Shown here piece by piece: positions 1-64,000 of a DNA stretch of 64,000 bases. The stretch spans positions 1,612,001-1,676,000 of the forward strand of contig NZ_JBANDL010000002.1 in NCBI RefSeq assembly GCF_037027445.1. Reading direction: 5' to 3'. Within the stretch, counting starts at the first letter, position 1. Each line of letters opens with the position of its first letter. The stretch is from Lysobacter firmicutimachus (GTDB lineage: Bacteria; Pseudomonadota; Gammaproteobacteria; Xanthomonadales; Xanthomonadaceae). Position numbers and translations under genes: made by a program. The notes under the pieces are model-generated. The model ran no database searches. It saw only the letters and a list, made by a program, of their open reading frames with translations, and was not told where the DNA came from.

Positions 1-447
1 GGTCTGGAACTCGGCGCCAGCGTGGCCTTGTTGCTGGGGCTGGGCACACGCTATGCCGCGGCGGCGCTGTGGGTGCTGACCCTCGTCGCGATCGGCGCGG
101 TGCACTGGCCGCAGCACTGGGACAACCTGGCCGAGCTGTGGCGCGGCTACGCCATCACCGACGACGGCTACGGCAACTACAAATTGCCGCTGCTGTATCT
201 GGCGATGTTGCTGCCGCTGATCTTGAACGGCGCCGGCCGGCTCAGCCTGGATGCGCTGATCGCCCGCCGCACGCCGGTTACGGCCAGCGCCGACCGCCGC
301 GCCTGGGGCTGGACCGCATTGGCGATCGGCCCGTCGTTCGCGCCGCTGCTGCCGGTGTTCGGCGCCGCGCTGGCCGTGCTCGGCCTGGGGCTGCTGACGC
401 TGAGCCGTTTACAGCCGCCCCGGCGGCTGGCCGCCGCTTCGCCCTGA
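1..447 (+). CDS. DoxX-family membrane protein, 5' end outside window (HvfX-like)
   Basis: The reading frame is open from base 1, so the N-terminus lies outside the window. What remains is hydrophobic, with predicted membrane segments near the start ([20 protein letters not shown]), around [14 protein letters not shown] and near the C-terminus ([17 protein letters not shown]). The W-P-x-H-W-D-N-L stretch and the small membrane architecture fit DoxX-family quinone/redox-linked membrane proteins. DoxX proteins are regular companions of DUF692/DUF2063 metallopeptide operons, where they are called HvfX. It ends 91 bp before the hvfA-like gene on the same strand, so it is probably the first visible gene of that operon. 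The family assignment rests on topology and context; function is inferred. Confidence 0.7.
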
Positions 448-538
448 GCGGCATTCGTTTTATCCATTCCGAATTCCCATCCCGTCGCAGACAGCGACTC
501 ACGCACGGCGCATCCGTGCTCTTCACTGGAGCAACCCC

Positions 539-1114
539 ATGTCAGGTTCCGAAACCCGTACCTCCAAGACCTCCGAACGGCGTTCCGACCCGCGCGCCAA
601 TCCCGCATCGGCCGGCGTACTCGGCGTGGCCCTCGCCGCGACCGCCTTGACCGGATTGTTCGCCGGTTCGGCCTTCGCCATGCAGCCGCTGGCGCAGGGC
701 TATCTGCTCGGCGCCAGCCATGCCGGCGCCGAGGGCAAGTGCGGCGAAGGCAAATGTGGCGCCAGCAAGGCCGGGAGCAAGGCCGCGCAAGCCGAAGGCA
801 AGTGCGGCGAAGGCAAGTGCGGCGCCAGCAAGCCCGGCAGCAAGGCCGCGCAGGCGGAAGGCAAATGCGGCGAGGGCAAGTGCGGCGACGCTTCGTTCGC
901 CAAGACCGACCGCAGCGGCGACGGCCGGGTGTCGCGTGCGGAATTCCTCGCCGTGGCGCCGCAACGCGCCGCCGACTTCGCCAAGATCGACCGCGATCGC
1001 GACGGCTTCATCTCCGAGTCGGAGGCCTACGAGTTCCTCAAGGCCACCTATGCCGCGAACGGCAAGCCGATGCCGCCGGGCCTGTTCGCCAAGCACCCCG
1101 CCGGCGGCCGCTGA
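539..1114 (+). CDS. hvfA: HvfA-type ribosomal metallopeptide precursor fused to two EF-hands
   Basis: 191 aa. A hydrophobic N-terminal segment (about residues 26-46, ending AGSAFA) suggests Sec targeting or a membrane anchor. Residues 65-116 carry six EGKCG motifs in three tandem pairs, separated by ASK(A/P)GSKAAQA spacers; the only cysteines are 68, 73, 89, 94, 110 and 115, one per motif. In HvfA-type precursors such EGKC cysteines are converted by the DUF692/DUF2063 enzyme pair to copper-binding oxazolone/thioamide groups (established for the family). Residues 124-135 and 151-162 are canonical EF-hand loops (D-x-S-x-DG and D-x-D-x-DG, each closing with E), so a calcium-binding pair is joined to the metallopeptide. 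The modifying enzymes are encoded immediately downstream. Start ATG follows a GGAG-type ribosome site. Modification and metal binding here are inferred. Confidence 0.85.
731..886 (+). repeat. In-frame tandem repeat encoding the paired EGKCG motifs
   Basis: A 63-bp unit (21 codons: two EGKCG motifs plus an alanine/serine/lysine spacer) occurs twice in full and a third time as the motif pair only. Copies differ mainly by synonymous changes and one A/P change. The repeat sets the number of modifiable cysteines in the precursor, so unit gain or loss would change copper capacity. Confidence 0.9.
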
Positions 1115-1187
1115 GCGCGGTCTTCCTCCCCACGTCGCGCGATCGGTGCCGGGCACCGGTCGCGCGGCGACCCGCCCAGGACTTGCC

Positions 1188-2030
1188 ATGGATACAACTC
1201 TCAATGCTTGCTCCGCCGGCCTCGGACTGCGCCGCGGCCTGCTGCCGGAACTGCTGGCGATGGACGCCGGCGCGGTGGATTTCCTCGAATGCGCCCCGGA
1301 CAACTGGATCGGCGTCGGCGGCCGCTACGGCGAAGCGCTGGCCGAACTGTCCGCACGCTGGCCGATCAGCGCGCACGGACTGTCGCTGTCGCTGGGCGGC
1401 ACCGCGCCGTTGGACACGCAGTTGCTGCGCCGCACCCGCGAGTTCCTCGACCGGCATGGGGTCGCGCTGTACAGCGAACATTTGAGCTACTGCACCGACG
1501 ATGGGCATCTCTACGATCTGATGCCGATTCCGTTCACCGAGGAGGCGATCGGCCACGTCGCCGCGCGCATCCGCCAGGCGCAGGATGCGTTGGGGCGCCG
1601 GATCGCGGTGGAGAACGTGTCCTACTACGCCGCGCCCTACCAGGCCTTGAGCGAAGCGGACTTCATCGCCGCGGTACTGGCCGAGGCCGATTGCGATCTG
1701 TTGCTGGACCTCAACAACCTGAGCGTCAACGCGCACAATCACGGCTATCCGGTCGGCGAGTTCCTCGACCGACTGCCGCGCGGACGCATCGCCTCGTACC
1801 ACATCGCCGGCCATTACGACGATGCTGAGGGGCTCAAGATCGACACCCACACCGCTGCGGTGCGCGAGGACGCCTGGGCGCTGCTGGGCGAGGCGTATCG
1901 CCGTTTCGGCGTGCGTCCGACTGTGCTCGAGCGCGATTTCAACCTGCCCCCGCTGGCCGAGCTGCTGGGCGAAACCGAGCGAATCCGCGCCATGCAGCGC
2001 GCCTTCGTCCCCGTCGCGGAGGCCGCGTGA
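1188..2030 (+). CDS. hvfB: DUF692 (MNIO) iron oxidase, HvfB/MbnB-like
   Basis: 280 aa, the usual length of the DUF692 multinuclear non-haem iron oxidases, TIM-barrel enzymes that oxidise precursor cysteines (MbnB, HvfB, bufferin enzymes). Conserved metal-site type residues are visible: [10 protein letters not shown] (H63), SEHLSY (E97, H98), ENVSYY (E142), [13 protein letters not shown] (D174, H183, H185), HIAGHYD (H205, H209) and LERD (E248, D250). The ATG at 1188 is preferred because the open frame continues upstream into hvfA without homology to the family. It lies 73 bp after hvfA, and its TGA overlaps the hvfC start. Substrate is inferred to be the upstream EGKCG peptide, with HvfC as partner. 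Confidence 0.92.
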
Positions 2031-2803
2031 TGAGCGCGCGCCTGCAAGAGCAGCAGTGGGCCCTGGCCCGGCATTTGCGCAACCCGCAGGCGAATCCGCC
2101 GCCGCCGGGCTTGCAGCCGCGCCGGCTGCGGGTGTATCGCGAGTTGTTCTTCAACGCTGTCGACGGCCTGCTGGCCGGCAGCTTTCCGGTGTTGCGCCAA
2201 ACCCTGCCGTTGCCGCGCTGGACCGGGCTGGTGCGCGCTTTCTACGCGGATCACCGCGCGCAGACTCCGCTGTTCCCGCAACTGGCCGCGGAGTTCGTCG
2301 CGTTCGCGCAGGCGCTGCCGGACGACGGCACTGCGCCGGCTTGGTTGGCCGAACTGGCGCATTACGAATGGATCGAACAGGAACTGGCGCTCAGCGATGC
2401 CGTTCCGCCCGACGACGAACCGCAGATGGACCTGCTCGAAGGCGTGCCGCAGTTGTCGCCGTTGGCGAGGGTGGTGGCGTATCGCTGGCCCGTCGCCGAG
2501 ATCGGGCCGGACTTTCAGCCGGAACAGGCGCCTGCGCTGCCGACGATGCTGCTGGTCTATCGCGATGCCGCGCATGAGGTGCGCTTCGTCCGGCTCGCGC
2601 CGCCGGCCTATCGCCTGCTGCACGTGATCGCGCAGCGGCGGGCTCGTGGCCGCGAGCACCTGCTGGCCCTGGCGGACGAAGCCGGCCTGTACGGGGCCGA
2701 GGCGCTGCGGCAGTGGCAGGCGCAAGGCCTGGAGCTGCTGCAACGACTGCGCGCCGCGGGCGCGATGGCGGCCGTTCCCCACATTCAAGGAGTTTCGTCA
2801 TGA
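2030..2803 (+). CDS. hvfC: DUF2063 partner protein, HvfC/MbnC-like
   Basis: 257 aa. The N-terminal half has the DUF2063 pattern: LQEQQWALARHLRNP, then RRLRVYRELFFNAVDGLL and SFPVLRQTL, followed by WLAELAHYEWIEQEL. The C-terminal half is the extra domain found in HvfC-type proteins. In the family this subunit binds the precursor and assists the DUF692 oxidase. The ATG at 2030 overlaps the hvfB stop (ATGA); a GTG one codon upstream is possible. The stop overlaps the start of the next gene in the same way, so translation is probably coupled through the operon. Confidence 0.88.
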   Translation: MSARLQEQQWALARHLRNPQANPPPPGLQPRRLRVYRELFFNAVDGLLAGSFPVLRQTLPLPRWTGLVRAFYADHRAQTPLFPQLAAEFVAFAQALPDDGTAPAWLAELAHYEWIEQELALSDAVPPDDEPQMDLLEGVPQLSPLARVVAYRWPVAEIGPDFQPEQAPALPTMLLVYRDAAHEVRFVRLAPPAYRLLHVIAQRRARGREHLLALADEAGLYGAEALRQWQAQGLELLQRLRAAGAMAAVPHIQGVSS

Positions 2804-3468
2804 TTGCCTACCGATCCGGCTTACGGCCGCAGGGTTGGCCTTTGTTCTGGTTGCTGGCGGCACTGGTGCTGCTGATGTCCGCGACGCTGCTGGCGGCGCA
2901 CGCCGACCCGGTGGCCGGCGTGCGGGCGGTGATCCGCGCCACCGCACGCAGCTCATTCGCGTTGTTCCTGAGCGTGTTCGTCGCTTCGTCGCTGACGACG
3001 TTGGTGCCGAACGGGCTGACCCGCGCGTTGCTGCGCGAACGGCGTTATCTCGGCCTGGCGTTCGCGTTCTCGCATCTGGTGCACGCGATCGCCATCGTCC
3101 GCCTGGGCCAGCTCGACCCCTCGTTCTGGCCCGGCCGCAGTGCGCTGACCAATCTGCCGGGCGGGCTCGGTTATGCCTTCATCGTCTTGTTGAGCGCAAC
3201 CTCGTTCCATGCCCTGGCCCAGCGCATGGGCGCGCAGGCCTGGAAGCGGCTGCACACCGCCGGTGTGTGGGTCATCGCCCTGATCTTCGCGCTCTCGTAC
3301 TTCAAACGCATTCCGACCGACCCGCTGTACGCGCTGCCGTTCGCGCTGATGTGCGCCGCGGTCGCGGTGCGCGCGGTCGGCAAATGGGCGCAATCGGAAA
3401 AGCGCCGCTGGGCGCGGCAACGCCGCGCACCGTCCCCTGTGTCCCCGAATCTGGAGCCTCAAGCATGA
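2800..3468 (+). CDS. Ferric-reductase-like haem membrane protein (MsrQ/YedZ-type)
   Basis: 222 aa with about six predicted membrane helices. Histidines sit in or next to helices (FSHLVHAIAI, SFHALAQ, KRLHTAGVWVIAL), the pattern of the ferric-reductase-like transmembrane domain, where they hold b haems for electron transfer across the inner membrane. A basic tail follows the last helix. The ATG at 2800 overlaps the hvfC stop and has an AAGGAG ribosome site. Its place in the metallopeptide operon suggests electron supply for periplasmic copper or methionine-sulfoxide redox chemistry; that role is inference. Confidence 0.65.
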   Translation: MIAYRSGLRPQGWPLFWLLAALVLLMSATLLAAHADPVAGVRAVIRATARSSFALFLSVFVASSLTTLVPNGLTRALLRERRYLGLAFAFSHLVHAIAIVRLGQLDPSFWPGRSALTNLPGGLGYAFIVLLSATSFHALAQRMGAQAWKRLHTAGVWVIALIFALSYFKRIPTDPLYALPFALMCAAVAVRAVGKWAQSEKRRWARQRRAPSPVSPNLEPQA

Positions 3469-4298
3469 ATCGCCATCTCCCGGCCGTTGCCGCCCTCGCG
3501 CGCCGTCCCCGTGCGCTCGTTCTCGCGCTGGCGCTGGCCTGTGCCGGTGCGGCGCCCGCGGCGTCGGCCGCCGATACGGTCGCGCCGGCGCCCGCCCCCA
3601 CCGCGATCCTGGTCCACGGCGCGTTCGCCGATGCCGGCAGTTGGGCGCAGGTGGCCAAGCGTCTGCAAGCGCGCGGCCTGAACACCCTCAGCGTGCGCCT
3701 GCCGCTGACCTCGCTGCGCGACGATGCCGAAGCGACCCGGCGCGCGCTGCAGGCGGCGCCGGGGCCGGTGGTGCTGGTCGGACATTCCTGGGGCGGTACG
3801 GTCATCACCGAGGCGGGCGACGACGCCAAGGTGTCGGCGTTGGTCTATGTCGCCGCATTCGCGCCGGACGTCGGCCAGAACACGGCCGAGCAGGGCCGCG
3901 GCTATCCGACGCCGCCCGGGCTGGCCCATCTGGTCGCCAGCGACGGGCTGCTGCGCATCGACGAACAAGGCATGCGCGAGGATTTCGCGCAGGACCTGAC
4001 GGCGCGCACCGTGTGCGAACTGTTCCGTACTCAGTCGCCGATCCACGCCCGCGCCTTCGACGACGCGGTCGCCCACGCGGCCTGGAAGGGGCGGCCGAGC
4101 TGGTATCTGGCCACGCGCCAGGACCGCATGATCGCACCGCAACTGCAGACCGCCACCGCGCAGCGGATCGGCGCGCAACGGCGGTCGGTCGAGGGCAGTC
4201 ACGCCGCGCCGTTAGCGCATCCGGGCGAGGTCGCGGAGGTGATCCTCGAAGCCGCCGGCAAGCGCCCGCCGCCGGCGGCCGCGCACGAGGAGGGCTGA
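3465..4298 (+). CDS. Exported alpha/beta hydrolase
   Basis: 277 aa. An N-terminal hydrophobic stretch ending in AASAADTV looks like a signal peptide, placing the enzyme in the periplasm. The core has the oxyanion-loop motif HGAFADAGSW and nucleophile elbow GHSWGG with Ser108; a late Asp (RQDRM) and His (EGSHAAPLAH) complete a plausible triad. This resembles the short EstC/salicylate-esterase-like alpha/beta hydrolases. Substrate is unknown. Its ATG overlaps the preceding stop (ATGA), keeping it in the hvf operon, though it is not a usual member of such operons. Confidence 0.8.
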   Translation: MNRHLPAVAALARRPRALVLALALACAGAAPAASAADTVAPAPAPTAILVHGAFADAGSWAQVAKRLQARGLNTLSVRLPLTSLRDDAEATRRALQAAPGPVVLVGHSWGGTVITEAGDDAKVSALVYVAAFAPDVGQNTAEQGRGYPTPPGLAHLVASDGLLRIDEQGMREDFAQDLTARTVCELFRTQSPIHARAFDDAVAHAAWKGRPSWYLATRQDRMIAPQLQTATAQRIGAQRRSVEGSHAAPLAHPGEVAEVILEAAGKRPPPAAAHEEG

Positions 4299-4301
4299 GT
4301 C

Positions 4302-4847
4302 GTGTCGGCGATGCGACCCTGGATCTGCGCCGCTGCCGCGGCCTTGACGATGGCGGCCTGCCTGCTGGCCGTCGCTTGCCGCGGTCAGGCGCAGGCCGAA
4401 CCGGCAGGATCGGCGCCGGCGCCCGAGTTCGTCGGCATCGACCGCTGGATCAACAGCCCGCCGCTGACGCTCGCGGGCCTGCGCGGAAAAGTGGTGCTGG
4501 TCGAGTTCTGGACCTATGCCTGCATCAATTGCATCCACGTCACCCCGCACGTCAACGAATGGCACCGGCGCTATCGCGACCGCGGCCTGGTCGTGGTCGG
4601 CGTGCACACGCCCGAATACGAGGAGGAACGCAGGCCCGCCAACGTCCAGGCGGCGGTGAAGCGGTACGCAATCGAGTATCCCGTCGCGTTGGACAACGAC
4701 TATCGGACCTGGAACGCTTATCGCAACCGGTTCTGGCCGGCGCTGTACCTGATCGATCGGCAGGGGCGGGTGGTCTACCGACATATCGGAGAGGGCGGGT
4801 ACGAGGCCACCGACGCCAGGATCCGGGAATTGCTGGCCCGGGATTGA
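4302..4847 (+). CDS. Thioredoxin-like (TlpA/DipZ C-terminal-type) disulfide protein
   Basis: 181 aa, GTG start 3 bp after the hydrolase stop. A hydrophobic N-terminus (possible lipoprotein Cys in LLAVACRG) indicates envelope location. The thioredoxin fold is marked by VVLVEFWTYACINCIHVTP, with the redox pair Cys74-Cys77 (CINC), and a later FWPALYLIDRQG segment with the cis-proline position. The YACINC form is typical of the periplasmic domain of DipZ/CcdA-type reductases. Beside a cysteine-rich metallopeptide it could keep thiols reduced or protect against copper-induced disulfides (inference). Confidence 0.82.
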   Translation: MSAMRPWICAAAAALTMAACLLAVACRGQAQAEPAGSAPAPEFVGIDRWINSPPLTLAGLRGKVVLVEFWTYACINCIHVTPHVNEWHRRYRDRGLVVVGVHTPEYEEERRPANVQAAVKRYAIEYPVALDNDYRTWNAYRNRFWPALYLIDRQGRVVYRHIGEGGYEATDARIRELLARD

Positions 4848-4921
4848 CGCGGCCGGGTGGCATAATCGCAGCGGAGCCGGCGCCGCCAGGGCCGACGAGA
4901 TTTGTTCGCAAGGTTGCCTGC

Positions 4922-5662
4922 ATGGATCACGTAGATCACATCCTGGTCGTCGACGACGATCGCGAGATCCGCCAGATGGTCGCCGACTATCTGCGCAAGA
5001 ACGGGTTGCGCGCCAGCGTCGCCGCCGACGGCCGCGAGATGCGCGCGGCCCTGGACGGCGATGCGGTCGACCTGATCGTGCTCGATCTGATGATGCCGGG
5101 CGAAGACGGGCTGGTGCTGTGCCGCAACCTGCGCGCCGGCAAGCATCGCGCGATTCCGGTCTTGATGCTGACCGCGCGCGACGACCCCACCGACCGCATC
5201 GTCGGCCTGGAGATGGGCGCCGACGACTATCTGGTCAAACCCTTCGCCGCACGCGAATTGCTGGCTCGGATCAATGCCGTGCTGCGTCGCACCCGCATGC
5301 TGCCGCCCAATCTGCAGATCAGCGAGGCCGCGCGCCTGATCGGCTTCGGCCGCTGGCGCTTGGATACCACCGCGCGCCATCTGCTCGATCCCGACGGCAC
5401 CGCGGTAGCGCTCAGCGGCGCCGAATTCCGGCTGCTGCGGGTGTTCCTCGACCATCCCCAGCGCGTACTCAGCCGCGACCAGTTGCTGAGCCTGACCCAG
5501 GGCCGCGACGCCGAGCATTTCGACCGTTCCATCGACCTGCTCGTCAGCCGGGTGCGCCAGCGGCTGCAGGACGATGCGCGCGAGCCTAGCTATATCAAGA
5601 CCGTGCGCAGCGAGGGTTATGTGTTCGCCATGCCGGTCGAGCTGATCGGCGGTGACGCGTGA
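4922..5662 (+). CDS. OmpR-family response regulator
   Basis: 246 aa. The receiver domain (about 1-120) shows the acidic pocket DDD (11-13), phosphoacceptor Asp55 (LIVLDLMMPG), the T/A switch (MLTARD) and Lys106 (YLVKPF). The C-terminal winged helix (about 140-240) ends with the typical IKTVRSEGYVF. It follows the thioredoxin gene by 74 bp and its TGA overlaps the kinase GTG, so the two are co-expressed. It may control the upstream operon, but no operator could be assigned. Confidence 0.92.
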   Translation: MDHVDHILVVDDDREIRQMVADYLRKNGLRASVAADGREMRAALDGDAVDLIVLDLMMPGEDGLVLCRNLRAGKHRAIPVLMLTARDDPTDRIVGLEMGADDYLVKPFAARELLARINAVLRRTRMLPPNLQISEAARLIGFGRWRLDTTARHLLDPDGTAVALSGAEFRLLRVFLDHPQRVLSRDQLLSLTQGRDAEHFDRSIDLLVSRVRQRLQDDAREPSYIKTVRSEGYVFAMPVELIGGDA

Positions 5663-6987
5663 ACACGGCGCTGCGACGCGGCTGGCGACTGCTGCCGCGC
5701 ACGATCGCCGCGCGGCTGTACCTGGTGCTGTTCGCCGGCCTGCTGACCGCGCACGCGCTGTCGTTCGCGTTGTTGTTCTACGAGCGCTACCAGGCCGCGA
5801 CCTCGATGCTGATGAGCAATCTGGAGCAGGACGTGACCGTCGCGGTCGCGATCTTGGACCGGATTCCGGCGCAAGAGCGCGCCGACTGGCTGCCGCGGCT
5901 CAAGCGCCGCACCTTTCACTATCTGCTGGGCCCGGGCCAGGACGGCGCCGCGCTGGCCAGCGACGAGGCGCGCGAGTTCGTCGCCCGGGTCGGCGCCGCG
6001 CTGGGGCCGCGTTATCCGGTGCGAGCCAATGCCGTGTCCGCCGGGCCGGAGCGTTTCCAGATCCATCTGCGGCTGAGCGACGGCGAACCGGTGACCGTGG
6101 AAGTGCAGCCCTCGGCGATGCCGATCGCGCGCTGGCTGCCCTACGTGCTGGCGGCGCAGTTGGCGTTGCTGCTGGTGTGCACCTGGGGCGCGGTGCGGTT
6201 GGCGACCCGGCCGCTGGCGCAGTTGGCGCGTGCGGCCGAGTCGCTGAGCCCCGGCGGGCTGGGCCCGCGGTTGCAGGAAACCGGGCCGGTCGAGGTGGTC
6301 GGCGCGGCGGCCGCGTTCAACGCCATGCAGGACCGCATCGCCCAATACACCCAGGAGCGGCTGCAGATCCTGGCCTCGATTTCGCACGATCTGCAGACCC
6401 CCATCACGCGCATGAAGCTGCGTTGCGAGGCCATGGAAGAGGGGGGGCAGCGCGACAAGACCCTGGACGACCTGGGCGAAATGGAGCGTCTGGTGCGCGA
6501 AGGCATCGCCTACGCGCGCAGCGCCCACGGCGCCGCCGAGACGCCGTTGCGGATCGATCTGGACGCGTTCCTGCAGAGCCTGGTCTACGACTACCAGGAC
6601 ACCGGCCGTGCGGTGAGTCTGGGCGGCCGCAGCGGACGATTGCTGGTCACCCGGCCGAACGCCTTGCGGCGGATCCTCGCCAACTTGATCGACAACGCGC
6701 TCGCCTACGCCGGCAGCGCAGAACTGGAACTGGCCCGCGATGGCGATGCGGTGCTGCTGAGGGTTGCGGACCGTGGCCCCGGCATTCCGGAGGACCGGCT
6801 CGAACAGGTGACGCAGCCGTTCTACCGCCTGGAAGGGTCGCGCAACCGCGACAGCGGCGGTACCGGGTTGGGCCTGGCGATCGCGCAGCAGCTCGCGCCC
6901 TCGGCCGGCGCGCGCCTGCGTCTGCGCAATCGCGACGGCGGCGGTCTGGAAGCCCTGGTGCGCCTGGACGACGTCGCCGCCGTCTGA
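5659..6987 (+). CDS. Membrane sensor histidine kinase
   Basis: 442 aa, GTG start within the regulator's stop (GTGA). Two membrane helices (about 17-43 and 162-184) flank a periplasmic sensor of roughly 115 residues without a recognised metal motif. A HAMP-like segment follows, then the phosphoacceptor H-box SISHDLQTPITRMKL (His243), N-box NLIDNALAYAG, DRGPGIP and GGTGLGLAI of the ATPase domain. Partner of the regulator just upstream. The signal is unknown; the neighbourhood suggests envelope copper or redox stress. Confidence 0.92.
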   Translation: MNTALRRGWRLLPRTIAARLYLVLFAGLLTAHALSFALLFYERYQAATSMLMSNLEQDVTVAVAILDRIPAQERADWLPRLKRRTFHYLLGPGQDGAALASDEAREFVARVGAALGPRYPVRANAVSAGPERFQIHLRLSDGEPVTVEVQPSAMPIARWLPYVLAAQLALLLVCTWGAVRLATRPLAQLARAAESLSPGGLGPRLQETGPVEVVGAAAAFNAMQDRIAQYTQERLQILASISHDLQTPITRMKLRCEAMEEGGQRDKTLDDLGEMERLVREGIAYARSAHGAAETPLRIDLDAFLQSLVYDYQDTGRAVSLGGRSGRLLVTRPNALRRILANLIDNALAYAGSAELELARDGDAVLLRVADRGPGIPEDRLEQVTQPFYRLEGSRNRDSGGTGLGLAIAQQLAPSAGARLRLRNRDGGGLEALVRLDDVAAV

Positions 6988-7173
6988 GCCGCGCATCGGC
7001 GGTTTGTAACCGATTTGTGCCGGCGTGATGCGCGCCGCTGTTGCCCTGGCGCGCGCGCGGCAGGTTGTTCCAGATTTGTGATTCTGTGGGCGGCGCAGCG
7101 CCGTTCATGACGATTCTGCACTCCGATAACGCGTTCGCCGATCGCGGCGACGTGTCCCCAGGAGAGAGAGTCC

Positions 7174-8763
7174 ATGAATCGCCATCGTTCCATTCCCATC
7201 GTTCTTGCGTCGGCGACGCGACGGCTGTCCGCCGCCGCGCTGTTCGCCGGCGTCGTGTTGTTGAGCGGTTGTCCACGCCAGGACGCTGTGCCCGCGCCCG
7301 AGAGGGTTGCGGCGGCAGAAGCGTCCGCCGCCGTGGCGTCGCCGGCTCCGGTCGGCGGCATCGCCGATCGGGGCGTTTCGTCCCGACCCGGCGACGGCCG
7401 CACCGGCCGCGCCGTCGTCGCCGCCGAGCCGCCCGCACTGTGCAGCAGCGTGAAGCAATACGGCATCACCTTCGGCTTCGACCGCGCCTATCCCTGCGGC
7501 CAGTTCGCCAACGGCGACTTCTGGGTGGCGCCGGCGGGCGACAGCCAGGGCCGGGTGCGGATCATGTCGATCTCGCCGGGCTTCAGCAGCGGCCGCAACG
7601 GCTTCGAGGTCAACCCCTCCAGCGTCAGCCGCCACGGCTTCGACCGCACCGCCTACGGCTACGACGCGCGGCTGGTGCCGGCGCTGCCTTACTCCGCCGC
7701 GCCGAACCAGTCCATCGTCAAGGCGATCTCGCGCAGCGGCGACGAGAAGACCTCGCTGGAAACCGCCGCGGTACTGACCGTGCTCGCGGCGCCGCCGGCG
7801 GACAACGGCCGCGGCCTGTTCCGGCCGCCGTACTTCGGCAGCAAGAAGCCGCTGATCCCGGTCGCGCGGCTGCGCATGGACCGTCTACCGGCGTACGCGC
7901 CGCTGCCGATGATGCCGGCCTTGAGTGCGGTGTCCGACCGGTTCCGCCGTGTGCAGCTCGATCATCAGCTCGGTTGGTCGGCCGACCAGATCCATCCCAA
8001 ACAGAACATGCCCGACTACGGCGCGCAGATCGCGATCGACACCGCCTCGGCCGCGCTGCGGCTGATGGTGCGCGACGACGACGCGCAGCGTCGGCAGTTG
8101 GCCATGTTCCTCGCCCAGTACGCCCTGGATCTGAAGGCGGCGATGGAAGGCGGCCTGCATTTCTATGCCGACGGCGGCCACCGTCACGGCCGCAAGCTGG
8201 TGTTGACGCTCGGTTCCCTGTTGCTCGACGATGCGGCGATGGCCGCGCGCGTGCGCGACTTCCAGCAGGACACCTACCAGGAAGACGGTCAGCTCAGCAT
8301 CGGCGCGGGCAGCGGCAAGGTGCTGTTCGGCAGTCCGTGCACGGTCGAGGAGTACTGGGAGAACCAGAACAACGGCACCAGCACGCGCGACTGCCGCGAC
8401 CCGTACGGTTACATCGACGGCGGCCAGGAGCCGGCCGGCTACTACCAGTTCTGCTGCACGGCCAAGGGCTACAAGGCGGCGGCGCTGGCGCTGAGGCTGA
8501 TGCCGTCGCTGCGCTGCGTATGGACCGACACGCGCATCCTGCTCTACGCCGACCGCTGGGTGAACCACGGCGCCTGGACCCAGCCCGACCCCTATCAGCC
8601 GCGCGGCAGCGGCGCGCTCGACAGCAATCCGAGCGACGGCACCGGCCGCTGGCCGGCCCTGCACGGCGCCGGCCGCGACGACGGCTACTACGGCGACGAC
8701 TTCGCCGACGCGATGTGGGCCGCCTACCGCGGCCAGGCCGGCGATACGGTGCAGTGCCAGTAA
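7174..8763 (+). CDS. Large lipoprotein of unknown function
   Basis: 529 aa. The N-terminus is a clear lipoprotein signal (AALFAGVVLLSGC, Cys33 lipidated), so the protein should be anchored in the envelope. A low-complexity Ala/Pro linker to about residue 85 is followed by a folded domain with QYALDLKAAMEGGLHFYADGGH, a cysteine-containing region (CRDPYGYIDGG, YYQFCCTAKGYK) and a tyrosine/aspartate-rich C-terminus. No enzyme family was recognised; the regular Leu-rich helices in the second half might be an alpha-toroid, which is speculation. It has its own 186-bp upstream gap and is followed by a terminator-like repeat pair. Confidence 0.75.
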   Translation: MNRHRSIPIVLASATRRLSAAALFAGVVLLSGCPRQDAVPAPERVAAAEASAAVASPAPVGGIADRGVSSRPGDGRTGRAVVAAEPPALCSSVKQYGITFGFDRAYPCGQFANGDFWVAPAGDSQGRVRIMSISPGFSSGRNGFEVNPSSVSRHGFDRTAYGYDARLVPALPYSAAPNQSIVKAISRSGDEKTSLETAAVLTVLAAPPADNGRGLFRPPYFGSKKPLIPVARLRMDRLPAYAPLPMMPALSAVSDRFRRVQLDHQLGWSADQIHPKQNMPDYGAQIAIDTASAALRLMVRDDDAQRRQLAMFLAQYALDLKAAMEGGLHFYADGGHRHGRKLVLTLGSLLLDDAAMAARVRDFQQDTYQEDGQLSIGAGSGKVLFGSPCTVEEYWENQNNGTSTRDCRDPYGYIDGGQEPAGYYQFCCTAKGYKAAALALRLMPSLRCVWTDTRILLYADRWVNHGAWTQPDPYQPRGSGALDSNPSDGTGRWPALHGAGRDDGYYGDDFADAMWAAYRGQAGDTVQCQ

Positions 8764-8799
8764 GTCGACCGAGCGCGCATGATCGCCCCCAGCCTGCAT

Positions 8800-8822
8800 C
8801 CCCCCTTTGAAAAAAGGGGGGG
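8800..8822. repeat. Short inverted repeat (CCCCCCT / AGGGGGGG type)
   Basis: C-run, TTTGAAAAAA spacer, G-run. Forms one half of a hairpin doublet with the element about 80 bp downstream, resembling a REP/BIME arrangement. Confidence 0.6.
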
Positions 8823-8900
8823 ATTTGCTCTTAGTCCAAAGCCAAAAGCAAACCTTCCGCGCGTCGAATTTTTGGATCGGCATCGATCAGCGCAGCGCGC

Positions 8901-8932
8901 AGCCCCCTTTTTTAAATAAGGGGGCTTTTTTT
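8901..8932 (+). terminator. Rho-independent terminator
   Basis: Perfect 9-bp arms AGCCCCCTT/AAGGGGGCT around an 8-base A/T-rich loop, followed by a run of seven T. Likely ends the lipoprotein transcript. Confidence 0.75.
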
Positions 8933-9223
8933 CGTCGCCCGATGAAGATTGGTTCGGCCCCGGAAAGGCGAGGGGCGTGGACAACCAGATCGCGCCAACG
9001 CGCCTGGGGCGCACACGTGCAGGCCATCTTCCTCAAACATGGGGCTTGAGTAGATCCACTCTCGCTTCCCTAGCCGGGCGCCCGGTGAACACTCATGGCC
9101 GCACCCGTCGCCTTATGACGTTTACGTCCCTGTGAGCGCACCCCGTTCCTCGGTCGCCGCGCTCGCGCCGACATGACGGGGTCGCAAGCCGCCCGACAAA
9201 CCACGGTCGTACAGGGGGACCGA

Positions 9224-10333
9224 ATGGCAAGAACGATCGCAGGATCGATGCGAGGCTGGGGCGGGGTCGCGCTGCTGGCGATGACGGCGCCGGCGTGGGC
9301 GCACAAGCTGGCGACCCATTCCACCGCGGAAGAGCGGCGACTGGCCGGAATCGGCAGCAGCACCTGGGTGTTCCTGGAACGACAACTCGCGCAGCGCTCG
9401 ATGGTCGCCTTTACCGAGCCGGTGCACGAGGAAATCACCAATCGCATCTACGGCTGCAATGGCGACTGCGGCGGTCGCGAAGCGCTCGACGCGCCGGGTC
9501 CGGTGCTGGCCGGCGTGCGCTGGAACGACGATCCGCCGTTCCGGATGAGCGCTAATCAGGCCCGCGGCATGGGCTGCAAAACCCAGGAAACCATCCGCTT
9601 CGAAACCCAGCCCTTGTGCTGGGGCAGTCTGTTCGCCGACGCCAACAAAGGCGCCGCCGCCGGCAAGCGCTACGGTCCCGGCGACGCCATGCTGTACCGC
9701 ACCCATTTCGGCGACTTACAGTTCCTTCATGCCATGGCCAGCCGCGACGGCGAGACCGCGGCCGAGACCAAGGCCAAGCTGATGGGCTGGATGGAGTTCG
9801 CCTGGCGCACGGCCCAAGGCGAATACAGCCTGGATACGCGATTGAAGGACTCGACCATCCCGGCGATCCAACAAGCCTTCGGCCGTAGCGAATGGCGCGT
9901 GCTGGACCTCTACACTCAGGGCGCCAGCGGCGGTTTGCGCCGCTACTACCAGGACGTCGCGTTCGGCTCCTTGCTGCATGCGCTGCAGGACAGTTACGCG
10001 GCCGGACATGTCGAGCGCGAAGCAGCCAGCGGCCTGCGCCAATGCACGATCGGCGCCGACCGGGTCGCGGCGCCGGGCGCGATCCTGGAATTCCATGCCT
10101 ATAACCGCCAGGACCACGGACGCCACGCGGAAGCCGACACCCGCACGGCCTTCCTGCGCCGCTTCGAGGAAAAGGGCAACGTGGTCGAAGTGGGGCGCGT
10201 GCTGCTGCGCGCGCGCGACGAAAAGCGCGGCTGGGACGACGTGCGACCCTTCTTCGACTGCGTATTCGCCCTGCAGGCACCGAACGCGCCGGCCGGGCCG
10301 GGCGAATTCGGCCGCGGCCAGGGCACCGATTGA
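9224..10333 (+). CDS. Secreted zinc-phospholipase-like protein
   Basis: 369 aa. The ATG at 9224 starts a signal peptide ending TAPAWA-HK. The mature part begins HKLATHST and contains FTEPVHEEITNRIYG, RWNDDPPFRM, TAQGEYSLDTRL and SLLHALQDSYAAGHVERE. A mature N-terminal His and an HxxxDxxxxxH helix motif are hallmarks of the zinc phospholipase C/S1-P1 nuclease fold, which suggests a secreted zinc hydrolase, but overall similarity is weak and substrate is unknown. Several cysteine pairs (YGCNGDCGG, CKTQET, QPLC) fit an exported protein. The next gene begins close behind it. Confidence 0.6.
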   Translation: MARTIAGSMRGWGGVALLAMTAPAWAHKLATHSTAEERRLAGIGSSTWVFLERQLAQRSMVAFTEPVHEEITNRIYGCNGDCGGREALDAPGPVLAGVRWNDDPPFRMSANQARGMGCKTQETIRFETQPLCWGSLFADANKGAAAGKRYGPGDAMLYRTHFGDLQFLHAMASRDGETAAETKAKLMGWMEFAWRTAQGEYSLDTRLKDSTIPAIQQAFGRSEWRVLDLYTQGASGGLRRYYQDVAFGSLLHALQDSYAAGHVEREAASGLRQCTIGADRVAAPGAILEFHAYNRQDHGRHAEADTRTAFLRRFEEKGNVVEVGRVLLRARDEKRGWDDVRPFFDCVFALQAPNAPAGPGEFGRGQGTD

Positions 10334-10398
10334 GGCGCCCGTATGCGGACGGCATCATGCTGTCCGCCACCCCCTTCGCCGCATTCCGGATCGCCGCC

Positions 10399-10758
10399 AT
10401 GAACGGACATTCCCGCTGGAGCGCCCTGGCGCTGACCCTGGTCAGCCTGCCCGCCGCCGCGTCCTACAGCGACGGCGCCTACGGTCTGTTCCTGGCTTTG
10501 TTCTCGGTGCCGGTGGCACTGGTCGCGATCGTGCTGACGATAGTGCTGTACTGGAAGCGCGCGTTCCATTCTCGCGGCTTCGCCTATGGCTACGTCGCGG
10601 TGTTCTGCGCCGCCGCCTTGGGGGTGGTGGCGATGTCGACGACGGCGGGCGAGACCGTCTCGGTGCTGACGGTGGCGGTGGTCGAAGCGGTATTGTTGTT
10701 GCCGGTGGTCGCTCCGGCGCTGTTGCAATGTTGGTCGGCGAACGGGGACGACGACTGA
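10399..10758 (+). CDS. Small integral membrane protein, unknown
   Basis: 119 aa from the ATG at 10399 (a GTG-less longer frame begins at 10330, overlapping the previous stop). A signal-like segment (LTLVSLPAAASYSDG) is followed by three predicted helices: LFLALFSVPVALVAIVLTIV, YVAVFCAAALGVVAM and VAVVEAVLLLPVVAPALL. No family recognised. Spacing suggests co-transcription with the phospholipase-like gene. Confidence 0.6.
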   Translation: MNGHSRWSALALTLVSLPAAASYSDGAYGLFLALFSVPVALVAIVLTIVLYWKRAFHSRGFAYGYVAVFCAAALGVVAMSTTAGETVSVLTVAVVEAVLLLPVVAPALLQCWSANGDDD

Positions 10759-10805
10759 TCGGCGTGCCTGGGTTAGTCTGAGCCGACGCTTCCAAGAGTC
10801 CGGAC

Positions 10806-11261
10806 ATGCTCATCGAAGGCGCCTGCCATTGCGGCAACCTCCGCTACACCCTGGACTGGGCGCCGGAGCCGGAATCGATCCCGGCCCGCGCCTGCACCTG
10901 CACCTTCTGCGTCAAGCACGGCGGCGTGTGGACCGCCTGCGCGGGCGGCCGCCTGGATGTCGTCGTGCGCGATCCGCAGCGCGTCTCGTGCTACGTCTTC
11001 GGCACCCGCACCGCCGACTTCCATGTGTGCGCGGTATGCGGGGTCGTGCCGTTGGCGACCAGCGACATCGACGGCCGCCTGTACGCGGTGGTCAACGTCA
11101 ACACCTTCGAAGCACTCGATCCGGGCCTGTTGCGGCATTCTTCATCCGACCTGGACGGAGAAACCCAGGCCGCGCGTCTGGAGCGACGTGCACGCAACTG
11201 GATCGGTACGGTGAGATTGCGCTTCGCCGACCGGGACGTCGTCGGCGCCGGCGAAGGCTGA
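10806..11261 (+). CDS. GFA-family zinc protein
   Basis: 151 aa, typical length for the GFA (glutathione-dependent formaldehyde-activating/CENP-V) family. Cysteine motifs CHCGN (8-12), CTCTFC and CAVCG provide the two structural zinc sites characteristic of the family. Most members have no proven glutathione or formaldehyde activity, so the enzymatic name should not be taken literally. Stand-alone gene, start ATG at 10806. Confidence 0.85.
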   Translation: MLIEGACHCGNLRYTLDWAPEPESIPARACTCTFCVKHGGVWTACAGGRLDVVVRDPQRVSCYVFGTRTADFHVCAVCGVVPLATSDIDGRLYAVVNVNTFEALDPGLLRHSSSDLDGETQAARLERRARNWIGTVRLRFADRDVVGAGEG

Positions 11262-11310
11262 GTCCGAAGGTCGCGCCAACAGCGGAGACCGGCCGGTCCG
11301 ATCCGGATGC

Positions 11311-12099
11311 TCAGCGCTCGAAACGCATCATCCGCCCCGCATTGCGGCGACGCTCCAGTGGAATGTCGTAGCCGCGCGAGCTCAATGTGAAGCCGGCGGT
11401 CAGCATAGAGGCGGCGAAAGACGCGCAGTTTCCGCGGCCGGGGTCGGATATCAGCACTTCGGCTTCGGCCGTGGCGTAGTTGCGGATCAGATTCAGCAGC
11501 GAGCCGATATGGCCGCGTTCGTAGAGCACGTCGCTGCCCACGATCAGGTCGAATTTTCCCATGGAACTGTCCTGCGGACGTTCCCAGGCGAGATCGTTGA
11601 AGGGGATCGGCTTCAGGCCGTTGAGGCGGGCGTTGTGGGCCAGGAACTCGTTGGCGAGCGGATGATGATCGCTGGCGGTGATGTCGGCGCCGCGCTTCTT
11701 CAACACCAGGCTGGACAGCCCCAGGCCGCAGCCTATTTCCAGAATGCGTTTTCCGTCGATCCGGTACGACAAGCTTTCCCGGGCCAGCTCGATTCCCGCC
11801 GGCCACAGTTGCCCGAACAGGCTCCATAACGCCGCAGGAACGCCTGCGCGCTCGGCCGTGCGATCCGGATCGTGGAACTGCTGGCGATCCTTCAAGGCGC
11901 GAATGCGATAGACGACGTCGCCGATCGGGACGTCGATAAGTCGAGTGCAGAACGGCAAAAAACGCCTCGGATGACGCCATCGCGTCGGGTCAGGCAGAGG
12001 CGGGCGATGCCGCCGATGGATCGCGAGTGCTCGGGTCGCCACCCGACCATACGCGCATGCAACGCGAATAGCGAGCTTTATTTTCTTTCGCCCGTTCAT
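11311..12099 (-). CDS. SAM-dependent methyltransferase (family 16/protein-lysine type)
   Basis: Up to 262 aa. SAM-binding motif I is ILEIGCGLGLSSLVLKKRGA, followed by the acidic residue in ITASDHHP and the family-16-like FDLIVGSDVLYERGH (post-I/motif II). The pattern WSLFGQLWPAGIELA before motif I matches the METTL21/lysine- or nicotinamide-methyltransferase-like group. The first ~45 residues are very basic and may not be translated; a later start near VPIGDVVYRI is possible. Convergent with the upstream GFA gene. Substrate unknown. Confidence 0.8.
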   Translation of the reverse strand: MNGRKKIKLAIRVACAYGRVATRALAIHRRHRPPLPDPTRWRHPRRFLPFCTRLIDVPIGDVVYRIRALKDRQQFHDPDRTAERAGVPAALWSLFGQLWPAGIELARESLSYRIDGKRILEIGCGLGLSSLVLKKRGADITASDHHPLANEFLAHNARLNGLKPIPFNDLAWERPQDSSMGKFDLIVGSDVLYERGHIGSLLNLIRNYATAEAEVLISDPGRGNCASFAASMLTAGFTLSSRGYDIPLERRRNAGRMMRFER

Positions 12100-12143
12100 G
12101 CGTCCCAGCGCGCATACTCGTTCGAAGATTGCAGAGAGCCGCT

Positions 12144-12413
12144 ATGGAAGAACATGTCGAGTGGTTCCACTTCACCCTGTGCCGCGATCAATCGGTCGGT
12201 CCGATCGAGTTGCGTCGGATATGGATGGAGGCGAGCGGGACGACCAACATTTCGGTCGGCCGCGATCACCGCGCCATGCTCGGCAAGCGAGCGGTGGTGT
12301 ATTCGCTGCGCGCATCCCCGCGCCTGGCCAATCTGCACGCGATCGAAGCCCGATTGCGTTTCCTGCTCGCCCAGGCGCGGTTGAACAGCGTGCTTACGGT
12401 AGTCACGCATTGA
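12144..12413 (+). CDS. Small hypothetical protein
   Basis: 89 aa from the ATG at 12144. No signal peptide or membrane segment. The C-terminal half is helical and basic (LHAIEARLRFLLAQARLN). It is divergent from the methyltransferase gene and followed 8 bp later by another small gene, probably one transcription unit. I do not recognise a family. Confidence 0.6.
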   Translation: MEEHVEWFHFTLCRDQSVGPIELRRIWMEASGTTNISVGRDHRAMLGKRAVVYSLRASPRLANLHAIEARLRFLLAQARLNSVLTVVTH

Positions 12414-12421
12414 GGTGATGC

Positions 12422-12787
12422 ATGCAATTGTTCGATATAGCGATCGGCCGGTGCCGGGCGATCGAAGGCGGAACGGTCACGATCGGTCTGGACAGCGCGA
12501 TCGTCAGCCGTCTGGTGCCCGGCTATCCGTGGCGGATGTCCGGGACCAGCGTGTTGCGCCTGAGCCAGAGACTGTGCAGCAAGCGCTTTCCGCTGGAGCC
12601 GGGGCGCGAGACCTTTCTGCAGCGCGAAGAACTGATGCGCAATCCCAGCGCGAGCCTGGATTTGCTCGGCGACGGCAATTTCGTACCGGTCCGCCTGCGC
12701 GCGTTGAGCGACGGCGAGGAGCCGCAGATCGTCAAGCCCGCGACCAAAACCCCGCGTTCGAACCTGCCGCAGTCTCGCCGTTCCTGA
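12422..12787 (+). CDS. Small hypothetical protein
   Basis: 121 aa, ATG start, soluble, no recognised motif. The core (GGTVTIGLDSAIVSRLVPGYPW, then a basic serine-rich tail PATKTPRSNLPQSRRS) suggests a small folded domain with a disordered end. Directly behind the 89-aa gene; convergent with metC. Function unknown. Confidence 0.55.
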   Translation: MQLFDIAIGRCRAIEGGTVTIGLDSAIVSRLVPGYPWRMSGTSVLRLSQRLCSKRFPLEPGRETFLQREELMRNPSASLDLLGDGNFVPVRLRALSDGEEPQIVKPATKTPRSNLPQSRRS

Positions 12788-12934
12788 ACGCACTGTGGTA
12801 AGGATTTCCCGCCGTCGCGTGCGTATCCCGCCGGTGCGCTCGACAGATCGGAAGCGGACGCGATGCGGCGCGCGGCCCAGGTTGACGCATCGCCGCAGCT
12901 CGGCCGCAAGACATTCCCGACGGCGGAACCTCGC

Positions 12935-14098
12935 TCAATCGGCCAGATCGGCGAAGGCCTGGCGCAAATCCGCCAGCAGGTCCTGCGGCGACTCCAGGCC
13001 GATGTTGAAGCGCACCAGGTTGCGTCCAGGCGCACCGTGATCGCGGCGCAGGCCGAAGAAGGGCATGACCAGGCTGGTGACGCCGCCCCAGCTGTAGCCG
13101 ATCTTGAACAGCTGCAGACGATCGAGTGCGCGCACGATCGCATCGACCGACAGCTCGGGCCGGAACAGCGCCGAGAACACGCTGGCCGAGCCGCTGAAAT
13201 CGCGGCGCCAGATCTCGTGGCCGGGGCTGCCGGGCAGCGCCGGGTGCAGGACGCGTTCGACATCGGCGCGCGCCGCCAGCCAGTGCGCGACTTCCAGCGT
13301 GCTGGCCTGCAACTGGGCCAGGCGCACGCCCAGGGTTTGCAGGCCGCGCAAGGCCAGGCTGCAATCGTCCGGCGACACGCCCATGCCCAGCAGTTGATGG
13401 GTGTCGCCGATGCGCTCGTACAGTGCGCGGTCGCGCACGGTGACCGAGCCCAGCAGCAGATCGCTGTGGCCGCCGACATACTTGGTCAGCGCTTGCATGG
13501 TGATGTCGACACCGTGGCCGAAGGCGTCGAACAGAACGCCGGCGGCGTAAGTGTTGTCCAGCGCGACGGGCAGGCCGACGGCGTGCGCGGCCGCGGCGAT
13601 CGCCGGCACATCCTGTACTTCCATGCTGACCGAGCCCGGGTTCTCGCACCACACCAATTGGGTGTTCGGACGCAGCCGCTCGGCGATGCCGGCGCCGAGC
13701 AGGGGCGGGTAGTACTCGGCGTCCACGCCAAGGCGTGCGAGCACGCGGTCGGCGAACTCGCGGTTGGGACCGTAGGCGTTATCGGGAATCAGCACATGCC
13801 CGCCTGCGGACAGCAGGCTGAGGCCGATCAGGCTGATCGCCGCCTGGCCGCCCGGGGTCAGGAAACAGTGCCGGCCGCCCTCGAGTTCGGCGATGCGCGC
13901 GCCCAGTTCCAGGCTGGTCGGCGTGCCGTACAGGCCGTAGCTGTACGGCGCCTGCTGTTGGTCCCAATGATCGAGCACGCGCCCCGCGCTGGAGAACAGC
14001 GTGGTCGAACCGCGATAGGTCGGAGTGGCCAGCGACTGGAAGCCTTCGGGAGCCCGCGCTTGCGGATGGATCAGTTTGGATTGCCAGGAAAGCGACAT
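12935..14098 (-). CDS. metC: Cystathionine beta-lyase
   Basis: 387 aa, PLP-dependent Cys/Met-metabolism enzyme. The cofactor lysine is Lys206 in QALTKYVGGHSD; Asp181 (ALDNTYAAG) and the YGLYGTPT phosphate-binding/active-site loop are in place, as is the late GxSWGGxxSL motif. The family splits cystathionine into homocysteine, pyruvate and ammonia in methionine synthesis; the Y-G-L-Y/SWGG features favour the beta-lyase over the gamma-synthase. Stand-alone gene. Confidence 0.88.
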   Translation of the reverse strand: MSLSWQSKLIHPQARAPEGFQSLATPTYRGSTTLFSSAGRVLDHWDQQQAPYSYGLYGTPTSLELGARIAELEGGRHCFLTPGGQAAISLIGLSLLSAGGHVLIPDNAYGPNREFADRVLARLGVDAEYYPPLLGAGIAERLRPNTQLVWCENPGSVSMEVQDVPAIAAAAHAVGLPVALDNTYAAGVLFDAFGHGVDITMQALTKYVGGHSDLLLGSVTVRDRALYERIGDTHQLLGMGVSPDDCSLALRGLQTLGVRLAQLQASTLEVAHWLAARADVERVLHPALPGSPGHEIWRRDFSGSASVFSALFRPELSVDAIVRALDRLQLFKIGYSWGGVTSLVMPFFGLRRDHGAPGRNLVRFNIGLESPQDLLADLRQAFADLAD

Positions 14099-14448
14099 GG
14101 GAGCGCCGATGCGATGACGTGGACGGGGCGCGGCTTGGGCCGCCGAGCGAGTCTAGCGCCGGGCGAGCCGGGTGCGCCTGCGATTACGCCGCAGTTTGGC
14201 GGCGAGCGAACGCCGGCGCGCGCTCGCCGCCGATGCGCCGCATGGCGCCGCCGCGGCAGGCGCTTTTCAGGCGCGAGGTAAGCCGCGGGAGCCGAAGCGG
14301 TTCGAGGCTGCATTGCGATCCAACGCTGCCGCGCGCAGCGGCTCAAAGAGGCCGGACGGGTCGGCGCTCGGAGGCGAAGTCCAGCGCACGCGACCGTGAT
14401 CGGCCGCGGCAAGTGCCGCTACGGCAACCGCCCGCGTGGTGGCGGCGA
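14099..14448. other. GC-rich intergenic region, nothing recognised
   Basis: 350 bp between metC and the small lipoprotein gene. Contains a run of CG-rich codon-like sequence but no frame with a start, ribosome site and non-shadow composition. Confidence 0.5.
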
Positions 14449-14781
14449 TCACTTCGGGGCCGGCCGGCAATCCCGATCCAGGGCCTCCGGCCCGGCGCCG
14501 GCGCAGACTTTGAAGCCCGGTGCCAGGCCGACGATGTCGCGCCGTTCGCCCACGGCCACGGCGAAGCGTTCCGGCGCGGCCTCCGCCGAATACAGGCTGT
14601 AGTGGCAGTGGCCGCTGCGGCTGGCGGCGCATTCGAAACGGCTGATGTCGCCGGTGATGCGCACCTGGCTGTCGATGACGACGTGGCCGTCGGCGCTGAC
14701 GCGGTGAGCGATCGTCTGGCCGCCGCCGCTGCAACCGAACAGCGCCAGCAGGTAGTAGAGCAGAGCCATCAGGTTGCGCAT
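14449..14781 (-). CDS. Small putative lipoprotein
   Basis: 110 aa from the ATG at 14781 (MRNLMALLYYLLALFGCSGGG). The hydrophobic start ends in LFGC, a plausible lipobox; four further cysteines (FECAAS, GHCHYS, KVCAG, DCRP) suggest disulfides in the periplasm. A longer start 27 bp upstream exists but would push the signal inward. It lies just downstream of the LytR-type regulator on the same strand. Family unknown. Confidence 0.6.
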   Translation of the reverse strand: MRNLMALLYYLLALFGCSGGGQTIAHRVSADGHVVIDSQVRITGDISRFECAASRSGHCHYSLYSAEAAPERFAVAVGERRDIVGLAPGFKVCAGAGPEALDRDCRPAPK

Positions 14782-14848
14782 GGGGTCGTCCTTGGAAGAG
14801 AAGCTCACCGCTGCCGCATTGCGTGGTCCACTACGGCAGGGCGCGCCG

Positions 14849-15625
14849 CTACATGGCGCGGAACAGGGCCATGAACGGCTGGCTGACGCTCAGCGTTTCG
14901 CTGCGCTGGCGCAGACGCACCGTGCCCTTGCCGCTGTCGTCGCGCACGATCGAGGCGATCGCCTTGAGGTTGACGATGGTCGAGCGGTGGATCTGCTTGA
15001 ACAGATTGCCGTCCAGCACTTCCAGCAGTTCGCGGATCGGCTTGCGCAGCACTGCTTCGCCTTCCGCGGTCACGACCGTGGTGTACTTGTTGTCGGCGCG
15101 GAAATAGATCACGTCGTCGACCAGGATCAGCCGGGTTTCGCGGCCGGCGCTGGCGGTGATCCAGGTCAGCGCCGTGGCGTCCGGCTTGCCGCGTTGCGCG
15201 CCCAAGCGCTGGCCCAACTCGGCGATGGCTTCGCTGTCGGCGGCGGTGCCGGCGCGTTGCTGCAGGCGCTGCACGGTCACTGCCAGGCGCTCGGCGGTGA
15301 CCGGCTTGAGCAGGTAGTCGATCGCGCCGTGTTCGAAGGCGTCGATCGCGTACTGGTCGTAGGCGGTGACGAACACGATCCGGGTCAGCGGGCTGACGTC
15401 GCCGGCCGCGCCGGCGACATCGATCCCGGTCAGTCCGGGCATGCGGATGTCGAGAAAGGCGATGTCGGGCCGATGTTCGGCCAGAGCCTCCAGCGCCTCG
15501 GCGCCGTCTTCGCATTCGGCGACGATGCGCAGCTGCGGCCAGGCCTCGCCCAGCGTTTCGACCAACGACCGGCGCAGCAGTGCTTCGTCTTCGGCGACCA
15601 GCGCGGTCAGCGTGGGCTTAGCCAT
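14849..15625 (-). CDS. LytTR-family response regulator
   Basis: 258 aa. Receiver domain with acidic residues EDE (12-14), phosphoacceptor Asp59 (IAFLDIRMPG) and Lys in YLLKPV; C-terminal LytTR DNA-binding domain (about 150-258) with IYFRADNKYTTVVT and FKQIHRSTIVNLKAI. Such regulators pair with LytS-type kinases and control targets such as peptidases, exopolysaccharide or competence genes. The kinase gene lies upstream and overlaps it by 8 bp. Targets unknown. Confidence 0.92.
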   Translation of the reverse strand: MAKPTLTALVAEDEALLRRSLVETLGEAWPQLRIVAECEDGAEALEALAEHRPDIAFLDIRMPGLTGIDVAGAAGDVSPLTRIVFVTAYDQYAIDAFEHGAIDYLLKPVTAERLAVTVQRLQQRAGTAADSEAIAELGQRLGAQRGKPDATALTWITASAGRETRLILVDDVIYFRADNKYTTVVTAEGEAVLRKPIRELLEVLDGNLFKQIHRSTIVNLKAIASIVRDDSGKGTVRLRQRSETLSVSQPFMALFRAM

Positions 15626-16904
15626 GGACGGTCTCCTCTTGCCGCGCCAGCGGCACGCTCAGGGTGGCGGCGACGCCTTGCGGGAAGTTGGCGACCACGG
15701 CCAGTTGCGCATCGTCGCCGTAGACCAGCTGCAGGCGTTCGCGCACGTTGCGCAGGCCGATGCCGGTGCCGCTGTTGGCGGCGTTGAGGCCCAGGCCGTC
15801 GTCGGCCACCGTGATCGCCGCGCGCTGCTCGTTGCGCCGCGCCAGGATCCACACCATGCCGCCGCCCGGTTTGGGTTCCAGGCCGTGCTTGATCGCATTC
15901 TCGACCAGGGTCTGCAGCATCATCGGCGGCAGCGGCAGGCTGCGCAGTTCGTCGGGCACGTCGATCTGCAAGGCCAGCCTTGCGCCCATGCGCAGCTTGA
16001 GGATTTCCAGATAGGCGCGCGAGCGGTCCAACTCCTCGCCGAGCGTCGACAGCGCGTCTTCGGTGCGCGGCAAGGACTTGCGCAGGAAGTCGATCAGATG
16101 GCCGAGCATCTCGTCGGCCTTGGCCGGGTCGTTGCGGGTCAGGTACTGGGCGCTGGCCAGGGTGTTGTAGAGAAAATGCGGCTCGACCTGGGCATGCAGC
16201 AGGCTGAGCTTGGCCACCGCCAGTTCCTTTTCGGTTTCGGTGCGGGTGACCGCGGCGCGTTCGTTGCGGCGGCGTTCGGCGATGCGTCGGGTGATGGCGC
16301 GGACGATGGCCTCGGCGTTCTCCAGATTGGTGCCGCCGTCGACCCGGAACCAGTCGCTCCAGGCGCCGGCTTCCGGTTCGCAGATCAGCACGATGCGGCC
16401 GCTGTCTTCGCCGGGCTCGACCGTGGCTTGGATCTGGTTGCGGCCGTGGCCGCGCATGCCGGTGAGGTCGCGGACTTCGCGATCGCGGCCGTACAGGTTG
16501 TGCCGACGCACCTTGGCGCGCACCTGCAGGCTGTCGCGCGCGCTTTCGATTTCCTCGACCCGCGGCAGCTCGCGGATCGCCGCATCGAGCAGATCGAAGG
16601 TCTCGCCGGCTTCGAACGGCACCTCGATCTCGCGCCGCTGACGGTTGTGCAGCGCGCCGCGGTCGATGTGGCCGGCGATCAGCCGCACGCGGCGCACGTG
16701 GCTGAAGGCGCCGGTGACCACGTAGGCCACCACCAGCATGCAGATCAGGAACAGCGGGGTGGGGTCCTGGTACTGCAGGCCCGGCGTCACCGAGGCGAAC
16801 AGCGCCATCAGCAGGAACAGGCCGAACCAGGCCAGGGCGAGGCGGGCGATGAAGAAGAAGCTTCGGATCACAAGGGCGATGCCATGGCGGGATGGGCGCA
16901 GCAT
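15618..16904 (-). CDS. LytS/YehU-type sensor histidine kinase
   Basis: 428 aa from the ATG at 16904; the longer upstream frame is low-complexity shadow. Two membrane helices (FFFIARLALAWFGLFLLMALF and PLFLICMLVVAYVV) are followed by a cytoplasmic region and the His_kinase motif LLHAQVEPHFLYNTLASAQYL, then an ATPase domain with LVENAIKHGLEP and GTGIGLRNVRERL. The HAQVEPHFLYN signature is diagnostic of the LytS/YehU family. It overlaps the regulator gene by 8 bp. Confidence 0.9.
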   Translation of the reverse strand: MLRPSRHGIALVIRSFFFIARLALAWFGLFLLMALFASVTPGLQYQDPTPLFLICMLVVAYVVTGAFSHVRRVRLIAGHIDRGALHNRQRREIEVPFEAGETFDLLDAAIRELPRVEEIESARDSLQVRAKVRRHNLYGRDREVRDLTGMRGHGRNQIQATVEPGEDSGRIVLICEPEAGAWSDWFRVDGGTNLENAEAIVRAITRRIAERRRNERAAVTRTETEKELAVAKLSLLHAQVEPHFLYNTLASAQYLTRNDPAKADEMLGHLIDFLRKSLPRTEDALSTLGEELDRSRAYLEILKLRMGARLALQIDVPDELRSLPLPPMMLQTLVENAIKHGLEPKPGGGMVWILARRNEQRAAITVADDGLGLNAANSGTGIGLRNVRERLQLVYGDDAQLAVVANFPQGVAATLSVPLARQEETVHG

Positions 16905-17329
16905 AGTGCTGCGGCGCCTGGGCGGAAGCGGGGCGGCGACGAAGGCCGGCTTGCGGCGACGAAGCCGGGACGGGGCGGAGCGAAGCCTGGCGGCGGTAAG
17001 CGCTGCAGTGGCGGGCTGCGGCGCCGCGGCCTTCGAAGGCGCCTTGCCCGGAAATTGTGATGCGCAACAAGGTTCGGGAACCCGTTCAGTCGCCGTCGCA
17101 ACTTCCGCAATCGGTTTGACTAGGCTAGGCGACAACAACCCGGAACTGCGCAAATGGATTTGCCGCCCGAACAGCCGACGCCCGCCGTCCACGCCTCGCG
17201 CCCGCGTCGCTCCCGTCCTCCTTTCCCATCGCCGCCATCGCGGCCGGCCGCGATCGACCCGCGTCCGGTGCGCCGTCGCGACGCCCGCCGTTTTGCCGTC
17301 TCCCCCGGCCGCGCCTGCGGCTGCATCGC
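16905..17329. other. Divergent intergenic region upstream of rhs1
   Basis: 425 bp between the divergent LytS-type kinase and the first RHS gene. It must hold promoters for both, but I could not assign convincing -35/-10 boxes. The right half is Pro/Arg-codon-like GC-rich sequence without a supported gene. Confidence 0.5.
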
Positions 17330-20300
17330 ATGAACCGTCCAAGGAACCGACGCATGCCCCCCATCGAAGGATCGTCACCCCTGTCCGTACCACCGCGCGG
17401 CGCCGTGCCGCGCACCTGGCTGACCGGCCTGCTGTTGACCGCCGCCGCACTGTCGGCCGGCGGAACGGCCCAGGCCCAGGAGGCCGGCAAGCAATGGACC
17501 AGCACCTGGACCAGCAACGGCCCACGCCTGACCGAGCGCGAGATCCAGCAGGACATCGAGGCCTTGTTCGCGCCGTACTCGTCCTACGGTCCGCTGAGCT
17601 TCCAGGTCGTCAGTCAGGTTCACCTGCCGGACCGCACCGCCTATTACTACGGCATCGAACCGATGCCGCCGACGACGGAGCCGTGGTCCTACACGCATTC
17701 GACCGATCCCGACTACATCCCGGGGCCGACCCTGGAGGGGGTGGTCGATCAGCTCAGGCAGCACCTGGACCAGCGCAGCCTCGATGAAGGTTGCACGCCG
17801 AATACCGCGATCACGCTGGCGCCGGCTTGGGACGTCAGCCTGACCTGGGTCGACGACAAGACCAGCGCGGTCGAGACGCGCGCCTACGACGCCAACTACG
17901 TGATCAAGGACGCCGACGGCGTCTGCGGTTTCATCGCCAACGATAGCCAGTACCTCGAACGCACCCGCGACGTGCATTGCCCCAACACCGTCGCGATGGG
18001 CTGGGACGCCGCCGAGCAGGCTTGCGCCGGCAGCTTGCAGCCGATGGCTTACCTCAGCCCTCCGCTCGTGCCCGACTGCCCCGACGGCGGCTGCGACCCC
18101 GCTTCGGGCGACAAGATGCGCCCGGAGCCGGACTTCGACCTGGGCTGGGTCTCGTTCACCCGCATCTATCGTTCGTCTTCCTCGAGCCAACAGGGCGGTT
18201 TCGGCCTCGGCTGGACCCATTCGCACAACCTGCGCCTGAGCATCGGCGCCGATCCCGCCGCACCGTCCGACCCCACCCAGCATTTCGGCCTGATCCAGGC
18301 CGACGGCAGCCAGATCTCGTTCAAGCCGCTCGGCGCCGGCGTCTACGAGGCACGCGACGGCAGCGGCGATCGGCTGGTCGCCGATGGCAGCCAGTGGCTG
18401 TTGTACCGGGTCGAGGAAGTGCTGCGCTTCGACGCGCGTGGCCGCCTGATCGTGCGTCGCTTCGAGGACGGCAATACCCTGGCCTATGCCTATGACGATC
18501 TCGGCCGGCTGGCGACCATCACCCATCACAGCGGCCGCAGCCTGGTGTTCGAGTACCTGGGCGCCGGCCGCAACGCTCCGATCGCGGCGATCCGCTCGGC
18601 CGGCGCGTTGCTGGCCAGCTACGGTTACACCAACGGCACGGTGAGCAGCGCGACCTATGCCGGCGGCGGCGCACGCACGTATCACTACGAACATCCGCAG
18701 TTCAAGACCATGCTGACCGGCGTCACCGGCGAAGACAATCAGCGCCAGAGCACCTTCGGCTACGACGCCAAGGCCCGGGTCGGCTCCAGCCAGAACGCCG
18801 GCGGCGCCGACGGCCGCACCCTCAGCTACCCGGCCAGCGGCGGCGCGGTGATTACCGACGCGCTCGGCAAGCAGACCACGTACGCGCTCGGCCCGGCCAG
18901 CCCCAGCAACCAGCCGCGCAAGATCGGCGCTATCACCGACCCGCGCGGCACCGTCACGCGCACGTTCTATACCGAGACCGTCGACTTCCGCCGCCGCCTG
19001 GACACCGTCACCGACCGCAACGGCACCCAGACCAAGCACAGCTACGCCGAAGCCAACGACCCGGTCACCGGCCAGCCGGCGCGCACGCACACGGTCAAGG
19101 AAGCCGTGGGCCTGCCCCAGGAGCGCACCAGCCTGGAGCGCCGCGACATCGCCGCCAACCGCACCGTGCTGACCCAGCTCGGCAACCGCGAGACGCGGAT
19201 CGTGCGTAACGCGCGCCTGCAACCGGTCACGGTCACCGTGCGCGATACCACCACTAACCAGACCCGCACCACCGCCTACGCCTACTGCGAAGCCGCCGAC
19301 GTCGCCGCCGCCAACAGCAGCTGCCCGACCCTGGGCCTGCTGAAGTCGGTCGACGGCCCGCGCAGCGACGTCAACGACGTGGTGACTTACCAGTACTACG
19401 GCAGCGACGACAGCACCTGCGCCACCCAGCCGGCGCTGTGCACCTACCGCAAGGGCGACCTGCGCAAGACGATCGATGCGCTCGGTCGCGCCACCGAGAT
19501 CCTCGGCTACGACCCGCAGGGCCGGCCGCTGTCGATCCTCGATGCCAATGGCGTGGTCACCGACTACGAGTACCACCCGCGCGGCTGGCTGGCCGCGACC
19601 AAGCTGCGCGGCGCCGACAACAGCGTCGAGACCGACGACCGCATCACCCGTATGGAGTACTGGCCGACCGGCCTGCTGCGCCGGGTCACCCCGCCGGGCG
19701 GCGCCTACGTCACCTACAACTACGACGCCGCCCAGCGCCTGACCTCGGTGACCGACAAGGCCGGCAACAAGCTCCAGTACACCCTGGACAAGGCCGGCAA
19801 CCGCAAGCAGGAGGACACCCAGACCCCGACCGGCACGGTGCGACAGACCCTGTCGCGGGTGTTCGACAGCCTCGGCCAGTTGCACCAGGCCAAGGACGCC
19901 GCCGCCCACGCCACCACCTTCACTTACGACGCCGACGGCAACCCCGACCTGACCACCGACGCGCTGGGCCGGATCAGCGACCAGAACCACGACCCGCTCA
20001 ACCGGCTCAGCCGGCTGTTGCAGGACGTCAACGGCCTGGCGGTCGAGACCCAGCTGGCCTACAACGCCTTCGACCAGGTCACCCAGGTCACCGACCCCAA
20101 GGGCCTGAACACCGTCTACGCCTACAACGGTTTCGGCGACCGCACCCAACTGAGCAGCCCGGATACCGGCGTCACCGACTACACCTACACCCCCGCCGGC
20201 CAATTGGCGACCAAGAAAGACGCCAACGACGCCGTCGCCCACAGCTATACCTACGACGCCCTGGGCCGGCCGAAGACGATCTCCTACGGCAGCGGTACGA

Positions 20301-22141
20301 ACGATGTCGAGTACGACTACGACACCGTCAACGCGGTCTGCGCCGCCGGCGAAACCTTCGCCCTGGGCCGGCTGACCGCGCTGCGCACCGAAGGCACCGA
20401 GCTGAAGTACTGCTACGACCGCTACGGCCAGTTGGTGCGCAAGGTGCAGGTGGTCGACAGCAAGTCGTTCACGCTGCGCTATGCGTATACGACCTCGGGC
20501 CAGGTGCGCACGATCACCTACCCGGACAACGCCGTCGTCGACTACGTCCGCAACACCCTGGACCAGGTCACCGAAGTGGGCGTCAAGCCGGCCGGCGGCG
20601 TGCGCACGGTGCTGCTCAACGGCGTCGCCTACGAGCCCTTCGGCCCGGCCACCGGCTGGACCTACGGCAACGGCCGCAGCCTGGCCCGCAGCTACGACCT
20701 GGACTACCGCGCCAAGACGATTCATGACAACGCCGCCGGCGGCCTGTCGCTGGGCTACGGCTACAACGAAGTCGGCGAGCTGACCGAGCTCAAGGACGGC
20801 TTGCAAAGCGCCGTGCTGGCGAAGTACGACTACGACACCCTGGGCCGGCTCAAGATCACCCGCGACGGCCCCAGCAACACCCCGATCGAGACCTACAGCT
20901 ACGACGCCACCGGCAACCGCACCAGCCTGCTGCACGCCGGCACGACCACGACCTACACCTATCCGACCACCAGCCACCGCCTGACCCAGGTCGGCGGCAT
21001 CGCCCGCGGCTACAACGCGGTCGGCAACACCACCAGCATCGGCGGCACGGCCAAGGAGTTCGTCTACAACGGCAACGACCGCATGAGCCAGGTCAAGCTG
21101 GCCGGCGTGGTCAACCGCAGCTACCGCTACAACGCCAAGGGCGAACGTGTCGCCGCAACCAACGGCGCCAGCGGCCCGGTCGCGGTCTACACGCTCTACG
21201 ACGAAGCCGGCCACTGGCTCGGCGACTACGACGCCAACGGCGCGACCCAGCAACAGGCCGTGTGGCTGGGCGATGCCCCAGTCGGCGTCCTCGCCGGCGC
21301 CGGCACCGCGCAGAAACTGCACTACGTCCAACCCGACCACCTCGGCACCCCGCGCACCGTCATCGACGCCACCCGCAACGTCGCCATCTGGAGCTGGAAC
21401 GCCAAGGGCGAAGCCTTCGGCAACGATGCGCCGAACCAGGACCCGGATCAGGACGGCACTGCGTTCGTGTTCGACCTGCGGTTTCCGGGGCAGCGGTACG
21501 ATGCGGCTACGGGGCTGAATTACAACTACTTCCGGGATTACGATGCGGCTAGCGGAAGGTATGTGCAGAGTGATCCGATTGGGCTTCGGGGAGGTTTGGG
21601 TACGTATGTTTATGCTTACGGAAGCCCGGGGAAATACAAAGACGAGGACGGAAGGATAGTCCGACTTTCCGGTGGCGCCAAAGATATGGGGGAATTTATA
21701 TCTCTTGCAGAGAAATTTACTGGTTTGAAAATTTCACGCGGGAGCAATGGGATTCTCGCCACGAACCAATGTGCAGTCATTGGCGTTTCGACCTCGTTTC
21801 CAGGCGCGGCGAGCGCGCTTCTAGCTGCTATCAATTCAAGCGCAATTATCAGCATTACAGCGACGAGCAATGATCCAAGGGTTCAAATAGATCAATACTA
21901 TACGGGGCTGGTGGATGTTGCTGACATTTCTGGTTTTGCGGGCCGCTCCAACGCTCTTGGTGCATCCGCATTCGCCCATGTGCTTGCTGAGTATAGGTAT
22001 GCAATGGAAGCCGGAGGCAACTATAGGGCTAACTTCAATAATGCGCACGGCGCCGGGCTTCGCGCGGAAACTGCAATCATGGGGGGCGGATATAAGATAC
22101 GACTACGGTACATTTTCTCCTGGTGGAACGCTTGGTATTGA
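17330..22141 (+). CDS. Secreted RHS/YD-repeat polymorphic toxin (rhs1), toxin tip frameshifted
   Basis: 1603 aa. A Sec-type signal (TWLTGLLLTAAALSAGGTAQAQ) precedes an N-terminal domain with paired cysteines; around residue 265 a DUF6531-like start appears (SGDKMRPEPDFDLGWVSFTRIYRSS), followed by many YD repeats (YDALGRP, YDTLGRL). The RHS-associated core ends with YFRDYDAASGRYVQSDPIGL near residue 1418. The last ~180 residues have lower GC and form a variable tip with AFAHVLAEYRYAMEAGG and NNAHGAGLRAE, a possible H-x3-E...H metal site; no family named. At the G6 tract 22081-22086 the frame appears to slip: one G fewer gives MGADIRYDYGTFSPGG and a stop at 22214 overlapping the next gene. No VgrG, PAAR or adaptor gene is seen, so Sec export is more likely than type VI. 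Confidence 0.85.
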   Translation: MNRPRNRRMPPIEGSSPLSVPPRGAVPRTWLTGLLLTAAALSAGGTAQAQEAGKQWTSTWTSNGPRLTEREIQQDIEALFAPYSSYGPLSFQVVSQVHLPDRTAYYYGIEPMPPTTEPWSYTHSTDPDYIPGPTLEGVVDQLRQHLDQRSLDEGCTPNTAITLAPAWDVSLTWVDDKTSAVETRAYDANYVIKDADGVCGFIANDSQYLERTRDVHCPNTVAMGWDAAEQACAGSLQPMAYLSPPLVPDCPDGGCDPASGDKMRPEPDFDLGWVSFTRIYRSSSSSQQGGFGLGWTHSHNLRLSIGADPAAPSDPTQHFGLIQADGSQISFKPLGAGVYEARDGSGDRLVADGSQWLLYRVEEVLRFDARGRLIVRRFEDGNTLAYAYDDLGRLATITHHSGRSLVFEYLGAGRNAPIAAIRSAGALLASYGYTNGTVSSATYAGGGARTYHYEHPQFKTMLTGVTGEDNQRQSTFGYDAKARVGSSQNAGGADGRTLSYPASGGAVITDALGKQTTYALGPASPSNQPRKIGAITDPRGTVTRTFYTETVDFRRRLDTVTDRNGTQTKHSYAEANDPVTGQPARTHTVKEAVGLPQERTSLERRDIAANRTVLTQLGNRETRIVRNARLQPVTVTVRDTTTNQTRTTAYAYCEAADVAAANSSCPTLGLLKSVDGPRSDVNDVVTYQYYGSDDSTCATQPALCTYRKGDLRKTIDALGRATEILGYDPQGRPLSILDANGVVTDYEYHPRGWLAATKLRGADNSVETDDRITRMEYWPTGLLRRVTPPGGAYVTYNYDAAQRLTSVTDKAGNKLQYTLDKAGNRKQEDTQTPTGTVRQTLSRVFDSLGQLHQAKDAAAHATTFTYDADGNPDLTTDALGRISDQNHDPLNRLSRLLQDVNGLAVETQLAYNAFDQVTQVTDPKGLNTVYAYNGFGDRTQLSSPDTGVTDYTYTPAGQLATKKDANDAVAHSYTYDALGRPKTISYGSGTNDVEYDYDTVNAVCAAGETFALGRLTALRTEGTELKYCYDRYGQLVRKVQVVDSKSFTLRYAYTTSGQVRTITYPDNAVVDYVRNTLDQVTEVGVKPAGGVRTVLLNGVAYEPFGPATGWTYGNGRSLARSYDLDYRAKTIHDNAAGGLSLGYGYNEVGELTELKDGLQSAVLAKYDYDTLGRLKITRDGPSNTPIETYSYDATGNRTSLLHAGTTTTYTYPTTSHRLTQVGGIARGYNAVGNTTSIGGTAKEFVYNGNDRMSQVKLAGVVNRSYRYNAKGERVAATNGASGPVAVYTLYDEAGHWLGDYDANGATQQQAVWLGDAPVGVLAGAGTAQKLHYVQPDHLGTPRTVIDATRNVAIWSWNAKGEAFGNDAPNQDPDQDGTAFVFDLRFPGQRYDAATGLNYNYFRDYDAASGRYVQSDPIGLRGGLGTYVYAYGSPGKYKDEDGRIVRLSGGAKDMGEFISLAEKFTGLKISRGSNGILATNQCAVIGVSTSFPGAASALLAAINSSAIISITATSNDPRVQIDQYYTGLVDVADISGFAGRSNALGASAFAHVLAEYRYAMEAGGNYRANFNNAHGAGLRAETAIMGGGYKIRLRYIFSWWNAWY
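20862..21585 (+). repeat. RHS core segment, copy 1 (within rhs1)
   Basis: 724 bp nearly identical to 22687-23416; the second copy has one 6-bp insertion (an extra Ala-Gly codon pair). Similarity stops just after the DPIGL motif, where the variable tips begin. Confidence 0.88.
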
Positions 22142-22210
22142 TTACATTAGGAGCAATGGGTCCATAGTAAGTTCGTTCAATTTTATCCTTGATGCCAATG
22201 GGACGCCAAA

Positions 22211-22579
22211 ATGACCTCTAAAATCCGCTGTCAGTTCCTTGTTCTCACGGCTCTGGCGGTACTTCCTCTGTGCTCATGTGCGACATTGAGCGGAAAGGTG
22301 CAAGAGAAGAGAGGGGCGCTTGATGGGGTAAAAATTTTATCAAGGTCAAAGTTTCCGCCTTACACGGGATATATAAAGACATGGGTCGTTCTTGGCGCAA
22401 TGCACGATTCAAGGCCTGTTGATTTCTTCTATCCGTATTTTGAGGATGGAGATCCGATTCCTGCAGAGGGGGATGTTTGCACTATTTCGTTCCATTCTGA
22501 GCTTGTGTCTGGCCAGGCTGGCGAAAAGATTGTTAACGAATTTTCGGCTAAAGTTGTTGATGATTTGAGGTGTAAATAA
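22211..22579 (+). CDS. Candidate immunity lipoprotein for rhs1
   Basis: 122 aa. Signal peptide with lipobox (LALPLCSC-type, LTALAVLPLCSCATLSG), so it is probably membrane-anchored in the periplasm. The body is acidic with two further cysteines. Its ATG overlaps the TGA that ends the alternate-frame extension of the rhs1 tip (22212-22214), the ATGA coupling expected of a toxin-immunity pair, which supports the frameshift interpretation. Low GC compared with the RHS core. A periplasmic immunity protein suggests a toxin acting in the periplasm. No family recognised. Confidence 0.65.
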   Translation: MTSKIRCQFLVLTALAVLPLCSCATLSGKVQEKRGALDGVKILSRSKFPPYTGYIKTWVVLGAMHDSRPVDFFYPYFEDGDPIPAEGDVCTISFHSELVSGQAGEKIVNEFSAKVVDDLRCK

Positions 22580-22617
22580 GATCTGCCGTGTTAATCAAAT
22601 TGTTCGCTAAATAAACA

Positions 22618-22675
22618 GCCGGGTCAGAGCACCTTTCCGTCTAGATTTTCGGAAACTACTTTGCCCCGGTTCTTT
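22618..22675. repeat. Imperfect palindrome, copy 1
   Basis: Left arm GGGTCAGAGCACCTTTCC and right arm GGAAACTACTTTGCCCC are roughly complementary around CGTCTAGATTTTC. It lies between an immunity gene and a displaced RHS core. It resembles the widespread GGGTCAGAGTACATTTCC-type intergenic palindrome. Confidence 0.7.
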
Positions 22676-22686
22676 TGCAATCGTCT

Positions 22687-23416
22687 GCGACGGCCCCAGC
22701 AACACCCCGATCGAAACCTACAGTTACGACGCCACCGGCAACCGCACCAGCCTGCTGCACGCCGGCACGACGACCACCTACACCTACCCGACCACCAGCC
22801 ACCGCCTGACCAATGTCGGCGGCGTCGCCCGCGGCTACAACGCCGTCGGCAACACCACCAGCATCGGCGGTACGGCCAAGGAGTTCGTCTACAACGCCAA
22901 CGACCGCATGAGCCAGGTCAAGCTGGCCGGCGTGGTCAACCGCAGCTACCGCTACAACGGCAAGGGCGAACGCGTCGCCGCGACCAACGGCGCCAGTGGC
23001 CCGGTCGCGGTCTACACGCTCTACGACGAAGCCGGCCACTGGCTCGGCGATTACGATGCCAACGGCGCGACCCAGCAACAGGCCGTGTGGCTGGGCGATG
23101 CCCCAGTCGGCGTCCTCGCCGGCGCCGGCGCCGGCACCGCGCAGAAACTGCACTACGTCCAACCCGACCACCTGGGCACCCCGCGCACCGTCATCGACGC
23201 CACCCGCAACCTCGCCATCTGGTCCTGGAACGCCAAGGGCGAAGCCTTCGGCAACGACACCCCGAACCAAGACCCGGATCAGGACGGCACCGCGTTCGTA
23301 TTCGACCTGCGCTTCCCGGGGCAGCGGTTCGATTCGGCGACGGGGCTGAATTACAACTACTTCCGGGATTACGATGCGGTTAGCGGCAGGTATGTGCAGA
23401 GTGATCCGATTGGGCT
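22687..23416 (+). repeat. RHS core segment, copy 2 (orphan cassette)
   Basis: 730 bp, nearly identical to 20862-21585; provides extended homology for exchange between the active rhs1 tip and this orphan tip. Confidence 0.88.
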
Positions 23417-23993
23417 GATTGGAGGACTATCCACCTACAGTTATGTAGATGGAAAGCCGGTTTCTGTCTCCGACCGACGCGGGCTGCAATCCTCGCTCAG
23501 AAGCCGGTTTGGAATCACGTGGTCGAGCGGCCCCATTGGGGGGCTGGATGGAACGCCGGGAAGCCATTTGCAAGAGCATGTCTATCCGAACATTGTTGAT
23601 ATTGTTGATCAACTTTCTTCTGGTGCTGAGCTACCGCCAGCAGATGAGGATGATAATGGCGTTAATTGGTGTGCAGAGCTGATTAAAGTCTGGTATCAAG
23701 CACCTCATACCACCGCATGGCGCGCAGGTCGGCGTCTGGTTCCGGGGCTGCCACTGGTGCCTGGTACCGCAATCGCAACCTTTGATGCTAATGGTCGGTT
23801 TCCGCAGAACGGGATTGCGCATGCGGCGATATTTGTGCGCTATACCCGTAACGGGGATGGCATAGTAGTTGTCGACCAGTGGAGAGAACGCTCGACCTTG
23901 CAGTATAGAAGTCTGGCTTGGGAGCGTGTCGACGCCGATCCCCATGTGAGCTATGTTAATTCCGCCAAAAATTTCTTTACGATCACTTGGTGA
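22687..23993 (+). pseudogene. Orphan RHS core plus tip with BPSL0067-type amidase domain
   Basis: No signal peptide, YD-repeat body or normal start: the frame enters from the palindrome directly into RHS core (homologous to rhs1 from its residue ~1180), runs through YVQSDPIGL and ends in a new tip of ~190 aa. The tip has NWCAELIKVWYQAP, TTAWRAGRRL, PGTAIATFDANGRFPQNGIAHAAIFV and VVDQWRERS, matching the BPSL0067 family (papain/NlpC-like fold; catalytic Cys in WCAEL, His in IAHAAI), thought to be peptidoglycan amidases. It is a displaced cassette that could replace the rhs1 tip by recombination. An internal ATG at 22908 could allow limited expression. Confidence 0.8.
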
Positions 23994-23997
23994 AATT

Positions 23998-24372
23998 ATG
24001 TCTGTCTATGCCTTGATGCTGGCTTCGGCGATTCAGGTTGTTGGCTGTCCCGAAACAATTCAGGACAAGCAGGTCGTTAGCCCGACTCCGTCAGCGGAGT
24101 GGGAAGTTCGTATTAAATCTGCCAAGCGGCCGCTTTTGGAGGTAGATGTCTACAGTGGTCCTCCGGAGGACATAAGAATACTCGTAGGGAACACGCAGAA
24201 ACCCGGTCGGGCCGAGTGGAGGTTCTCAAAGAACGAGGAGGTTTGGGTTGACTGTAAATATCGTCATTCGGCGGCAGTCCTAAGGCGGAAGCTTCAGGGT
24301 GTTAGCCAATGTGCTTTGGTGCGGCCAAAACAACCTAGTTCAGAGCCTCCGACTTTCATGTGTACTAAATAA
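23998..24372 (+). CDS. STY0301-family protein, candidate immunity to the amidase tip
   Basis: 124 aa from the ATG at 23998, 4 bp after the orphan tip. Hydrophobic N-terminus MSVYALMLASAIQVVGC suggests export, possibly as a lipoprotein. The body fits the STY0301 family: CPETIQDKQVV near the start, LEVDVYSGPPEDIRILVG, then WRF and WVDCKYRHSAAVLRRKL with conserved Trp and Cys. STY0301 proteins are often found next to BPSL0067 proteins, consistent with an effector-immunity pair. Low GC relative to neighbours. Confidence 0.75.
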   Translation: MSVYALMLASAIQVVGCPETIQDKQVVSPTPSAEWEVRIKSAKRPLLEVDVYSGPPEDIRILVGNTQKPGRAEWRFSKNEEVWVDCKYRHSAAVLRRKLQGVSQCALVRPKQPSSEPPTFMCTK

Positions 24373-24595
24373 GCCACCGCCTGATCCAAGTCGGCGGCGT
24401 CGCCCGCGGCTACAACGTGGGTGGCAACGCGACTAGCATCGGCGGCATCGCCAAGGAATTCGTCTACAACTCACCAGCAGTCCGCTTTACACACCGACGC
24501 CGCCGTATCCCAAGCCGCCGCAAAGCGTTCCGCTCTACGTTAGGCCGGATAGCGGTGCTCGGCTAACCCGGTTCAACGAATGCCCAATCAAGTGA
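24373..24595 (+). pseudogene. RHS core fragment joined to the end of a lost toxin tip
   Basis: Bases 24376-24470 encode a ~32-residue piece of RHS core (SHRLIQVGGVARGYN ... KEFVYN) matching rhs1 near 20972. It then breaks into another frame encoding PLYTPTPPYPKPPQSVP and ending RFNECPIK with TGA at 24593-24595. This is the scar of a third tip whose middle is deleted. Confidence 0.7.
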
Positions 24596-24600
24596 CCAGT

Positions 24601-25074
24601 ATGAAAGCGATTGCTACCGTCCTGATGTCGGGCGCGCTACTGGCATTTAGCGCGCAGGTTACAAGCCAACCAATGCGGGCGAAGCCTGAAGACGTATGCG
24701 CCGGGCTCTCTTCGATTAAGAGCATTCCGTTGAACGAGGCGTGGCCTATTGACGATGAAAACTACAAGACACTCAAGGAAAAGCGAAAGCAGACCACGCC
24801 GTGCCTGATAGATCGGATCACCGACGGCACTTCGATGAAGGACCCTCGATCCGAGCCCACCAAGGTTGATGGGTTCGTGGCGGGAGATCTCGCGTTCTTT
24901 CTTTTGAGTGATTTCAATGTCGTCTCATTCGAAGGTGTGCTGCCACAGGAAGTGAGGTCTGAGCTGCCTTCAAAAGGGGTGATTGCGTACTTCGACTGGG
25001 TGCATAAGCCTGGCAATCGCGAAAAACTGCAGGCTGCCGCCAAAGAGTGGGTGCGCATCCACCCTATCAAGTAG
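24601..25074 (+). CDS. Exported protein, candidate immunity of the deleted third tip
   Basis: 157 aa from the ATG at 24601 (an upstream ATG at 24580 overlaps the tip remnant). Signal peptide MKAIATVLMSGALLAFSAQVTSQ. Body soluble with DVCAGLSSIKSIPLNEAW, TTPCLIDRITDG and a C-terminal helix rich in K/E. Its position directly after a tip remnant, and its lower GC, match the immunity position of the neighbouring cassettes. No family recognised. Confidence 0.65.
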   Translation: MKAIATVLMSGALLAFSAQVTSQPMRAKPEDVCAGLSSIKSIPLNEAWPIDDENYKTLKEKRKQTTPCLIDRITDGTSMKDPRSEPTKVDGFVAGDLAFFLLSDFNVVSFEGVLPQEVRSELPSKGVIAYFDWVHKPGNREKLQAAAKEWVRIHPIK

Positions 25075-25125
25075 CCAGTACTTGCATGGCCTAATGGCTA
25101 CGGTTGCCCCTCGTTCTACCATCGT

Positions 25126-25151
25126 AGTCCCGCCGTAAGGCGGGGCTTTTT
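25126..25151 (+). terminator. Rho-independent terminator
   Basis: AGTCCCGCC-GTAA-GGCGGGGCT stem (one G-T pair) followed by TTTTT. Ends the cassette carrying the 157-aa gene. Confidence 0.7.
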
Positions 25152-25161
25152 ACGGTAAAAA

Positions 25162-25217
25162 CCCGGTCAGGGCACCTTCCTTCTAGATATTTCGGAAGCC
25201 ACTCTGCTCCGATTTTG
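25162..25217. repeat. Imperfect palindrome, copy 2
   Basis: Left arm GGTCAGGGCACCTTCC, centre TTCTAGATATTTC, right arm GGAAGCCACTCTGCTCC. Same layout as copy 1, again between an immunity gene and an RHS core remnant. Confidence 0.7.
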
Positions 25218-25218
25218 G

Positions 25219-25442
25219 GTGGAACGGCAAGACCGGCAACCGCACCAGCCTGCTGCACGGCGGTTGGTAACGCCACCAGCATCGGCGCGCCGCCAAGGAG
25301 TTCGTCTACAACGGCAACGACCGCATGAGCCAGGTCAAGCTGGCCGGCGTCGTGAATCGCAGTTACCGCTACAACGCCAAGGGCGAACGCGTCGCCGCGA
25401 CCAACGGCGTCGGCTGCCCGGTCGATATCTACACCCTTAAAT
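25219..25442 (+). pseudogene. RHS core remnant
   Basis: About 220 bp similar to the rhs1 core (KTGNRTSLLHGG, then KEFVYNGNDRMSQVKLAG, SYRYNAKGERVAATNG) with an internal deletion and frame changes, ending abruptly before the DPIGL motif. No tip remains attached. Confidence 0.8.
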
Positions 25443-25489
25443 AGGCGAACTAAGTAGTCAAGCTAAATGGACTCAGTCGAGGGGCGGCA

Positions 25490-25959
25490 ATGAGAGCTAT
25501 TTTTTTTGCCATGCTTTGCGTTTTTTCTATCATGGACGCAAGTGCTGGTGCGCTGAATCCAGGCACAGAGAAGGTCGACTCTGGAAATCCTGGGCGTCGC
25601 TTTTATTTGGATGAGAAAAAGTTGCAAAAGACCGTCGCAAGCGCGAAATCCGGAAATCTGTCGGCAATTTCCAAGCTTGCTAACCACTATCAGTGGGCTG
25701 TATCCGACCAAGTACAGGCAATTTATTGGCTGAGAAAGGGGCGCAATTGAACGATCCCTGGGCCATGGTCAACTTGGCCTCGTTGCTTGAGGTTCGGGCT
25801 GATGAAGCAGGTTGTAAGGAGGCTGAGGTCTGGTTGGTCAAGGCTTCAAAATTGGCTGCCTCGCCCGAGTTGAAGGCAATCGCATTGGATCATCTGGATA
25901 CGCTGCGCGAGGGATTCGAAGGGCAGGGTGCCTGCTTTAAGTGGCTAACGAAAAAGTAG
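25490..25959 (+). pseudogene. Frameshifted Sel1/TPR-like exported protein (immunity-like)
   Basis: The first frame has a signal peptide (MRAIFFAMLCVFSIMDASAG) and SAISKLANHYQWAVSDQVQAIYWLRKG, then stops at 25748-25750. The following frame continues without a gap in sense: AQLNDPWAMVNLASLL, EAEVWLVKASKLAA. These are Sel1-like helix pairs. The break coincides with a GGGG tract at 25738-25741; one extra G restores a ~155-aa protein. Either a real phase change, decay, or a base-calling error. It stands where an immunity gene would follow a tip. Confidence 0.7.
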
Positions 25960-25976
25960 TTGGAGGAAACCAAAGC

Positions 25977-26032
25977 TGGGCCAGATTCGCTTTCCAGCAG
26001 GTTTGGGCGGAAATCGTTCTGGCCCGGTTCTT
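25977..26032. repeat. Imperfect palindrome, copy 3
   Basis: Left arm GGGCCAGATTCGCTTTCC, right arm GGAAATCGTTCTGGCCC, centre AGCAGGTTTGGGC. The best-paired of the three copies; immediately follows the Sel1-like gene. No RHS core follows this copy. Confidence 0.7.
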
Positions 26033-26477
26033 CACTCGTCGCTAACGGTGAGCTGGCAGCTTCGCTTCTGTGCTGCGTCATTGAAACGTCGAGAGCCGCG
26101 TTGAGAATACTAGTCTAATACCTATCGTCTTCGTCGTTTTAGCTGGATGCACCATGCGCACGGTCGCGAGAGCCGAATTGTCCCGGTTGGCCGTGATCCC
26201 GCTGCTGCACCTTCTGACTCGCATCTTCGCCGTGCTCGAAAAAGGTTACTCGATAACCAAAATGGACTGAAGTCTTGATGGCTCTACGTCGATCCAGGAG
26301 TTTTTGTATGCGAGCGACGTGGAAGGGCGGACGACTGAGTGGGGTGGCCTGCGATGCGTCGAGTGTTTTTCGTACAAGGACGATCTGCCGATAAGTGTCG
26401 TTGTAAGGGCGGCGACGGTTGAGTCCGATACTGCCGTTCGCCCGGTTGTCCAGCGGCGCCTACTAGGTGGCGTGGCG
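26033..26477. other. Gene debris at the end of the RHS cassette array
   Basis: 445 bp with short open stretches in several frames. One, about 26271-26430, reads LYASDVEGRTTEWGGLR and CVECFSYKDDLPISVVV without a start and may be part of a former gene. Nothing intact is supported. Confidence 0.45.
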
Positions 26478-26959
26478 ATGAGCCGGAATCTGTTGCTGCT
26501 GGCGATGCTAATGAGGTTGTCATGGGTTTCGCCGCGCCCGGCCTGAGCGGCCGATGCCGCGGCGCTGTTGCGATCGGTACCGCCCGGCGACTCGATCCGT
26601 TTCGGCCGCAGCGGCGACCGGCGTTGGGCTGAGTACTGCCCGGACAACACCTGCGAACGCATCGAGGTCGATGCGAAGGCGAGCCGGGCCAATTTCGAAC
26701 GCTTCTTCGTCGGTTATCTCTGGCGCGCTGGATCTTATCTGCATCTGAAGGACTGGCAGCGGCGCTACGGCCTGGGTGCCGAGGTGCGAGAACGGCTGGC
26801 TTAGCCGGACCGCATTGCCCGCCCCGGGGCGTCGACTGCACGCTGGCCTCGTTCGCGCGGCGCTATCGGGCGCGCGGCGAGTTCGTCCGCTACGAGGGCG
26901 GGCGTTCGGTCGAGCGGTTCTCGGTAGCGGCGGCCATCGTCTCGCCAGGGAAGCGCTGA
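26478..26959 (+). pseudogene. Decayed exported protein of unknown family
   Basis: Starts with a signal-like MSRNLLLLAMLMRLSWVSPRPA, interrupted by an in-frame TGA (26544-26546), then continues in the same frame as AADAAALLRSVPPGDSIRF, WAEYCPDNTCERIEV and FERFFVGYLWRAGSYLHL up to a TAG at 26802-26804. A different frame then gives VDCTLASFARRYRARGEF and SVERFSVAAAI to a TGA at 26957-26959. One nonsense change and one frameshift explain the pattern. Confidence 0.6.
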
Positions 26960-27089
26960 TCGAGGTCCCTCGATTTGAGCGTTAGCCGGATGGAGGGGCT
27001 GGGCCAAGCCGCCACTGTGACCATATTGGCAAAACCCGGCCGTTCGGATAGTTTGGCGCCCGCCAAGGACGGTAGGGGGCCGCCTTTCG

Positions 27090-27842
27090 ATGACTGCGAT
27101 TTCAAGCGCGTTGATCGCGCTGGTGGCTATGGCGGGGGCATCGACGGTAGCCGGTGGTACAGCGCCGGGCGTCGCCGGCGAGTCGCGTCCGGCCAGTGTT
27201 ACGGCTCTTGGCGAGGCGCCGTTGTCGCCCGCGGATCGGGCCGGCTCGGCTGACGCGGCGGTCGATACGGCGGTCTCTTCCGCGTCTGCAGCTGCGCCTG
27301 CTTCCCTGTCTGCTGCGGACATTCCCGCCAACACCCCCGTCACGCTGGAAATCGCGGCCGCATTGAGTTCGGCGAAAGCCAAGCGTGGCGATAGGTTTCC
27401 GTTGCGCCTGGCGCAACCGCTGATCCTGGCTGGAGCGACGGTGCTGCCGACCGGCACGCCCGGCATCGGCGAGGTCGTGCATGCCGCGCGTCGCGGCGCC
27501 AGCGGCAAGCCGGGCGAGTTGCTGCTGGCGCCGCGCTATCTCGAGCATCAGGGCCGACGCGTGGCCTTGCGCGGTTTCAGCCTGGGCGGTATCGGCAAAA
27601 GTCGCGAAGGCGTGGCGGTGTCGGTCGGCATCGCGCTGGGTATCCCCGGCCTGTTCGTGACCGGCGGCGAGATCGAGATTCCGGCCGGTACCCAGGCCGG
27701 TGCGCGTACGGCGCGAGCCGTCGACTCGGAGCGAAGCGCTGCGCCGGCCGCCTCAGATTCCATCGTTCCCGCAACGGCCGCGCCGACTGCGGGGGCCTCC
27801 ATGTCCGCTGCATCGTCCATTACCGGGGAAGTCGTTCAATGA
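27090..27842 (+). CDS. Exported Ala-rich protein with beta-rich core, unknown
   Basis: 250 aa. Signal-like N-terminus (ISSALIALVAMAGASTVAGG), an Ala/Ser/Pro-rich linker to about residue 75, then a compact domain: TPVTLEIAAALSSAKAKRGD, FPLRLAQPLILAGATVLPTGTPGIGEVV, LAPRYLEHQGRRVALRGF, then a Gly-rich hydrophobic stretch. This order recalls envelope proteins that limit pore or coat formation, but I do not assign a family. The TGA overlaps the next ATG, so the two genes form a coupled pair. Confidence 0.7.
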   Translation: MTAISSALIALVAMAGASTVAGGTAPGVAGESRPASVTALGEAPLSPADRAGSADAAVDTAVSSASAAAPASLSAADIPANTPVTLEIAAALSSAKAKRGDRFPLRLAQPLILAGATVLPTGTPGIGEVVHAARRGASGKPGELLLAPRYLEHQGRRVALRGFSLGGIGKSREGVAVSVGIALGIPGLFVTGGEIEIPAGTQAGARTARAVDSERSAAPAASDSIVPATAAPTAGASMSAASSITGEVVQ

Positions 27843-28546
27843 AGTCGTCGTCGCTGCGCGTCCTGCCGTTCGTCGTACTGCTGCCGCTGTCTGCGGCGGC
27901 CAATCCGGCAGGTTGGAGCTACAAGGCCGTGGACCCGGCCAAGCAGGTGCAGGCGCAGAGCGCGCCGGTGGTGCCGGTGGCCTCGAAGGGCGATTCTGCG
28001 CGGGCTGCCGCGCCGATGGCCGCGCCGGCGCCCGGCGCGGCCACGACTGCACCGGCGGCGACCGCCGACAACGCAGTGCAGACGTACGCGCTCGAAGGCG
28101 AAACCGAAGCCGAGCCGGCCGCGAGCGAGTCGGCGCCGGCGGCCGCTCCCGCAGCGGCCAGCGCGGCTGCGCCGATCGCCTACGCCGCTCCCACCGTCTC
28201 CAGCGGCCGGATCGCGCCGCCGCCGGCCGGCAAGGGCCAGGTGGTCTTCTTCCGTCCGTCGAACTTCGTCGGCGGCATGATCGGCTTCAAGGTCCGCGAA
28301 GGTAAGACCGAGCTGGGGAAGCTGCGCAGCGGCAAATACTTCGTCGCGGCGGTCGAGCCGGGCGCTCACGAATACGTCGTGCATTCGGAGGCCAAGGACG
28401 TGCTGAACCTGGAGGTCGAGGCCGGCGAAACCTATTACGTACAGGGCTCGATCACGATGGGTCTGCTGGTCGGCCGCCCCAACTTGTCGCCGTCCGATCG
28501 CGCCGCGTTCGAAGCGGTGGCCGACAAGCTCAAGCTCGCCCAGTAA
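27839..28546 (+). CDS. Exported DUF2846-like protein
   Basis: 235 aa. Signal peptide (LRVLPFVVLLPLSAAANPAG), long Ala/Pro linker, and a C-terminal domain (about 125-235) with GKGQVVFFRPSNFVGG, GKTELGKLRSGKYFVAAVEPGAHEY and EAGETYYVQGSI. This is the DUF2846 pattern of small beta-sandwich domains in envelope proteins. Coupled to the preceding gene by ATGA and followed by a strong terminator. Function unknown. Confidence 0.75.
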   Translation: MKSSSLRVLPFVVLLPLSAAANPAGWSYKAVDPAKQVQAQSAPVVPVASKGDSARAAAPMAAPAPGAATTAPAATADNAVQTYALEGETEAEPAASESAPAAAPAAASAAAPIAYAAPTVSSGRIAPPPAGKGQVVFFRPSNFVGGMIGFKVREGKTELGKLRSGKYFVAAVEPGAHEYVVHSEAKDVLNLEVEAGETYYVQGSITMGLLVGRPNLSPSDRAAFEAVADKLKLAQ

Positions 28547-28573
28547 GCCGCAGCCACGGAAGGCCGGAAACGC

Positions 28574-28606
28574 AAACGCCCCGCCTGGGCGGGGCGTTTG
28601 GTTTTC
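28574..28606. terminator. Bidirectional terminator between convergent genes
   Basis: Perfect 12-bp arms AAACGCCCCGCC/GGCGGGGCGTTT with a short loop, followed by GGTTTTCT on the + strand. Lies between the DUF2846-like gene and the convergent diguanylate cyclase. Confidence 0.85.
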
Positions 28607-28631
28607 TCAGCGAGACGGCCAGGGACGGCCG

Positions 28632-29648
28632 TCAGGCCGGTTCGCGCGCGCGCTTTTTCCCGCGCTTGGCCCGGTACATCGCCTGGTCGGCTTTCTCCAG
28701 CAGTTCGCCCAGCTCCTCGCCGTCGTCGGGATAGACCGCATAGCCGATGCTGGCGTCCAGCGGGATTGGGCGGTGCTCGAATTCGAACGGCGGCTGCAGC
28801 GACTCGGCGAAGCGGCGGGCGCGGGTTTTGGCGCTGTCGCCGCGCTCCAGGCGCGGCAGGATCACCGCGAACTCGTCGCCGCCGACCCGGGCGACGGTGT
28901 CGCCGGCGCGCGAGCTGCGTTTCATGCGCTGGGCGAACTCGCGGATCGCGGCGTCGCCGGCGCGATGGCCGTGGCGGTCGTTGACCGGTTTGAGTCCGTC
29001 CATGTCCAGATTAAGCACGGCGATGCGGCAGGCGTCGCGCTGGGCCAGGGCCAGGCTGTGGCGCAGGCGGTCGTAGAACAGGGCGCGGTTGGGCAGACCG
29101 GTCAGGGCATCGTGAGTGGCCTGGTGGAACAACTCGTTGGTTTCGTACTTGGCGGCGTGGTACATGGCCGCGGCGATCAGCCCGGACATCAGGTCGAGGA
29201 TATGCAGATCGGCATCGTCGAAACCGGCGACGTGCGCCGACATGACCTTGAGCACGCCGACCGTCGACTCGTGATGCTTCAACGGCACCACGATCATCGA
29301 GCGCAATCCGACCGCACGGCAGGCCGCGCGGTCCACCCGTGGATCGGTTTCCGAATCGTCGCAGCGCAGAGGCCGGCCTTCGGCGACGCACTGGCCGGAC
29401 AGGCTGGCGCTGCGCCGCAGGCGCATGCCCAGGCTGGATTCGGCGATGCCGGCGGCGGCGCGATAGACCATGTCCTCGCCCTCGGCCAGTTCGACTACGG
29501 CGCCGATCGCGCCGGTCAGCGCCTGGACGCGCACCGCGACCAACTGCATCACGCCGCCCAGATCCAGGCCGAGTCGGGCGATGTCGGTCTGGGTCTGGAT
29601 GACCTTGAGCAGGCGCTCGGAAGGGTCTTGCACGATCGGGTCCTGCAT
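28632..29648 (-). CDS. GAF-GGDEF diguanylate cyclase
   Basis: 338 aa, soluble. An N-terminal GAF-like sensor (about 15-165; GAVVELAEGEDMVYRAAAG, SMIVVPLKHHESTVGVLKV) precedes a GGDEF domain (about 175-335) with HDALTGLPNRALFYDRL and the intact active-site motif RVGGDEFAV. An RxxD inhibitory site (RAGD) sits five residues before GGDEF, so feedback inhibition by c-di-GMP is expected. It should make c-di-GMP from GTP; the GAF ligand is unknown. Confidence 0.92.
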   Translation of the reverse strand: MQDPIVQDPSERLLKVIQTQTDIARLGLDLGGVMQLVAVRVQALTGAIGAVVELAEGEDMVYRAAAGIAESSLGMRLRRSASLSGQCVAEGRPLRCDDSETDPRVDRAACRAVGLRSMIVVPLKHHESTVGVLKVMSAHVAGFDDADLHILDLMSGLIAAAMYHAAKYETNELFHQATHDALTGLPNRALFYDRLRHSLALAQRDACRIAVLNLDMDGLKPVNDRHGHRAGDAAIREFAQRMKRSSRAGDTVARVGGDEFAVILPRLERGDSAKTRARRFAESLQPPFEFEHRPIPLDASIGYAVYPDDGEELGELLEKADQAMYRAKRGKKRAREPA

Positions 29649-30450
29649 GTTCGCTACGCTGCCCGGACGACGGCCCAGTATAGACCGCGGGCTCGGCAGC
29701 GGAGGCGCGGACGCTGGGCCACATTCGGGCTGCGGCGTTCCAGGTCGGGGGTTGCGGCCGCCGTCGCACGCTCAAGGTGCACCAGCGCCAAGAAAGCACA
29801 TTATCCGGGACGACGGACGGCGGTCTCCTGGCGCCGAATGGAAGGGCGGTGCGCGAGTGGTGGCGTTGAGTCGCCGCCGAGTGCTCGACCTGAGACTTGC
29901 CGGGGCGCGTTTGGCGGCCGGACAGAGTTCACACGGGATCTGGCTGCGCCGTGCCGCCCGCGACCTTCAAGCGCAGGCTCCCATGCACGCAGCCGGCCCG
30001 TAAGCGACGGGCGCTGCTGGCGGTATCGAAGGCGCAGCGATGCAAAGCTCGCCTGCGATCTTGCTCAATTTGGCGAAAGCAGGCCGGATTCCGCGGGCGT
30101 CTTCAAAAGCATCGCTGGACCGGCGAACCTTGGCCAAGGGAAAAGGGGCCGACATCCGTCTTCTATCAGGCCGGTGCGCCTGGCCGGTGCCGATCGGGCC
30201 TGGACGAAGTGGATTGAACGATACGCGCCGCGATCAGCGGCAGCGCGGCGCACGCCGCAACCGGAGAAGCACCGCAAGGACACAGCGACATGCCCGCCCC
30301 ATATCGATAAACCTGACTTCGGCCGCCGTGTCGTTTGGCCTCCGCGCGTTTGTGCGCCTCGGCGGCGCGCGTGCGGCTGTGGATCGATCCGTCTCGGCCC
30401 GGCGCCGCTTCGCTGGCCGAGTTTTCGTATAGCTCAGTGAAGGACTCCAC
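29649..30450. other. Long intergenic region upstream of rhs2
   Basis: About 800 bp between the divergent cyclase and the second RHS locus. Several short frames occur but none has a ribosome site, typical codon use and a credible protein. It probably contains the rhs2 promoter; no boxes could be assigned. Confidence 0.5.
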
Positions 30451-33288
30451 GTGACTTCCACACTTCGCCTGTCCGCCGCGGTCGCCGCCGCGCTCGCATT
30501 CGGACTCGCCGGGGCCGGCGGTGCCCGCGCCGAAATATCCAGTCCGACCGTGATCGAGGATTACGACGGTCTGACCAAAGGCGTGGCCGTGACCGCGCTT
30601 ACCGCCGACGGCATGTTCGGCGACAGCACGAGCCTGTTCGATGGTGCGACCACGTTTACCGCGACCGATGTGGCGCTGAAGACCAACAGCGCGCTGACCG
30701 TGAGTATCGGCCGCAAGCTCAGCAACGCCGGTCTTTCGCTCAATACCTGGGCCAATACCGATCCGGACAAGGCGGTGTTCGGGCGCTACTGGGTGCTGGA
30801 TATCCCCCATATCCACGGGGTTTTCGACCGCCGCACCGGTTGGGTTGTGCGCGATCGCGAATACCAGGGACCGGATTTTCCCGATAGTTGGCGAGGTTCG
30901 ACCCAGCGCTGCAGCGTGACCGACTACACGCCCCCGACCGTGCCGGACAATGTTTCCAGCGGTCCGACCAAGACGCCGTCCTACGGCCCGACCGATTACT
31001 GGGCCGGCAACACGATCAATATTCCCGGGGCGGGCGAGGAACTCGTGCAAACCCTGTCTGGCGCTCACCTGCGACCGAGCGATGGGCTGGCTTACTACGG
31101 TGGCACCAAGTCGAACTGGAAGGTTTCCTGCCTGCCGAGCATCCGCAATGGCGCGGGCGAGGGATTCCTGGCCGTGCTGCCTAACGGCCACCGGTATGCG
31201 TTCGACTGGATGGTGGTGCGCAAGAGCAAGCGGATCATCGGTATCCCGACCGACACGACCGGATCGGTCGGCATCGACCGCGACGAAATTTTCCTGTACG
31301 CGACCCGGGTCGAGGATGGCCTGGGCAACTGGCTGAGCTACGAGTACGACCCGGCCAACCCGCACCGCCTGCTGTCGATCCGTTCCAACGACGGCGTCGA
31401 GGCCAGGCTGGGTTACAACGCCGCCGGAAAGATCGAGACCATTTCCAGCGCAGGACGGACCTGGACCTATGAGTACAGCAAGTACGGCAGCAACCCGGAC
31501 GCCAACTATCTACTCGCCGCAGCGGTGCTGCCCGACGGAGGACGTTGGGGCTACCAGTACAGCGATCAGTTCGAGATCGTCAACGCCAACGTCAAGAACG
31601 TGTGGCAGCAGTGCTGGCCGAACGTAGGCACGATGAGTTCGGACAAGCAGCCGGGACCGGCCGAGACCAGTTTCTTGACCGTCAGCCACCCTTCCGGCGC
31701 GGTCGGCGAGTTCAAGTTCCGCAAGCTCATGCACGGCACCAACCGTACCGTGGGCAGTTGCATCACCCGGCAGGAGGCCAGTTGGCTTTCGGTGCGCCTG
31801 GTGGGGGCGCCGATGGCCTATACCGTGGAGTCGTTGTACTCGAAAACCGTGACCGGTCCCGGCATTGCGCCGCTGAGCTGGAACTATCGCTACAAGCCGT
31901 CCTGGAGTTGGCAGGCCGATTGCCAAGTGCCGGGCACCTGCTATGTCCCGTCCGAAACCACGGTGGTCAACCCGGACGGATCGATCAACGCCTACAAATT
32001 CAACAACGACTACACGTCCAACGTCGGCGAGTTGATCGAAGCATCGATCAAGGACGCCGGTGGCAGGGTACTGCGCACGGTCACGAACGCCTATGTGGAG
32101 AGCACGGAGGGCCAACCCTTCCCGGCGGCCAACGCGAACATTCCGGCATCGAATTCCATTTCGGGCAGCAAGGGCTATCTCGCCAACCGGCCCCTCAAGA
32201 GTCGCCAGATCGTCCAGGATGGAGTGACCTTCGTCACCGAGAACCAGATTTTCGACGGCCTGGCCCGGGTCCTGCGATCCACTGGGTACAACACGCTCGG
32301 CTATAGCCGCAACGAGGGAACCGAATACTACGACCATGCCGGCAAGTGGATTCTCGGTCAGGTATCGGCCACGTCGGTCAACGGCGTCGAGACCGCGCGT
32401 GTGGAATTCGATCCGGCCACCGCGTTGCCGATGCACGCTTTCGCCTTCGGCAATCTGAAGAGAACATTCGGCTACCGCGCCGACGGCACCCTGGAGTCGG
32501 TCAAGGACGGTAACGGCCATGTCACCTTCTATGCCGACTGGAAACGCGGCGTGCCGCAGAGCATCCGCCGGCCGGCCACCCCCGAGAGCCCGGCGGGCGC
32601 GACTGAAAGCGCGGTGATCGACGACCGCGGCTGGGCGACGTCTACGACTGACGAAAACGGATTCACCACCCAGTACAGCTACGACGGCATGGGGCGCCTG
32701 GCTGGCGTGGTCTATCCGCAGGGCGACACCGTCGACTGGCACCCGATGACGCAGGAGTTCGTGCGCGTCGCGACCTCGGAGTACGGTCTGGAAAGCAATC
32801 ATTGGCGCCGGGTGTCGGTGTCCGGAAACCGTCGTAGCGACACTTACTACGACGCGTTCCTGCGGCCCGTGCTGGAAATGGAGTTCGATCTGGGCGATGC
32901 CAGCCGCAATACCCAGAAGCAAGTGTTTACGCGTTACGACAACATGGGGCGGGTCGCGTTCAAATCCTTGCCGACCCGGCACGTCGGCGACTTCCGCCAG
33001 TCGATGCCAGGCACGTCCTACGCCTACGACGCGCTGGGGCGCCAGACCGCCGCCGTCCAGGACTCGGAGTTGGGGCCTTTGACCACCTCCACCGAGTACC
33101 TGTCCGGCTTCCGGCGCAAGGTCACCAACCCCCGTGGCTTGGCGAGCGTAGAGACTTTCCAGGTCTTCGGCGAGCCTGGCTACGACGCTCCGGCGGTGAT
33201 CGACGCCCCTGAAAGCGTGCGCACCCTGATCATGCGCGACGCCTACGGCAAGCCGCTGGAAATCCAGCGTACGTCGGTGGCTCAGTGA
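30451..33288 (+). CDS. Split RHS locus, N-terminal gene (rhs2A)
   Basis: 945 aa, GTG start. Sec signal (AAVAAALAFGLAGAGGARAE), then an N-terminal domain, then YD/RHS repeats (YEYDPANPHRLLSIRSNDG, YEYSKYGSNPD, YSYDGMGRLAGVVYPQGD, YAYDALGRQTAAVQD). It ends after a repeat-like RDAYGKPLEIQRTSVAQ without a core or tip. The next gene starts 10 bp later and supplies the core, so the two products probably assemble as one cocoon, like the B and C parts of Tc toxins. Exported rather than linked to type VI genes. Confidence 0.8.
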   Translation: MTSTLRLSAAVAAALAFGLAGAGGARAEISSPTVIEDYDGLTKGVAVTALTADGMFGDSTSLFDGATTFTATDVALKTNSALTVSIGRKLSNAGLSLNTWANTDPDKAVFGRYWVLDIPHIHGVFDRRTGWVVRDREYQGPDFPDSWRGSTQRCSVTDYTPPTVPDNVSSGPTKTPSYGPTDYWAGNTINIPGAGEELVQTLSGAHLRPSDGLAYYGGTKSNWKVSCLPSIRNGAGEGFLAVLPNGHRYAFDWMVVRKSKRIIGIPTDTTGSVGIDRDEIFLYATRVEDGLGNWLSYEYDPANPHRLLSIRSNDGVEARLGYNAAGKIETISSAGRTWTYEYSKYGSNPDANYLLAAAVLPDGGRWGYQYSDQFEIVNANVKNVWQQCWPNVGTMSSDKQPGPAETSFLTVSHPSGAVGEFKFRKLMHGTNRTVGSCITRQEASWLSVRLVGAPMAYTVESLYSKTVTGPGIAPLSWNYRYKPSWSWQADCQVPGTCYVPSETTVVNPDGSINAYKFNNDYTSNVGELIEASIKDAGGRVLRTVTNAYVESTEGQPFPAANANIPASNSISGSKGYLANRPLKSRQIVQDGVTFVTENQIFDGLARVLRSTGYNTLGYSRNEGTEYYDHAGKWILGQVSATSVNGVETARVEFDPATALPMHAFAFGNLKRTFGYRADGTLESVKDGNGHVTFYADWKRGVPQSIRRPATPESPAGATESAVIDDRGWATSTTDENGFTTQYSYDGMGRLAGVVYPQGDTVDWHPMTQEFVRVATSEYGLESNHWRRVSVSGNRRSDTYYDAFLRPVLEMEFDLGDASRNTQKQVFTRYDNMGRVAFKSLPTRHVGDFRQSMPGTSYAYDALGRQTAAVQDSELGPLTTSTEYLSGFRRKVTNPRGLASVETFQVFGEPGYDAPAVIDAPESVRTLIMRDAYGKPLEIQRTSVAQ

Positions 33289-33297
33289 GGCCGCGCC

Positions 33298-36200
33298 ATG
33301 GATAGCATCCGAGCGAACAGTAAAAACCGCTCCGCCGCCGCGCGTGGGGACCTGGTCCGAGTGGAGAACAAGGCGTTGAATTCTGCAGGAGTATTGGAGT
33401 GGGCGACCAACGCCAGGTCGTTGGCGTCGGCATGGTTGTTGGCGCTGCTGTCCGCGTTGCCGTCCTTGGCGACCGCGGCGCCGGCATGGATCAAACTCAC
33501 GCCGCCGGTCCAAAGCAGCTATACGGTCCCGGTGTCGTACGAGATCGTGGCTTCCTCCGGCAACGGAACCAGCGGGTCGAGTGTCGAATCGATCGAGAAC
33601 ATCACGATCTATCGCAACGACCAGCCGGTAGCCAGCTACCGCAGGGGCGGAACCCTGGTCGAAGCCGGGCTGGCGCCGGGCACGTACACCTATCGGGCGA
33701 CCGGCAAGGCCGTGAGCATCTATCAGGGCGAGGATCGGACCCGTAACCTGGCGACCCAGTCCTTCACCATTACGGTCAACCCGCCGCCTGCGTTGTACAA
33801 CGAGGCCGAATTCGTATCGCAGACCTTCTCCGACACCTCGCCGACGATGTACTCGGGCGAGACCCGGACCCTGAGCGTGCAGATGCGTAATACGGGCACG
33901 ACCACCTGGTCGCCGTCGCGCGCGTATGCGCTGGGTTCGCAGAACCCTCGCGACAACGGCAACTGGGGCATGGGGCGGGTGTATCTTCCGCACGACGTCG
34001 CACCCGGCCAAACCGTCGCGTTCAACATGACCTTGACCGCTCCGCAGGTCAGCAGCCGAATGGTCGGCTACTACGTGCAATGGCGGATGGTCCAGGACGG
34101 GGTAGAGTGGTTCGGTCAGCAGACGACCGCTCAGCATGTGTACGTCAATCCGGTTCCGACCGGCTCGTTGAGCGCGCAGCCCAATCCCTGCGAGTTGGGC
34201 AAGGGCGCCACCAGCTGCGGCACCACCTTGAGCTGGCAGGCCGTGGCCGGCTTGCCGGAGTTGTGGCGCAGCGACATCAACGGCAATGGCGCGGTACGGC
34301 TTCTGGCTCAGCCTGGAACCGGCGAGATCAAGACGTCGATCGCCGACATCACCGAGTCAGGCAGCCGCTTCGAGGTGCGCGGCGACGGCCGCGTACTCGC
34401 GTCCATCGATGTCTACGCACGTCGCCCGCAACCGGTGATCACCGGCAATATCGACGGCTTCACCGCCGACGGCAGCGCGTTGCTCGGTTGGGCCTGCGCG
34501 ACCACCTACCAGGCGTCGGTGAACGTGCAGATGTACGTCGGCGGTCCCGCCGGTGCGACCGGCTCTGCACTGATCGGCACCTATCCCGCAAATCAGGCCA
34601 GCGAGGCGGGCGTCGCCGCGGCGTGCAAGGTCGATGGCGGCAGCTATCGCTTCGCGATTCCGATCAGCAATGAGCTGCGCAGCCAATACGCAGGCCGATT
34701 GGTCTACGTCTACGGCGTATCGCCGGTGGGCGGCGAGAACCTGGCGGTAGCCGCATCGGGCCGCTTCGGCGTTCCGGCGCCGCAGGTCCCGGTAGCCCAG
34801 CCGAACACCCGCCGCTACGTCTACGACGCGCAACAGCGCCTGTGCAAGGTCATCGAGCCGGAAACCGGGGCGACGGTGACGGACTACGACGGCGAGGGCA
34901 ACGTCGCATGGTCGGCTTCCGGCCTTGACCTGCCGGCCACCGACAGCTGCAACCGCAGCGAAGCCGCGGCGTCCGGCCGCGTCGTTTCGAGAACCTACGA
35001 CGCGCGCAACCGGCTCAAGGACCTGGCCTTCCCCGACGGGCGCGGCAATCAGAGGTGGGAATACACGCCCGACGGCCTGGCGAGCAAGGTCGTGACCTAT
35101 AACGAACCGGACAACGGTGCGCCGGTCGAGAATCATTACCGCTACAACAAGCGCCGCCTGCTGATCGGCGAGGCGGTGGCGCAGCCGGGCTCGCATCGTT
35201 GGGACCTGGGCTACGGCTACGATCGAATCGGCAATCCGGCCAGCCAGGTCTACCCGACCGGTCTGGCGGTGACGTTCGAGCCGGATGCGCTGGGGCAGCC
35301 CAAACGAGTCAGCAGTCCTGGTGCGGTATACGCGTCGCAGATCGATTACTACCCGAACGGAGGCATGCAACGCTTCGTCTACGGCAACGGCGTGGTGCAC
35401 ACCATGTCGCAGAACCTGCGTCAGCTGCCGCAGCGCAGTACCGACGCCGGCGTGATCGACCTGGAAACCGTGTACGACGCCAACGGTAATGTCGGCGCCA
35501 TTTACGACCGGGCACGAGGGGACAACTACAGCCGGACGATGGAGTACGATGGCCTCGACCGGCTCAAGTCGGCCGGCTCATGCAGTTTCGGCGGCGATTG
35601 CTGGCACCGATTTACCTACGATGCGCAGGATAATCTGCGTTCTTGGGTGTTGCCGGGGAGCAAGGACTATTCCGCCTACGTCTACGACGAGCGTTCGAGA
35701 TTAACGAACGTTCGCAACAGTCGAGGCGAATCAATCGTTGGCTTGGGCTACGACCCGCAAGGTAACTTGGAGAACAAGAACGGGCAGGTCTATGCTTTTG
35801 ACTATGGCAATCGCCTGCGCGTCGTTGCCGGAAAGGAAGGATACCGGTACGACGCCAACGGGCGCCGCGTTGCCAGTTTGTCGATGGCGAGCGCCGTGCG
35901 GGCGGTCTTCATCTACGATGCCTCAGGGCAGCCAGCGTACATCGAGAACAATGCCGCGGGCGCGACCAGCGTCAATATTTTCCTGGGCGGTAGCCTACTT
36001 GCTGCTCGCGAACTGGCGGGGGGCGTCGAAAGTACGAAGTACAGCCATAACGACGCATTGGGCAGCCCTGTGGCCGTGACTGCGGCGACCGGAGAGGTGC
36101 TTCAGCGCACCGACTACGAGCCGCTCGGTGAGACAATCGGAGATACGATCTACGATGGCATCGGTTACGCGGGGCACGTGATGGACGGGCTGACGGGCCT

Positions 36201-36960
36201 GGTCCAGATGCAGCAGCGCTACTACGACCCGCAGCTCGGGATATTTCTCAGCGCAGATCCCGTGTCTGCTCTGAGCGATCCTGTCGGAATGTTCAATCGT
36301 TACAGATACGCAGCAAGCAATCCCTACTCGTATGTCGATCCCGATGGACGTCAGTGTCAGAAGATAACCGGATCCAATATTTGCGGGGGAGAGAGCTGGG
36401 GCAAGCTCTCGATTACTCAGGTTAATCCAGCGGGCGAAGGGGAGGCGCAAAAAGGCGGTTCTTCGGCAGCCAACCAACGCACCGAAGCCGCGTCGCTCGC
36501 TAGGGCATCGTCTGGTGCACCGACTTCCGACGGCAGGATTCCGGTGCCGGGCGTTGTTGGGTGGAAGACCGGCGAGTACGACATGTCGAGGACTCCCGAA
36601 CAGTTGGATTCCTCGGGCATGGTCATTACAGCGGCGGCAGCGTTAGGCGCAGGGGCTATGGCGTGGGAGGCCGGAGCCCCTTACGCCGCCGCGGCGACGA
36701 GCGGACTGATTTCCAGCGCCAAAGGTCTCTATAAGAACCTATCGTTTGATGGCCCGTCGGCGGGCGCTTGGCATGCTAATGGCCGGTTGTTCGGCGTTCG
36801 CTGGAAACAAAGCCAATGGGGCGCGCGTCTCGATCTGCACCCGCTCAAGCACAGTGGCAAGACTCCTATACTGCATATCAACTTTGGTCCTCCGTCGCGG
36901 GGCGAAGCGGCTCACCTGATTCTGTTCGATCCTCGTTGGATTAGAAGGGAAGGAAAATGA
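33298..36960 (+). CDS. Split RHS locus, core and toxin gene (rhs2B)
   Basis: 1220 aa. A ~45-residue N-extension precedes a signal-like helix (ASAWLLALLSALPSLATAAP). Next come Ig-like domains, including an NBR1-type one (about 160-285: ALYNEAEFVSQTFSDTSPT, MRNTGTTTWSPSRAYALG, WRMVQDGVEWFG), a Cys-containing domain, then YD repeats from about residue 500 (RRYVYDAQQRLCKVIEPETG). The RHS core ends near residue 1010 (QQRYYDPQLGIFLSADP, NRYRYAASNPYSYVDPDGR). The variable tip ends with LFGVRWKQSQWGARLDLHP and HINFGPPSRGEAAHLILFD. I do not know the activity of this tip. Its TGA overlaps the immunity ATG. Confidence 0.82.
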   Translation: MDSIRANSKNRSAAARGDLVRVENKALNSAGVLEWATNARSLASAWLLALLSALPSLATAAPAWIKLTPPVQSSYTVPVSYEIVASSGNGTSGSSVESIENITIYRNDQPVASYRRGGTLVEAGLAPGTYTYRATGKAVSIYQGEDRTRNLATQSFTITVNPPPALYNEAEFVSQTFSDTSPTMYSGETRTLSVQMRNTGTTTWSPSRAYALGSQNPRDNGNWGMGRVYLPHDVAPGQTVAFNMTLTAPQVSSRMVGYYVQWRMVQDGVEWFGQQTTAQHVYVNPVPTGSLSAQPNPCELGKGATSCGTTLSWQAVAGLPELWRSDINGNGAVRLLAQPGTGEIKTSIADITESGSRFEVRGDGRVLASIDVYARRPQPVITGNIDGFTADGSALLGWACATTYQASVNVQMYVGGPAGATGSALIGTYPANQASEAGVAAACKVDGGSYRFAIPISNELRSQYAGRLVYVYGVSPVGGENLAVAASGRFGVPAPQVPVAQPNTRRYVYDAQQRLCKVIEPETGATVTDYDGEGNVAWSASGLDLPATDSCNRSEAAASGRVVSRTYDARNRLKDLAFPDGRGNQRWEYTPDGLASKVVTYNEPDNGAPVENHYRYNKRRLLIGEAVAQPGSHRWDLGYGYDRIGNPASQVYPTGLAVTFEPDALGQPKRVSSPGAVYASQIDYYPNGGMQRFVYGNGVVHTMSQNLRQLPQRSTDAGVIDLETVYDANGNVGAIYDRARGDNYSRTMEYDGLDRLKSAGSCSFGGDCWHRFTYDAQDNLRSWVLPGSKDYSAYVYDERSRLTNVRNSRGESIVGLGYDPQGNLENKNGQVYAFDYGNRLRVVAGKEGYRYDANGRRVASLSMASAVRAVFIYDASGQPAYIENNAAGATSVNIFLGGSLLAARELAGGVESTKYSHNDALGSPVAVTAATGEVLQRTDYEPLGETIGDTIYDGIGYAGHVMDGLTGLVQMQQRYYDPQLGIFLSADPVSALSDPVGMFNRYRYAASNPYSYVDPDGRQCQKITGSNICGGESWGKLSITQVNPAGEGEAQKGGSSAANQRTEAASLARASSGAPTSDGRIPVPGVVGWKTGEYDMSRTPEQLDSSGMVITAAAALGAGAMAWEAGAPYAAAATSGLISSAKGLYKNLSFDGPSAGAWHANGRLFGVRWKQSQWGARLDLHPLKHSGKTPILHINFGPPSRGEAAHLILFDPRWIRREGK

Positions 36961-37229
36961 CTGTTCAGGAAATCAAGCGGCAGCTCATCGCGATCGTGCG
37001 GGAGTTGTTGGATACCGAACCTGCCTCGAAAGCGGAAATGAAGGACTGGTACGAGAAGGCTCGCGAGGCTAAGGCCTTGATGGAGCTTGATGTCGGCGAG
37101 TTGGACGTGCCGCATGCGCTATGGCACTACTTGGAAGATGCCGATATTCGTCTGAAGGATCCGGAGTATTCGAAGGTGCAGATCGCCCATATCGAGGAAA
37201 CCATCCGGGATTGGGCGACCAGGAGTTGA
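36957..37229 (+). CDS. Candidate immunity protein for rhs2B
   Basis: 90 aa, small, acidic and helical, without a signal peptide, so cytoplasmic. Its ATG overlaps the rhs2B stop (ATGA), the standard toxin-immunity layout. Sequence (KRQLIAIVRELLDTEPAS, ALWHYLEDADIRLKD) resembles no family I can name. A cytoplasmic partner suggests that the rhs2B tip acts inside the target cell. Confidence 0.65.
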   Translation: MTVQEIKRQLIAIVRELLDTEPASKAEMKDWYEKAREAKALMELDVGELDVPHALWHYLEDADIRLKDPEYSKVQIAHIEETIRDWATRS

Positions 37230-37316
37230 TTGAGGCGACAGCGAGCGAGGACGATCGATAGGGGCCGTCGCCACCACATGACGATGATCGGGTCTTGATC
37301 AGGCATTGCAAACACA

Positions 37317-37340
37317 AAGGCCCCGCGCGAGCGGGGCCTT
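37317..37340. terminator. Terminator between rhs2 immunity gene and gcvP
   Basis: Perfect 10-bp arms AAGGCCCCGC/GCGGGGCCTT around GCGA. It lies between convergent transcripts and can serve both; on the minus strand it is followed by a T-rich stretch. Confidence 0.8.
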
Positions 37341-37367
37341 CGGTTCGAGCGAGATGGCTGCCGACGC

Positions 37368-40238
<2,871 letters not shown>

Positions 40239-40279
40239 GGGCAGGGGCGTCCGTTGGCAGCGTGCGGTGCCGCACGCGA

Positions 40280-40540
40280 GGCGCCCCTCTGTCCTTTTGC
40301 CTGAGAGTTTGGAAGCGTGCCGCGGCTCAGGCCGCTTGGGGGAGGGGGGCGCTGTGGCCGCTCCTGTCCGCGCTCGCTTCGTGCACCTTCGGCGCCGGTT
40401 CCGTCGCGCGTGTCGCGTTGCGGGACGGTCGGTCTCTCCAGAGTTTTGTACCCGGCGGCGGTATGGGGCCTGAGCGATTACGGGCGTTGCGCCTTCGGCA
40501 GCGACGGGCCAGGGGGCCGGCCGCTTCTCCCACCGCGGGT
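40280..40540 (-). promoter_or_regulatory. Tandem glycine riboswitch
   Basis: Read on the minus strand, the gcvP leader contains two aptamer-like units. The upstream one has GGGAGAAGCGG, CTGCCGAAGGCGCAA and CGCTCAGGCCCCATACCGC. The downstream one begins TCTGGAGAGACCG, has GCGCCGAAGGTGCA and ends with the signature ACTCTCAGGCAAAAGGACAG followed by AGGGGCG. Both core elements (CCGAAGG and CTCAGGC) and the tandem layout are those of glycine riboswitches, which usually turn gcv genes on when glycine is high. Confidence 0.88.
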
Positions 40541-40805
40541 TTCAAGCCGACGATTATAGCCGCTGGCGGGCAGCGAGGGGACGGTTCCCGTGCGGCCGCC
40601 CGAGGTCCCGCGGGCCGGGGGAAGGCTCCGTGCGCACCGCCTCCCGCGCCGGGGCGCACCGGCTTCGAACGGGCCGCTTGCGGGCGAATCCGCACCGGCG
40701 AGCCTGGGCACGCGGTTGCGGACAGATCGAAACAACTTCGGCGGCCATGCGGCGGGCCACGCGGGAGTATGCTGACGGCCCCCATTCATGCGATGAGGCC
40801 TGGCG
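40541..40805. other. GC-rich intergenic region, nothing further recognised
   Basis: About 260 bp between the riboswitch and the VOC gene. Apart from the candidate gcvP promoter it holds only short shadow frames. Confidence 0.45.
40553..40558 (-). promoter_or_regulatory. Candidate -10 box for gcvP
   Basis: Perfect TATAAT on the minus strand, about 13 bp before the first riboswitch helix. No good -35 match is seen at the right distance, so the promoter call is tentative. Confidence 0.5.
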
Positions 40806-41261
40806 ATGTCCGCGCGACCGTTCAGCTTGCTGCAGCTCGACCATGTGGTGTTGCGGGTGCGCGATACCCCGGCGATGGTGGCCTTCTACTGCGACGTGCT
40901 CGGCTGCCGCCTGGAGCGGCGCCAGGACGAAATCGGCCTGGTCCAGCTGCGTGCCGGTCTGTCGCTGATCGACCTGGTCGATGTGGAGGGCAAGCTCGGC
41001 CGCATGGGCGGGGCGCCCCCCGGCGCCGAGGGCCGCAACATGGATCACCTATGCCTGCGCGCCGAGCCGTTCGACCGCGCCGCCATCGTCGCTTACCTGG
41101 AAGCCCACGGCGCGCGCATCGGCGATTTCGGTTCGCGTTACGGCGCCGAAGGCGAGGGCCCCTCGCAGTACCTGTACGACCCCGAGGGCAACGTGGTCGA
41201 ACTCAAGGGCCCTCCCGACGAGGTTCCGATCGATACCGACGCATCCAACGCCGCCAGCTGA
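40806..41261 (+). CDS. VOC-superfamily (glyoxalase/dioxygenase-like) protein
   Basis: 151 aa, one vicinal-oxygen-chelate unit pair. LLQLDHVVLRVRDTPAMVAFYCDVLGC gives the first metal His (H14) and the typical beta-alpha-beta start; MDHLCLRAEP provides the second His; SQYLYDPEGNVVELKGP provides the closing Glu. Such proteins include glyoxalase I, fosfomycin-resistance enzymes and dioxygenases; this member is not assignable further. Its stop overlaps the MFS start, so a joint role in resistance to a small molecule is possible (inference). Confidence 0.88.
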   Translation: MSARPFSLLQLDHVVLRVRDTPAMVAFYCDVLGCRLERRQDEIGLVQLRAGLSLIDLVDVEGKLGRMGGAPPGAEGRNMDHLCLRAEPFDRAAIVAYLEAHGARIGDFGSRYGAEGEGPSQYLYDPEGNVVELKGPPDEVPIDTDASNAAS

Positions 41262-42547
41262 TGAGCGCACCTTCCGAATCCCCCACGGCGCCCGCGCGGG
41301 CCTTGCCGCTGTCGCTCCGTCGCTTGGCCTTGCTGCTCGGCGGCCTGGCCATGTTCGGCCCGTTCTCGATCGACACGATCTTTCCCGCGTTCCCGGTGAT
41401 GGGCGCCGAACTCGGCGCCGACAAGCTGGCGATGCAGCAGACCATCAGCGTCTACCTGGTCGCCTACGCGCTGATGAGCGTGGTGCACGGGCCGCTGTCC
41501 GACGCGATCGGCCGGCGCAAGGTGATTCTCGGCGGGCTGGGGGTGTTCACCCTGGCGTCGGCGGCGTGCGCGCTGTCGGAGCAATTGTCGACGCTGCTTT
41601 TCTTTCGCGCGATCCAGGGGCTCTCGGCGGGCGTCGGCCTGATCGTCGGCCGCGCGGTGATCCGCGACCTGCTGCACGGCGACGACGCGCAGCGGCTGAT
41701 GAGCCAGGTGATGATGATCTTCGGCATCGCCCCGGCGATCGCGCCGGTGATCGGCGGCTGGATTCTGGGCTGGGCGCATTGGCCGGCGATCTTCTGGTTC
41801 CTGGTCGGTTTCTCGGTGCTGCTGTGGATCGCGGTCGCGGCCGGCCTGCCCGAGACCCATCCGCCGCAGGCGCGGCTGTCGCTCAAGCCCAAGCGGCTGC
41901 TGCGCGACTACGTGGCGATCTGGCTCAATCCGCGGTTCCAGCGCCTGACCGCGGTCGGCGCGTTCAATTTCGGCGCGCTGTTCCTGTACATCGGTTCGGC
42001 GCCGGCGTTCGTGCTCGACATCCTCAAGCTCAGCGAGCGCGAGTTCGCCTGGTTCTTCGTGCCGACCATCGGCGGCATGGTGCTGGGCTCGTTCGCCTCC
42101 GGCCGCGCCGCCGGCAAGATCGGCGGCGACCGCCTGGTCGGCATCGGCTTTGCTTTCTGCGCACTCGCCATCGCCCTGAACCTGGGCTATAACCTGCTGG
42201 CGCCGGCGCCGCAGGTGCCGTGGGCGGTGCTGCCGATGTGCATCCTCGCGTTCGGCATCGCCCTGGTATTCCCGATCGTGACCTTGTCGATCCTCGACAT
42301 GTACCCGCACCAACGCGGCTCGGCCTCGTCGCTGCAGGCCTTCGGCGGCCTGGTGGTGAACGCGGTGTTGGCCGGCGTGATCTCGCCGCTGGTCAGCGGC
42401 AGCGCCATCGTCCTGGCGATCGTGTCCTCGGCGCTGACCGCGGCCGCCTGGGGCTTCTGGTGCTGGGAAGCCTGGGTCTCGCGCAGCGGCCGCTGCGCGC
42501 GGGTGCCGGAGGACGCACCGGTAATCGAGCCGCAGGATTCGCTGTAA
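41261..42547 (+). CDS. Bcr/CflA-type MFS drug transporter
   Basis: 428 aa with 12 predicted helices. The N-terminal PFSIDTIFPAFPVMGAELGA and the loop 2-3 motif GPLSDAIGRRKVILGG are typical of the Bcr/CflA drug:H+ antiporter family, as is RAIQGLSAGVGLIVGRAVIRDL (motif C region). Start ATG at 41261 overlaps the VOC stop. Substrate unknown. Confidence 0.9.
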   Translation: MSAPSESPTAPARALPLSLRRLALLLGGLAMFGPFSIDTIFPAFPVMGAELGADKLAMQQTISVYLVAYALMSVVHGPLSDAIGRRKVILGGLGVFTLASAACALSEQLSTLLFFRAIQGLSAGVGLIVGRAVIRDLLHGDDAQRLMSQVMMIFGIAPAIAPVIGGWILGWAHWPAIFWFLVGFSVLLWIAVAAGLPETHPPQARLSLKPKRLLRDYVAIWLNPRFQRLTAVGAFNFGALFLYIGSAPAFVLDILKLSEREFAWFFVPTIGGMVLGSFASGRAAGKIGGDRLVGIGFAFCALAIALNLGYNLLAPAPQVPWAVLPMCILAFGIALVFPIVTLSILDMYPHQRGSASSLQAFGGLVVNAVLAGVISPLVSGSAIVLAIVSSALTAAAWGFWCWEAWVSRSGRCARVPEDAPVIEPQDSL

Positions 42548-42691
42548 GCCGGCGCGCGGCGCGACGCGGATCGCAGAATCGCCGCGGTCCGGCCGGGTTT
42601 CCTCGTTTGCGGGGGCGCCTGGGCCCGGCCCTGGCCCCGACCGGCCGAGGCGCGGCTATACTCGGGCTTTCCACCATCGCAAAGGAATGCC

Positions 42692-43375
42692 ATGACGCAG
42701 ACGGCGATCCCCGACGTATCCCTGGTCGACAACACCGAACAGCGCACGCCGCTGGTGTTGGTGCTCGACTGTTCCGGCAGCATGAACGGCCAGCCGGTGC
42801 AGCAGTTGAACGAGGGCCTGAAGCTGCTCGAGCGCGAACTCAAGGACGACGTCATCGCGGCCAAGCGGGTGCGCGTGCTGGTGATCCGCTACGGCGGCTT
42901 CGATCACGCCGAAGTCGTCGGCGACTGGTGCGATGCGATGGATTTCGCCGCGCCGGCGCTGGAAGCCGACGGCACCACGCCGACCGGGCGCGCGGTCGAA
43001 CTGGCCCTGACCGAAATCGAGAACGAGAAGCAGCGCTTCAAGCAGGCCGGCGTCGCCTATACCCGGCCGTGGCTGTTCCTGATGTCGGACGGTTCGCCGA
43101 CCGATGCCTGGGAAGCGGCGGCCAAGCGCGCGCGCGAAGCCGAATTGGCCAACAAGGTCGCGATTTTCCCGATCGCGGTCGGCGAGGGCTCGCAGGAACA
43201 GGCCATGGGCCAGTTCAGCAGCAAGGGGCTGGCCGGAGTGAAGCGCCTGCACGGTCTGCAATTCCGCGAACTGTTCCTGTGGCTCAGCGCGAGCATGCAG
43301 GTGGTGTCGCAGTCGCGGCCGGGCGGACAGGCGCAATTGCCTTCCACCGACACTTGGTCCGCGGTGCCGACCTGA
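42692..43375 (+). CDS. TerY-like von Willebrand factor A protein
   Basis: 227 aa, single vWA domain. The metal-ion-dependent adhesion site is intact: DCSGSMNG (Asp26, Ser28, Ser30), Thr in DGTTPTGRA and Asp in LFLMSDGSPTD. In TerY-P modules such a vWA protein scaffolds a PP2C phosphatase and a kinase. The next two genes encode exactly those partners 13 and 4 bp apart. Cytosolic; the signal is unknown. A classical terD/terC set is not visible here. Confidence 0.9.
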   Translation: MTQTAIPDVSLVDNTEQRTPLVLVLDCSGSMNGQPVQQLNEGLKLLERELKDDVIAAKRVRVLVIRYGGFDHAEVVGDWCDAMDFAAPALEADGTTPTGRAVELALTEIENEKQRFKQAGVAYTRPWLFLMSDGSPTDAWEAAAKRAREAELANKVAIFPIAVGEGSQEQAMGQFSSKGLAGVKRLHGLQFRELFLWLSASMQVVSQSRPGGQAQLPSTDTWSAVPT

Positions 43376-43388
43376 GCGGCGCCGGGTC

Positions 43389-44147
43389 ATGGGCTGGCAG
43401 GTACATGCGGCATCGGCGACCGGCAAATCCCACCTCGACAAAGGCATCCCGTGCCAGGACGCGTTCGCGTACCGGGTCGACGGCGAACGCCTGGTCGCGG
43501 CGGTATGCGACGGCGCCGGTTCGGCCGCGCACAGCGAGATCGGTTCGCGGTTGATCGCCGATGCGGTGGTCGCGGCGCTGGCCGAACGGTTGGCGGCGCA
43601 GCCGCAGTGGTTGCAGGCCGACGAGGACGGCTTCGCCGGGTTCGCGGGCGAGGCCGTCGCATTCGCCCGCGAGGCCCTGGTCGCGCGCGCGCGGCGCGAC
43701 GGCGCGGCCTTGTCGAGCTATGCCGCGACTCTGGTGGCCTATGTCGGCGACGCGCAGCGCGGCTGGTTCGTGCATGTCGGCGACGGTCTCGGCGTGGCCG
43801 AGCCGGCACAGTCCGACGCGCCGGCGCGGATCTCGTTGCCGCACAACGGCGAATACGCCAACGAAACCTACTTCGTCACCGGCGAGGCCTGGCGCGGCTG
43901 CCTGCGAGTGCTTGCGGTGAGCGAGCCGGTGGAGCGGGTGGCGTTGATGTCCGACGGCGCGATGCCGTTCGCGATGCAGAAGGGCAATGCCGGTCTGTAT
44001 CGTCCGTTCATGGACCCGGTCGAGCGCTATCTGCGCACGGTCGACGAAGCCGCAGGCAGCCGCGCCTTGCACGGCACGCTGGACGATCCGCGCACGCACG
44101 GCATCACGTCCGACGACAAGACCCTGCTGATCGCGCTGCGGAGTTGA
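43389..44147 (+). CDS. PP2C-family protein phosphatase (TerY-P module)
   Basis: 252 aa, PP2C fold. Metal-binding aspartates appear in CQDAF (Asp24), VAAVCDGAGSA (Asp41), VHVGDG, LMSDG and the C-terminal GITSDDKTLLIAL. Expected to remove phosphate from Ser/Thr targets of the following kinase. Short intergenic distances on both sides indicate one operon. Confidence 0.88.
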   Translation: MGWQVHAASATGKSHLDKGIPCQDAFAYRVDGERLVAAVCDGAGSAAHSEIGSRLIADAVVAALAERLAAQPQWLQADEDGFAGFAGEAVAFAREALVARARRDGAALSSYAATLVAYVGDAQRGWFVHVGDGLGVAEPAQSDAPARISLPHNGEYANETYFVTGEAWRGCLRVLAVSEPVERVALMSDGAMPFAMQKGNAGLYRPFMDPVERYLRTVDEAAGSRALHGTLDDPRTHGITSDDKTLLIALRS

Positions 44148-44151
44148 ACCG

Positions 44152-45582
44152 GTGACGACCAGTCCGGTCAGCGGCAGCGGCATCCGCATCGGCGACCGGC
44201 GCACCCGCCTGGGGGCGCTGATCAAGAGCGGCGGCGCGGGCAGCGTCTACCTGCTGCCCGAGTTTCCCGACCGGGTGGCGAAGATCTATCACGAGCGGGT
44301 CGATCCGCCGAGCTATACCGACCGCGTCGAGGCCATGCTCGAGCTGCGTCCGCAACTGCCCGACCAGTTCGAGGGCGGCAAACGCTACGTGCAGATCGCC
44401 TGGCCGGACGCGACCGTGCGCGACGAGCGCGGCCGCTTCGTCGGGTTTTCCATGCCGGCGCTGGACGTGCAGTCGACCTCCGAACTGGAGCAGGTGCTGC
44501 AGGAGCGGCAGGCGCGCGCCGCCGGCCTGCCGGTCGGGCTGGGGCCGAAGATCACCCTGGCGGCCAACCTCAGTGCGGTGCTCGCGGCTTTGCACGCGCA
44601 GCACCACTACGTGGTCGATCTCAAGCCGGTCAATCTGCGTTTCTACCGCGCCTCGCTATACATCGCCTTGCTCGATTGCGACGGCTTCAGCATCCAGGGC
44701 CGCGGCCGGCGCTACTCCGCGCCGCAGTTCACCCCGGATTACCTGGCGCCGGAGTTCCAGCAACGCGGGCCCGATCCGCTCGGCGAGGAGGCGCAGGATC
44801 GCTTCGCTTTGGCGGTGGTGATCTTCCAACTGCTCAATTTCGGCCTGCATCCCTATACCGGCAAGCCCGCGGCCGATCGGGTGCCTACCGACATCCCCAG
44901 CCGCATCCGCGAGCGCTACTACGCCTACGGTCTGCGCGCGCACCGTTTGATGGCACCGAGCCCGGTCAGCGCCCACGGCAGCGTGCCGCGCGAATTGCGC
45001 GAACTGTTCGACCGCGCCTTCGGCGACGGCGGCGAGCGGCCCAGCGCGGCCGATTGGAGCGCGGCGTTGCGCGATTACGCCAAGCCCTCCAGCGGCAAAC
45101 TGGTGGTATGCAAACGCGAGCGCGAGCATCAGCATTACGCCGGCCAGGCCTGCGCCTCGTGCGCGCGCCAGGACTTGTTGGCCAAGACCGCGCGCAAGGC
45201 CAAGCCGCGGCCGGTGGCGGAGCCGCCGCGCGCGCCGCCGCAAGCCGCGGCCGCCCGGTTGCGTGCGCCGCGTTTGGGCCGGCCGCCGCCGCCGCGACTG
45301 ACGCCCGCACCGCCGCCGGCGCGTATGCCGCAGCCGGCATGGCTGGCCAATCTGCGCCTGGCCACGCAATCGCGCGGCATGCTCGCGATCGCCTTTCCGG
45401 TGCTGTTCGCCTTCATCGCCCAGGGCCTGCATCGTCTGTATGCGGCCTTGCAACCGGACCCGGCCAATAAGCCGCTGGAAGCCTGGGTCGACGCGATGCT
45501 GATGACCGGATTGGGCGCGGTCTTCCTGGTGCTGTGCTGGGTATTCGCCGTGACCCTGCCGCGAATGCTGAAGAACCGATGA
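44152..45582 (+). CDS. Membrane Ser/Thr kinase-like protein (TerY-P module)
   Basis: 476 aa, GTG start 4 bp after the phosphatase. Kinase domain about 15-300: glycine loop IKSGGAGSVYLL, catalytic Lys44 (RVAKIYH), catalytic loop YVVDLKPVNLRF (Asp, Lys, Asn present, HRD changed to VVD), LLDCDGFSI in place of DFG, and YLAPEF. After it comes a CKRE...GQACASC zinc-like motif, a proline-rich linker and two C-terminal membrane helices (GMLAIAFPVLFAFIA, MLMTGLGAVFLVLCWVFAV). The DGF form is usual in this group, so activity is likely. Stop overlaps the next ATG. Confidence 0.85.
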   Translation: MTTSPVSGSGIRIGDRRTRLGALIKSGGAGSVYLLPEFPDRVAKIYHERVDPPSYTDRVEAMLELRPQLPDQFEGGKRYVQIAWPDATVRDERGRFVGFSMPALDVQSTSELEQVLQERQARAAGLPVGLGPKITLAANLSAVLAALHAQHHYVVDLKPVNLRFYRASLYIALLDCDGFSIQGRGRRYSAPQFTPDYLAPEFQQRGPDPLGEEAQDRFALAVVIFQLLNFGLHPYTGKPAADRVPTDIPSRIRERYYAYGLRAHRLMAPSPVSAHGSVPRELRELFDRAFGDGGERPSAADWSAALRDYAKPSSGKLVVCKREREHQHYAGQACASCARQDLLAKTARKAKPRPVAEPPRAPPQAAAARLRAPRLGRPPPPRLTPAPPPARMPQPAWLANLRLATQSRGMLAIAFPVLFAFIAQGLHRLYAALQPDPANKPLEAWVDAMLMTGLGAVFLVLCWVFAVTLPRMLKNR

Positions 45583-47174
45583 TGCGCATCGTCCTGCCGA
45601 TGCGTCTGCGTCCGTCGTGGTGGTCCTGGTTCAAACTGGGCGTGCTGGCGTTCTTCGTCGTACTGGTGTTGGCGCCGTATACCGGTTGGCTGATGTCGCT
45701 GCCGATGTGGGCGATGACCGTGTTCGGGCAATGGTTGTCGCCGCCGCAAGCGTCGAACGGCGAACGCTGGTTCCGCGCCGGTCTGGTATTGGCGGGCGTG
45801 CCGAGTCTGCTGGCGGTGGCTTGGCGCGCCTACGAGGACCGCGACCGCGAACTGGCCACGCGCACCGCGATCGCAGCCGCGGTGTTGGGCGCGTTGTTGC
45901 TCGGGCATGGCTATATGACGGTGCGGCGCGAGCGCGAGGCCGGGCAGGATGCGGCGCGCTCGCGCCTGACCGCGGCGCGCATGCAACAGGCCGGGGTCAC
46001 GCCGGCGATCGATATCGACCCGCCGGCGGGCCTGAGCCAGGCCGACTACGAAGCCGAAAGCGCGCGCCTGATCCGCGAGTCGGCGCGCAACGCGGCGCGC
46101 GGCGACGGGTTCTATCGCCAGCAACTGGCGTTGCTCGGCCAGCTCGCCCGCGACCGGCCGCAGTCGGGCGATGCCGCGGAGTATCAAGCGGCGATGGCGG
46201 CCTACCAGCGCATGGTCGCCGAAGACGAACGTCGCCCCGGCCGCGATCCGCAAGGCGATGCGCCGATGGAGCGGCAACTGGCGATCGCGGTCGACGCCGA
46301 TCCGCGCCGCGCGCTGGCCGCGCGCGAACTCGGCATCCGTCGTTTGCGCCGTTTCATGGACGATCTGTCCGCGCCGTCCGAAGCCGGGGACATCGGCTCG
46401 CTGAAACTGGCGCGATTGCGGCGCGAGCGCGATGCGGCGCAGGCGCTGTTCGAGCGTGCGTTGCGCGTCGATCCGGACTTCGATGGGGCTTGGCGAGGCT
46501 GGGCCTGGACCTGGCTCTACCGGCAGCCGGAGTTGGCGCTGGGGGCCCTGGTCATCGACGCCGAATTGCGCAACGGCGGCAGCGGGTCGCGCAAGCTGCG
46601 CGAACGCGTCGACGCCGCCGGCGGCCGTGAGGCGCAGCCGTATTTCGCGATCCTGCAGGCGCAGGCGGAGGTCGTGGCGCTGAAACAACGCCGCTCTTCG
46701 TTGTCGCCGGCCCTGCTCGAACAGGCGCGCCGGCCGTTGCCGGCGGCGCCTTCGGCGGCGCGCGCGATCGCCGGCGAAGGCGACGCGGGCAAGCCGGACA
46801 CCAACGCCCTCAGCCGCGCGCTCGACGATTTTCTGAGCGCTGCGGACGAGGGCGGGCCGAACGTGGTCGAGCGCTTCTCCGAAGCTTGGCAGCGCGGCGC
46901 GCTGGTCGTGGCCAGCGACCAGGATCTGTTCCAGTGGCGTGGCTACGGCGAAGCCGCCAAGCGCTTCGACCAGCGCTTCGCCGGCGTGCCGCGGTTCCGC
47001 GTGGTGCGCGGCTTCGAACTGCCCGCCGGGCTCGGCCGCAGTACCAGCGCGATCCTGTTCGTGCCGATCGGGGTCGAACCGCCGCGCGGCGATCTCGGCC
47101 AGTCGGTGCTGCTGCACGAAGCCGGTCGCGAGTGCGAGGGCAGCAACTGCCCGCGGGTGTACGGGCGGGGCTGA
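45579..47174 (+). CDS. Membrane protein with helical repeat region, TerY-P neighbour
   Basis: 531 aa. The ATG at 45579 overlaps the kinase stop; a second ATG is at 45582. Two or three N-terminal membrane helices (WFKLGVLAFFVVLVLAPYTGWL, IAAAVLGALLLGHGYMTV) are followed by a long, Arg/Glu-rich helical region with TPR-like spacing (AQALFERALRVDPDFDGAW) and a C-terminal beta-rich segment. Likely the membrane partner or substrate of the phosphorylation module. No defined family. Confidence 0.7.
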   Translation: MMRIVLPMRLRPSWWSWFKLGVLAFFVVLVLAPYTGWLMSLPMWAMTVFGQWLSPPQASNGERWFRAGLVLAGVPSLLAVAWRAYEDRDRELATRTAIAAAVLGALLLGHGYMTVRREREAGQDAARSRLTAARMQQAGVTPAIDIDPPAGLSQADYEAESARLIRESARNAARGDGFYRQQLALLGQLARDRPQSGDAAEYQAAMAAYQRMVAEDERRPGRDPQGDAPMERQLAIAVDADPRRALAARELGIRRLRRFMDDLSAPSEAGDIGSLKLARLRRERDAAQALFERALRVDPDFDGAWRGWAWTWLYRQPELALGALVIDAELRNGGSGSRKLRERVDAAGGREAQPYFAILQAQAEVVALKQRRSSLSPALLEQARRPLPAAPSAARAIAGEGDAGKPDTNALSRALDDFLSAADEGGPNVVERFSEAWQRGALVVASDQDLFQWRGYGEAAKRFDQRFAGVPRFRVVRGFELPAGLGRSTSAILFVPIGVEPPRGDLGQSVLLHEAGRECEGSNCPRVYGRG

Positions 47175-47264
47175 ACGGGGGCAACGCGGCGGCTGCACCG
47201 CTTCCCGGGAATGCAGCGCCGGCGGCGGTGCCTCGTTCCGGATTGCCGCGCGCCCGTTCCCGGC

Positions 47265-48662
47265 TCAAGCGTTCGGCAGTTCGCCGACTCCGACGCCGAT
47301 GATCATCGGCACTTCCGAGGTCGTGGTGCCGGTAAAGGTGCGGGTGGCCGGATCGGCGCACCAGCCGGCGGCCCGGCTGCCGCCTTCGGCTTCGAAGGTG
47401 AAGGGCCCGATGCGCAGCCCGGTCGCGGCCTGGAAGGGATAGCCGAAGCGGCGGAAGGTCGAGGTGGTGGTGCGGATCGCGAAGCTGGGCTTGTAGCCGA
47501 CGTACATCGAGCGTTTGACCAGGCCGAAGAAGCCTTTCTCGCCGAACACCGCCTGGCTGCGCTCGTCGCCGAACGCGCTGTAGCCGTGCGCGAACGGACC
47601 GTCGATCAGACTGCGGGCGAAGTCGCCGTCGTACCAGTCGCCGGGTGCGATGGCGATGCGGTCGACCGCGCGGAAGTCTAAGGACAGTTCGAGCTGGTGG
47701 TCGTATTCGAACTCGTCGATGCGTTCCCAGCGGTCGTCGATGCGCAATTGCCAGAACAGACGACGGACCTTGGTCTGTCGGCCGGCCCAGGTCTGGCTGA
47801 AGTCGTAGGGCGCTTCGCGGTTGCTGAAGCCGAGGGTCGCGCCGGCCGGGGCCTCGCCGCGGCGGGCGCGTTCGGTCCAATGTTCGGCGTGCTCGGCGAT
47901 GCGCCAGTCCGGCACCTTCGGCATGCGCAGCAGGTCCAGGTCGGCCAGGCGCACCCGATGGGCTTCGTCGCCGCAGCGGCGCTGCGCGGCGCCGAGCTCG
48001 GCATGGTCGCACTGCGCGACCAGCGCGGCGTAATGCGCCTGTGCCTGGTTCATCGGCACTTCGGCGGCGACGATGCGATTCTGGTACGGGCGGCCGTCGC
48101 GGCTGCCCAGCCATTGACTGAAGCTCGGCGCGTCTTCGCCGCCGCGGGTGGCGTGCACCGATGCGGCCGAGGTCGCGGCCAGGGTGTACTGATTGGTCGC
48201 AGCGACCAGTTCGTCTTCGGCGTCGATCAGGTGCCGGCGCAGGCTCGGGTATTCGGTCTGCGTCTGGGCCACGTTGAGGCACTGCTGATAGGCCTGGTGC
48301 ACCGTGTCGCCGCTGGAGACGAAGGCGGCGATCGCGCTCCATTGCGGCACGGTGGCGCAGAAATCGAACTGGGCGCCGGAAATGAAGCCGGCCTGGGTGG
48401 GCTTCCAGTCCCAGGGCTGGGCCGGGTAGATCAGCTGGAAGTCGTCCGGCGAGGCGTACAAGGAATCGATCAGGGCGCGATACAGCAGGCCCCAGGGCTT
48501 GTCGTCGAAGTCGACGTTGGCGGCCAGGCCGGCGTCGAGCCGGGCCAGTTCGAGCAGACGCCGGTCCTGGGCGCCGTGACGGAACTGCGAGAGCGGACCG
48601 AGATCGTCCTGCACGTCGAGGGCCTCTTCGGCGTCGGGCGCCAGGTAATCGGACTGGGACAT
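47265..48662 (-). CDS. Unknown-family protein A (paralogue of the 50186-51571 gene)
   Basis: 465 aa from the ATG at 48662; no signal peptide, no membrane helix. It shares the full architecture of the 461-aa gene downstream: KPWGLLYRALIDSLYASPDDFQLIYP, GFISGAQFDFCATVPQW, DTVHQAYQQCLNV, a helical middle, PAGATLGFSNREAPYDFSQTW, and a C-terminal beta-rich part with AVFGEKGFFGLVKRSMYVGYKP, ATGLRIGPFTFEAEGGS and VPMIIGVGVGELP. Similar ends occur in uncharacterised bacterial and fungal proteins; no activity is known to me. It is divergent from an RNase-like gene, and the space between carries two copies of a direct-repeat motif. Confidence 0.8.
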   Translation of the reverse strand: MSQSDYLAPDAEEALDVQDDLGPLSQFRHGAQDRRLLELARLDAGLAANVDFDDKPWGLLYRALIDSLYASPDDFQLIYPAQPWDWKPTQAGFISGAQFDFCATVPQWSAIAAFVSSGDTVHQAYQQCLNVAQTQTEYPSLRRHLIDAEDELVAATNQYTLAATSAASVHATRGGEDAPSFSQWLGSRDGRPYQNRIVAAEVPMNQAQAHYAALVAQCDHAELGAAQRRCGDEAHRVRLADLDLLRMPKVPDWRIAEHAEHWTERARRGEAPAGATLGFSNREAPYDFSQTWAGRQTKVRRLFWQLRIDDRWERIDEFEYDHQLELSLDFRAVDRIAIAPGDWYDGDFARSLIDGPFAHGYSAFGDERSQAVFGEKGFFGLVKRSMYVGYKPSFAIRTTTSTFRRFGYPFQAATGLRIGPFTFEAEGGSRAAGWCADPATRTFTGTTTSEVPMIIGVGVGELPNA

Positions 48663-48791
48663 GAGCGGCTCCTTGCTGCTGCCGCGCGATCGGCGGCCGT
48701 GCCCGGCCTCGCGCGCCGGACGGCGGCGCGATCCCGGCGGCGGCACGCGGCGGACCGGTGTCTCAGCGTTGCTTGAACCGGACACGTCCCA

Positions 48792-48810
48792 CCTTACGGC
48801 AACCTTACGG
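48792..48810 (+). promoter_or_regulatory. Direct repeat CCTTACGG-N3-CCTTACGG, site 1A
   Basis: Two perfect CCTTACGG half-sites with 11-bp period, 130 bp before the start of paralogue A. The one-turn spacing is what PhoB/OmpR-type winged-helix proteins bind in tandem. A matching site lies at 51700-51718. Confidence 0.7.
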
Positions 48811-48877
48811 TTGCTCTTTTTGAGATGGATCAATGCTTTAGCGGATCGCGCGCGACTGCGACGCCGCGTGCCGGCGA

Positions 48878-48896
48878 TCGTAAGTTGTCGGTAAGG
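48878..48896 (-). promoter_or_regulatory. Direct repeat in opposite orientation, site 1B
   Basis: Minus-strand CCTTACCG-ACA-ACTTACGA, same 11-bp period as site 1A but facing the RNase-like gene. A matching site lies at 51822-51840. Confidence 0.65.
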
Positions 48897-49060
48897 CGAG
48901 AGGTGCGCGGCGCCGTCATGGTCGATCTGCGGACGCCGATCCCCGGCGTCGCGGACCGCGCGGCCGGTCCGCTCGCACCCCGGCAGGGAGGCGGCCGTCC
49001 TCGTGTGCCGTATGTCGTCGCGCGCTGCCGACCGCTGCAGCGACCTCCAGGAGAACGCCC

Positions 49061-49456
49061 ATGAACGCCAAGCTCGCCACCCCCGTGCTGCTCGCCGTAC
49101 TGGCCGCAGCGCCCGCCCTGGCCCAGGCCGATGCGGCCAAGCCGCCGGTTTGCCGCAGCCTGCCGCCGGACATCAAGGAAGCCATGCGCACCATGTCGTA
49201 CTGCATCACCAATCCGAATCCGATCCCGGAGTGCGCCCGCGCCGGCATGGACGTGCAGGTCTACAACAACGACCCGGCCAAGCTGCCGCGCGCGGCGCGC
49301 GGCCAGCAGTACTGGGAGGGCAAGATCCGCAAGGACGACGGCGCGGCCGGCGAGCGCCGTCTGGTCTATCTGGTGACCATGGGCGAGCGCAAGAACGTCG
49401 TGGCGATGCGCTATTACACGCCCGACCATTACCGGACCTTCTGCGAGATCCAATGA
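49061..49456 (+). CDS. Secreted RNase T1/Sa-like ribonuclease (N1 family)
   Basis: 131 aa, signal peptide MNAKLATPVLLAVLAAAPALAQA. The C-terminal part matches the microbial guanyl-ribonuclease fold: YWEGKI (Glu86), GERRLVYLV (Arg99/Arg100) and YYTPDHYRTFCEI (His123) align with the Glu-Arg-His catalytic set of RNase Sa (HEYTV, TRRII, DYYTGDHYATF). Four cysteines (31, 48, 58, 128) may form two disulfides. No barstar-like inhibitor gene is nearby; export may make one unnecessary. A secreted RNase suggests nutrient scavenging or competition. Confidence 0.72.
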   Translation: MNAKLATPVLLAVLAAAPALAQADAAKPPVCRSLPPDIKEAMRTMSYCITNPNPIPECARAGMDVQVYNNDPAKLPRAARGQQYWEGKIRKDDGAAGERRLVYLVTMGERKNVVAMRYYTPDHYRTFCEIQ

Positions 49457-49556
49457 TCGACCGGGCTACCGGTCCCAACCTGGGCCCGGCGCGGCTCGCG
49501 CCGGGCCTTTCCCGCGTTGGCCCGACGTGCGTCGCGCTGGGCCTTTCCTATGTTCG

Positions 49557-49590
49557 GGGTAGGAGCGGGCAAGCCGCGCCCCCCGCGGAC
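49557..49590. repeat. GTAGGAGCGG-type intergenic repeat, copy 1
   Basis: GGGGTAGGAGCGGGCAAGCC followed by GCG-rich sequence; short palindromic element of the kind found many times in Xanthomonadaceae genomes. Copy 2 lies 84 bp further on. Confidence 0.6.
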
Positions 49591-49640
49591 GCGTAGATAA
49601 ACCAGCGTCTTCTCTATCGATCGAAGCCCGAAACCATCGC

Positions 49641-49680
49641 GGGGGTAGGAGCGGCGCAAGCCGCGACCGCGGTCTCGCGG
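49641..49680. repeat. GTAGGAGCGG-type intergenic repeat, copy 2
   Basis: GGTAGGAGCGGCGCAAGCCG followed by CGACCGCGGTCTCGCGG, including the palindrome CCGCGGT. Confidence 0.6.
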
Positions 49681-49980
49681 TCTCGCGGCGTTCGTCGTTC
49701 GCAGGTCTGTGAAGCTTCAAAGCTATAAGGCGCCAAAGCCAAGCTTCCGTCTGCAAGCGGCCGGGCCACTTTCCTTGTCCAAGGCGACAAAGTCCTACTG
49801 GCTTTCCTTCGGTCAACGTAACCAAAGAAAACGCCATGGTGGTTTCGGTATGGGACGGGGGTTGTGCAGGGCTGCTCCGCACAGGCCCTCCCTGGCCTGG
49901 CTGCGCACGGCCCGCTTCCCTGCGGGCCGCCTCCGGGGCTTCAGGGCGTTCTCGCAAGTTCGCTGCGGCGCCAAGCTCTT

Positions 49981-50037
<57 letters not shown>

Positions 50038-50185
50038 TCCGGGCATCCGGCGAAGGATGCGACGAGGACGACCGAACGCATCCGCCGGGGATGCCGATGC
50101 TGCCTGCGCAAACGGCGACGCCGGCCGGGAGGCCCGGCCGGCGTCGCTTCGGTTTCTCCGCAGCGCGGTCGCGCCGGGTTTGCGC

Positions 50186-51571
50186 TCAGGGCAGCTTGGA
50201 GATCGTCACGCCGATGATCAGCGCCTGGTTCGAGCTGGTGGTGCCGCTGAAGGTCTGGCCGGAGGCGCTCGCGTTCCAGCCGGCATGCTCGCTGCCGCCG
50301 GCGGCTTCGAACACGAACGGCCCGATGCGCAGTCCGGTCGCGGAACCGAACTTCTGCCGGAACGAGTCGAAGGTCGACTTGCTGGTGCGGATCGTGAAGG
50401 CCGGCTTGAAGCCGACGATCATGCCGGTCTTGAGCAGGGTGAAGAAGCCCTTCTCGCCGAACACGGCCTTGTTGCCGTCGCCGCCGAACTCGCTGTAGCC
50501 GCGGGTGTAGGGACCGTCCGACAGGCTGCGCACCACCGGGCCGTTGTACCAGTCCGCAGGCTGGATCTGGATCTGGTCGATGGCCTGGAACTCCAACGAG
50601 ACTTCGAGCTCGTTGTCGCTCTCGAACTGGGTCACGCGTTCCCACTTGCCGTTGACCTGCACTTCCCAGAACCACTGCAGCACCGCCGCCGAGCCGCCGG
50701 CCCAGGTCTTCTTGTAGTCGTAGGACGAGTCGCGCGAGGTGAAGCCCATCGTCGCCCCGGCCGGCCCTTCGTTCGCCATCACCGCATCGACCCAATCGGC
50801 CGCGTTCTGGGCCACGGCCCAGTACGGAACCATGGGGTAGTTCTGCAGCCCGGGGGACTCCAAGTGCGCATAGAAATCCTGGTTGGCGTACTGCTTCTGC
50901 GCTTCGGCCAGGCCGGGCGTGTTGGCTTCCGCAACCAGGGCGTTGTAGGTCGTCTGTGCCTGGGTCAGCTTGGTGTCGGCGGTGGCGAGCTTGGTCGCCC
51001 AGCCCTTGCCGGCGAGCGAGCCGAGCCAGTCCGAGAACGAAGGGTCGTTGTCCTTGACCTGGTCGCCGTAGCGGATTTCGGCTTGGCGATAGATGCTGTC
51101 GTAGTTGTTGCTCGCCGAGGTCATCTGCTGGTCCGCGTCGCGGATCTTCTGGCGCAGCTTGGCATCGTCGGTCGCGGCGACGATCACGTTGAGGAACTGC
51201 TGGTAGGCGTCGTTGAAGCGATCGCCGCTGGAAATGTAATTGCCGACCGCGCTCCATTGCGGCATGGTCGAACAGAAGTCGTATTGCGCCGAACCGATGA
51301 AGCCGGACTGGGCGGTTTCCCAGTTCCACTTGGTGAACGGGTACACCAGCTGGAACGTCTCCGGCGTCACGCCGAGCGAGTTGACCAGCGCGCTGTACAG
51401 CAAGCTCCACGGCTTCTGGTTGTAGTCGGCCGCGGCGGCGGCGTCGCCGGTGAGCGCGCGCTGTTGCACTCGACGCTCGTAAGCCTGATCGCGGAACGCG
51501 GAGACGATTTCGTCGTTGCCGTTGTCGCCCGGTTGGGCGCTGTTGGCGTCCTGAGGTTGGTTCTTGAGCAT
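50186..51571 (-). CDS. Unknown-family protein B (paralogue of the 47265-48662 gene)
   Basis: 461 aa, cytosolic by sequence (no signal peptide or membrane helix). Same order of blocks as paralogue A: KPWSLLYSALVNSLGVTPETFQLVYP, GFIGSAQYDFCSTMPQW, GDRFNDAYQQFLNV, PAGATMGFTSRDSSYDYKKTW, AVFGEKGFFTLLKTGMIVGFKP, ATGLRIGPFVFEAAGGS and ALIIGVTISKLP. The N-terminal ~40 residues are Gln/Asn-rich and variable. It is divergent from a secreted protein gene, and its upstream region repeats the motif layout of paralogue A, so the whole locus looks duplicated. Function unknown; the beta-rich end could be a carbohydrate- or lipid-binding or aerolysin-like fold, but this is speculation. Confidence 0.8.
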   Translation of the reverse strand: MLKNQPQDANSAQPGDNGNDEIVSAFRDQAYERRVQQRALTGDAAAAADYNQKPWSLLYSALVNSLGVTPETFQLVYPFTKWNWETAQSGFIGSAQYDFCSTMPQWSAVGNYISSGDRFNDAYQQFLNVIVAATDDAKLRQKIRDADQQMTSASNNYDSIYRQAEIRYGDQVKDNDPSFSDWLGSLAGKGWATKLATADTKLTQAQTTYNALVAEANTPGLAEAQKQYANQDFYAHLESPGLQNYPMVPYWAVAQNAADWVDAVMANEGPAGATMGFTSRDSSYDYKKTWAGGSAAVLQWFWEVQVNGKWERVTQFESDNELEVSLEFQAIDQIQIQPADWYNGPVVRSLSDGPYTRGYSEFGGDGNKAVFGEKGFFTLLKTGMIVGFKPAFTIRTSKSTFDSFRQKFGSATGLRIGPFVFEAAGGSEHAGWNASASGQTFSGTTSSNQALIIGVTISKLP

Positions 51572-51699
51572 GGCCCTGACTCCCTGAGCCCGCGCTTGGC
51601 GGGTCCGTGCGGATGCCGCGCGCCGGACGGCGCCGCGGTCCCGGATGCGGCACGGCGCCGTCCGAGGACGCCGACTGTGCGCAGTCGCGCCGCGCGGCG

Positions 51700-51718
51700 C
51701 CTTACGGCAACCTTACTG
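51700..51718 (+). promoter_or_regulatory. Direct repeat CCTTACGG-N3-CCTTACTG, site 2A
   Basis: 11-bp-period direct repeat 129 bp before the start of paralogue B; nearly identical in sequence and distance to site 1A upstream of paralogue A. Confidence 0.7.
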
Positions 51719-51821
51719 TTCCAATCGGCCCGCGATTTCATGCGCTTGCGGCGATGTCCACGCGTGTCGGCAAGAAGCGGTGATTAACGGTGATTTCGCG
51801 CAACGGCCATTGCGGAAGCGA

Positions 51822-51840
51822 TCGTCAGTTGCCGGTAAGG
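51822..51840 (-). promoter_or_regulatory. Direct repeat in opposite orientation, site 2B
   Basis: Minus-strand CCTTACCG-GCA-ACTGACGA, matching site 1B, and 105 bp before the secreted-protein gene at 51945. Confidence 0.65.
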
Positions 51841-51944
51841 CGAGGTGCGGTCTGCGTCGCCAAAGTCGCCTTGCGATACCGCCAGGCGGTACGACGCGAC
51901 GGTGTTGGCCGTCGCGAAATTTTTTGCCGATGAGAGAACTCGCC

Positions 51945-52481
51945 ATGAAAACATTGCGATTGCTGGCGCTGCCGTGGCTGATGGCGTTGGCGACGGCGCC
52001 GGTTGCGGCGTCGCCGCGAATCGAGGCGTACGAGACGACGTCGCAGGCCGGAGACAGCGACGATCTGGACAAGAAGGACGTGGAGCGGCGATCCAAGCTC
52101 GAGGGCTGCCAGTTGGTTCCCTATGCATCGCGGCGCGATAACTGCGTCACGGAAAGCCTGGGGCTGGACGGGGGGCAGGCCTGCGGCGCCAGGCCGTGCT
52201 CGCGCGATACGCCCAAGCTGAATCCGGTCCTGTTGCGGGCGTGGAAGAATTGCGCGGACCGGCGCGGCTTCATCGTCGACGACTACCGCGATACGCTGGC
52301 CGCGATCGACCGCTACAAGGCGTCGGCGAAGTACAAGGATTGGACCGAGGACGAGCGCGCCGCCCTCGATATCCTGACCGGCAAGATCGAAACCGCGCGG
52401 CGCGCGAATACGAAAGGGCTGAGCAACGCCCACACGATGGCGTTCCAATGCGAGCGCCTGATCCGCGGCAGCGGCGGCTGA
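51945..52481 (+). CDS. Small secreted protein of unknown family
   Basis: 178 aa, signal peptide MKTLRLLALPWLMALATAPVAAS (an in-frame ATG at 51930 would only lengthen it). The mature part begins with an acidic stretch (GDSDDLDKKDVERR), then six cysteines (EGCQLV, DNCVTE, QACGARPCSRD, KNCADRRG, FQCERL) and helical segments. No family recognised. It occupies the same divergent position relative to paralogue B as the RNase-like gene does to paralogue A. Confidence 0.65.
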   Translation: MKTLRLLALPWLMALATAPVAASPRIEAYETTSQAGDSDDLDKKDVERRSKLEGCQLVPYASRRDNCVTESLGLDGGQACGARPCSRDTPKLNPVLLRAWKNCADRRGFIVDDYRDTLAAIDRYKASAKYKDWTEDERAALDILTGKIETARRANTKGLSNAHTMAFQCERLIRGSGG

Positions 52482-52537
52482 GCGCGCGGCGAAGGGCGTT
52501 CCGGGCATTTCCGTGCCCGGAACGCCGCGTACGGCGA

Positions 52538-52972
52538 CTAGTTGGCTTTATTGCCGGCCTTCCTGACCTGGCCCGCCTGCGGAGTGATCTCCGGGTCGTT
52601 GCCGACTTGCGGATCGCAGGCCACCAGCACGCCGCGCTTGCCGTCGCGCACCAGCACGGAGAAGAAGATCAGGGTGGGGGTATCGTTGCGGTTCATCATG
52701 CTGACGCTGCGGCCGTCGGAGGCGATCTTGATGTCGTAGATCTGGTTCTTAGCGTCCGAGGTGAGCAGGCTCTCGATCACGAAGTGCTTGGAGACGCCTT
52801 CGTCGAGCTGATAGACCATCTGCACCGGACTTTGGCCCTTGTAAGCCATGACCACGTCCGGCGAGAAGCTGTAGAAGTATTCGCCGCGGCCGGCGTTGCC
52901 GCCGAACACGACGTAGGCGACGGTGAATTCGATGACGATGGGGGTCTTGGAGGCGGCTTGGGCCTTGGGCAT
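52538..52972 (-). CDS. Hypothetical soluble protein
   Basis: 144 aa, no signal peptide. Beta-rich sequence (TPIVIEFTVAYVVFGGNAG, EYFYSFSPDVVMAYKGQSP, IYDIKIASDGRSVSMMNRND, TLIFFSVLVRDGKRGVLVACDP). I recognise no family. It lies 27 bp downstream of the large STAND regulator on the same strand and is probably co-transcribed with it. Confidence 0.6.
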   Translation of the reverse strand: MPKAQAASKTPIVIEFTVAYVVFGGNAGRGEYFYSFSPDVVMAYKGQSPVQMVYQLDEGVSKHFVIESLLTSDAKNQIYDIKIASDGRSVSMMNRNDTPTLIFFSVLVRDGKRGVLVACDPQVGNDPEITPQAGQVRKAGNKAN

Positions 52973-52999
52973 GGTGGAGCTTCCTAGCGGGTGGATGAA

Positions 53000-55900
53000 C
53001 TAGTGGGTGGATGCGTCGTAGAAGGCGATGAAGTCGGGGTGGCGATAGCCGCTGCTGTGCAGCCATTCGAGCTGGCGCGTCGCCGCGTCGCGCGCGCCGA
53101 GATGGATTTGCGCGCGGGACCAGGCATCCAGCAGGGAACGGTCGCTGGAATCGGCGACGCGTCCGGCGACCAGGTCGCGCACCCGGGTCCAATCGTTGCG
53201 GGCGAGTTCGGTCTGGCCGCGGGCGGCGAGCCGTTCGCCGCGCCAGGCCAGGGCCCAGGCCAAGGCGGCCAGGCTCTTGGCGTCGCCCGGCGCCTGCGCC
53301 TGCAGCGCGGCGAGTTCGGCGACGGCGCGATCCACCAATTCAGGCTGAGTCGCTGTCTGCGGGTCGACCTCGGCCAGGCGCAGGTTCAGCAGCGCGCCGA
53401 CCCGACGCCACTCCGGCAAGGGCTCTTGCTCGGTCAGCAGCGGCGCCAGACTGTCGCGCCCCTCGCGCAGCAGCGCGACCGCGCGTTGGCGCGCGCCGCG
53501 CAAGGTCTCGATCCGGCCCGCATGCGCATAGGCGTGGGCGAGATCGCGGCGCCAGGTACTGTTGTCGGGTTGCTGGCGGACCAGCGCGCGCAACAGGCTC
53601 AGGGTTTCGCCGACTTCGGCCGCGGCCTGCTCGGTATGGCCGCGGTCGATGGACAGGATCGAGGTGCGCAGCAGCGATGTCGCCAGTTTGCGCCGCCAGG
53701 CGTCGGCATCGGGTTCGCTGGCGACCAGTTCGCGCAGCATCCGGTTCTGCAGTAAATAGCCTTGCGCGGCGTCGTCCAGTTGTCCGCGCGCCTCCTGCGA
53801 ACTGCTGAGCCAGGACAGGCTGTCGACCAGATCGAAGCGCAGCGGCTTGTCGTCGGGCTTGTCCGCCAGCAACCGCTGCTTGATCGCCACCGAGCGCGCG
53901 AACAGGTCGGCGGCTTCGGCGCTGCGCTGGCGGGTGTGGGCGAGGGTGCCGAGATTGTTGAGCGCGTAGGACAACTCCAACTGCCAGCGCGGGTCGGCCG
54001 GCGCGCGCGCGACCAGCGTCTCGCTGGCGCGCAGATACTCGCGCCAGTGGGCTTGCGCAGCGTCGAGGCGCTTTTGCCGGAAGTCGTAATAGCCCTGCCA
54101 GTAGGCGACCGTGCCCGATTCGGCCAGCATCTCCGACGAGTCCGGGGTCGCTCGGCGAGCCTGGCGCAAGGCGGCCGCGGCGCGCTCGAAGGCCTGGTGG
54201 GCCTCGTCGAAACGCCCCTGGTTCATCAGCACTTCGCCCACCGTGCGCAGGGCGCGCACGTGGCTGAGCAGTTCGCGCGGCTGCATCCGCGCGTCCGGCA
54301 TGCGCTCCAGATAGCGCAGGGCCTGGCTGCCGACGCTGTCGAGCAGCTTGAGATTGCCGAGCGGCCGCAGTTGCTCGGCCAGGTCGCCGAGCATGAAGCC
54401 GACCAATTGCTGGGCCTGGTCGCGATGGCGTTCGGCTTCGCGCCGCGCCTGCCAGGCCTGCAGGCCCAACCCGGTCGCGGTCAAGGCCAGGGCGCCGAGG
54501 CCGCCGAGAGCGGCGGTGCGCAGCCAGCGTTTGCGCTGTTGCTGGCGTTCGCAGGCGCGCAGGAACTCGCGTTCGCCGGGGCCGAGTTCGGCCGGCAGCC
54601 GGCGTGCGGCTTCCTGCGCTTCGGCCAAGGGGCGGCCCGGGTTGAGCAGGTGATCGGCACGGCGTCCGCCGTCGACCCAGCGCCGGGTCGCGCGCTGCAA
54701 GCGTTCGCGCGCCTGCAGCAACTGGCGGTTGTCGTGCGCCCATTCGCGCGCGCGCGGCCATTGCCGCAGCAGGGCCTCGTGGGCGACGCCGAAGCCGGGC
54801 TCGCCGCCGCTGAGTTCGCCGACGAACAGGCGCGCGCGGATGAAGGCCTCGGCCAATTCGCGTGCCGCCGGCGCTGCCAGCGACGACCACGATACCCGGC
54901 GCGCGGTGACCGCATCGCTGTCCGGGCGGATCACGATCAGCGCCGCCAGCACCTGTTCCAGGCTGGCCTGGGCATCGCTGGGCAGTTCGCTGTAGACCTG
55001 TTCGGCGCGGTGGGCGAGGGCGCCTTCCAGCCCGCCGATCTCGCGGTAGGCGGCCAGGCTCAACACGCCGCCCGGGGCCTGGCGTTCGTACAGCGCCTGC
55101 AGAGTGTGCTGCAGCAGCGGCAGCGAATCGGGGTGCTGGGCGGCGGCGTCGCGCAGCAGGTCGTCCAGGCGCACCGAGCTGTCGGGGTCCTCTTCGAAAC
55201 TCAGGCCGGCCAATGCGGCCGGAGCGCGGATGATCTGGCCGATTTCGCCCAGGCGCGGGGTCAGCAGGTCGATATGGCCGTCGCCGGCCTTGAGCTCGGC
55301 GACGCCGGGCACCTCTTCGATCAGGCGCGGATAGAAATCGCTGCGGGTGATCGCGATCGCGGCCACGCCGGCGCAGCCGCACAGGTTGCGCAGCGCGGCG
55401 CCGAGTTCCTCGCGATCGCGATCGAGGATCGCCGGCTCGGCCACCGCCGCTTCGGCGTGGTCGATCACCAGCAGCAGGTGCGCATCGGCGGCGCGTTGCC
55501 CGCTCAGGCGCACGAAGGCGTCGGCGATGCGCGCCTGCACCGCGTCCGGCGCATCGCGCAACTGCAGCGCCAGCGTTGGCGCCTCCAAGGCCAGGAACAC
55601 CGGGCGGCCGCCGAGGCTCCAGCCGCACAAGGCCTGGGCCAAGCGCGCGAGCACGTCGCCGCCGCGGCAGATGCCCAGATCGAAGTACACCGTCGACAGT
55701 GCGTGCAGGCCGTCGAAGCCGCCGGCCTGTTGCAGCAGCGGCATCACCCCGGCGCGCAGCAGCGAGGTCTTGCCGCAGCCGCTGGCGCCGGAGACCAGGA
55801 CGAAACGGCGCTGGTTCTGCACCTGTTCGCGCAGGGTCGAGAGCAGGTCGGCGGTGGCGCGGGCACGGCCGAAGAACACGCCGGCATGGGCTTCGTCGAA

Positions 55901-56323
55901 CGAGCGCAGGCCGACGTAAGGGCTGCCCTCGGTCCAGGCGGCGGCGCGCGGCAGCCCGCTGCGGTAATCGTCGGGAAAGGCCACCGGCGCGACCAGTCGA
56001 TAGCCGCGCTTGCGGATGGTCTCGATGTACTCGGGTTCGCGGCTGCTGTCGCCGAGCCGGCGCCGCAGTTGGGCGATGGTCTTGTGGACCGGATTGTCGC
56101 CGTAGAAGGTGCCGCGCCAGATCTCGATCAGCAACTGCTCGGCGCTCACCACCTCGCCGGCGCGCTCGGCCAGCGCGACCAGCACTTCCATCATGCGCGG
56201 TTCCAGCGCGGTGGTCGTGCCGTCGCGGACGATGGCCAGGCGGTCGGGCTGGACCAGCAGGGCGCCGATGCGGAACTGCGACACCGCGGCGAGGTTTTTG
56301 ATCCGATCGATGCGTTGTGGCAT
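53000..56323 (-). CDS. Winged-helix STAND ATPase with TPR region (transcription regulator)
   Basis: 1107 aa from the ATG at 56323; upstream codons look untranslated. Residues ~15-113 form a PhoB/CadC-type winged helix (LEPRMMEVLVALAERAGEVVS, HKTIAQLRRRLGDSSREPEYI, ETIRKRGYRLVAPV). SPYVGLRSFDEAHAGVFFGR introduces a STAND-type P-loop ATPase with Walker A GASGCGKTS (179-187) and Walker B LLLVIDHAE. A membrane helix (LGGLGALALTATGLGLQAW) precedes a TPR-rich C-terminus (ELSYALNNLGTLAHTRQRSAEA). Such proteins couple an envelope or peptide signal to DNA binding. It lies next to the two loci bearing 11-bp-period direct repeats, which fit its DNA-binding domain type. Confidence 0.85.
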   Translation of the reverse strand: MPQRIDRIKNLAAVSQFRIGALLVQPDRLAIVRDGTTTALEPRMMEVLVALAERAGEVVSAEQLLIEIWRGTFYGDNPVHKTIAQLRRRLGDSSREPEYIETIRKRGYRLVAPVAFPDDYRSGLPRAAAWTEGSPYVGLRSFDEAHAGVFFGRARATADLLSTLREQVQNQRRFVLVSGASGCGKTSLLRAGVMPLLQQAGGFDGLHALSTVYFDLGICRGGDVLARLAQALCGWSLGGRPVFLALEAPTLALQLRDAPDAVQARIADAFVRLSGQRAADAHLLLVIDHAEAAVAEPAILDRDREELGAALRNLCGCAGVAAIAITRSDFYPRLIEEVPGVAELKAGDGHIDLLTPRLGEIGQIIRAPAALAGLSFEEDPDSSVRLDDLLRDAAAQHPDSLPLLQHTLQALYERQAPGGVLSLAAYREIGGLEGALAHRAEQVYSELPSDAQASLEQVLAALIVIRPDSDAVTARRVSWSSLAAPAARELAEAFIRARLFVGELSGGEPGFGVAHEALLRQWPRAREWAHDNRQLLQARERLQRATRRWVDGGRRADHLLNPGRPLAEAQEAARRLPAELGPGEREFLRACERQQQRKRWLRTAALGGLGALALTATGLGLQAWQARREAERHRDQAQQLVGFMLGDLAEQLRPLGNLKLLDSVGSQALRYLERMPDARMQPRELLSHVRALRTVGEVLMNQGRFDEAHQAFERAAAALRQARRATPDSSEMLAESGTVAYWQGYYDFRQKRLDAAQAHWREYLRASETLVARAPADPRWQLELSYALNNLGTLAHTRQRSAEAADLFARSVAIKQRLLADKPDDKPLRFDLVDSLSWLSSSQEARGQLDDAAQGYLLQNRMLRELVASEPDADAWRRKLATSLLRTSILSIDRGHTEQAAAEVGETLSLLRALVRQQPDNSTWRRDLAHAYAHAGRIETLRGARQRAVALLREGRDSLAPLLTEQEPLPEWRRVGALLNLRLAEVDPQTATQPELVDRAVAELAALQAQAPGDAKSLAALAWALAWRGERLAARGQTELARNDWTRVRDLVAGRVADSSDRSLLDAWSRAQIHLGARDAATRQLEWLHSSGYRHPDFIAFYDASTH

Positions 56324-56607
56324 CGCAGCGCACGCTCGTGGTTGGTCGTCGACGAGGGGAGGGCGCATGCCGGTGCATGCCCGCCCCGTCGTCCGCGCGA
56401 CCCGACATCGGTGCGGCAGGCGAGAGGCCGCGGCGCAGCGCCCCATCGCTAAGCCGGCGGAATCGGTGGAGCGCTAAAACTAGCAAAACCGTCGCTGCCC
56501 GTGTGTGTCCGCAAGCGGACTTTGCCGGCTGCGCCGGAATCGCGGGCGGTGGCCGCTATGGGGTCCGGTTTGCGTGAGCGCCGCGCGAGCGCGAGTGACG
56601 CGGCGGG
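56324..56607. other. Intergenic region upstream of the STAND regulator
   Basis: About 280 bp; no copy of the CCTTACGG repeat and no gene seen. Confidence 0.45.
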
Positions 56608-56645
56608 ATAAAAAAGCCGGCCCGGGGCGGCGCCCCGAAGCCGGC
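56608..56645 (-). terminator. Rho-independent terminator of the Cys-rich peptide gene
   Basis: On the minus strand GCCGGCTTCGGGGC, short loop, GCCCCGGGCCGGC, followed by TTTTTT. Confidence 0.82.
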
Positions 56646-56667
56646 AGACGCTGGCGGCCGAGGGGGA

Positions 56668-56889
56668 TCAGCCGCAGCAATAGCAGACCAGGGGACGGCC
56701 GGGGCCGCCGGGGCCGAGATCGCCGCCGAATTCCGGACACTCGCTGCGGCAGGCGAACGAGCTGCAGGATTCCGATTGCGCCGGCTCGGCGCCGTTGCCG
56801 GCGACGACCTGGAAGGCGCCGAATCCCATCGCAGCCGAGAACAGCAGGGCCGCGAAGACGACGCGGACGCCACGGTTACGCTTCTTCAT
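56668..56889 (-). CDS. Small secreted six-cysteine peptide
   Basis: 73 aa from the ATG at 56889. Signal peptide KKRNRGVRVVFAALLFSAAMG, then a ~40-residue mature part with six cysteines (42, 47, 51, 69, 71, 72), a Gly/Pro-rich middle (GGDLGPGGPGRP) and a C-terminal CYCCG. The longer upstream frame is Arg-rich shadow. A thioredoxin-like gene lies 162 bp upstream on the same strand and could act on the cysteines. A strong terminator follows. It resembles no family I know; a metal-binding or modified peptide is possible. Confidence 0.65.
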   Translation of the reverse strand: MKKRNRGVRVVFAALLFSAAMGFGAFQVVAGNGAEPAQSESCSSFACRSECPEFGGDLGPGGPGRPLVCYCCG

Positions 56890-57051
56890 TGCAGAGCTCC
56901 TGTCGAGGTACGCCGCCGGTCCGTCGGGGCCGGCGGCAGGGAACGCCGGAGCCCGGCACGATGCCGGTCCGGCCGGAACGGTGCGGCCGCGACCGCACCG
57001 CCTGCGGACGCGGTTGCGTCCGCGCAGCCGTCGCAACCGCCGACGGCGCAG

Positions 57052-57693
57052 TCATGGCCGCGCCGCCGCAGCGGCGACGGCCGGGGAGGACGCCGCGCGC
57101 GGCGGCGCGGGCCGTACCGCGAGCAGCAGCTCGCGCAAGGTCCGTTTGTCGTTCAGGGCCCCGACATGGCGATAGCGCACCCGGCCGTCGCGGCCGATCA
57201 CCAGCAGTGCCGGCACCTTGCGTGCGCGGAACAGCGCGGCGGTGCGGCGGTCGTCGTGAGCGACCAGCGGGAAGTCGAGGGCGTGTTCGCGGGCGTAGGC
57301 GCGCGCCTGCCCGGGCGAGGCCAGGGCGACGCCGATCAGTTCGGCGCCGCCGGCGGAGGCTTGCGGCAACTGTCGCGCGACCCGTTTCAGTTGCGGCAGC
57401 GAGGCGCGGCAGTGGGGGCAGGTGGTGGTGAAGAAGAACAGCACCTGACTGTCGCCGCGCGGCTGGCCGAGTTCGATCGCCCGGCCGTCGAGGCCGTGCA
57501 GGGCCACCCGCGGCACGTACATGCCGACGTAGGGCGCGACGATGCGGTCGGCCAGCCAGCGCTGGTCCTCGCGCATGCGCCCGACCTGCCAGCCGAGGGC
57601 GACGACGAGAACGCTGGCCAGAGCCAGCGCGGCCCACAGCCAACGCTGGCCGGTCGGCGAAACCGGTCGGGGAATGTCGGGTGGCGACGACAT
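57052..57693 (-). CDS. TlpA-like membrane-anchored thioredoxin
   Basis: 213 aa. An N-terminal anchor (WLWAALALASVLVVALGWQVG) leads to a periplasmic AhpC/TSA-Redoxin domain: VLFFFTTTCPHCRASLPQLKRV with active-site CPHC and KVPALLVIGRDGRVRYRHVG with the cis-proline. Residues 190-213 are an Ala/Pro tail. It is probably co-transcribed with the six-cysteine peptide. Likely a thiol-disulfide oxidoreductase; the substrate is inferred to be the neighbouring peptide. Confidence 0.82.
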   Translation of the reverse strand: MSSPPDIPRPVSPTGQRWLWAALALASVLVVALGWQVGRMREDQRWLADRIVAPYVGMYVPRVALHGLDGRAIELGQPRGDSQVLFFFTTTCPHCRASLPQLKRVARQLPQASAGGAELIGVALASPGQARAYAREHALDFPLVAHDDRRTAALFRARKVPALLVIGRDGRVRYRHVGALNDKRTLRELLLAVRPAPPRAASSPAVAAAAARP

Positions 57694-57827
57694 GCCGCCG
57701 ACCCTAGCAGCGGGTTCCGGCGGCGAACTTGACGCGCCTCACAATGGCGAGGAGTGCGCGCGATTGCGGTCGCAGCGTTTTCGCGCGCTGCGGCGCCGCT
57801 GCGTCCGCCCCGCTCAGTGCGGCCGGC

Positions 57828-58736
57828 TCAGCCGGCGCACTCGCGCGCTTCCAGCTGCGGAGCCGGACGTTGCTTCAGCATCTGCGCGACTGCGACCCCG
57901 AGCAGGGTCAGCACGCCGCCGACCCAGTGGTAGGCCTGCAAGGGCTCGCCGAGGAACAGCACCGCGAAGGCGGCGGTGAACACCGGGGTGAGGTTCATCA
58001 ACACCGCGGTCTTGTCCGGACCCAGGCGCAGCAGGCCGCGCATCCAGAACCACGGCGCGACGGTCGAGGCGAGCAGGCCGGCGTACAGCACCAGCGGCAG
58101 GTTGTGCGCGGTCAGCGCCACCGACGGCGCCAGCAGGAAGCCGGGCAGGAGCAACACCGTGCCGCACAAGATCTGCAAGTACAGCGATTCGCCGTTGCCG
58201 ATCGGCAAGGCCCAGCGCTTCACCAGCACGCCGTAGGCGGCGTAGGAGGTCGAGGCCAGCAGCATCATCAGTTCGCCGCGGCCCAGGCCCTGCTGCAGCA
58301 ATTGCGCCGGATGGCCGGCGCTGAGCAGCCAGCTCAGGCCGACGAAGGAAATCAGCGCGCCGATCAGCATGCCCGGCGAGGGGCGGGTGCGCAGTACGAT
58401 CATGCCGATCACCATCGTCATCGGCGGAATCGCGGCGATGATCAGGCCCATCGACATGGCGCTGACGCTGTGCGCGGCGAAGTAGGCCAGCGACTGGTAC
58501 ATGACCATGCCCAGCGCCGCCAGCACCACCAGCTTGCGCCAGTAGGGGCGGACCTGGACGCGCATCTTCCAGACTTTCGGCAGCATGAACGGCGTCAGCG
58601 CCAGCAGCGCGACCAGCCAGCGGTAGAAGGAAATCGCGGCCGGCTCGATCGCGCCGGCGGAGAGCTTGCTGACGATCGTGTTGCCGGCCCAGATCAGCGT
58701 GGCCAGGATCGGCAGTAACAGGCGCATCGGGTACAT
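57828..58736 (-). CDS. EamA/DMT-family transporter
   Basis: 302 aa with ten predicted helices in two EamA repeats (LLLPILATLIWAGNTIVSKL; GRGELMMLLASTSYAAYGVLVKRW). Family members export amino acids, metabolites or drugs. Divergent from an AraC-type regulator across an 88-bp space with inverted repeats, so the regulator probably controls it. Confidence 0.88.
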   Translation of the reverse strand: MYPMRLLLPILATLIWAGNTIVSKLSAGAIEPAAISFYRWLVALLALTPFMLPKVWKMRVQVRPYWRKLVVLAALGMVMYQSLAYFAAHSVSAMSMGLIIAAIPPMTMVIGMIVLRTRPSPGMLIGALISFVGLSWLLSAGHPAQLLQQGLGRGELMMLLASTSYAAYGVLVKRWALPIGNGESLYLQILCGTVLLLPGFLLAPSVALTAHNLPLVLYAGLLASTVAPWFWMRGLLRLGPDKTAVLMNLTPVFTAAFAVLFLGEPLQAYHWVGGVLTLLGVAVAQMLKQRPAPQLEARECAG

Positions 58737-58760
58737 CCATACGACAACGTGGGGCGGCTC

Positions 58761-58785
58761 ATTCTAGAATGTCGGGTAATCGACA
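58761..58785. promoter_or_regulatory. Candidate operator between eamA-like and araC-like genes
   Basis: Palindrome ATTCTAGAAT (58761-58770) followed directly by TGTCG-GGTAAT-CGACA (58770-58785), inside the 88-bp divergent region. A likely binding site for the AraC-type regulator. Confidence 0.5.
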
Positions 58786-58824
58786 GATATAGATAACCAG
58801 ACATCGCATAGCGAGCTTCCGACA

Positions 58825-59607
58825 ATGCCGCGCAAGCACCGTTTCCATTACCCCTACCGGACCCTGCCGGGCCCGCTGCTGCTGCGCTACGAGGCGCTGG
58901 CGGTGGACACCGAAAGCGCGTTGCACCGGCACCCCTGGGGGCAGTTGGCCTTCGTCGAGTCCGGCAGCATGGCCTTCCTGGTCGAAGGCCGGCCGTTCTT
59001 CGCCCCGCCGGGCTATGCGGTGTGGATTCCGCCGCGCATGGACCATAGCTCGCACAACCGGCGCGAGGTGCATTGCCGGCTGATCAACATCGCCGAGCGC
59101 TACACGCCGCTGCTGCCGGCCGCGCCGGGCATCGTCCGCCTGCATCCCTTGTTCATAGCCGGGGTCGAGGACTTGTTCGCGCGCGGGGTGGAAATCCCCG
59201 ATACCCCGGCCGACCGGCGCCTGGCGCGGGTGCTGATCGACAAGTTGCTGGCCACTCCGATGCTGGCGCGCTTCGTGCCGCAGAGCGAGGACCGCCTGTT
59301 GGCGCCGATCCTGGACGCGCTGCAGCACCGCCCCGGCGACAACACCACCCTGGCGCAATGGGCGCAGCGCGTGCATACCACCGAGCGCACGCTGAGCCGG
59401 CGCTGTCGCGACGAGTTGGGCATGTCGTTCAGCCAATGGCGGCAGCGACTGCGTTTCCAGCAGTCGATCCCGCTGCTGGAGCAGGGGCGCAGCGTGCAGC
59501 AGGTGGCGGCCGACATGGGGTATGCCAGCGCCTCGGCGTTCATCGCCATGTTCAACGAACTCAGCGGCAGCACGCCGCTGAAGTTCCGTCAGGGAGCGGG
59601 GCGGTAA
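58825..59607 (+). CDS. AraC-family transcription regulator
   Basis: 260 aa. N-terminal cupin sensor (HRHPWGQLAFVESGSMAFLVEGRPF, WIPPRMDHSSHN) and C-terminal double HTH (TLAQWAQRVHTTERTLSRRC, SVQQVAADMGYASASAFIAMFNELSGSTPLKFR). This arrangement is typical of AraC regulators adjacent to and divergent from an EamA or MFS exporter. Ligand unknown. Confidence 0.92.
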   Translation: MPRKHRFHYPYRTLPGPLLLRYEALAVDTESALHRHPWGQLAFVESGSMAFLVEGRPFFAPPGYAVWIPPRMDHSSHNRREVHCRLINIAERYTPLLPAAPGIVRLHPLFIAGVEDLFARGVEIPDTPADRRLARVLIDKLLATPMLARFVPQSEDRLLAPILDALQHRPGDNTTLAQWAQRVHTTERTLSRRCRDELGMSFSQWRQRLRFQQSIPLLEQGRSVQQVAADMGYASASAFIAMFNELSGSTPLKFRQGAGR

Positions 59608-59693
59608 GGGGCTTCAGGAACGAGTGCGGGAAAGACAAATGCGCATTGCGGCGGCTGTCGCTCGTTCGTCGTTTCTTCGCATGGGCTCCGGCT

Positions 59694-61172
59694 TCAACGC
59701 TCGTCCGTCTTCGCCGCGGCCTGCGCCGCCTTCGCCGCCGCGCGTTGCTCGGCGACTTTGCGCCTGACTGCGTCGAGCAGCGCGTCCAGCGCCGCGCGAT
59801 CGTAGACCTTGCCGCGCAGCACGAAGGCGTCGATGCGGCGGGTGGCGGCGATGTCGCGCAGCGGGTCGGCGTCGAGCAGGACGATGTCGGCAGCCTTGCC
59901 GGTATCGAGCGAGCCATAGTGGTCGTCGCGGCCGAGGAAGCGCGCGCCGTTGATGGTCGCCGCCTGCAGGGCCTGCAACGGACTCAGCCCGCTTTCGACG
60001 AAGCGCTGCATTTCGTCGTGCAGGCCGATGCCGGGGTAGTTGAAGGAGTTGAGGAAGCCGGCGTCGGTGCCGGCCAGGATGCGCACGCCGGAGCGCTGCA
60101 GCAGCGGCAGGATCGCCGCGTTGCGCCGGTAGCGCTGGTGGCGGCGCTCGATCGCCGCGGCGTCGTCCTTGGCCGCGCGCTCCACCCGCCAGGCGTAGGT
60201 CGCCTCCAGCCCCGGGCCGATGTATTGCAGATAGGCGTCGTCGCGGTGGTCGTCGCGGTCCAGGTAGGTGGCGACGTAGCTGCCGTTGAGGGTCGGGGTG
60301 ATTGCGGTGCCGCGCGCGGCCAGGCGCCGGTAGGCGGCGAGGGCGGTATCGCGGTCGAAACTAGCCTGGACCCGGTTCCAGCCTTCCTTGGCGTCGATCT
60401 CGCCGCGGCGGACCATCGCCCCGATCTCGGCTTCCTTCGTCGAGCCGGCCTTGTAGGCGTATTCGATGTGCTCGATCGAGCTCAGCCCCGCGGCGCTGAC
60501 CTCGTCGACGTTCAGCACGAACGGCAGGTGCGCCGACACCTTCAGGCCGCGCGCACGGGCTTGTTGCAGCGCGTCCATGAACAACTCCGGGCTGAGCGTG
60601 TTGTCGGTGATCTTGACGAAATCGACCTTCCACCCCTGCAGGCGGTCGAGTGCGGCGGAGATTTCCGCCGGGTTGCCGACCTCGATGTCGCCGGGCCAGA
60701 TCGACTCGTAGCCTTCCAGTTTCGGCCCGGAGGTGAAGATGGTCGGCCCCTCGAGCCGACCGGCGGCGACGGCGTCGCGCCACTCGAACACGCTCGGGCT
60801 CAGGTCGCCGGCGGCGTCGCGTACCGCGGCGATGCCGTGGGCCAGATACAGCGGCAGCAGGTTCTTGTTTTCTTCGATCAGCGCTTCGCCGCCGCCGAAG
60901 TGGACGTGCATGTCCCACAGCGCCGGGATCGCGTACTTGCCGCCCGCGTCGAGGCTGCGCTCGGGCGCGTAGTCGCCGGCGCGGGCATCGTCGACGATGC
61001 CCGCGATACGGTCGCCGCGCACGGCGATGGCGCGGTCGCGGCGGATCTTGCCGGCGACCACGTCGACCACCGCGGCATGGCGGATCAGCAGATCGACGGG
61101 TTCGGCGGCGCCGGCCCCGGCAGCGAAGGCGCAGGCCAGCGTGGCGACGAGCAATCGGGTCGGTCGGAACAT
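59694..61172 (-). CDS. Secreted amidohydrolase (imidazolonepropionase/prolidase-like)
   Basis: 492 aa from the ATG at 61172. Signal peptide TRLLVATLACAFAAGAGAAE. Metal-dependent hydrolase barrel with ALWDMHVHFGGG (HxH), a Lys-type ligand region (WKVDFVKITDNT), SAHLPFVLN (His), SIEHIEYA (His) and ILAGTDAGFLN (Asp). The group includes periplasmic dipeptidases and organophosphorus/carboxylate hydrolases; substrate unknown. An Ala/Lys tail (AAAKAAQAAAKTDE) ends the protein. Confidence 0.87.
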   Translation of the reverse strand: MFRPTRLLVATLACAFAAGAGAAEPVDLLIRHAAVVDVVAGKIRRDRAIAVRGDRIAGIVDDARAGDYAPERSLDAGGKYAIPALWDMHVHFGGGEALIEENKNLLPLYLAHGIAAVRDAAGDLSPSVFEWRDAVAAGRLEGPTIFTSGPKLEGYESIWPGDIEVGNPAEISAALDRLQGWKVDFVKITDNTLSPELFMDALQQARARGLKVSAHLPFVLNVDEVSAAGLSSIEHIEYAYKAGSTKEAEIGAMVRRGEIDAKEGWNRVQASFDRDTALAAYRRLAARGTAITPTLNGSYVATYLDRDDHRDDAYLQYIGPGLEATYAWRVERAAKDDAAAIERRHQRYRRNAAILPLLQRSGVRILAGTDAGFLNSFNYPGIGLHDEMQRFVESGLSPLQALQAATINGARFLGRDDHYGSLDTGKAADIVLLDADPLRDIAATRRIDAFVLRGKVYDRAALDALLDAVRRKVAEQRAAAKAAQAAAKTDER

Positions 61173-61377
61173 GCGCGTACTCCGGAATGCGGTGGCCGCC
61201 GCCGCAACGGTCGTGGACGACGGCACGGCGAGGGCAGGGCGGACCCATTCTGCCCCAGCCCCGTCGCCGCGGTCCGTCGCGACCGCCAACCCCGTCTTAT
61301 TCCGCCAGACCCGGCCACTTCATAATGCCGTCCACGCCGCGGCGGGCGCGGCCGCCGGCGCCCAGCGGAGGGGCGGA

Positions 61378-63573
61378 ATGAGGAAAGTCAAACGGATCGC
61401 CACGCCGCCGTCGTTGCGACGGCCCGAGCTGCTGGAATGGGCGCAAGCGCTGACCGAGTTCTACAGCCGGCCGGCCGACGAGCGCCAGCGCCAGCGCGTG
61501 CCGTTCGAGCGCTATGCGCGGCTGTTCCTGGCCGGGGACGTGCGCGAGGCCTTGCTGGCCCAGTTCGAGGGAAAATGCGCGTATTGCGAGTCGCGTCTGT
61601 CGGCCGAGGCGGCGATCGAACAGTTCCGGCCGGTGTTCGCCGCGGCCGATGCCGACGGCGGCGCGAGTCCGGACCATTACGGCTGGCTCGCGTTCGAATG
61701 GCGCAATCAGATGCTGGCCTGTCGCGAATGCAGCGCGGCCAAGCGCAACCGCTTTCCGGTCGACACGCCGCGCGCCCTGCCGATGATGCCTTGGCGGCAG
61801 GTGGTGGCGAGCGAAGGCGCGATGCTGATTGACCCTTGCCGGGACGATCCGAAACCGCATCTGGGCTTCCATCCGCGCGGCGAGCTGCTGGCCCTGAGCG
61901 ATCGCGGCACGGTCGCGATCGAAGTGCTGGCGCTGAATCGCCCGGGCCTGATCGCGGCGCGGCGCGAGGCCGTGGAACGGATGCTGGAAGCGATCGTCGC
62001 CCAGCCCCACCGCCTGGACCAGGGCTTCGCGGTGTCCGAGTTGGACGCGCTGCGGCGCCGGGCCCATACCGCAGCGGTCGACCAGGCCCTGTTCTCGGTC
62101 TATCTGCTGTTCGCGCGCCGGGTTGGCTTGCGCGCGGAACGCGATTTCCGCCTGGCACGCGACCTGCCGCGCCTGCTCGGCCACGAGTGCGAGTGGGAAC
62201 GGGCCGCGCAGGCCTACCTGGACGATCGCTGGGAAGCGGGGCTGGACGAGCCCGGCCCCGAAGCGCCGGCGTCGCCGCGCGCGGCGCAGGCGCACGAGCC
62301 GCGTTGGGCCCCGTCCTATGTCGAGCGGGTGCGGATCTTCCATTTCAAGGGCATCGAGCAGGTCGAACTGCGCTTGGGCAGCGTCGCCGCGCGCGACGGC
62401 GGCGCGCCCGGGGCGATGTTGCTGGGCGAGAACGCCGCGGGCAAAAGCACCGTGTTGCAGGCGTTGGCGCTGGCCCTGATGGACGACCGACAGCGCAACG
62501 GCAGCCGCGCCCAGGGGTTGGAATTCCTGCCGCGGCAGCGTGCATCCTGGGACGTATCGACCGAACGGCCGTATGTCGAGGTATTGCTGTCCTCCGGCGA
62601 GAGCAAGCGGGTCGAGATCGATTCGCTGGGGAGGTTTCGTTCCCATGCGGGCGGTCCGCCGACGATGGTGCTGGCCTATGGCGCGCGCCGGTTCTTCCGG
62701 GCCCACGGCCGCATCCCGCACCACGGCCTCCATCGCAGCCTGTTCGATCCGTTCGCGGTGCTGGAGGACCCGTCGAACTGGCTGACCGAAGCGCCGCGCG
62801 CCGCCTTCGACGCCGTCGCCCGGGCCATGCGCGAAATCTTCGCCCTGCACGGCGACGACGACATTTTCCGCAACCACAGCGGCCACGTGCTGGTGCGCGC
62901 GCACGGCCGGGTCACGCCGATCGAGCGCATGAGCGACGGCTACCGCGCCTTGTTCGCGATGGCGGTGGACATCATGCGGCGCATGGTCGAGGCCTGGGGC
63001 AACCTGGAATACGCGCAGGGCACGGTGCTGATCGACGAGATCGACGTGCACCTGCACCCGCGCTGGAAGATCGAAGTCATGTCGGCGCTGCGCCGGGCCA
63101 TGCCGCGGGTGCAGTTCGTGGTCAGCGCGCACGATGCGCTGTGCTTGCGCGGCATGCGCGACGGCGAAGTGCACGTGCTGTACCGCGACGGCGACGACAG
63201 CATCCGCGCGCGCGAGGACCTGCCCAACATCGAGCTGCTGCGCACCGATCAGTTGCTGACTTCGGACATCTTCGGCCTGGCCAGCACCGCACGGCCGGAG
63301 ACCGAAGCGGCATTGAACCGCTACGCCTACCTGCTGGGCCTGCCCGAGCCGCTTCCGCCCGAGACGCAGGAGCGCCACCGGCTGGCGGCTGCGCTGCAGG
63401 CCTTGCCGCGCGGCGACACGCCGGCCGAGCAACTGATCGGCGAAGCCACCGAGCGCTACATCGAAGGCCGTCGACGCGGTTCGGCGGTCGAACGCGAGGC
63501 GATGCGCGAAGACGCGTTGGACGAGATCGTGCGCCGCCTGGAACGGCAGCTGGGCGTGGAGGCGGGCGAGTGA
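61378..63573 (+). CDS. HNH-like domain fused to an AAA/ABC-type ATPase (possible defence protein)
   Basis: 731 aa. Residues ~60-130 form an HNH-type zinc domain: FEGKCAYCESR (Cys67, Cys70), IEQFRPV, LAFEWRNQMLACREC (Cys115, Cys118). The catalytic His expected in V/IEH-x-RP is Gln82, so this nuclease site is probably inactive. From ~330 on is an SMC/RecF-like ATPase: IFHFKGIEQVELRLG, Walker A GENAAGKST (350-358), MSDGYRALFAM signature-like motif, Walker B TVLIDEIDVHLHP and VVSAHDALCL switch His. ATPase plus HNH pairs are found in Septu (PtuA-PtuB) and retron-linked defence. Stop overlaps the next gene's GTG. Confidence 0.8.
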   Translation: MRKVKRIATPPSLRRPELLEWAQALTEFYSRPADERQRQRVPFERYARLFLAGDVREALLAQFEGKCAYCESRLSAEAAIEQFRPVFAAADADGGASPDHYGWLAFEWRNQMLACRECSAAKRNRFPVDTPRALPMMPWRQVVASEGAMLIDPCRDDPKPHLGFHPRGELLALSDRGTVAIEVLALNRPGLIAARREAVERMLEAIVAQPHRLDQGFAVSELDALRRRAHTAAVDQALFSVYLLFARRVGLRAERDFRLARDLPRLLGHECEWERAAQAYLDDRWEAGLDEPGPEAPASPRAAQAHEPRWAPSYVERVRIFHFKGIEQVELRLGSVAARDGGAPGAMLLGENAAGKSTVLQALALALMDDRQRNGSRAQGLEFLPRQRASWDVSTERPYVEVLLSSGESKRVEIDSLGRFRSHAGGPPTMVLAYGARRFFRAHGRIPHHGLHRSLFDPFAVLEDPSNWLTEAPRAAFDAVARAMREIFALHGDDDIFRNHSGHVLVRAHGRVTPIERMSDGYRALFAMAVDIMRRMVEAWGNLEYAQGTVLIDEIDVHLHPRWKIEVMSALRRAMPRVQFVVSAHDALCLRGMRDGEVHVLYRDGDDSIRAREDLPNIELLRTDQLLTSDIFGLASTARPETEAALNRYAYLLGLPEPLPPETQERHRLAAALQALPRGDTPAEQLIGEATERYIEGRRRGSAVEREAMREDALDEIVRRLERQLGVEAGE

Positions 63574-64000
63574 GGCGGGTGGATCGCGAGCGGGTGGCGC
63601 CGCCGGCTTCGTTGACCGCGGCCGATGGCGCCGGGCCGCGCGAGCTCAAGCGCGCACGCGGCCATTACCGCGACAAGAACGCCACCGGCTTCGCCTTCGC
63701 CGCCTACAAGAGCGCGGACGTGGCCGAGGCGATGCGGGCTTTGTTCGGCGGCAAGTGCGCGTACTGCGAGTCGTTCCATAGCGCCAGTTCGCCTACCGAC
63801 GTCGAGCACTACCGGCCCAAGGGCGGGGTCGAGGGCGAAGCCGGCCACCGCGGTTACTGGTGGTTGGCCGCCGACTGGCGCAACCTGCTGCCCAGTTGCG
63901 TGCTGTGCAATCGCCGCAACGGCCTGCGCATCGCCCAGCCAGGCATGGCGGGCGCCGACGTGGCGGCGTCGAAGCCGGTGACGGTGGGCAAGGGCAATCT
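63570..64000 (+). CDS. HNH endonuclease (PtuB/TIGR02646-like), 3' end outside window
   Basis: 143 residues visible; GTG start inside the preceding stop (GTGA), and the frame stays open to the window end. The intact HNH signature is present: GGKCAYCES (Cys63, Cys66), DVEHYRPKGG (His80), GYWWLAADWRNLLPSCVLCNRRNG (Asn, Cys110, Cys113). This matches PtuB-type HNH proteins. Unlike its upstream partner it keeps the catalytic His, so it is probably the active nuclease, controlled by the ATPase. Confidence 0.82.
   Translation, partial: MRRVDRERVAPPASLTAADGAGPRELKRARGHYRDKNATGFAFAAYKSADVAEAMRALFGGKCAYCESFHSASSPTDVEHYRPKGGVEGEAGHRGYWWLAADWRNLLPSCVLCNRRNGLRIAQPGMAGADVAASKPVTVGKGN

Follow-up and report, generated by a model that had tools for sequence, protein, structure and literature searches.

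A duplicated divergent locus of Lysobacter firmicutimachus as the probable private regulon of one AfsR-like STAND transcription activator

The window analyzed here is a stretch of 64,000 nucleotides from Lysobacter firmicutimachus (assembly GCF_037027445.1, contig NZ_JBANDL010000002.1, positions 1,612,001 to 1,676,000). Two paralogous genes of an unnamed family lie on its minus strand. Paralogue A (47265..48662, ATG at 48662) encodes 465 aa, and paralogue B (50186..51571) encodes 461 aa. The two proteins are co-linear and 45% identical. Identity by thirds is 42%, 34%, and 56%; conservation is thus strongest in the last third. A has no signal sequence, and an N-terminal hydrophobic stretch is absent from both proteins. 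By a simple hydropathy test it is also absent from 127 of the 128 family members among the matches listed. The initial annotation had described two signal-less paralogues of about 460 aa with the same block order and a conserved C-terminus, and this description holds.

The A/B family has at least 128 database members in several phyla, with members listed from Hoeflea, Arthrobacter, Moorea, and Hymenobacter. Among the matches listed, named members are called only hypothetical or uncharacterized. Pfam, NCBIfam, and PADLOC gave weak matches at chance level, PHROGs gave no match, and PDB sequences contained no convincing relative; no toxin or immunity domain was found in A or B by these searches. 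The family was found in 8 of 398 genomes in a search at the order level, and in 1 of 398, the window's own genome, at the phylum level.

Each paralogue is divergent from a different secreted gene, as had been noticed from the start. A faces a secreted RNase of 131 aa (49061..49456, plus strand), which matches Pfam Ribonuclease (PF00545) with an E-value of 2.9e-9 and 37.8 bits, above the cut-off of 24. Its Glu, Arg pair, and His appear to lie at places like those of the PF00545 family. Glu, Arg, and His are the catalytic residues of RNase Sa. The clade of the window RNase retains these residues, with one Arg in one member (L031). The nearest solved chain is 1py3 ("ribonuclease", E 0.0052), presumably RNase Sa2; in this alignment the Glu is one place off. 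A second RNase-like form, seen in eight Lysobacter loci, lacks the Glu, the Arg pair, and the His as judged by eye. No barstar gene is found beside the window RNase, and the RNase-barstar pair of this genome sits elsewhere. A function of A/B as RNase inhibitor was rejected, based on the absence of a barstar match in Pfam and on the position of the genome's barstar beside another RNase gene. B faces a secreted protein of 178 aa (51945..52481, plus strand) with a signal-like N-terminus and, by eye, six cysteines in the mature part. It has no Pfam match (scanned as 177 aa), and some of its Xanthomonas homologues are annotated as lipoproteins.

The initial annotation ended at 52481, but two more genes, both on the minus strand, belong to the locus. 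One encodes a regulator (53000..56323; the longest ORF starts at 56446), which combines in one chain an OmpR-type winged helix DNA-binding domain (Trans_reg_C, PF00486, 1.2e-17), an nSTAND1 NTPase domain with Walker A (PF20703, 1.5e-84), and TPR repeats (TPR_2, 2e-8). A SARP activation domain is not listed for it by Pfam. In some homologues, the NTPase domain is followed by a hydrophobic stretch (mean hydropathy up to 2.36); no clear one is seen in the window regulator. The other gene, just downstream of the regulator gene, encodes a small protein of 144 aa without visible signal (52538..52972). Its Cys-Asp-Pro, near the C-terminus, is invariant (19 of 19). Relatives of the small protein weakly resemble DP-EP (DUF1888): 4 of 19 match the Pfam model, with a best E-value of 0.0017. 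The window protein does not appear among the matches at a limit of E 1. Against the solved chain 3njh ("Peptidase"), the E-value is 0.016, and the Asp-Pro is aligned. The solved DP-EP member cleaves itself.

Both A/B intergenic regions contain two copies of a motif, inverted relative to each other. The motif is a 19-mer, an 8+3+8 direct repeat CCGTAAGG-TTG-CCGTAAGG. The copy facing A is exact (48792..48810, minus strand), and the -10-like hexamer AACGCT (48765..48770) lies 21 bp downstream. At the other three sites, the hexamer is 20 bp downstream: CATGGT (48917..48922) for the copy facing the RNase gene (48878..48896, plus strand), CACAGT (51674..51679) for the copy facing B (51700..51718, minus strand), and CAAAGT (51861..51866) for the copy facing the six-Cys gene (51822..51840, plus strand). 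The three are imperfect, with 3, 1, and 3 mismatches, respectively.

For each gene, the best match to the 19-mer in the 400 bp upstream was scored. It has 0–2 mismatches for all 21 A/B genes and 0–4 for all 18 secreted genes that are first in line. In 208 control windows, the best match has 4–8 mismatches, and four controls reach 4; the six-Cys gene of one locus (L025, 4 mismatches) is no better than these. The paired copies in the window, noticed already in the initial annotation, are thus beyond chance. Six RNase genes that are second in line have 5–7 mismatches. A -10-like NAnnnT is found 20–21 bp downstream of the motif at 52 of 52 sites, a spacing first noticed by eye at some of them; the best other pair of offsets gives 3 of 52. 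Among sites met later, all eight two-mismatch sites near a regulator gene have NAnnnT at the same spacing. A consistent -35 is absent. The idea that the motif is a GC-rich repeat arisen by chance was rejected, based on the control windows, the genome counts, and the fixed spacing. The literature search listed no text containing the letters of the motif.

This geometry suggests an activator-dependent promoter with the motif centred near -42. The repeats had been called operator-like. They are real, and the -10 spacing makes them better read as part of an activator promoter than as an operator without a sign. A repressor that keeps the genes off until a signal arrives is unlikely. It could draw on the TTGA seen about 17 bp upstream of the motif at several Lysobacter A-facing sites (not counted), but the fixed step of 20–21 bp to NAnnnT at every site fits activation, and AfsR, which has a similar layout, is an activator according to the passages available from PMC10936776.

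The module is conserved. In 19 of 19 non-redundant loci, the genes for the regulator and the small protein adjoin the A/B gene. Among 285 Xanthomonadaceae genomes, the motif with at most one mismatch is seen in 31 of 38 genomes with the regulator (counted at 52% identity or more, one partial gene included) and in 8 of 247 genomes without it. The association gives a Fisher value of 2e-27, not corrected for kinship, when these 285 genomes are taken as a subset of the 297 scanned for the motif. Exact matches number 29 in the 297 genomes, each in a genome that bears the module; a reversed pattern matches 27 places with at most one mismatch (hand count). Seven regulator genomes lack such a motif; five of them have a site with 2–3 mismatches and a -10 by the regulator gene, a combination seen in none of 160 shuffled loci, and the other two (G013 and G089) have no motif site. 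Eight genomes containing only a more distant regulator (37–41% identity) have no motif. In one genome (G067), the sole motif site and the regulator are on different contigs. The small protein without the motif is seen in G094, in G214, and at the second locus of G293. Initially, 14 motif places were classed as outside the module. Twelve of them were inspected (G198 and G236 excluded); the -10 is present at five (L106, L114, L115, L116, and L117) and absent at seven (L107 and L118–L123). The association between motif and regulator points to the regulator as the probable binder of the repeats.

Eleven Xanthomonadaceae genomes without A/B retain the regulator, the small protein, and the motif. 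The regulator and the motif are also present without A/B in two further genera, and in a genus lacking A/B, regulator loci (L116 and L117) came to light through the motif search. In the A/B-less loci, the motif faces other short ORFs (8 of 10), most of them with a signal-like start. In one genome, its presumed cargo includes a Gly-rich protein and, after it, a very large secreted protein. In two of the ten A/B-less loci inspected, the regulator gene is fragmented.

Strain HS124 (L003 and L042), a near copy of the window, is omitted from the counts. Of the 21 A/B genes, each with the motif upstream, 18 are divergent from a secreted gene. Homologues elsewhere therefore do have secreted divergent neighbours and the shared upstream motif. 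The three other genes (L004, L033, and L034) have no recognisable secreted neighbour, and two loci without a recognisable secreted gene contain only the A-facing motif. On the A/B tree, the type of partner changes three times, compared with a mean of 8.6 in shuffles, which ignore relatedness; none of 200 shuffles was as low. The partner type thus follows the tree, and the partners, described as variable in the initial annotation, are not freely so. Five genomes without A pair a B-type gene with a six-Cys gene, and eight Lysobacter loci without B pair an A-type gene with an RNase-like gene. These separate pairs and the retention of motif sites across genera are against a plain tandem duplication, in which an RNase-linked gene was copied, shared promoter sequence was left over, and no system exists. 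This explanation, which the paralogy of A and B and their similar upstream regions would favor, is very improbable.

A direct partnership, in which A/B would be the constant cytosolic component of an effector system and serve the adjoining secreted protein as chaperone, immunity protein, or co-effector, is somewhat unlikely. Besides the 18 divergent pairs and the partner types following the tree, both plasmid records inspected, of six with any match (distant relatives only, besides the query itself), agree with it, outside the module. On a Rhodobacter plasmid, the gene next to the relative encodes a six-Cys secreted protein, and a second family relative is divergent. On a Klebsiella plasmid, the next gene encodes a TRL protein with a lipoprotein-like start. 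However, three A/B genes are without such a neighbour, the motif faces other ORFs where A/B is absent, and shared regulation accounts for the pairing without protein contact. The effector-system proposal of the initial annotation is kept as regards pairing and shared motif, but not as regards A/B as the constant part, because the regulator and the motif persist in A/B-less genomes, facing other genes.

We therefore prefer another reading, with a probability of roughly three in four: a single AfsR-like STAND transcription activator controls the locus as its private regulon. This regulator with its private promoters would be the constant part, and A/B and the secreted proteins the cargo. A signal would release the STAND switch, two winged helices would bind the direct repeat side by side, and the bound regulator would recruit RNA polymerase to a promoter with the NAnnnT -10 and without a consistent -35. 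Four promoters, one per gene, would turn on A, B, the RNase, and the six-Cys protein together. A role in antagonism or defence can be speculated, in which the RNase and the small Cys-rich proteins act outside the cell, and A/B acts inside the cell or after release.

The A/B genes seem to be interchangeable cargo under a private switch of soil and plant bacteria. Whether the locus represents a hitherto undescribed class of Xanthomonadaceae effector island under STAND control, swapping cargo under a private promoter signature, is an evenly balanced question. Taken jointly, and at the same even odds, such an island would contain one wHTH-nSTAND1-TPR activator and a DP-EP-like, possibly self-cleaving partner as sensor or trigger. 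Its cargo would be swapped between species and comprise the A/B family, RNases of PF00545 together with their residue-losing counterparts, six-Cys lipoproteins, further small secreted ORFs, and, in one genome, the Gly-rich and very large secreted proteins. A kinase/phosphatase input might be added in Lysobacter. The unnamed A/B family gains a first handle, with a candidate switch and travelling companions. The promoter signature, if right, allows new effector genes to be sought from sequence alone, and by itself it would find new cargo if the island exists. It would also open STAND regulation in Gram-negative predators and plant-associated bacteria to testing.

The window RNase appears to resemble the RNase Sa/barnase family in the places of its three kinds of residues. 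It differs in having no adjoining barstar and in its residue-losing second form. The small protein resembles DP-EP (PF08985; 3njh) in that the profile can be aligned over its second half, including the Asp-Pro of ..DPQ..N.P, but the match is weak. The NTPase-based conflict systems of Kaur et al. 2020 (PMC7159879) likewise have STAND-type NTPases and TPRs beside variable effector-like genes, whereas here the STAND protein is a putative transcription factor with dedicated promoters; this layout is not described in the available portions of that paper. The domain order, DNA-binding, STAND, and TPR, is shared with AfsR, a large SARP of Streptomyces with an OmpR-type DNA-binding domain, NOD/STAND, and TPR. 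In the excerpts of PMC10936776, AfsR binds two 11-bp repeats, of which 8 bp are contacted and the last 3 are not, and phosphorylated AfsR is mentioned. The window sites are also direct repeats with an 11-bp period (8+3 bp), and kinase and PP2C genes adjoin Lysobacter loci. Unlike AfsR, the window regulator has an nSTAND1 domain and no SARP activation domain listed by Pfam, a DP-EP-like neighbour, and local effector-like genes as presumed targets. The afs box is 8 bp from its -10, not 20–21 bp, so the contact with the polymerase must differ. Based on this spacing, the regulator could be considered AfsR-like in its working without being filed as a SARP, and its repeats as a second and distant example of the 8+3 repeat logic of AfsR.

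Paralogue A (window positions 47265–48662, 465 aa) and paralogue B (50186–51571, 461 aa) are 45% identical, and their C-terminus is conserved as initially described, the last third being the closest (56%). They are the sole matches to their own family in the window genome (E 0.001). The family has only chance-level matches in Pfam, NCBIfam and PHROGs, and no convincing relative in the PDB. It is present in 19 of 297 Xanthomonadaceae genomes, including the window genome and strain HS124 (a named record), whose B copy is 99.8% identical to that of the window (the window itself resembles Lysobacter antibioticus), and additionally in one metagenome-assembled genome (L004). The locus set analyzed here contains 19 loci with 21 A/B genes; HS124 is excluded as a near copy of the window. 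Two database searches, with the best 8000 candidates scored in each, gave at least 128 related proteins, which we take, from their names, to span several phyla.

The divergent secreted partners proposed in the initial annotation are both seen. A is opposite a secreted ribonuclease (PF00545), and B is opposite a 178-aa secreted protein with six cysteines. Of solved chains, 1py3 is the closest to the window RNase (E 0.0052), with RNase Sa entries ranking next. By eye, the window RNase keeps the Glu, the Arg pair and the His of its own clade, residues with catalytic roles in RNase Sa. A second secreted RNase-like form is seen at eight Lysobacter loci (L032 and L035–L041), and is the only RNase form in L035 and L036. 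Because the Glu, the Arg pair and the His are all missing (by eye), this form probably no longer cuts RNA and is likely a catalytically dead twin. The RNase gene of HS124, the nearest strain, is disrupted (L003:12086–12478): it contains an in-frame stop as well as a stretch that is out of frame. Elsewhere in the window genome, far from the module, a barstar match is preceded by another PF00545 match at a distance of about 140 bp (G000:C2:5052776–5053461).

In the A/B tree, the A side pairs with RNase-like partners and the B side with six-Cys ones. Partner type changes three times on this tree versus a shuffled mean of 8.6, which indicates that it is inherited along the tree. The gene of L031 is B by the best BLAST match, yet it is placed on the A side, and its partner is an RNase. 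Since partner type follows the tree, the two pairs of L. antibioticus are both old and coexist, rather than stemming from a recent duplication.

Just past the feature of the initial annotation are a 144-aa small protein (52538–52972, minus strand) and a wHTH-nSTAND1-TPR protein with a Walker A motif (53000–56323, minus strand), here called the regulator. The regulator is the only above-cut-off nSTAND1 match in the window genome. In all 19 loci, both are within 10 kb of A/B. The opposite flank contains a group of vWA, PP2C phosphatase, kinase and TPR genes (42692–47174; PF00092, PF13672 and a below-cut-off Pkinase match). Matches to the PP2C, kinase and TPR genes are seen in 12 of 12 Lysobacter loci (HS124 excluded) and 0 of 7 other loci. 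This group is a possible input to the STAND regulator.

The small protein has an invariant Cys-Asp-Pro (19/19). A DP-EP match is seen in four of its 19 relatives (best E 0.0017), and the window protein has none at E 1. Its profile recovers 3njh, a solved "Peptidase" (E 0.016), and the alignment includes the C-terminal ..DPQ..N.P. The solved DP-EP member presumably cleaves itself; if the small protein does likewise, it could trigger the regulator switch.

The shared motif, as previously noted, is present in two inverted copies in both the A-side and B-side intergenic regions. Its best form is CCGTAAGG-TTG-CCGTAAGG. In the 400 bp upstream of all 21 A/B genes, the closest match shows 0–2 mismatches, and the A/B-facing copy is 120–136 bp from the gene start (165 bp in L004). 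First-in-line secreted genes show 0–4 mismatches (18/18), versus 4–8 in 208 control windows; the six-Cys gene of L025, with four, equals the best controls. None of six second-in-line RNase genes has its own motif, as would be expected of an operon. L033 and L034, with A and no recognisable secreted gene, contain the A-facing motif only. NAnnnT, a putative −10, is located 20 or 21 bp past the motif at 52 of 52 sites (21 A/B, 18 secreted, 13 other), which are related by descent and hence not independent events, and in part of which the spacing was spotted by eye prior to the count. At any other pair of neighbouring offsets, it is seen at three sites at most. A cleaner test comes from the eight two-mismatch sites met later near the regulator in other genera (L116, L117, two in L124, L126, L128, L129 and L130), all of which have NAnnnT at this spacing. 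The genes faced by motif sites belong to four or more unrelated types, and the motif is probably a promoter element.

Among the 297 genomes, the 29 exact motif matches are all in module-bearing genomes. With up to one mismatch, the motif is found at 59 places in 42 genomes, and a reversed-pattern control at 27 places (hand counts). The regulator at 52% identity or more is seen in 38 of 285 genomes, all of them assumed to be among the 297, and 31 of these 38 contain the motif, versus 8 of the 247 others. More distant regulators (37–41%) are seen in eight of the 247, all without the motif. Five of the seven exceptions have a motif with 2–3 mismatches and a −10 at 20 bp beside the regulator; no site was found in the other two (L125 and L131), and no such site arose in 160 shuffled loci. 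The motif search also uncovered regulator loci in two genomes of a genus that has neither A/B nor the usual small protein; a third genome (G110) carries its regulator on a different contig, which has a two-mismatch site of its own. These facts indicate that motif and regulator belong together. Outside the window genus, at L116 (9084–9635) and L117 (5150–5644), a secreted protein between two motif sites ends with IDPEL by eye, and is perhaps a secreted DP-EP relative.

A/B had been considered the constant element. This does not hold, as eleven genomes of genus g17 keep the regulator, the small protein and the exact motif without A/B. The regulator adjoins the small protein in all ten loci read, and the eleventh genome (G064) has a regulator match in the genome search. 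In L095 and L098, the regulator gene is in pieces with the exact motif kept, which could be decay or an assembly error. A short ORF of 74–153 aa is located 89 bp downstream of the motif in eight of the ten loci (six start with MRLV), and none is at that place in L097 and L099. The length range suggests that this ORF is fast-varying or decaying. In G067 (L114:9866–18280), the sole motif, on a different contig from the regulator, has a −10 and lies 111 bp upstream of a 404-aa Gly-rich protein; after this comes a 2324-aa protein that begins with a signal-like stretch and that by eye we take to resemble SpvB/RHS proteins. In G293 (L106:9439–9794), a motif with a −10 outside the island is 112 bp before a 74-aa protein, a possible regulon member in trans. 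The small protein is seen without the motif in G094, G214 and a second G293 locus, which counts against a tight bond between them.

The initial annotation also implied that A/B works directly with the secreted protein beside it. Six plasmid records have a family match, and the gene neighbourhoods of two were read. On a Rhodobacter plasmid (L055:7647–10582), two distant A/B relatives (profile match probability 99.1) are mutually divergent with a six-Cys secreted gene next to them, and on a Klebsiella plasmid a TRL gene is next to the A/B relative. The annotation tables of both loci list no nSTAND-like product by name. Due to these contexts, direct pairing keeps some weight, although we consider it unlikely. 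The secreted RNase and Cys-rich cargo, the cargo turnover and the STAND switch might point to antagonism or defence, a tentative reading at somewhat less than even odds and weaker than that of activation. Literature searches for the motif letters and combined terms found no paper, and the portion consulted of a 2020 paper on NTPase conflict systems (PMC7159879) has no such layout. The A/B family and the combination of components appear undescribed; the component parts are of known kinds.

The 20–21 bp spacing puts the motif centre near −42, where activators that overlap the −35 region are positioned. According to the consulted part of a paper on AfsR (PMC10936776), AfsR binds two 11-bp repeats, with 8 bp of each contacted and the last 3 not, and has a phosphorylated form. 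The present motif shares this 8+3 layout. Based on this layout and the centre near −42, we estimate the probability that the motif acts in activation at about 0.77. The AfsR site described there is 8 bp from the −10, while the motif here is 20–21 bp from it.
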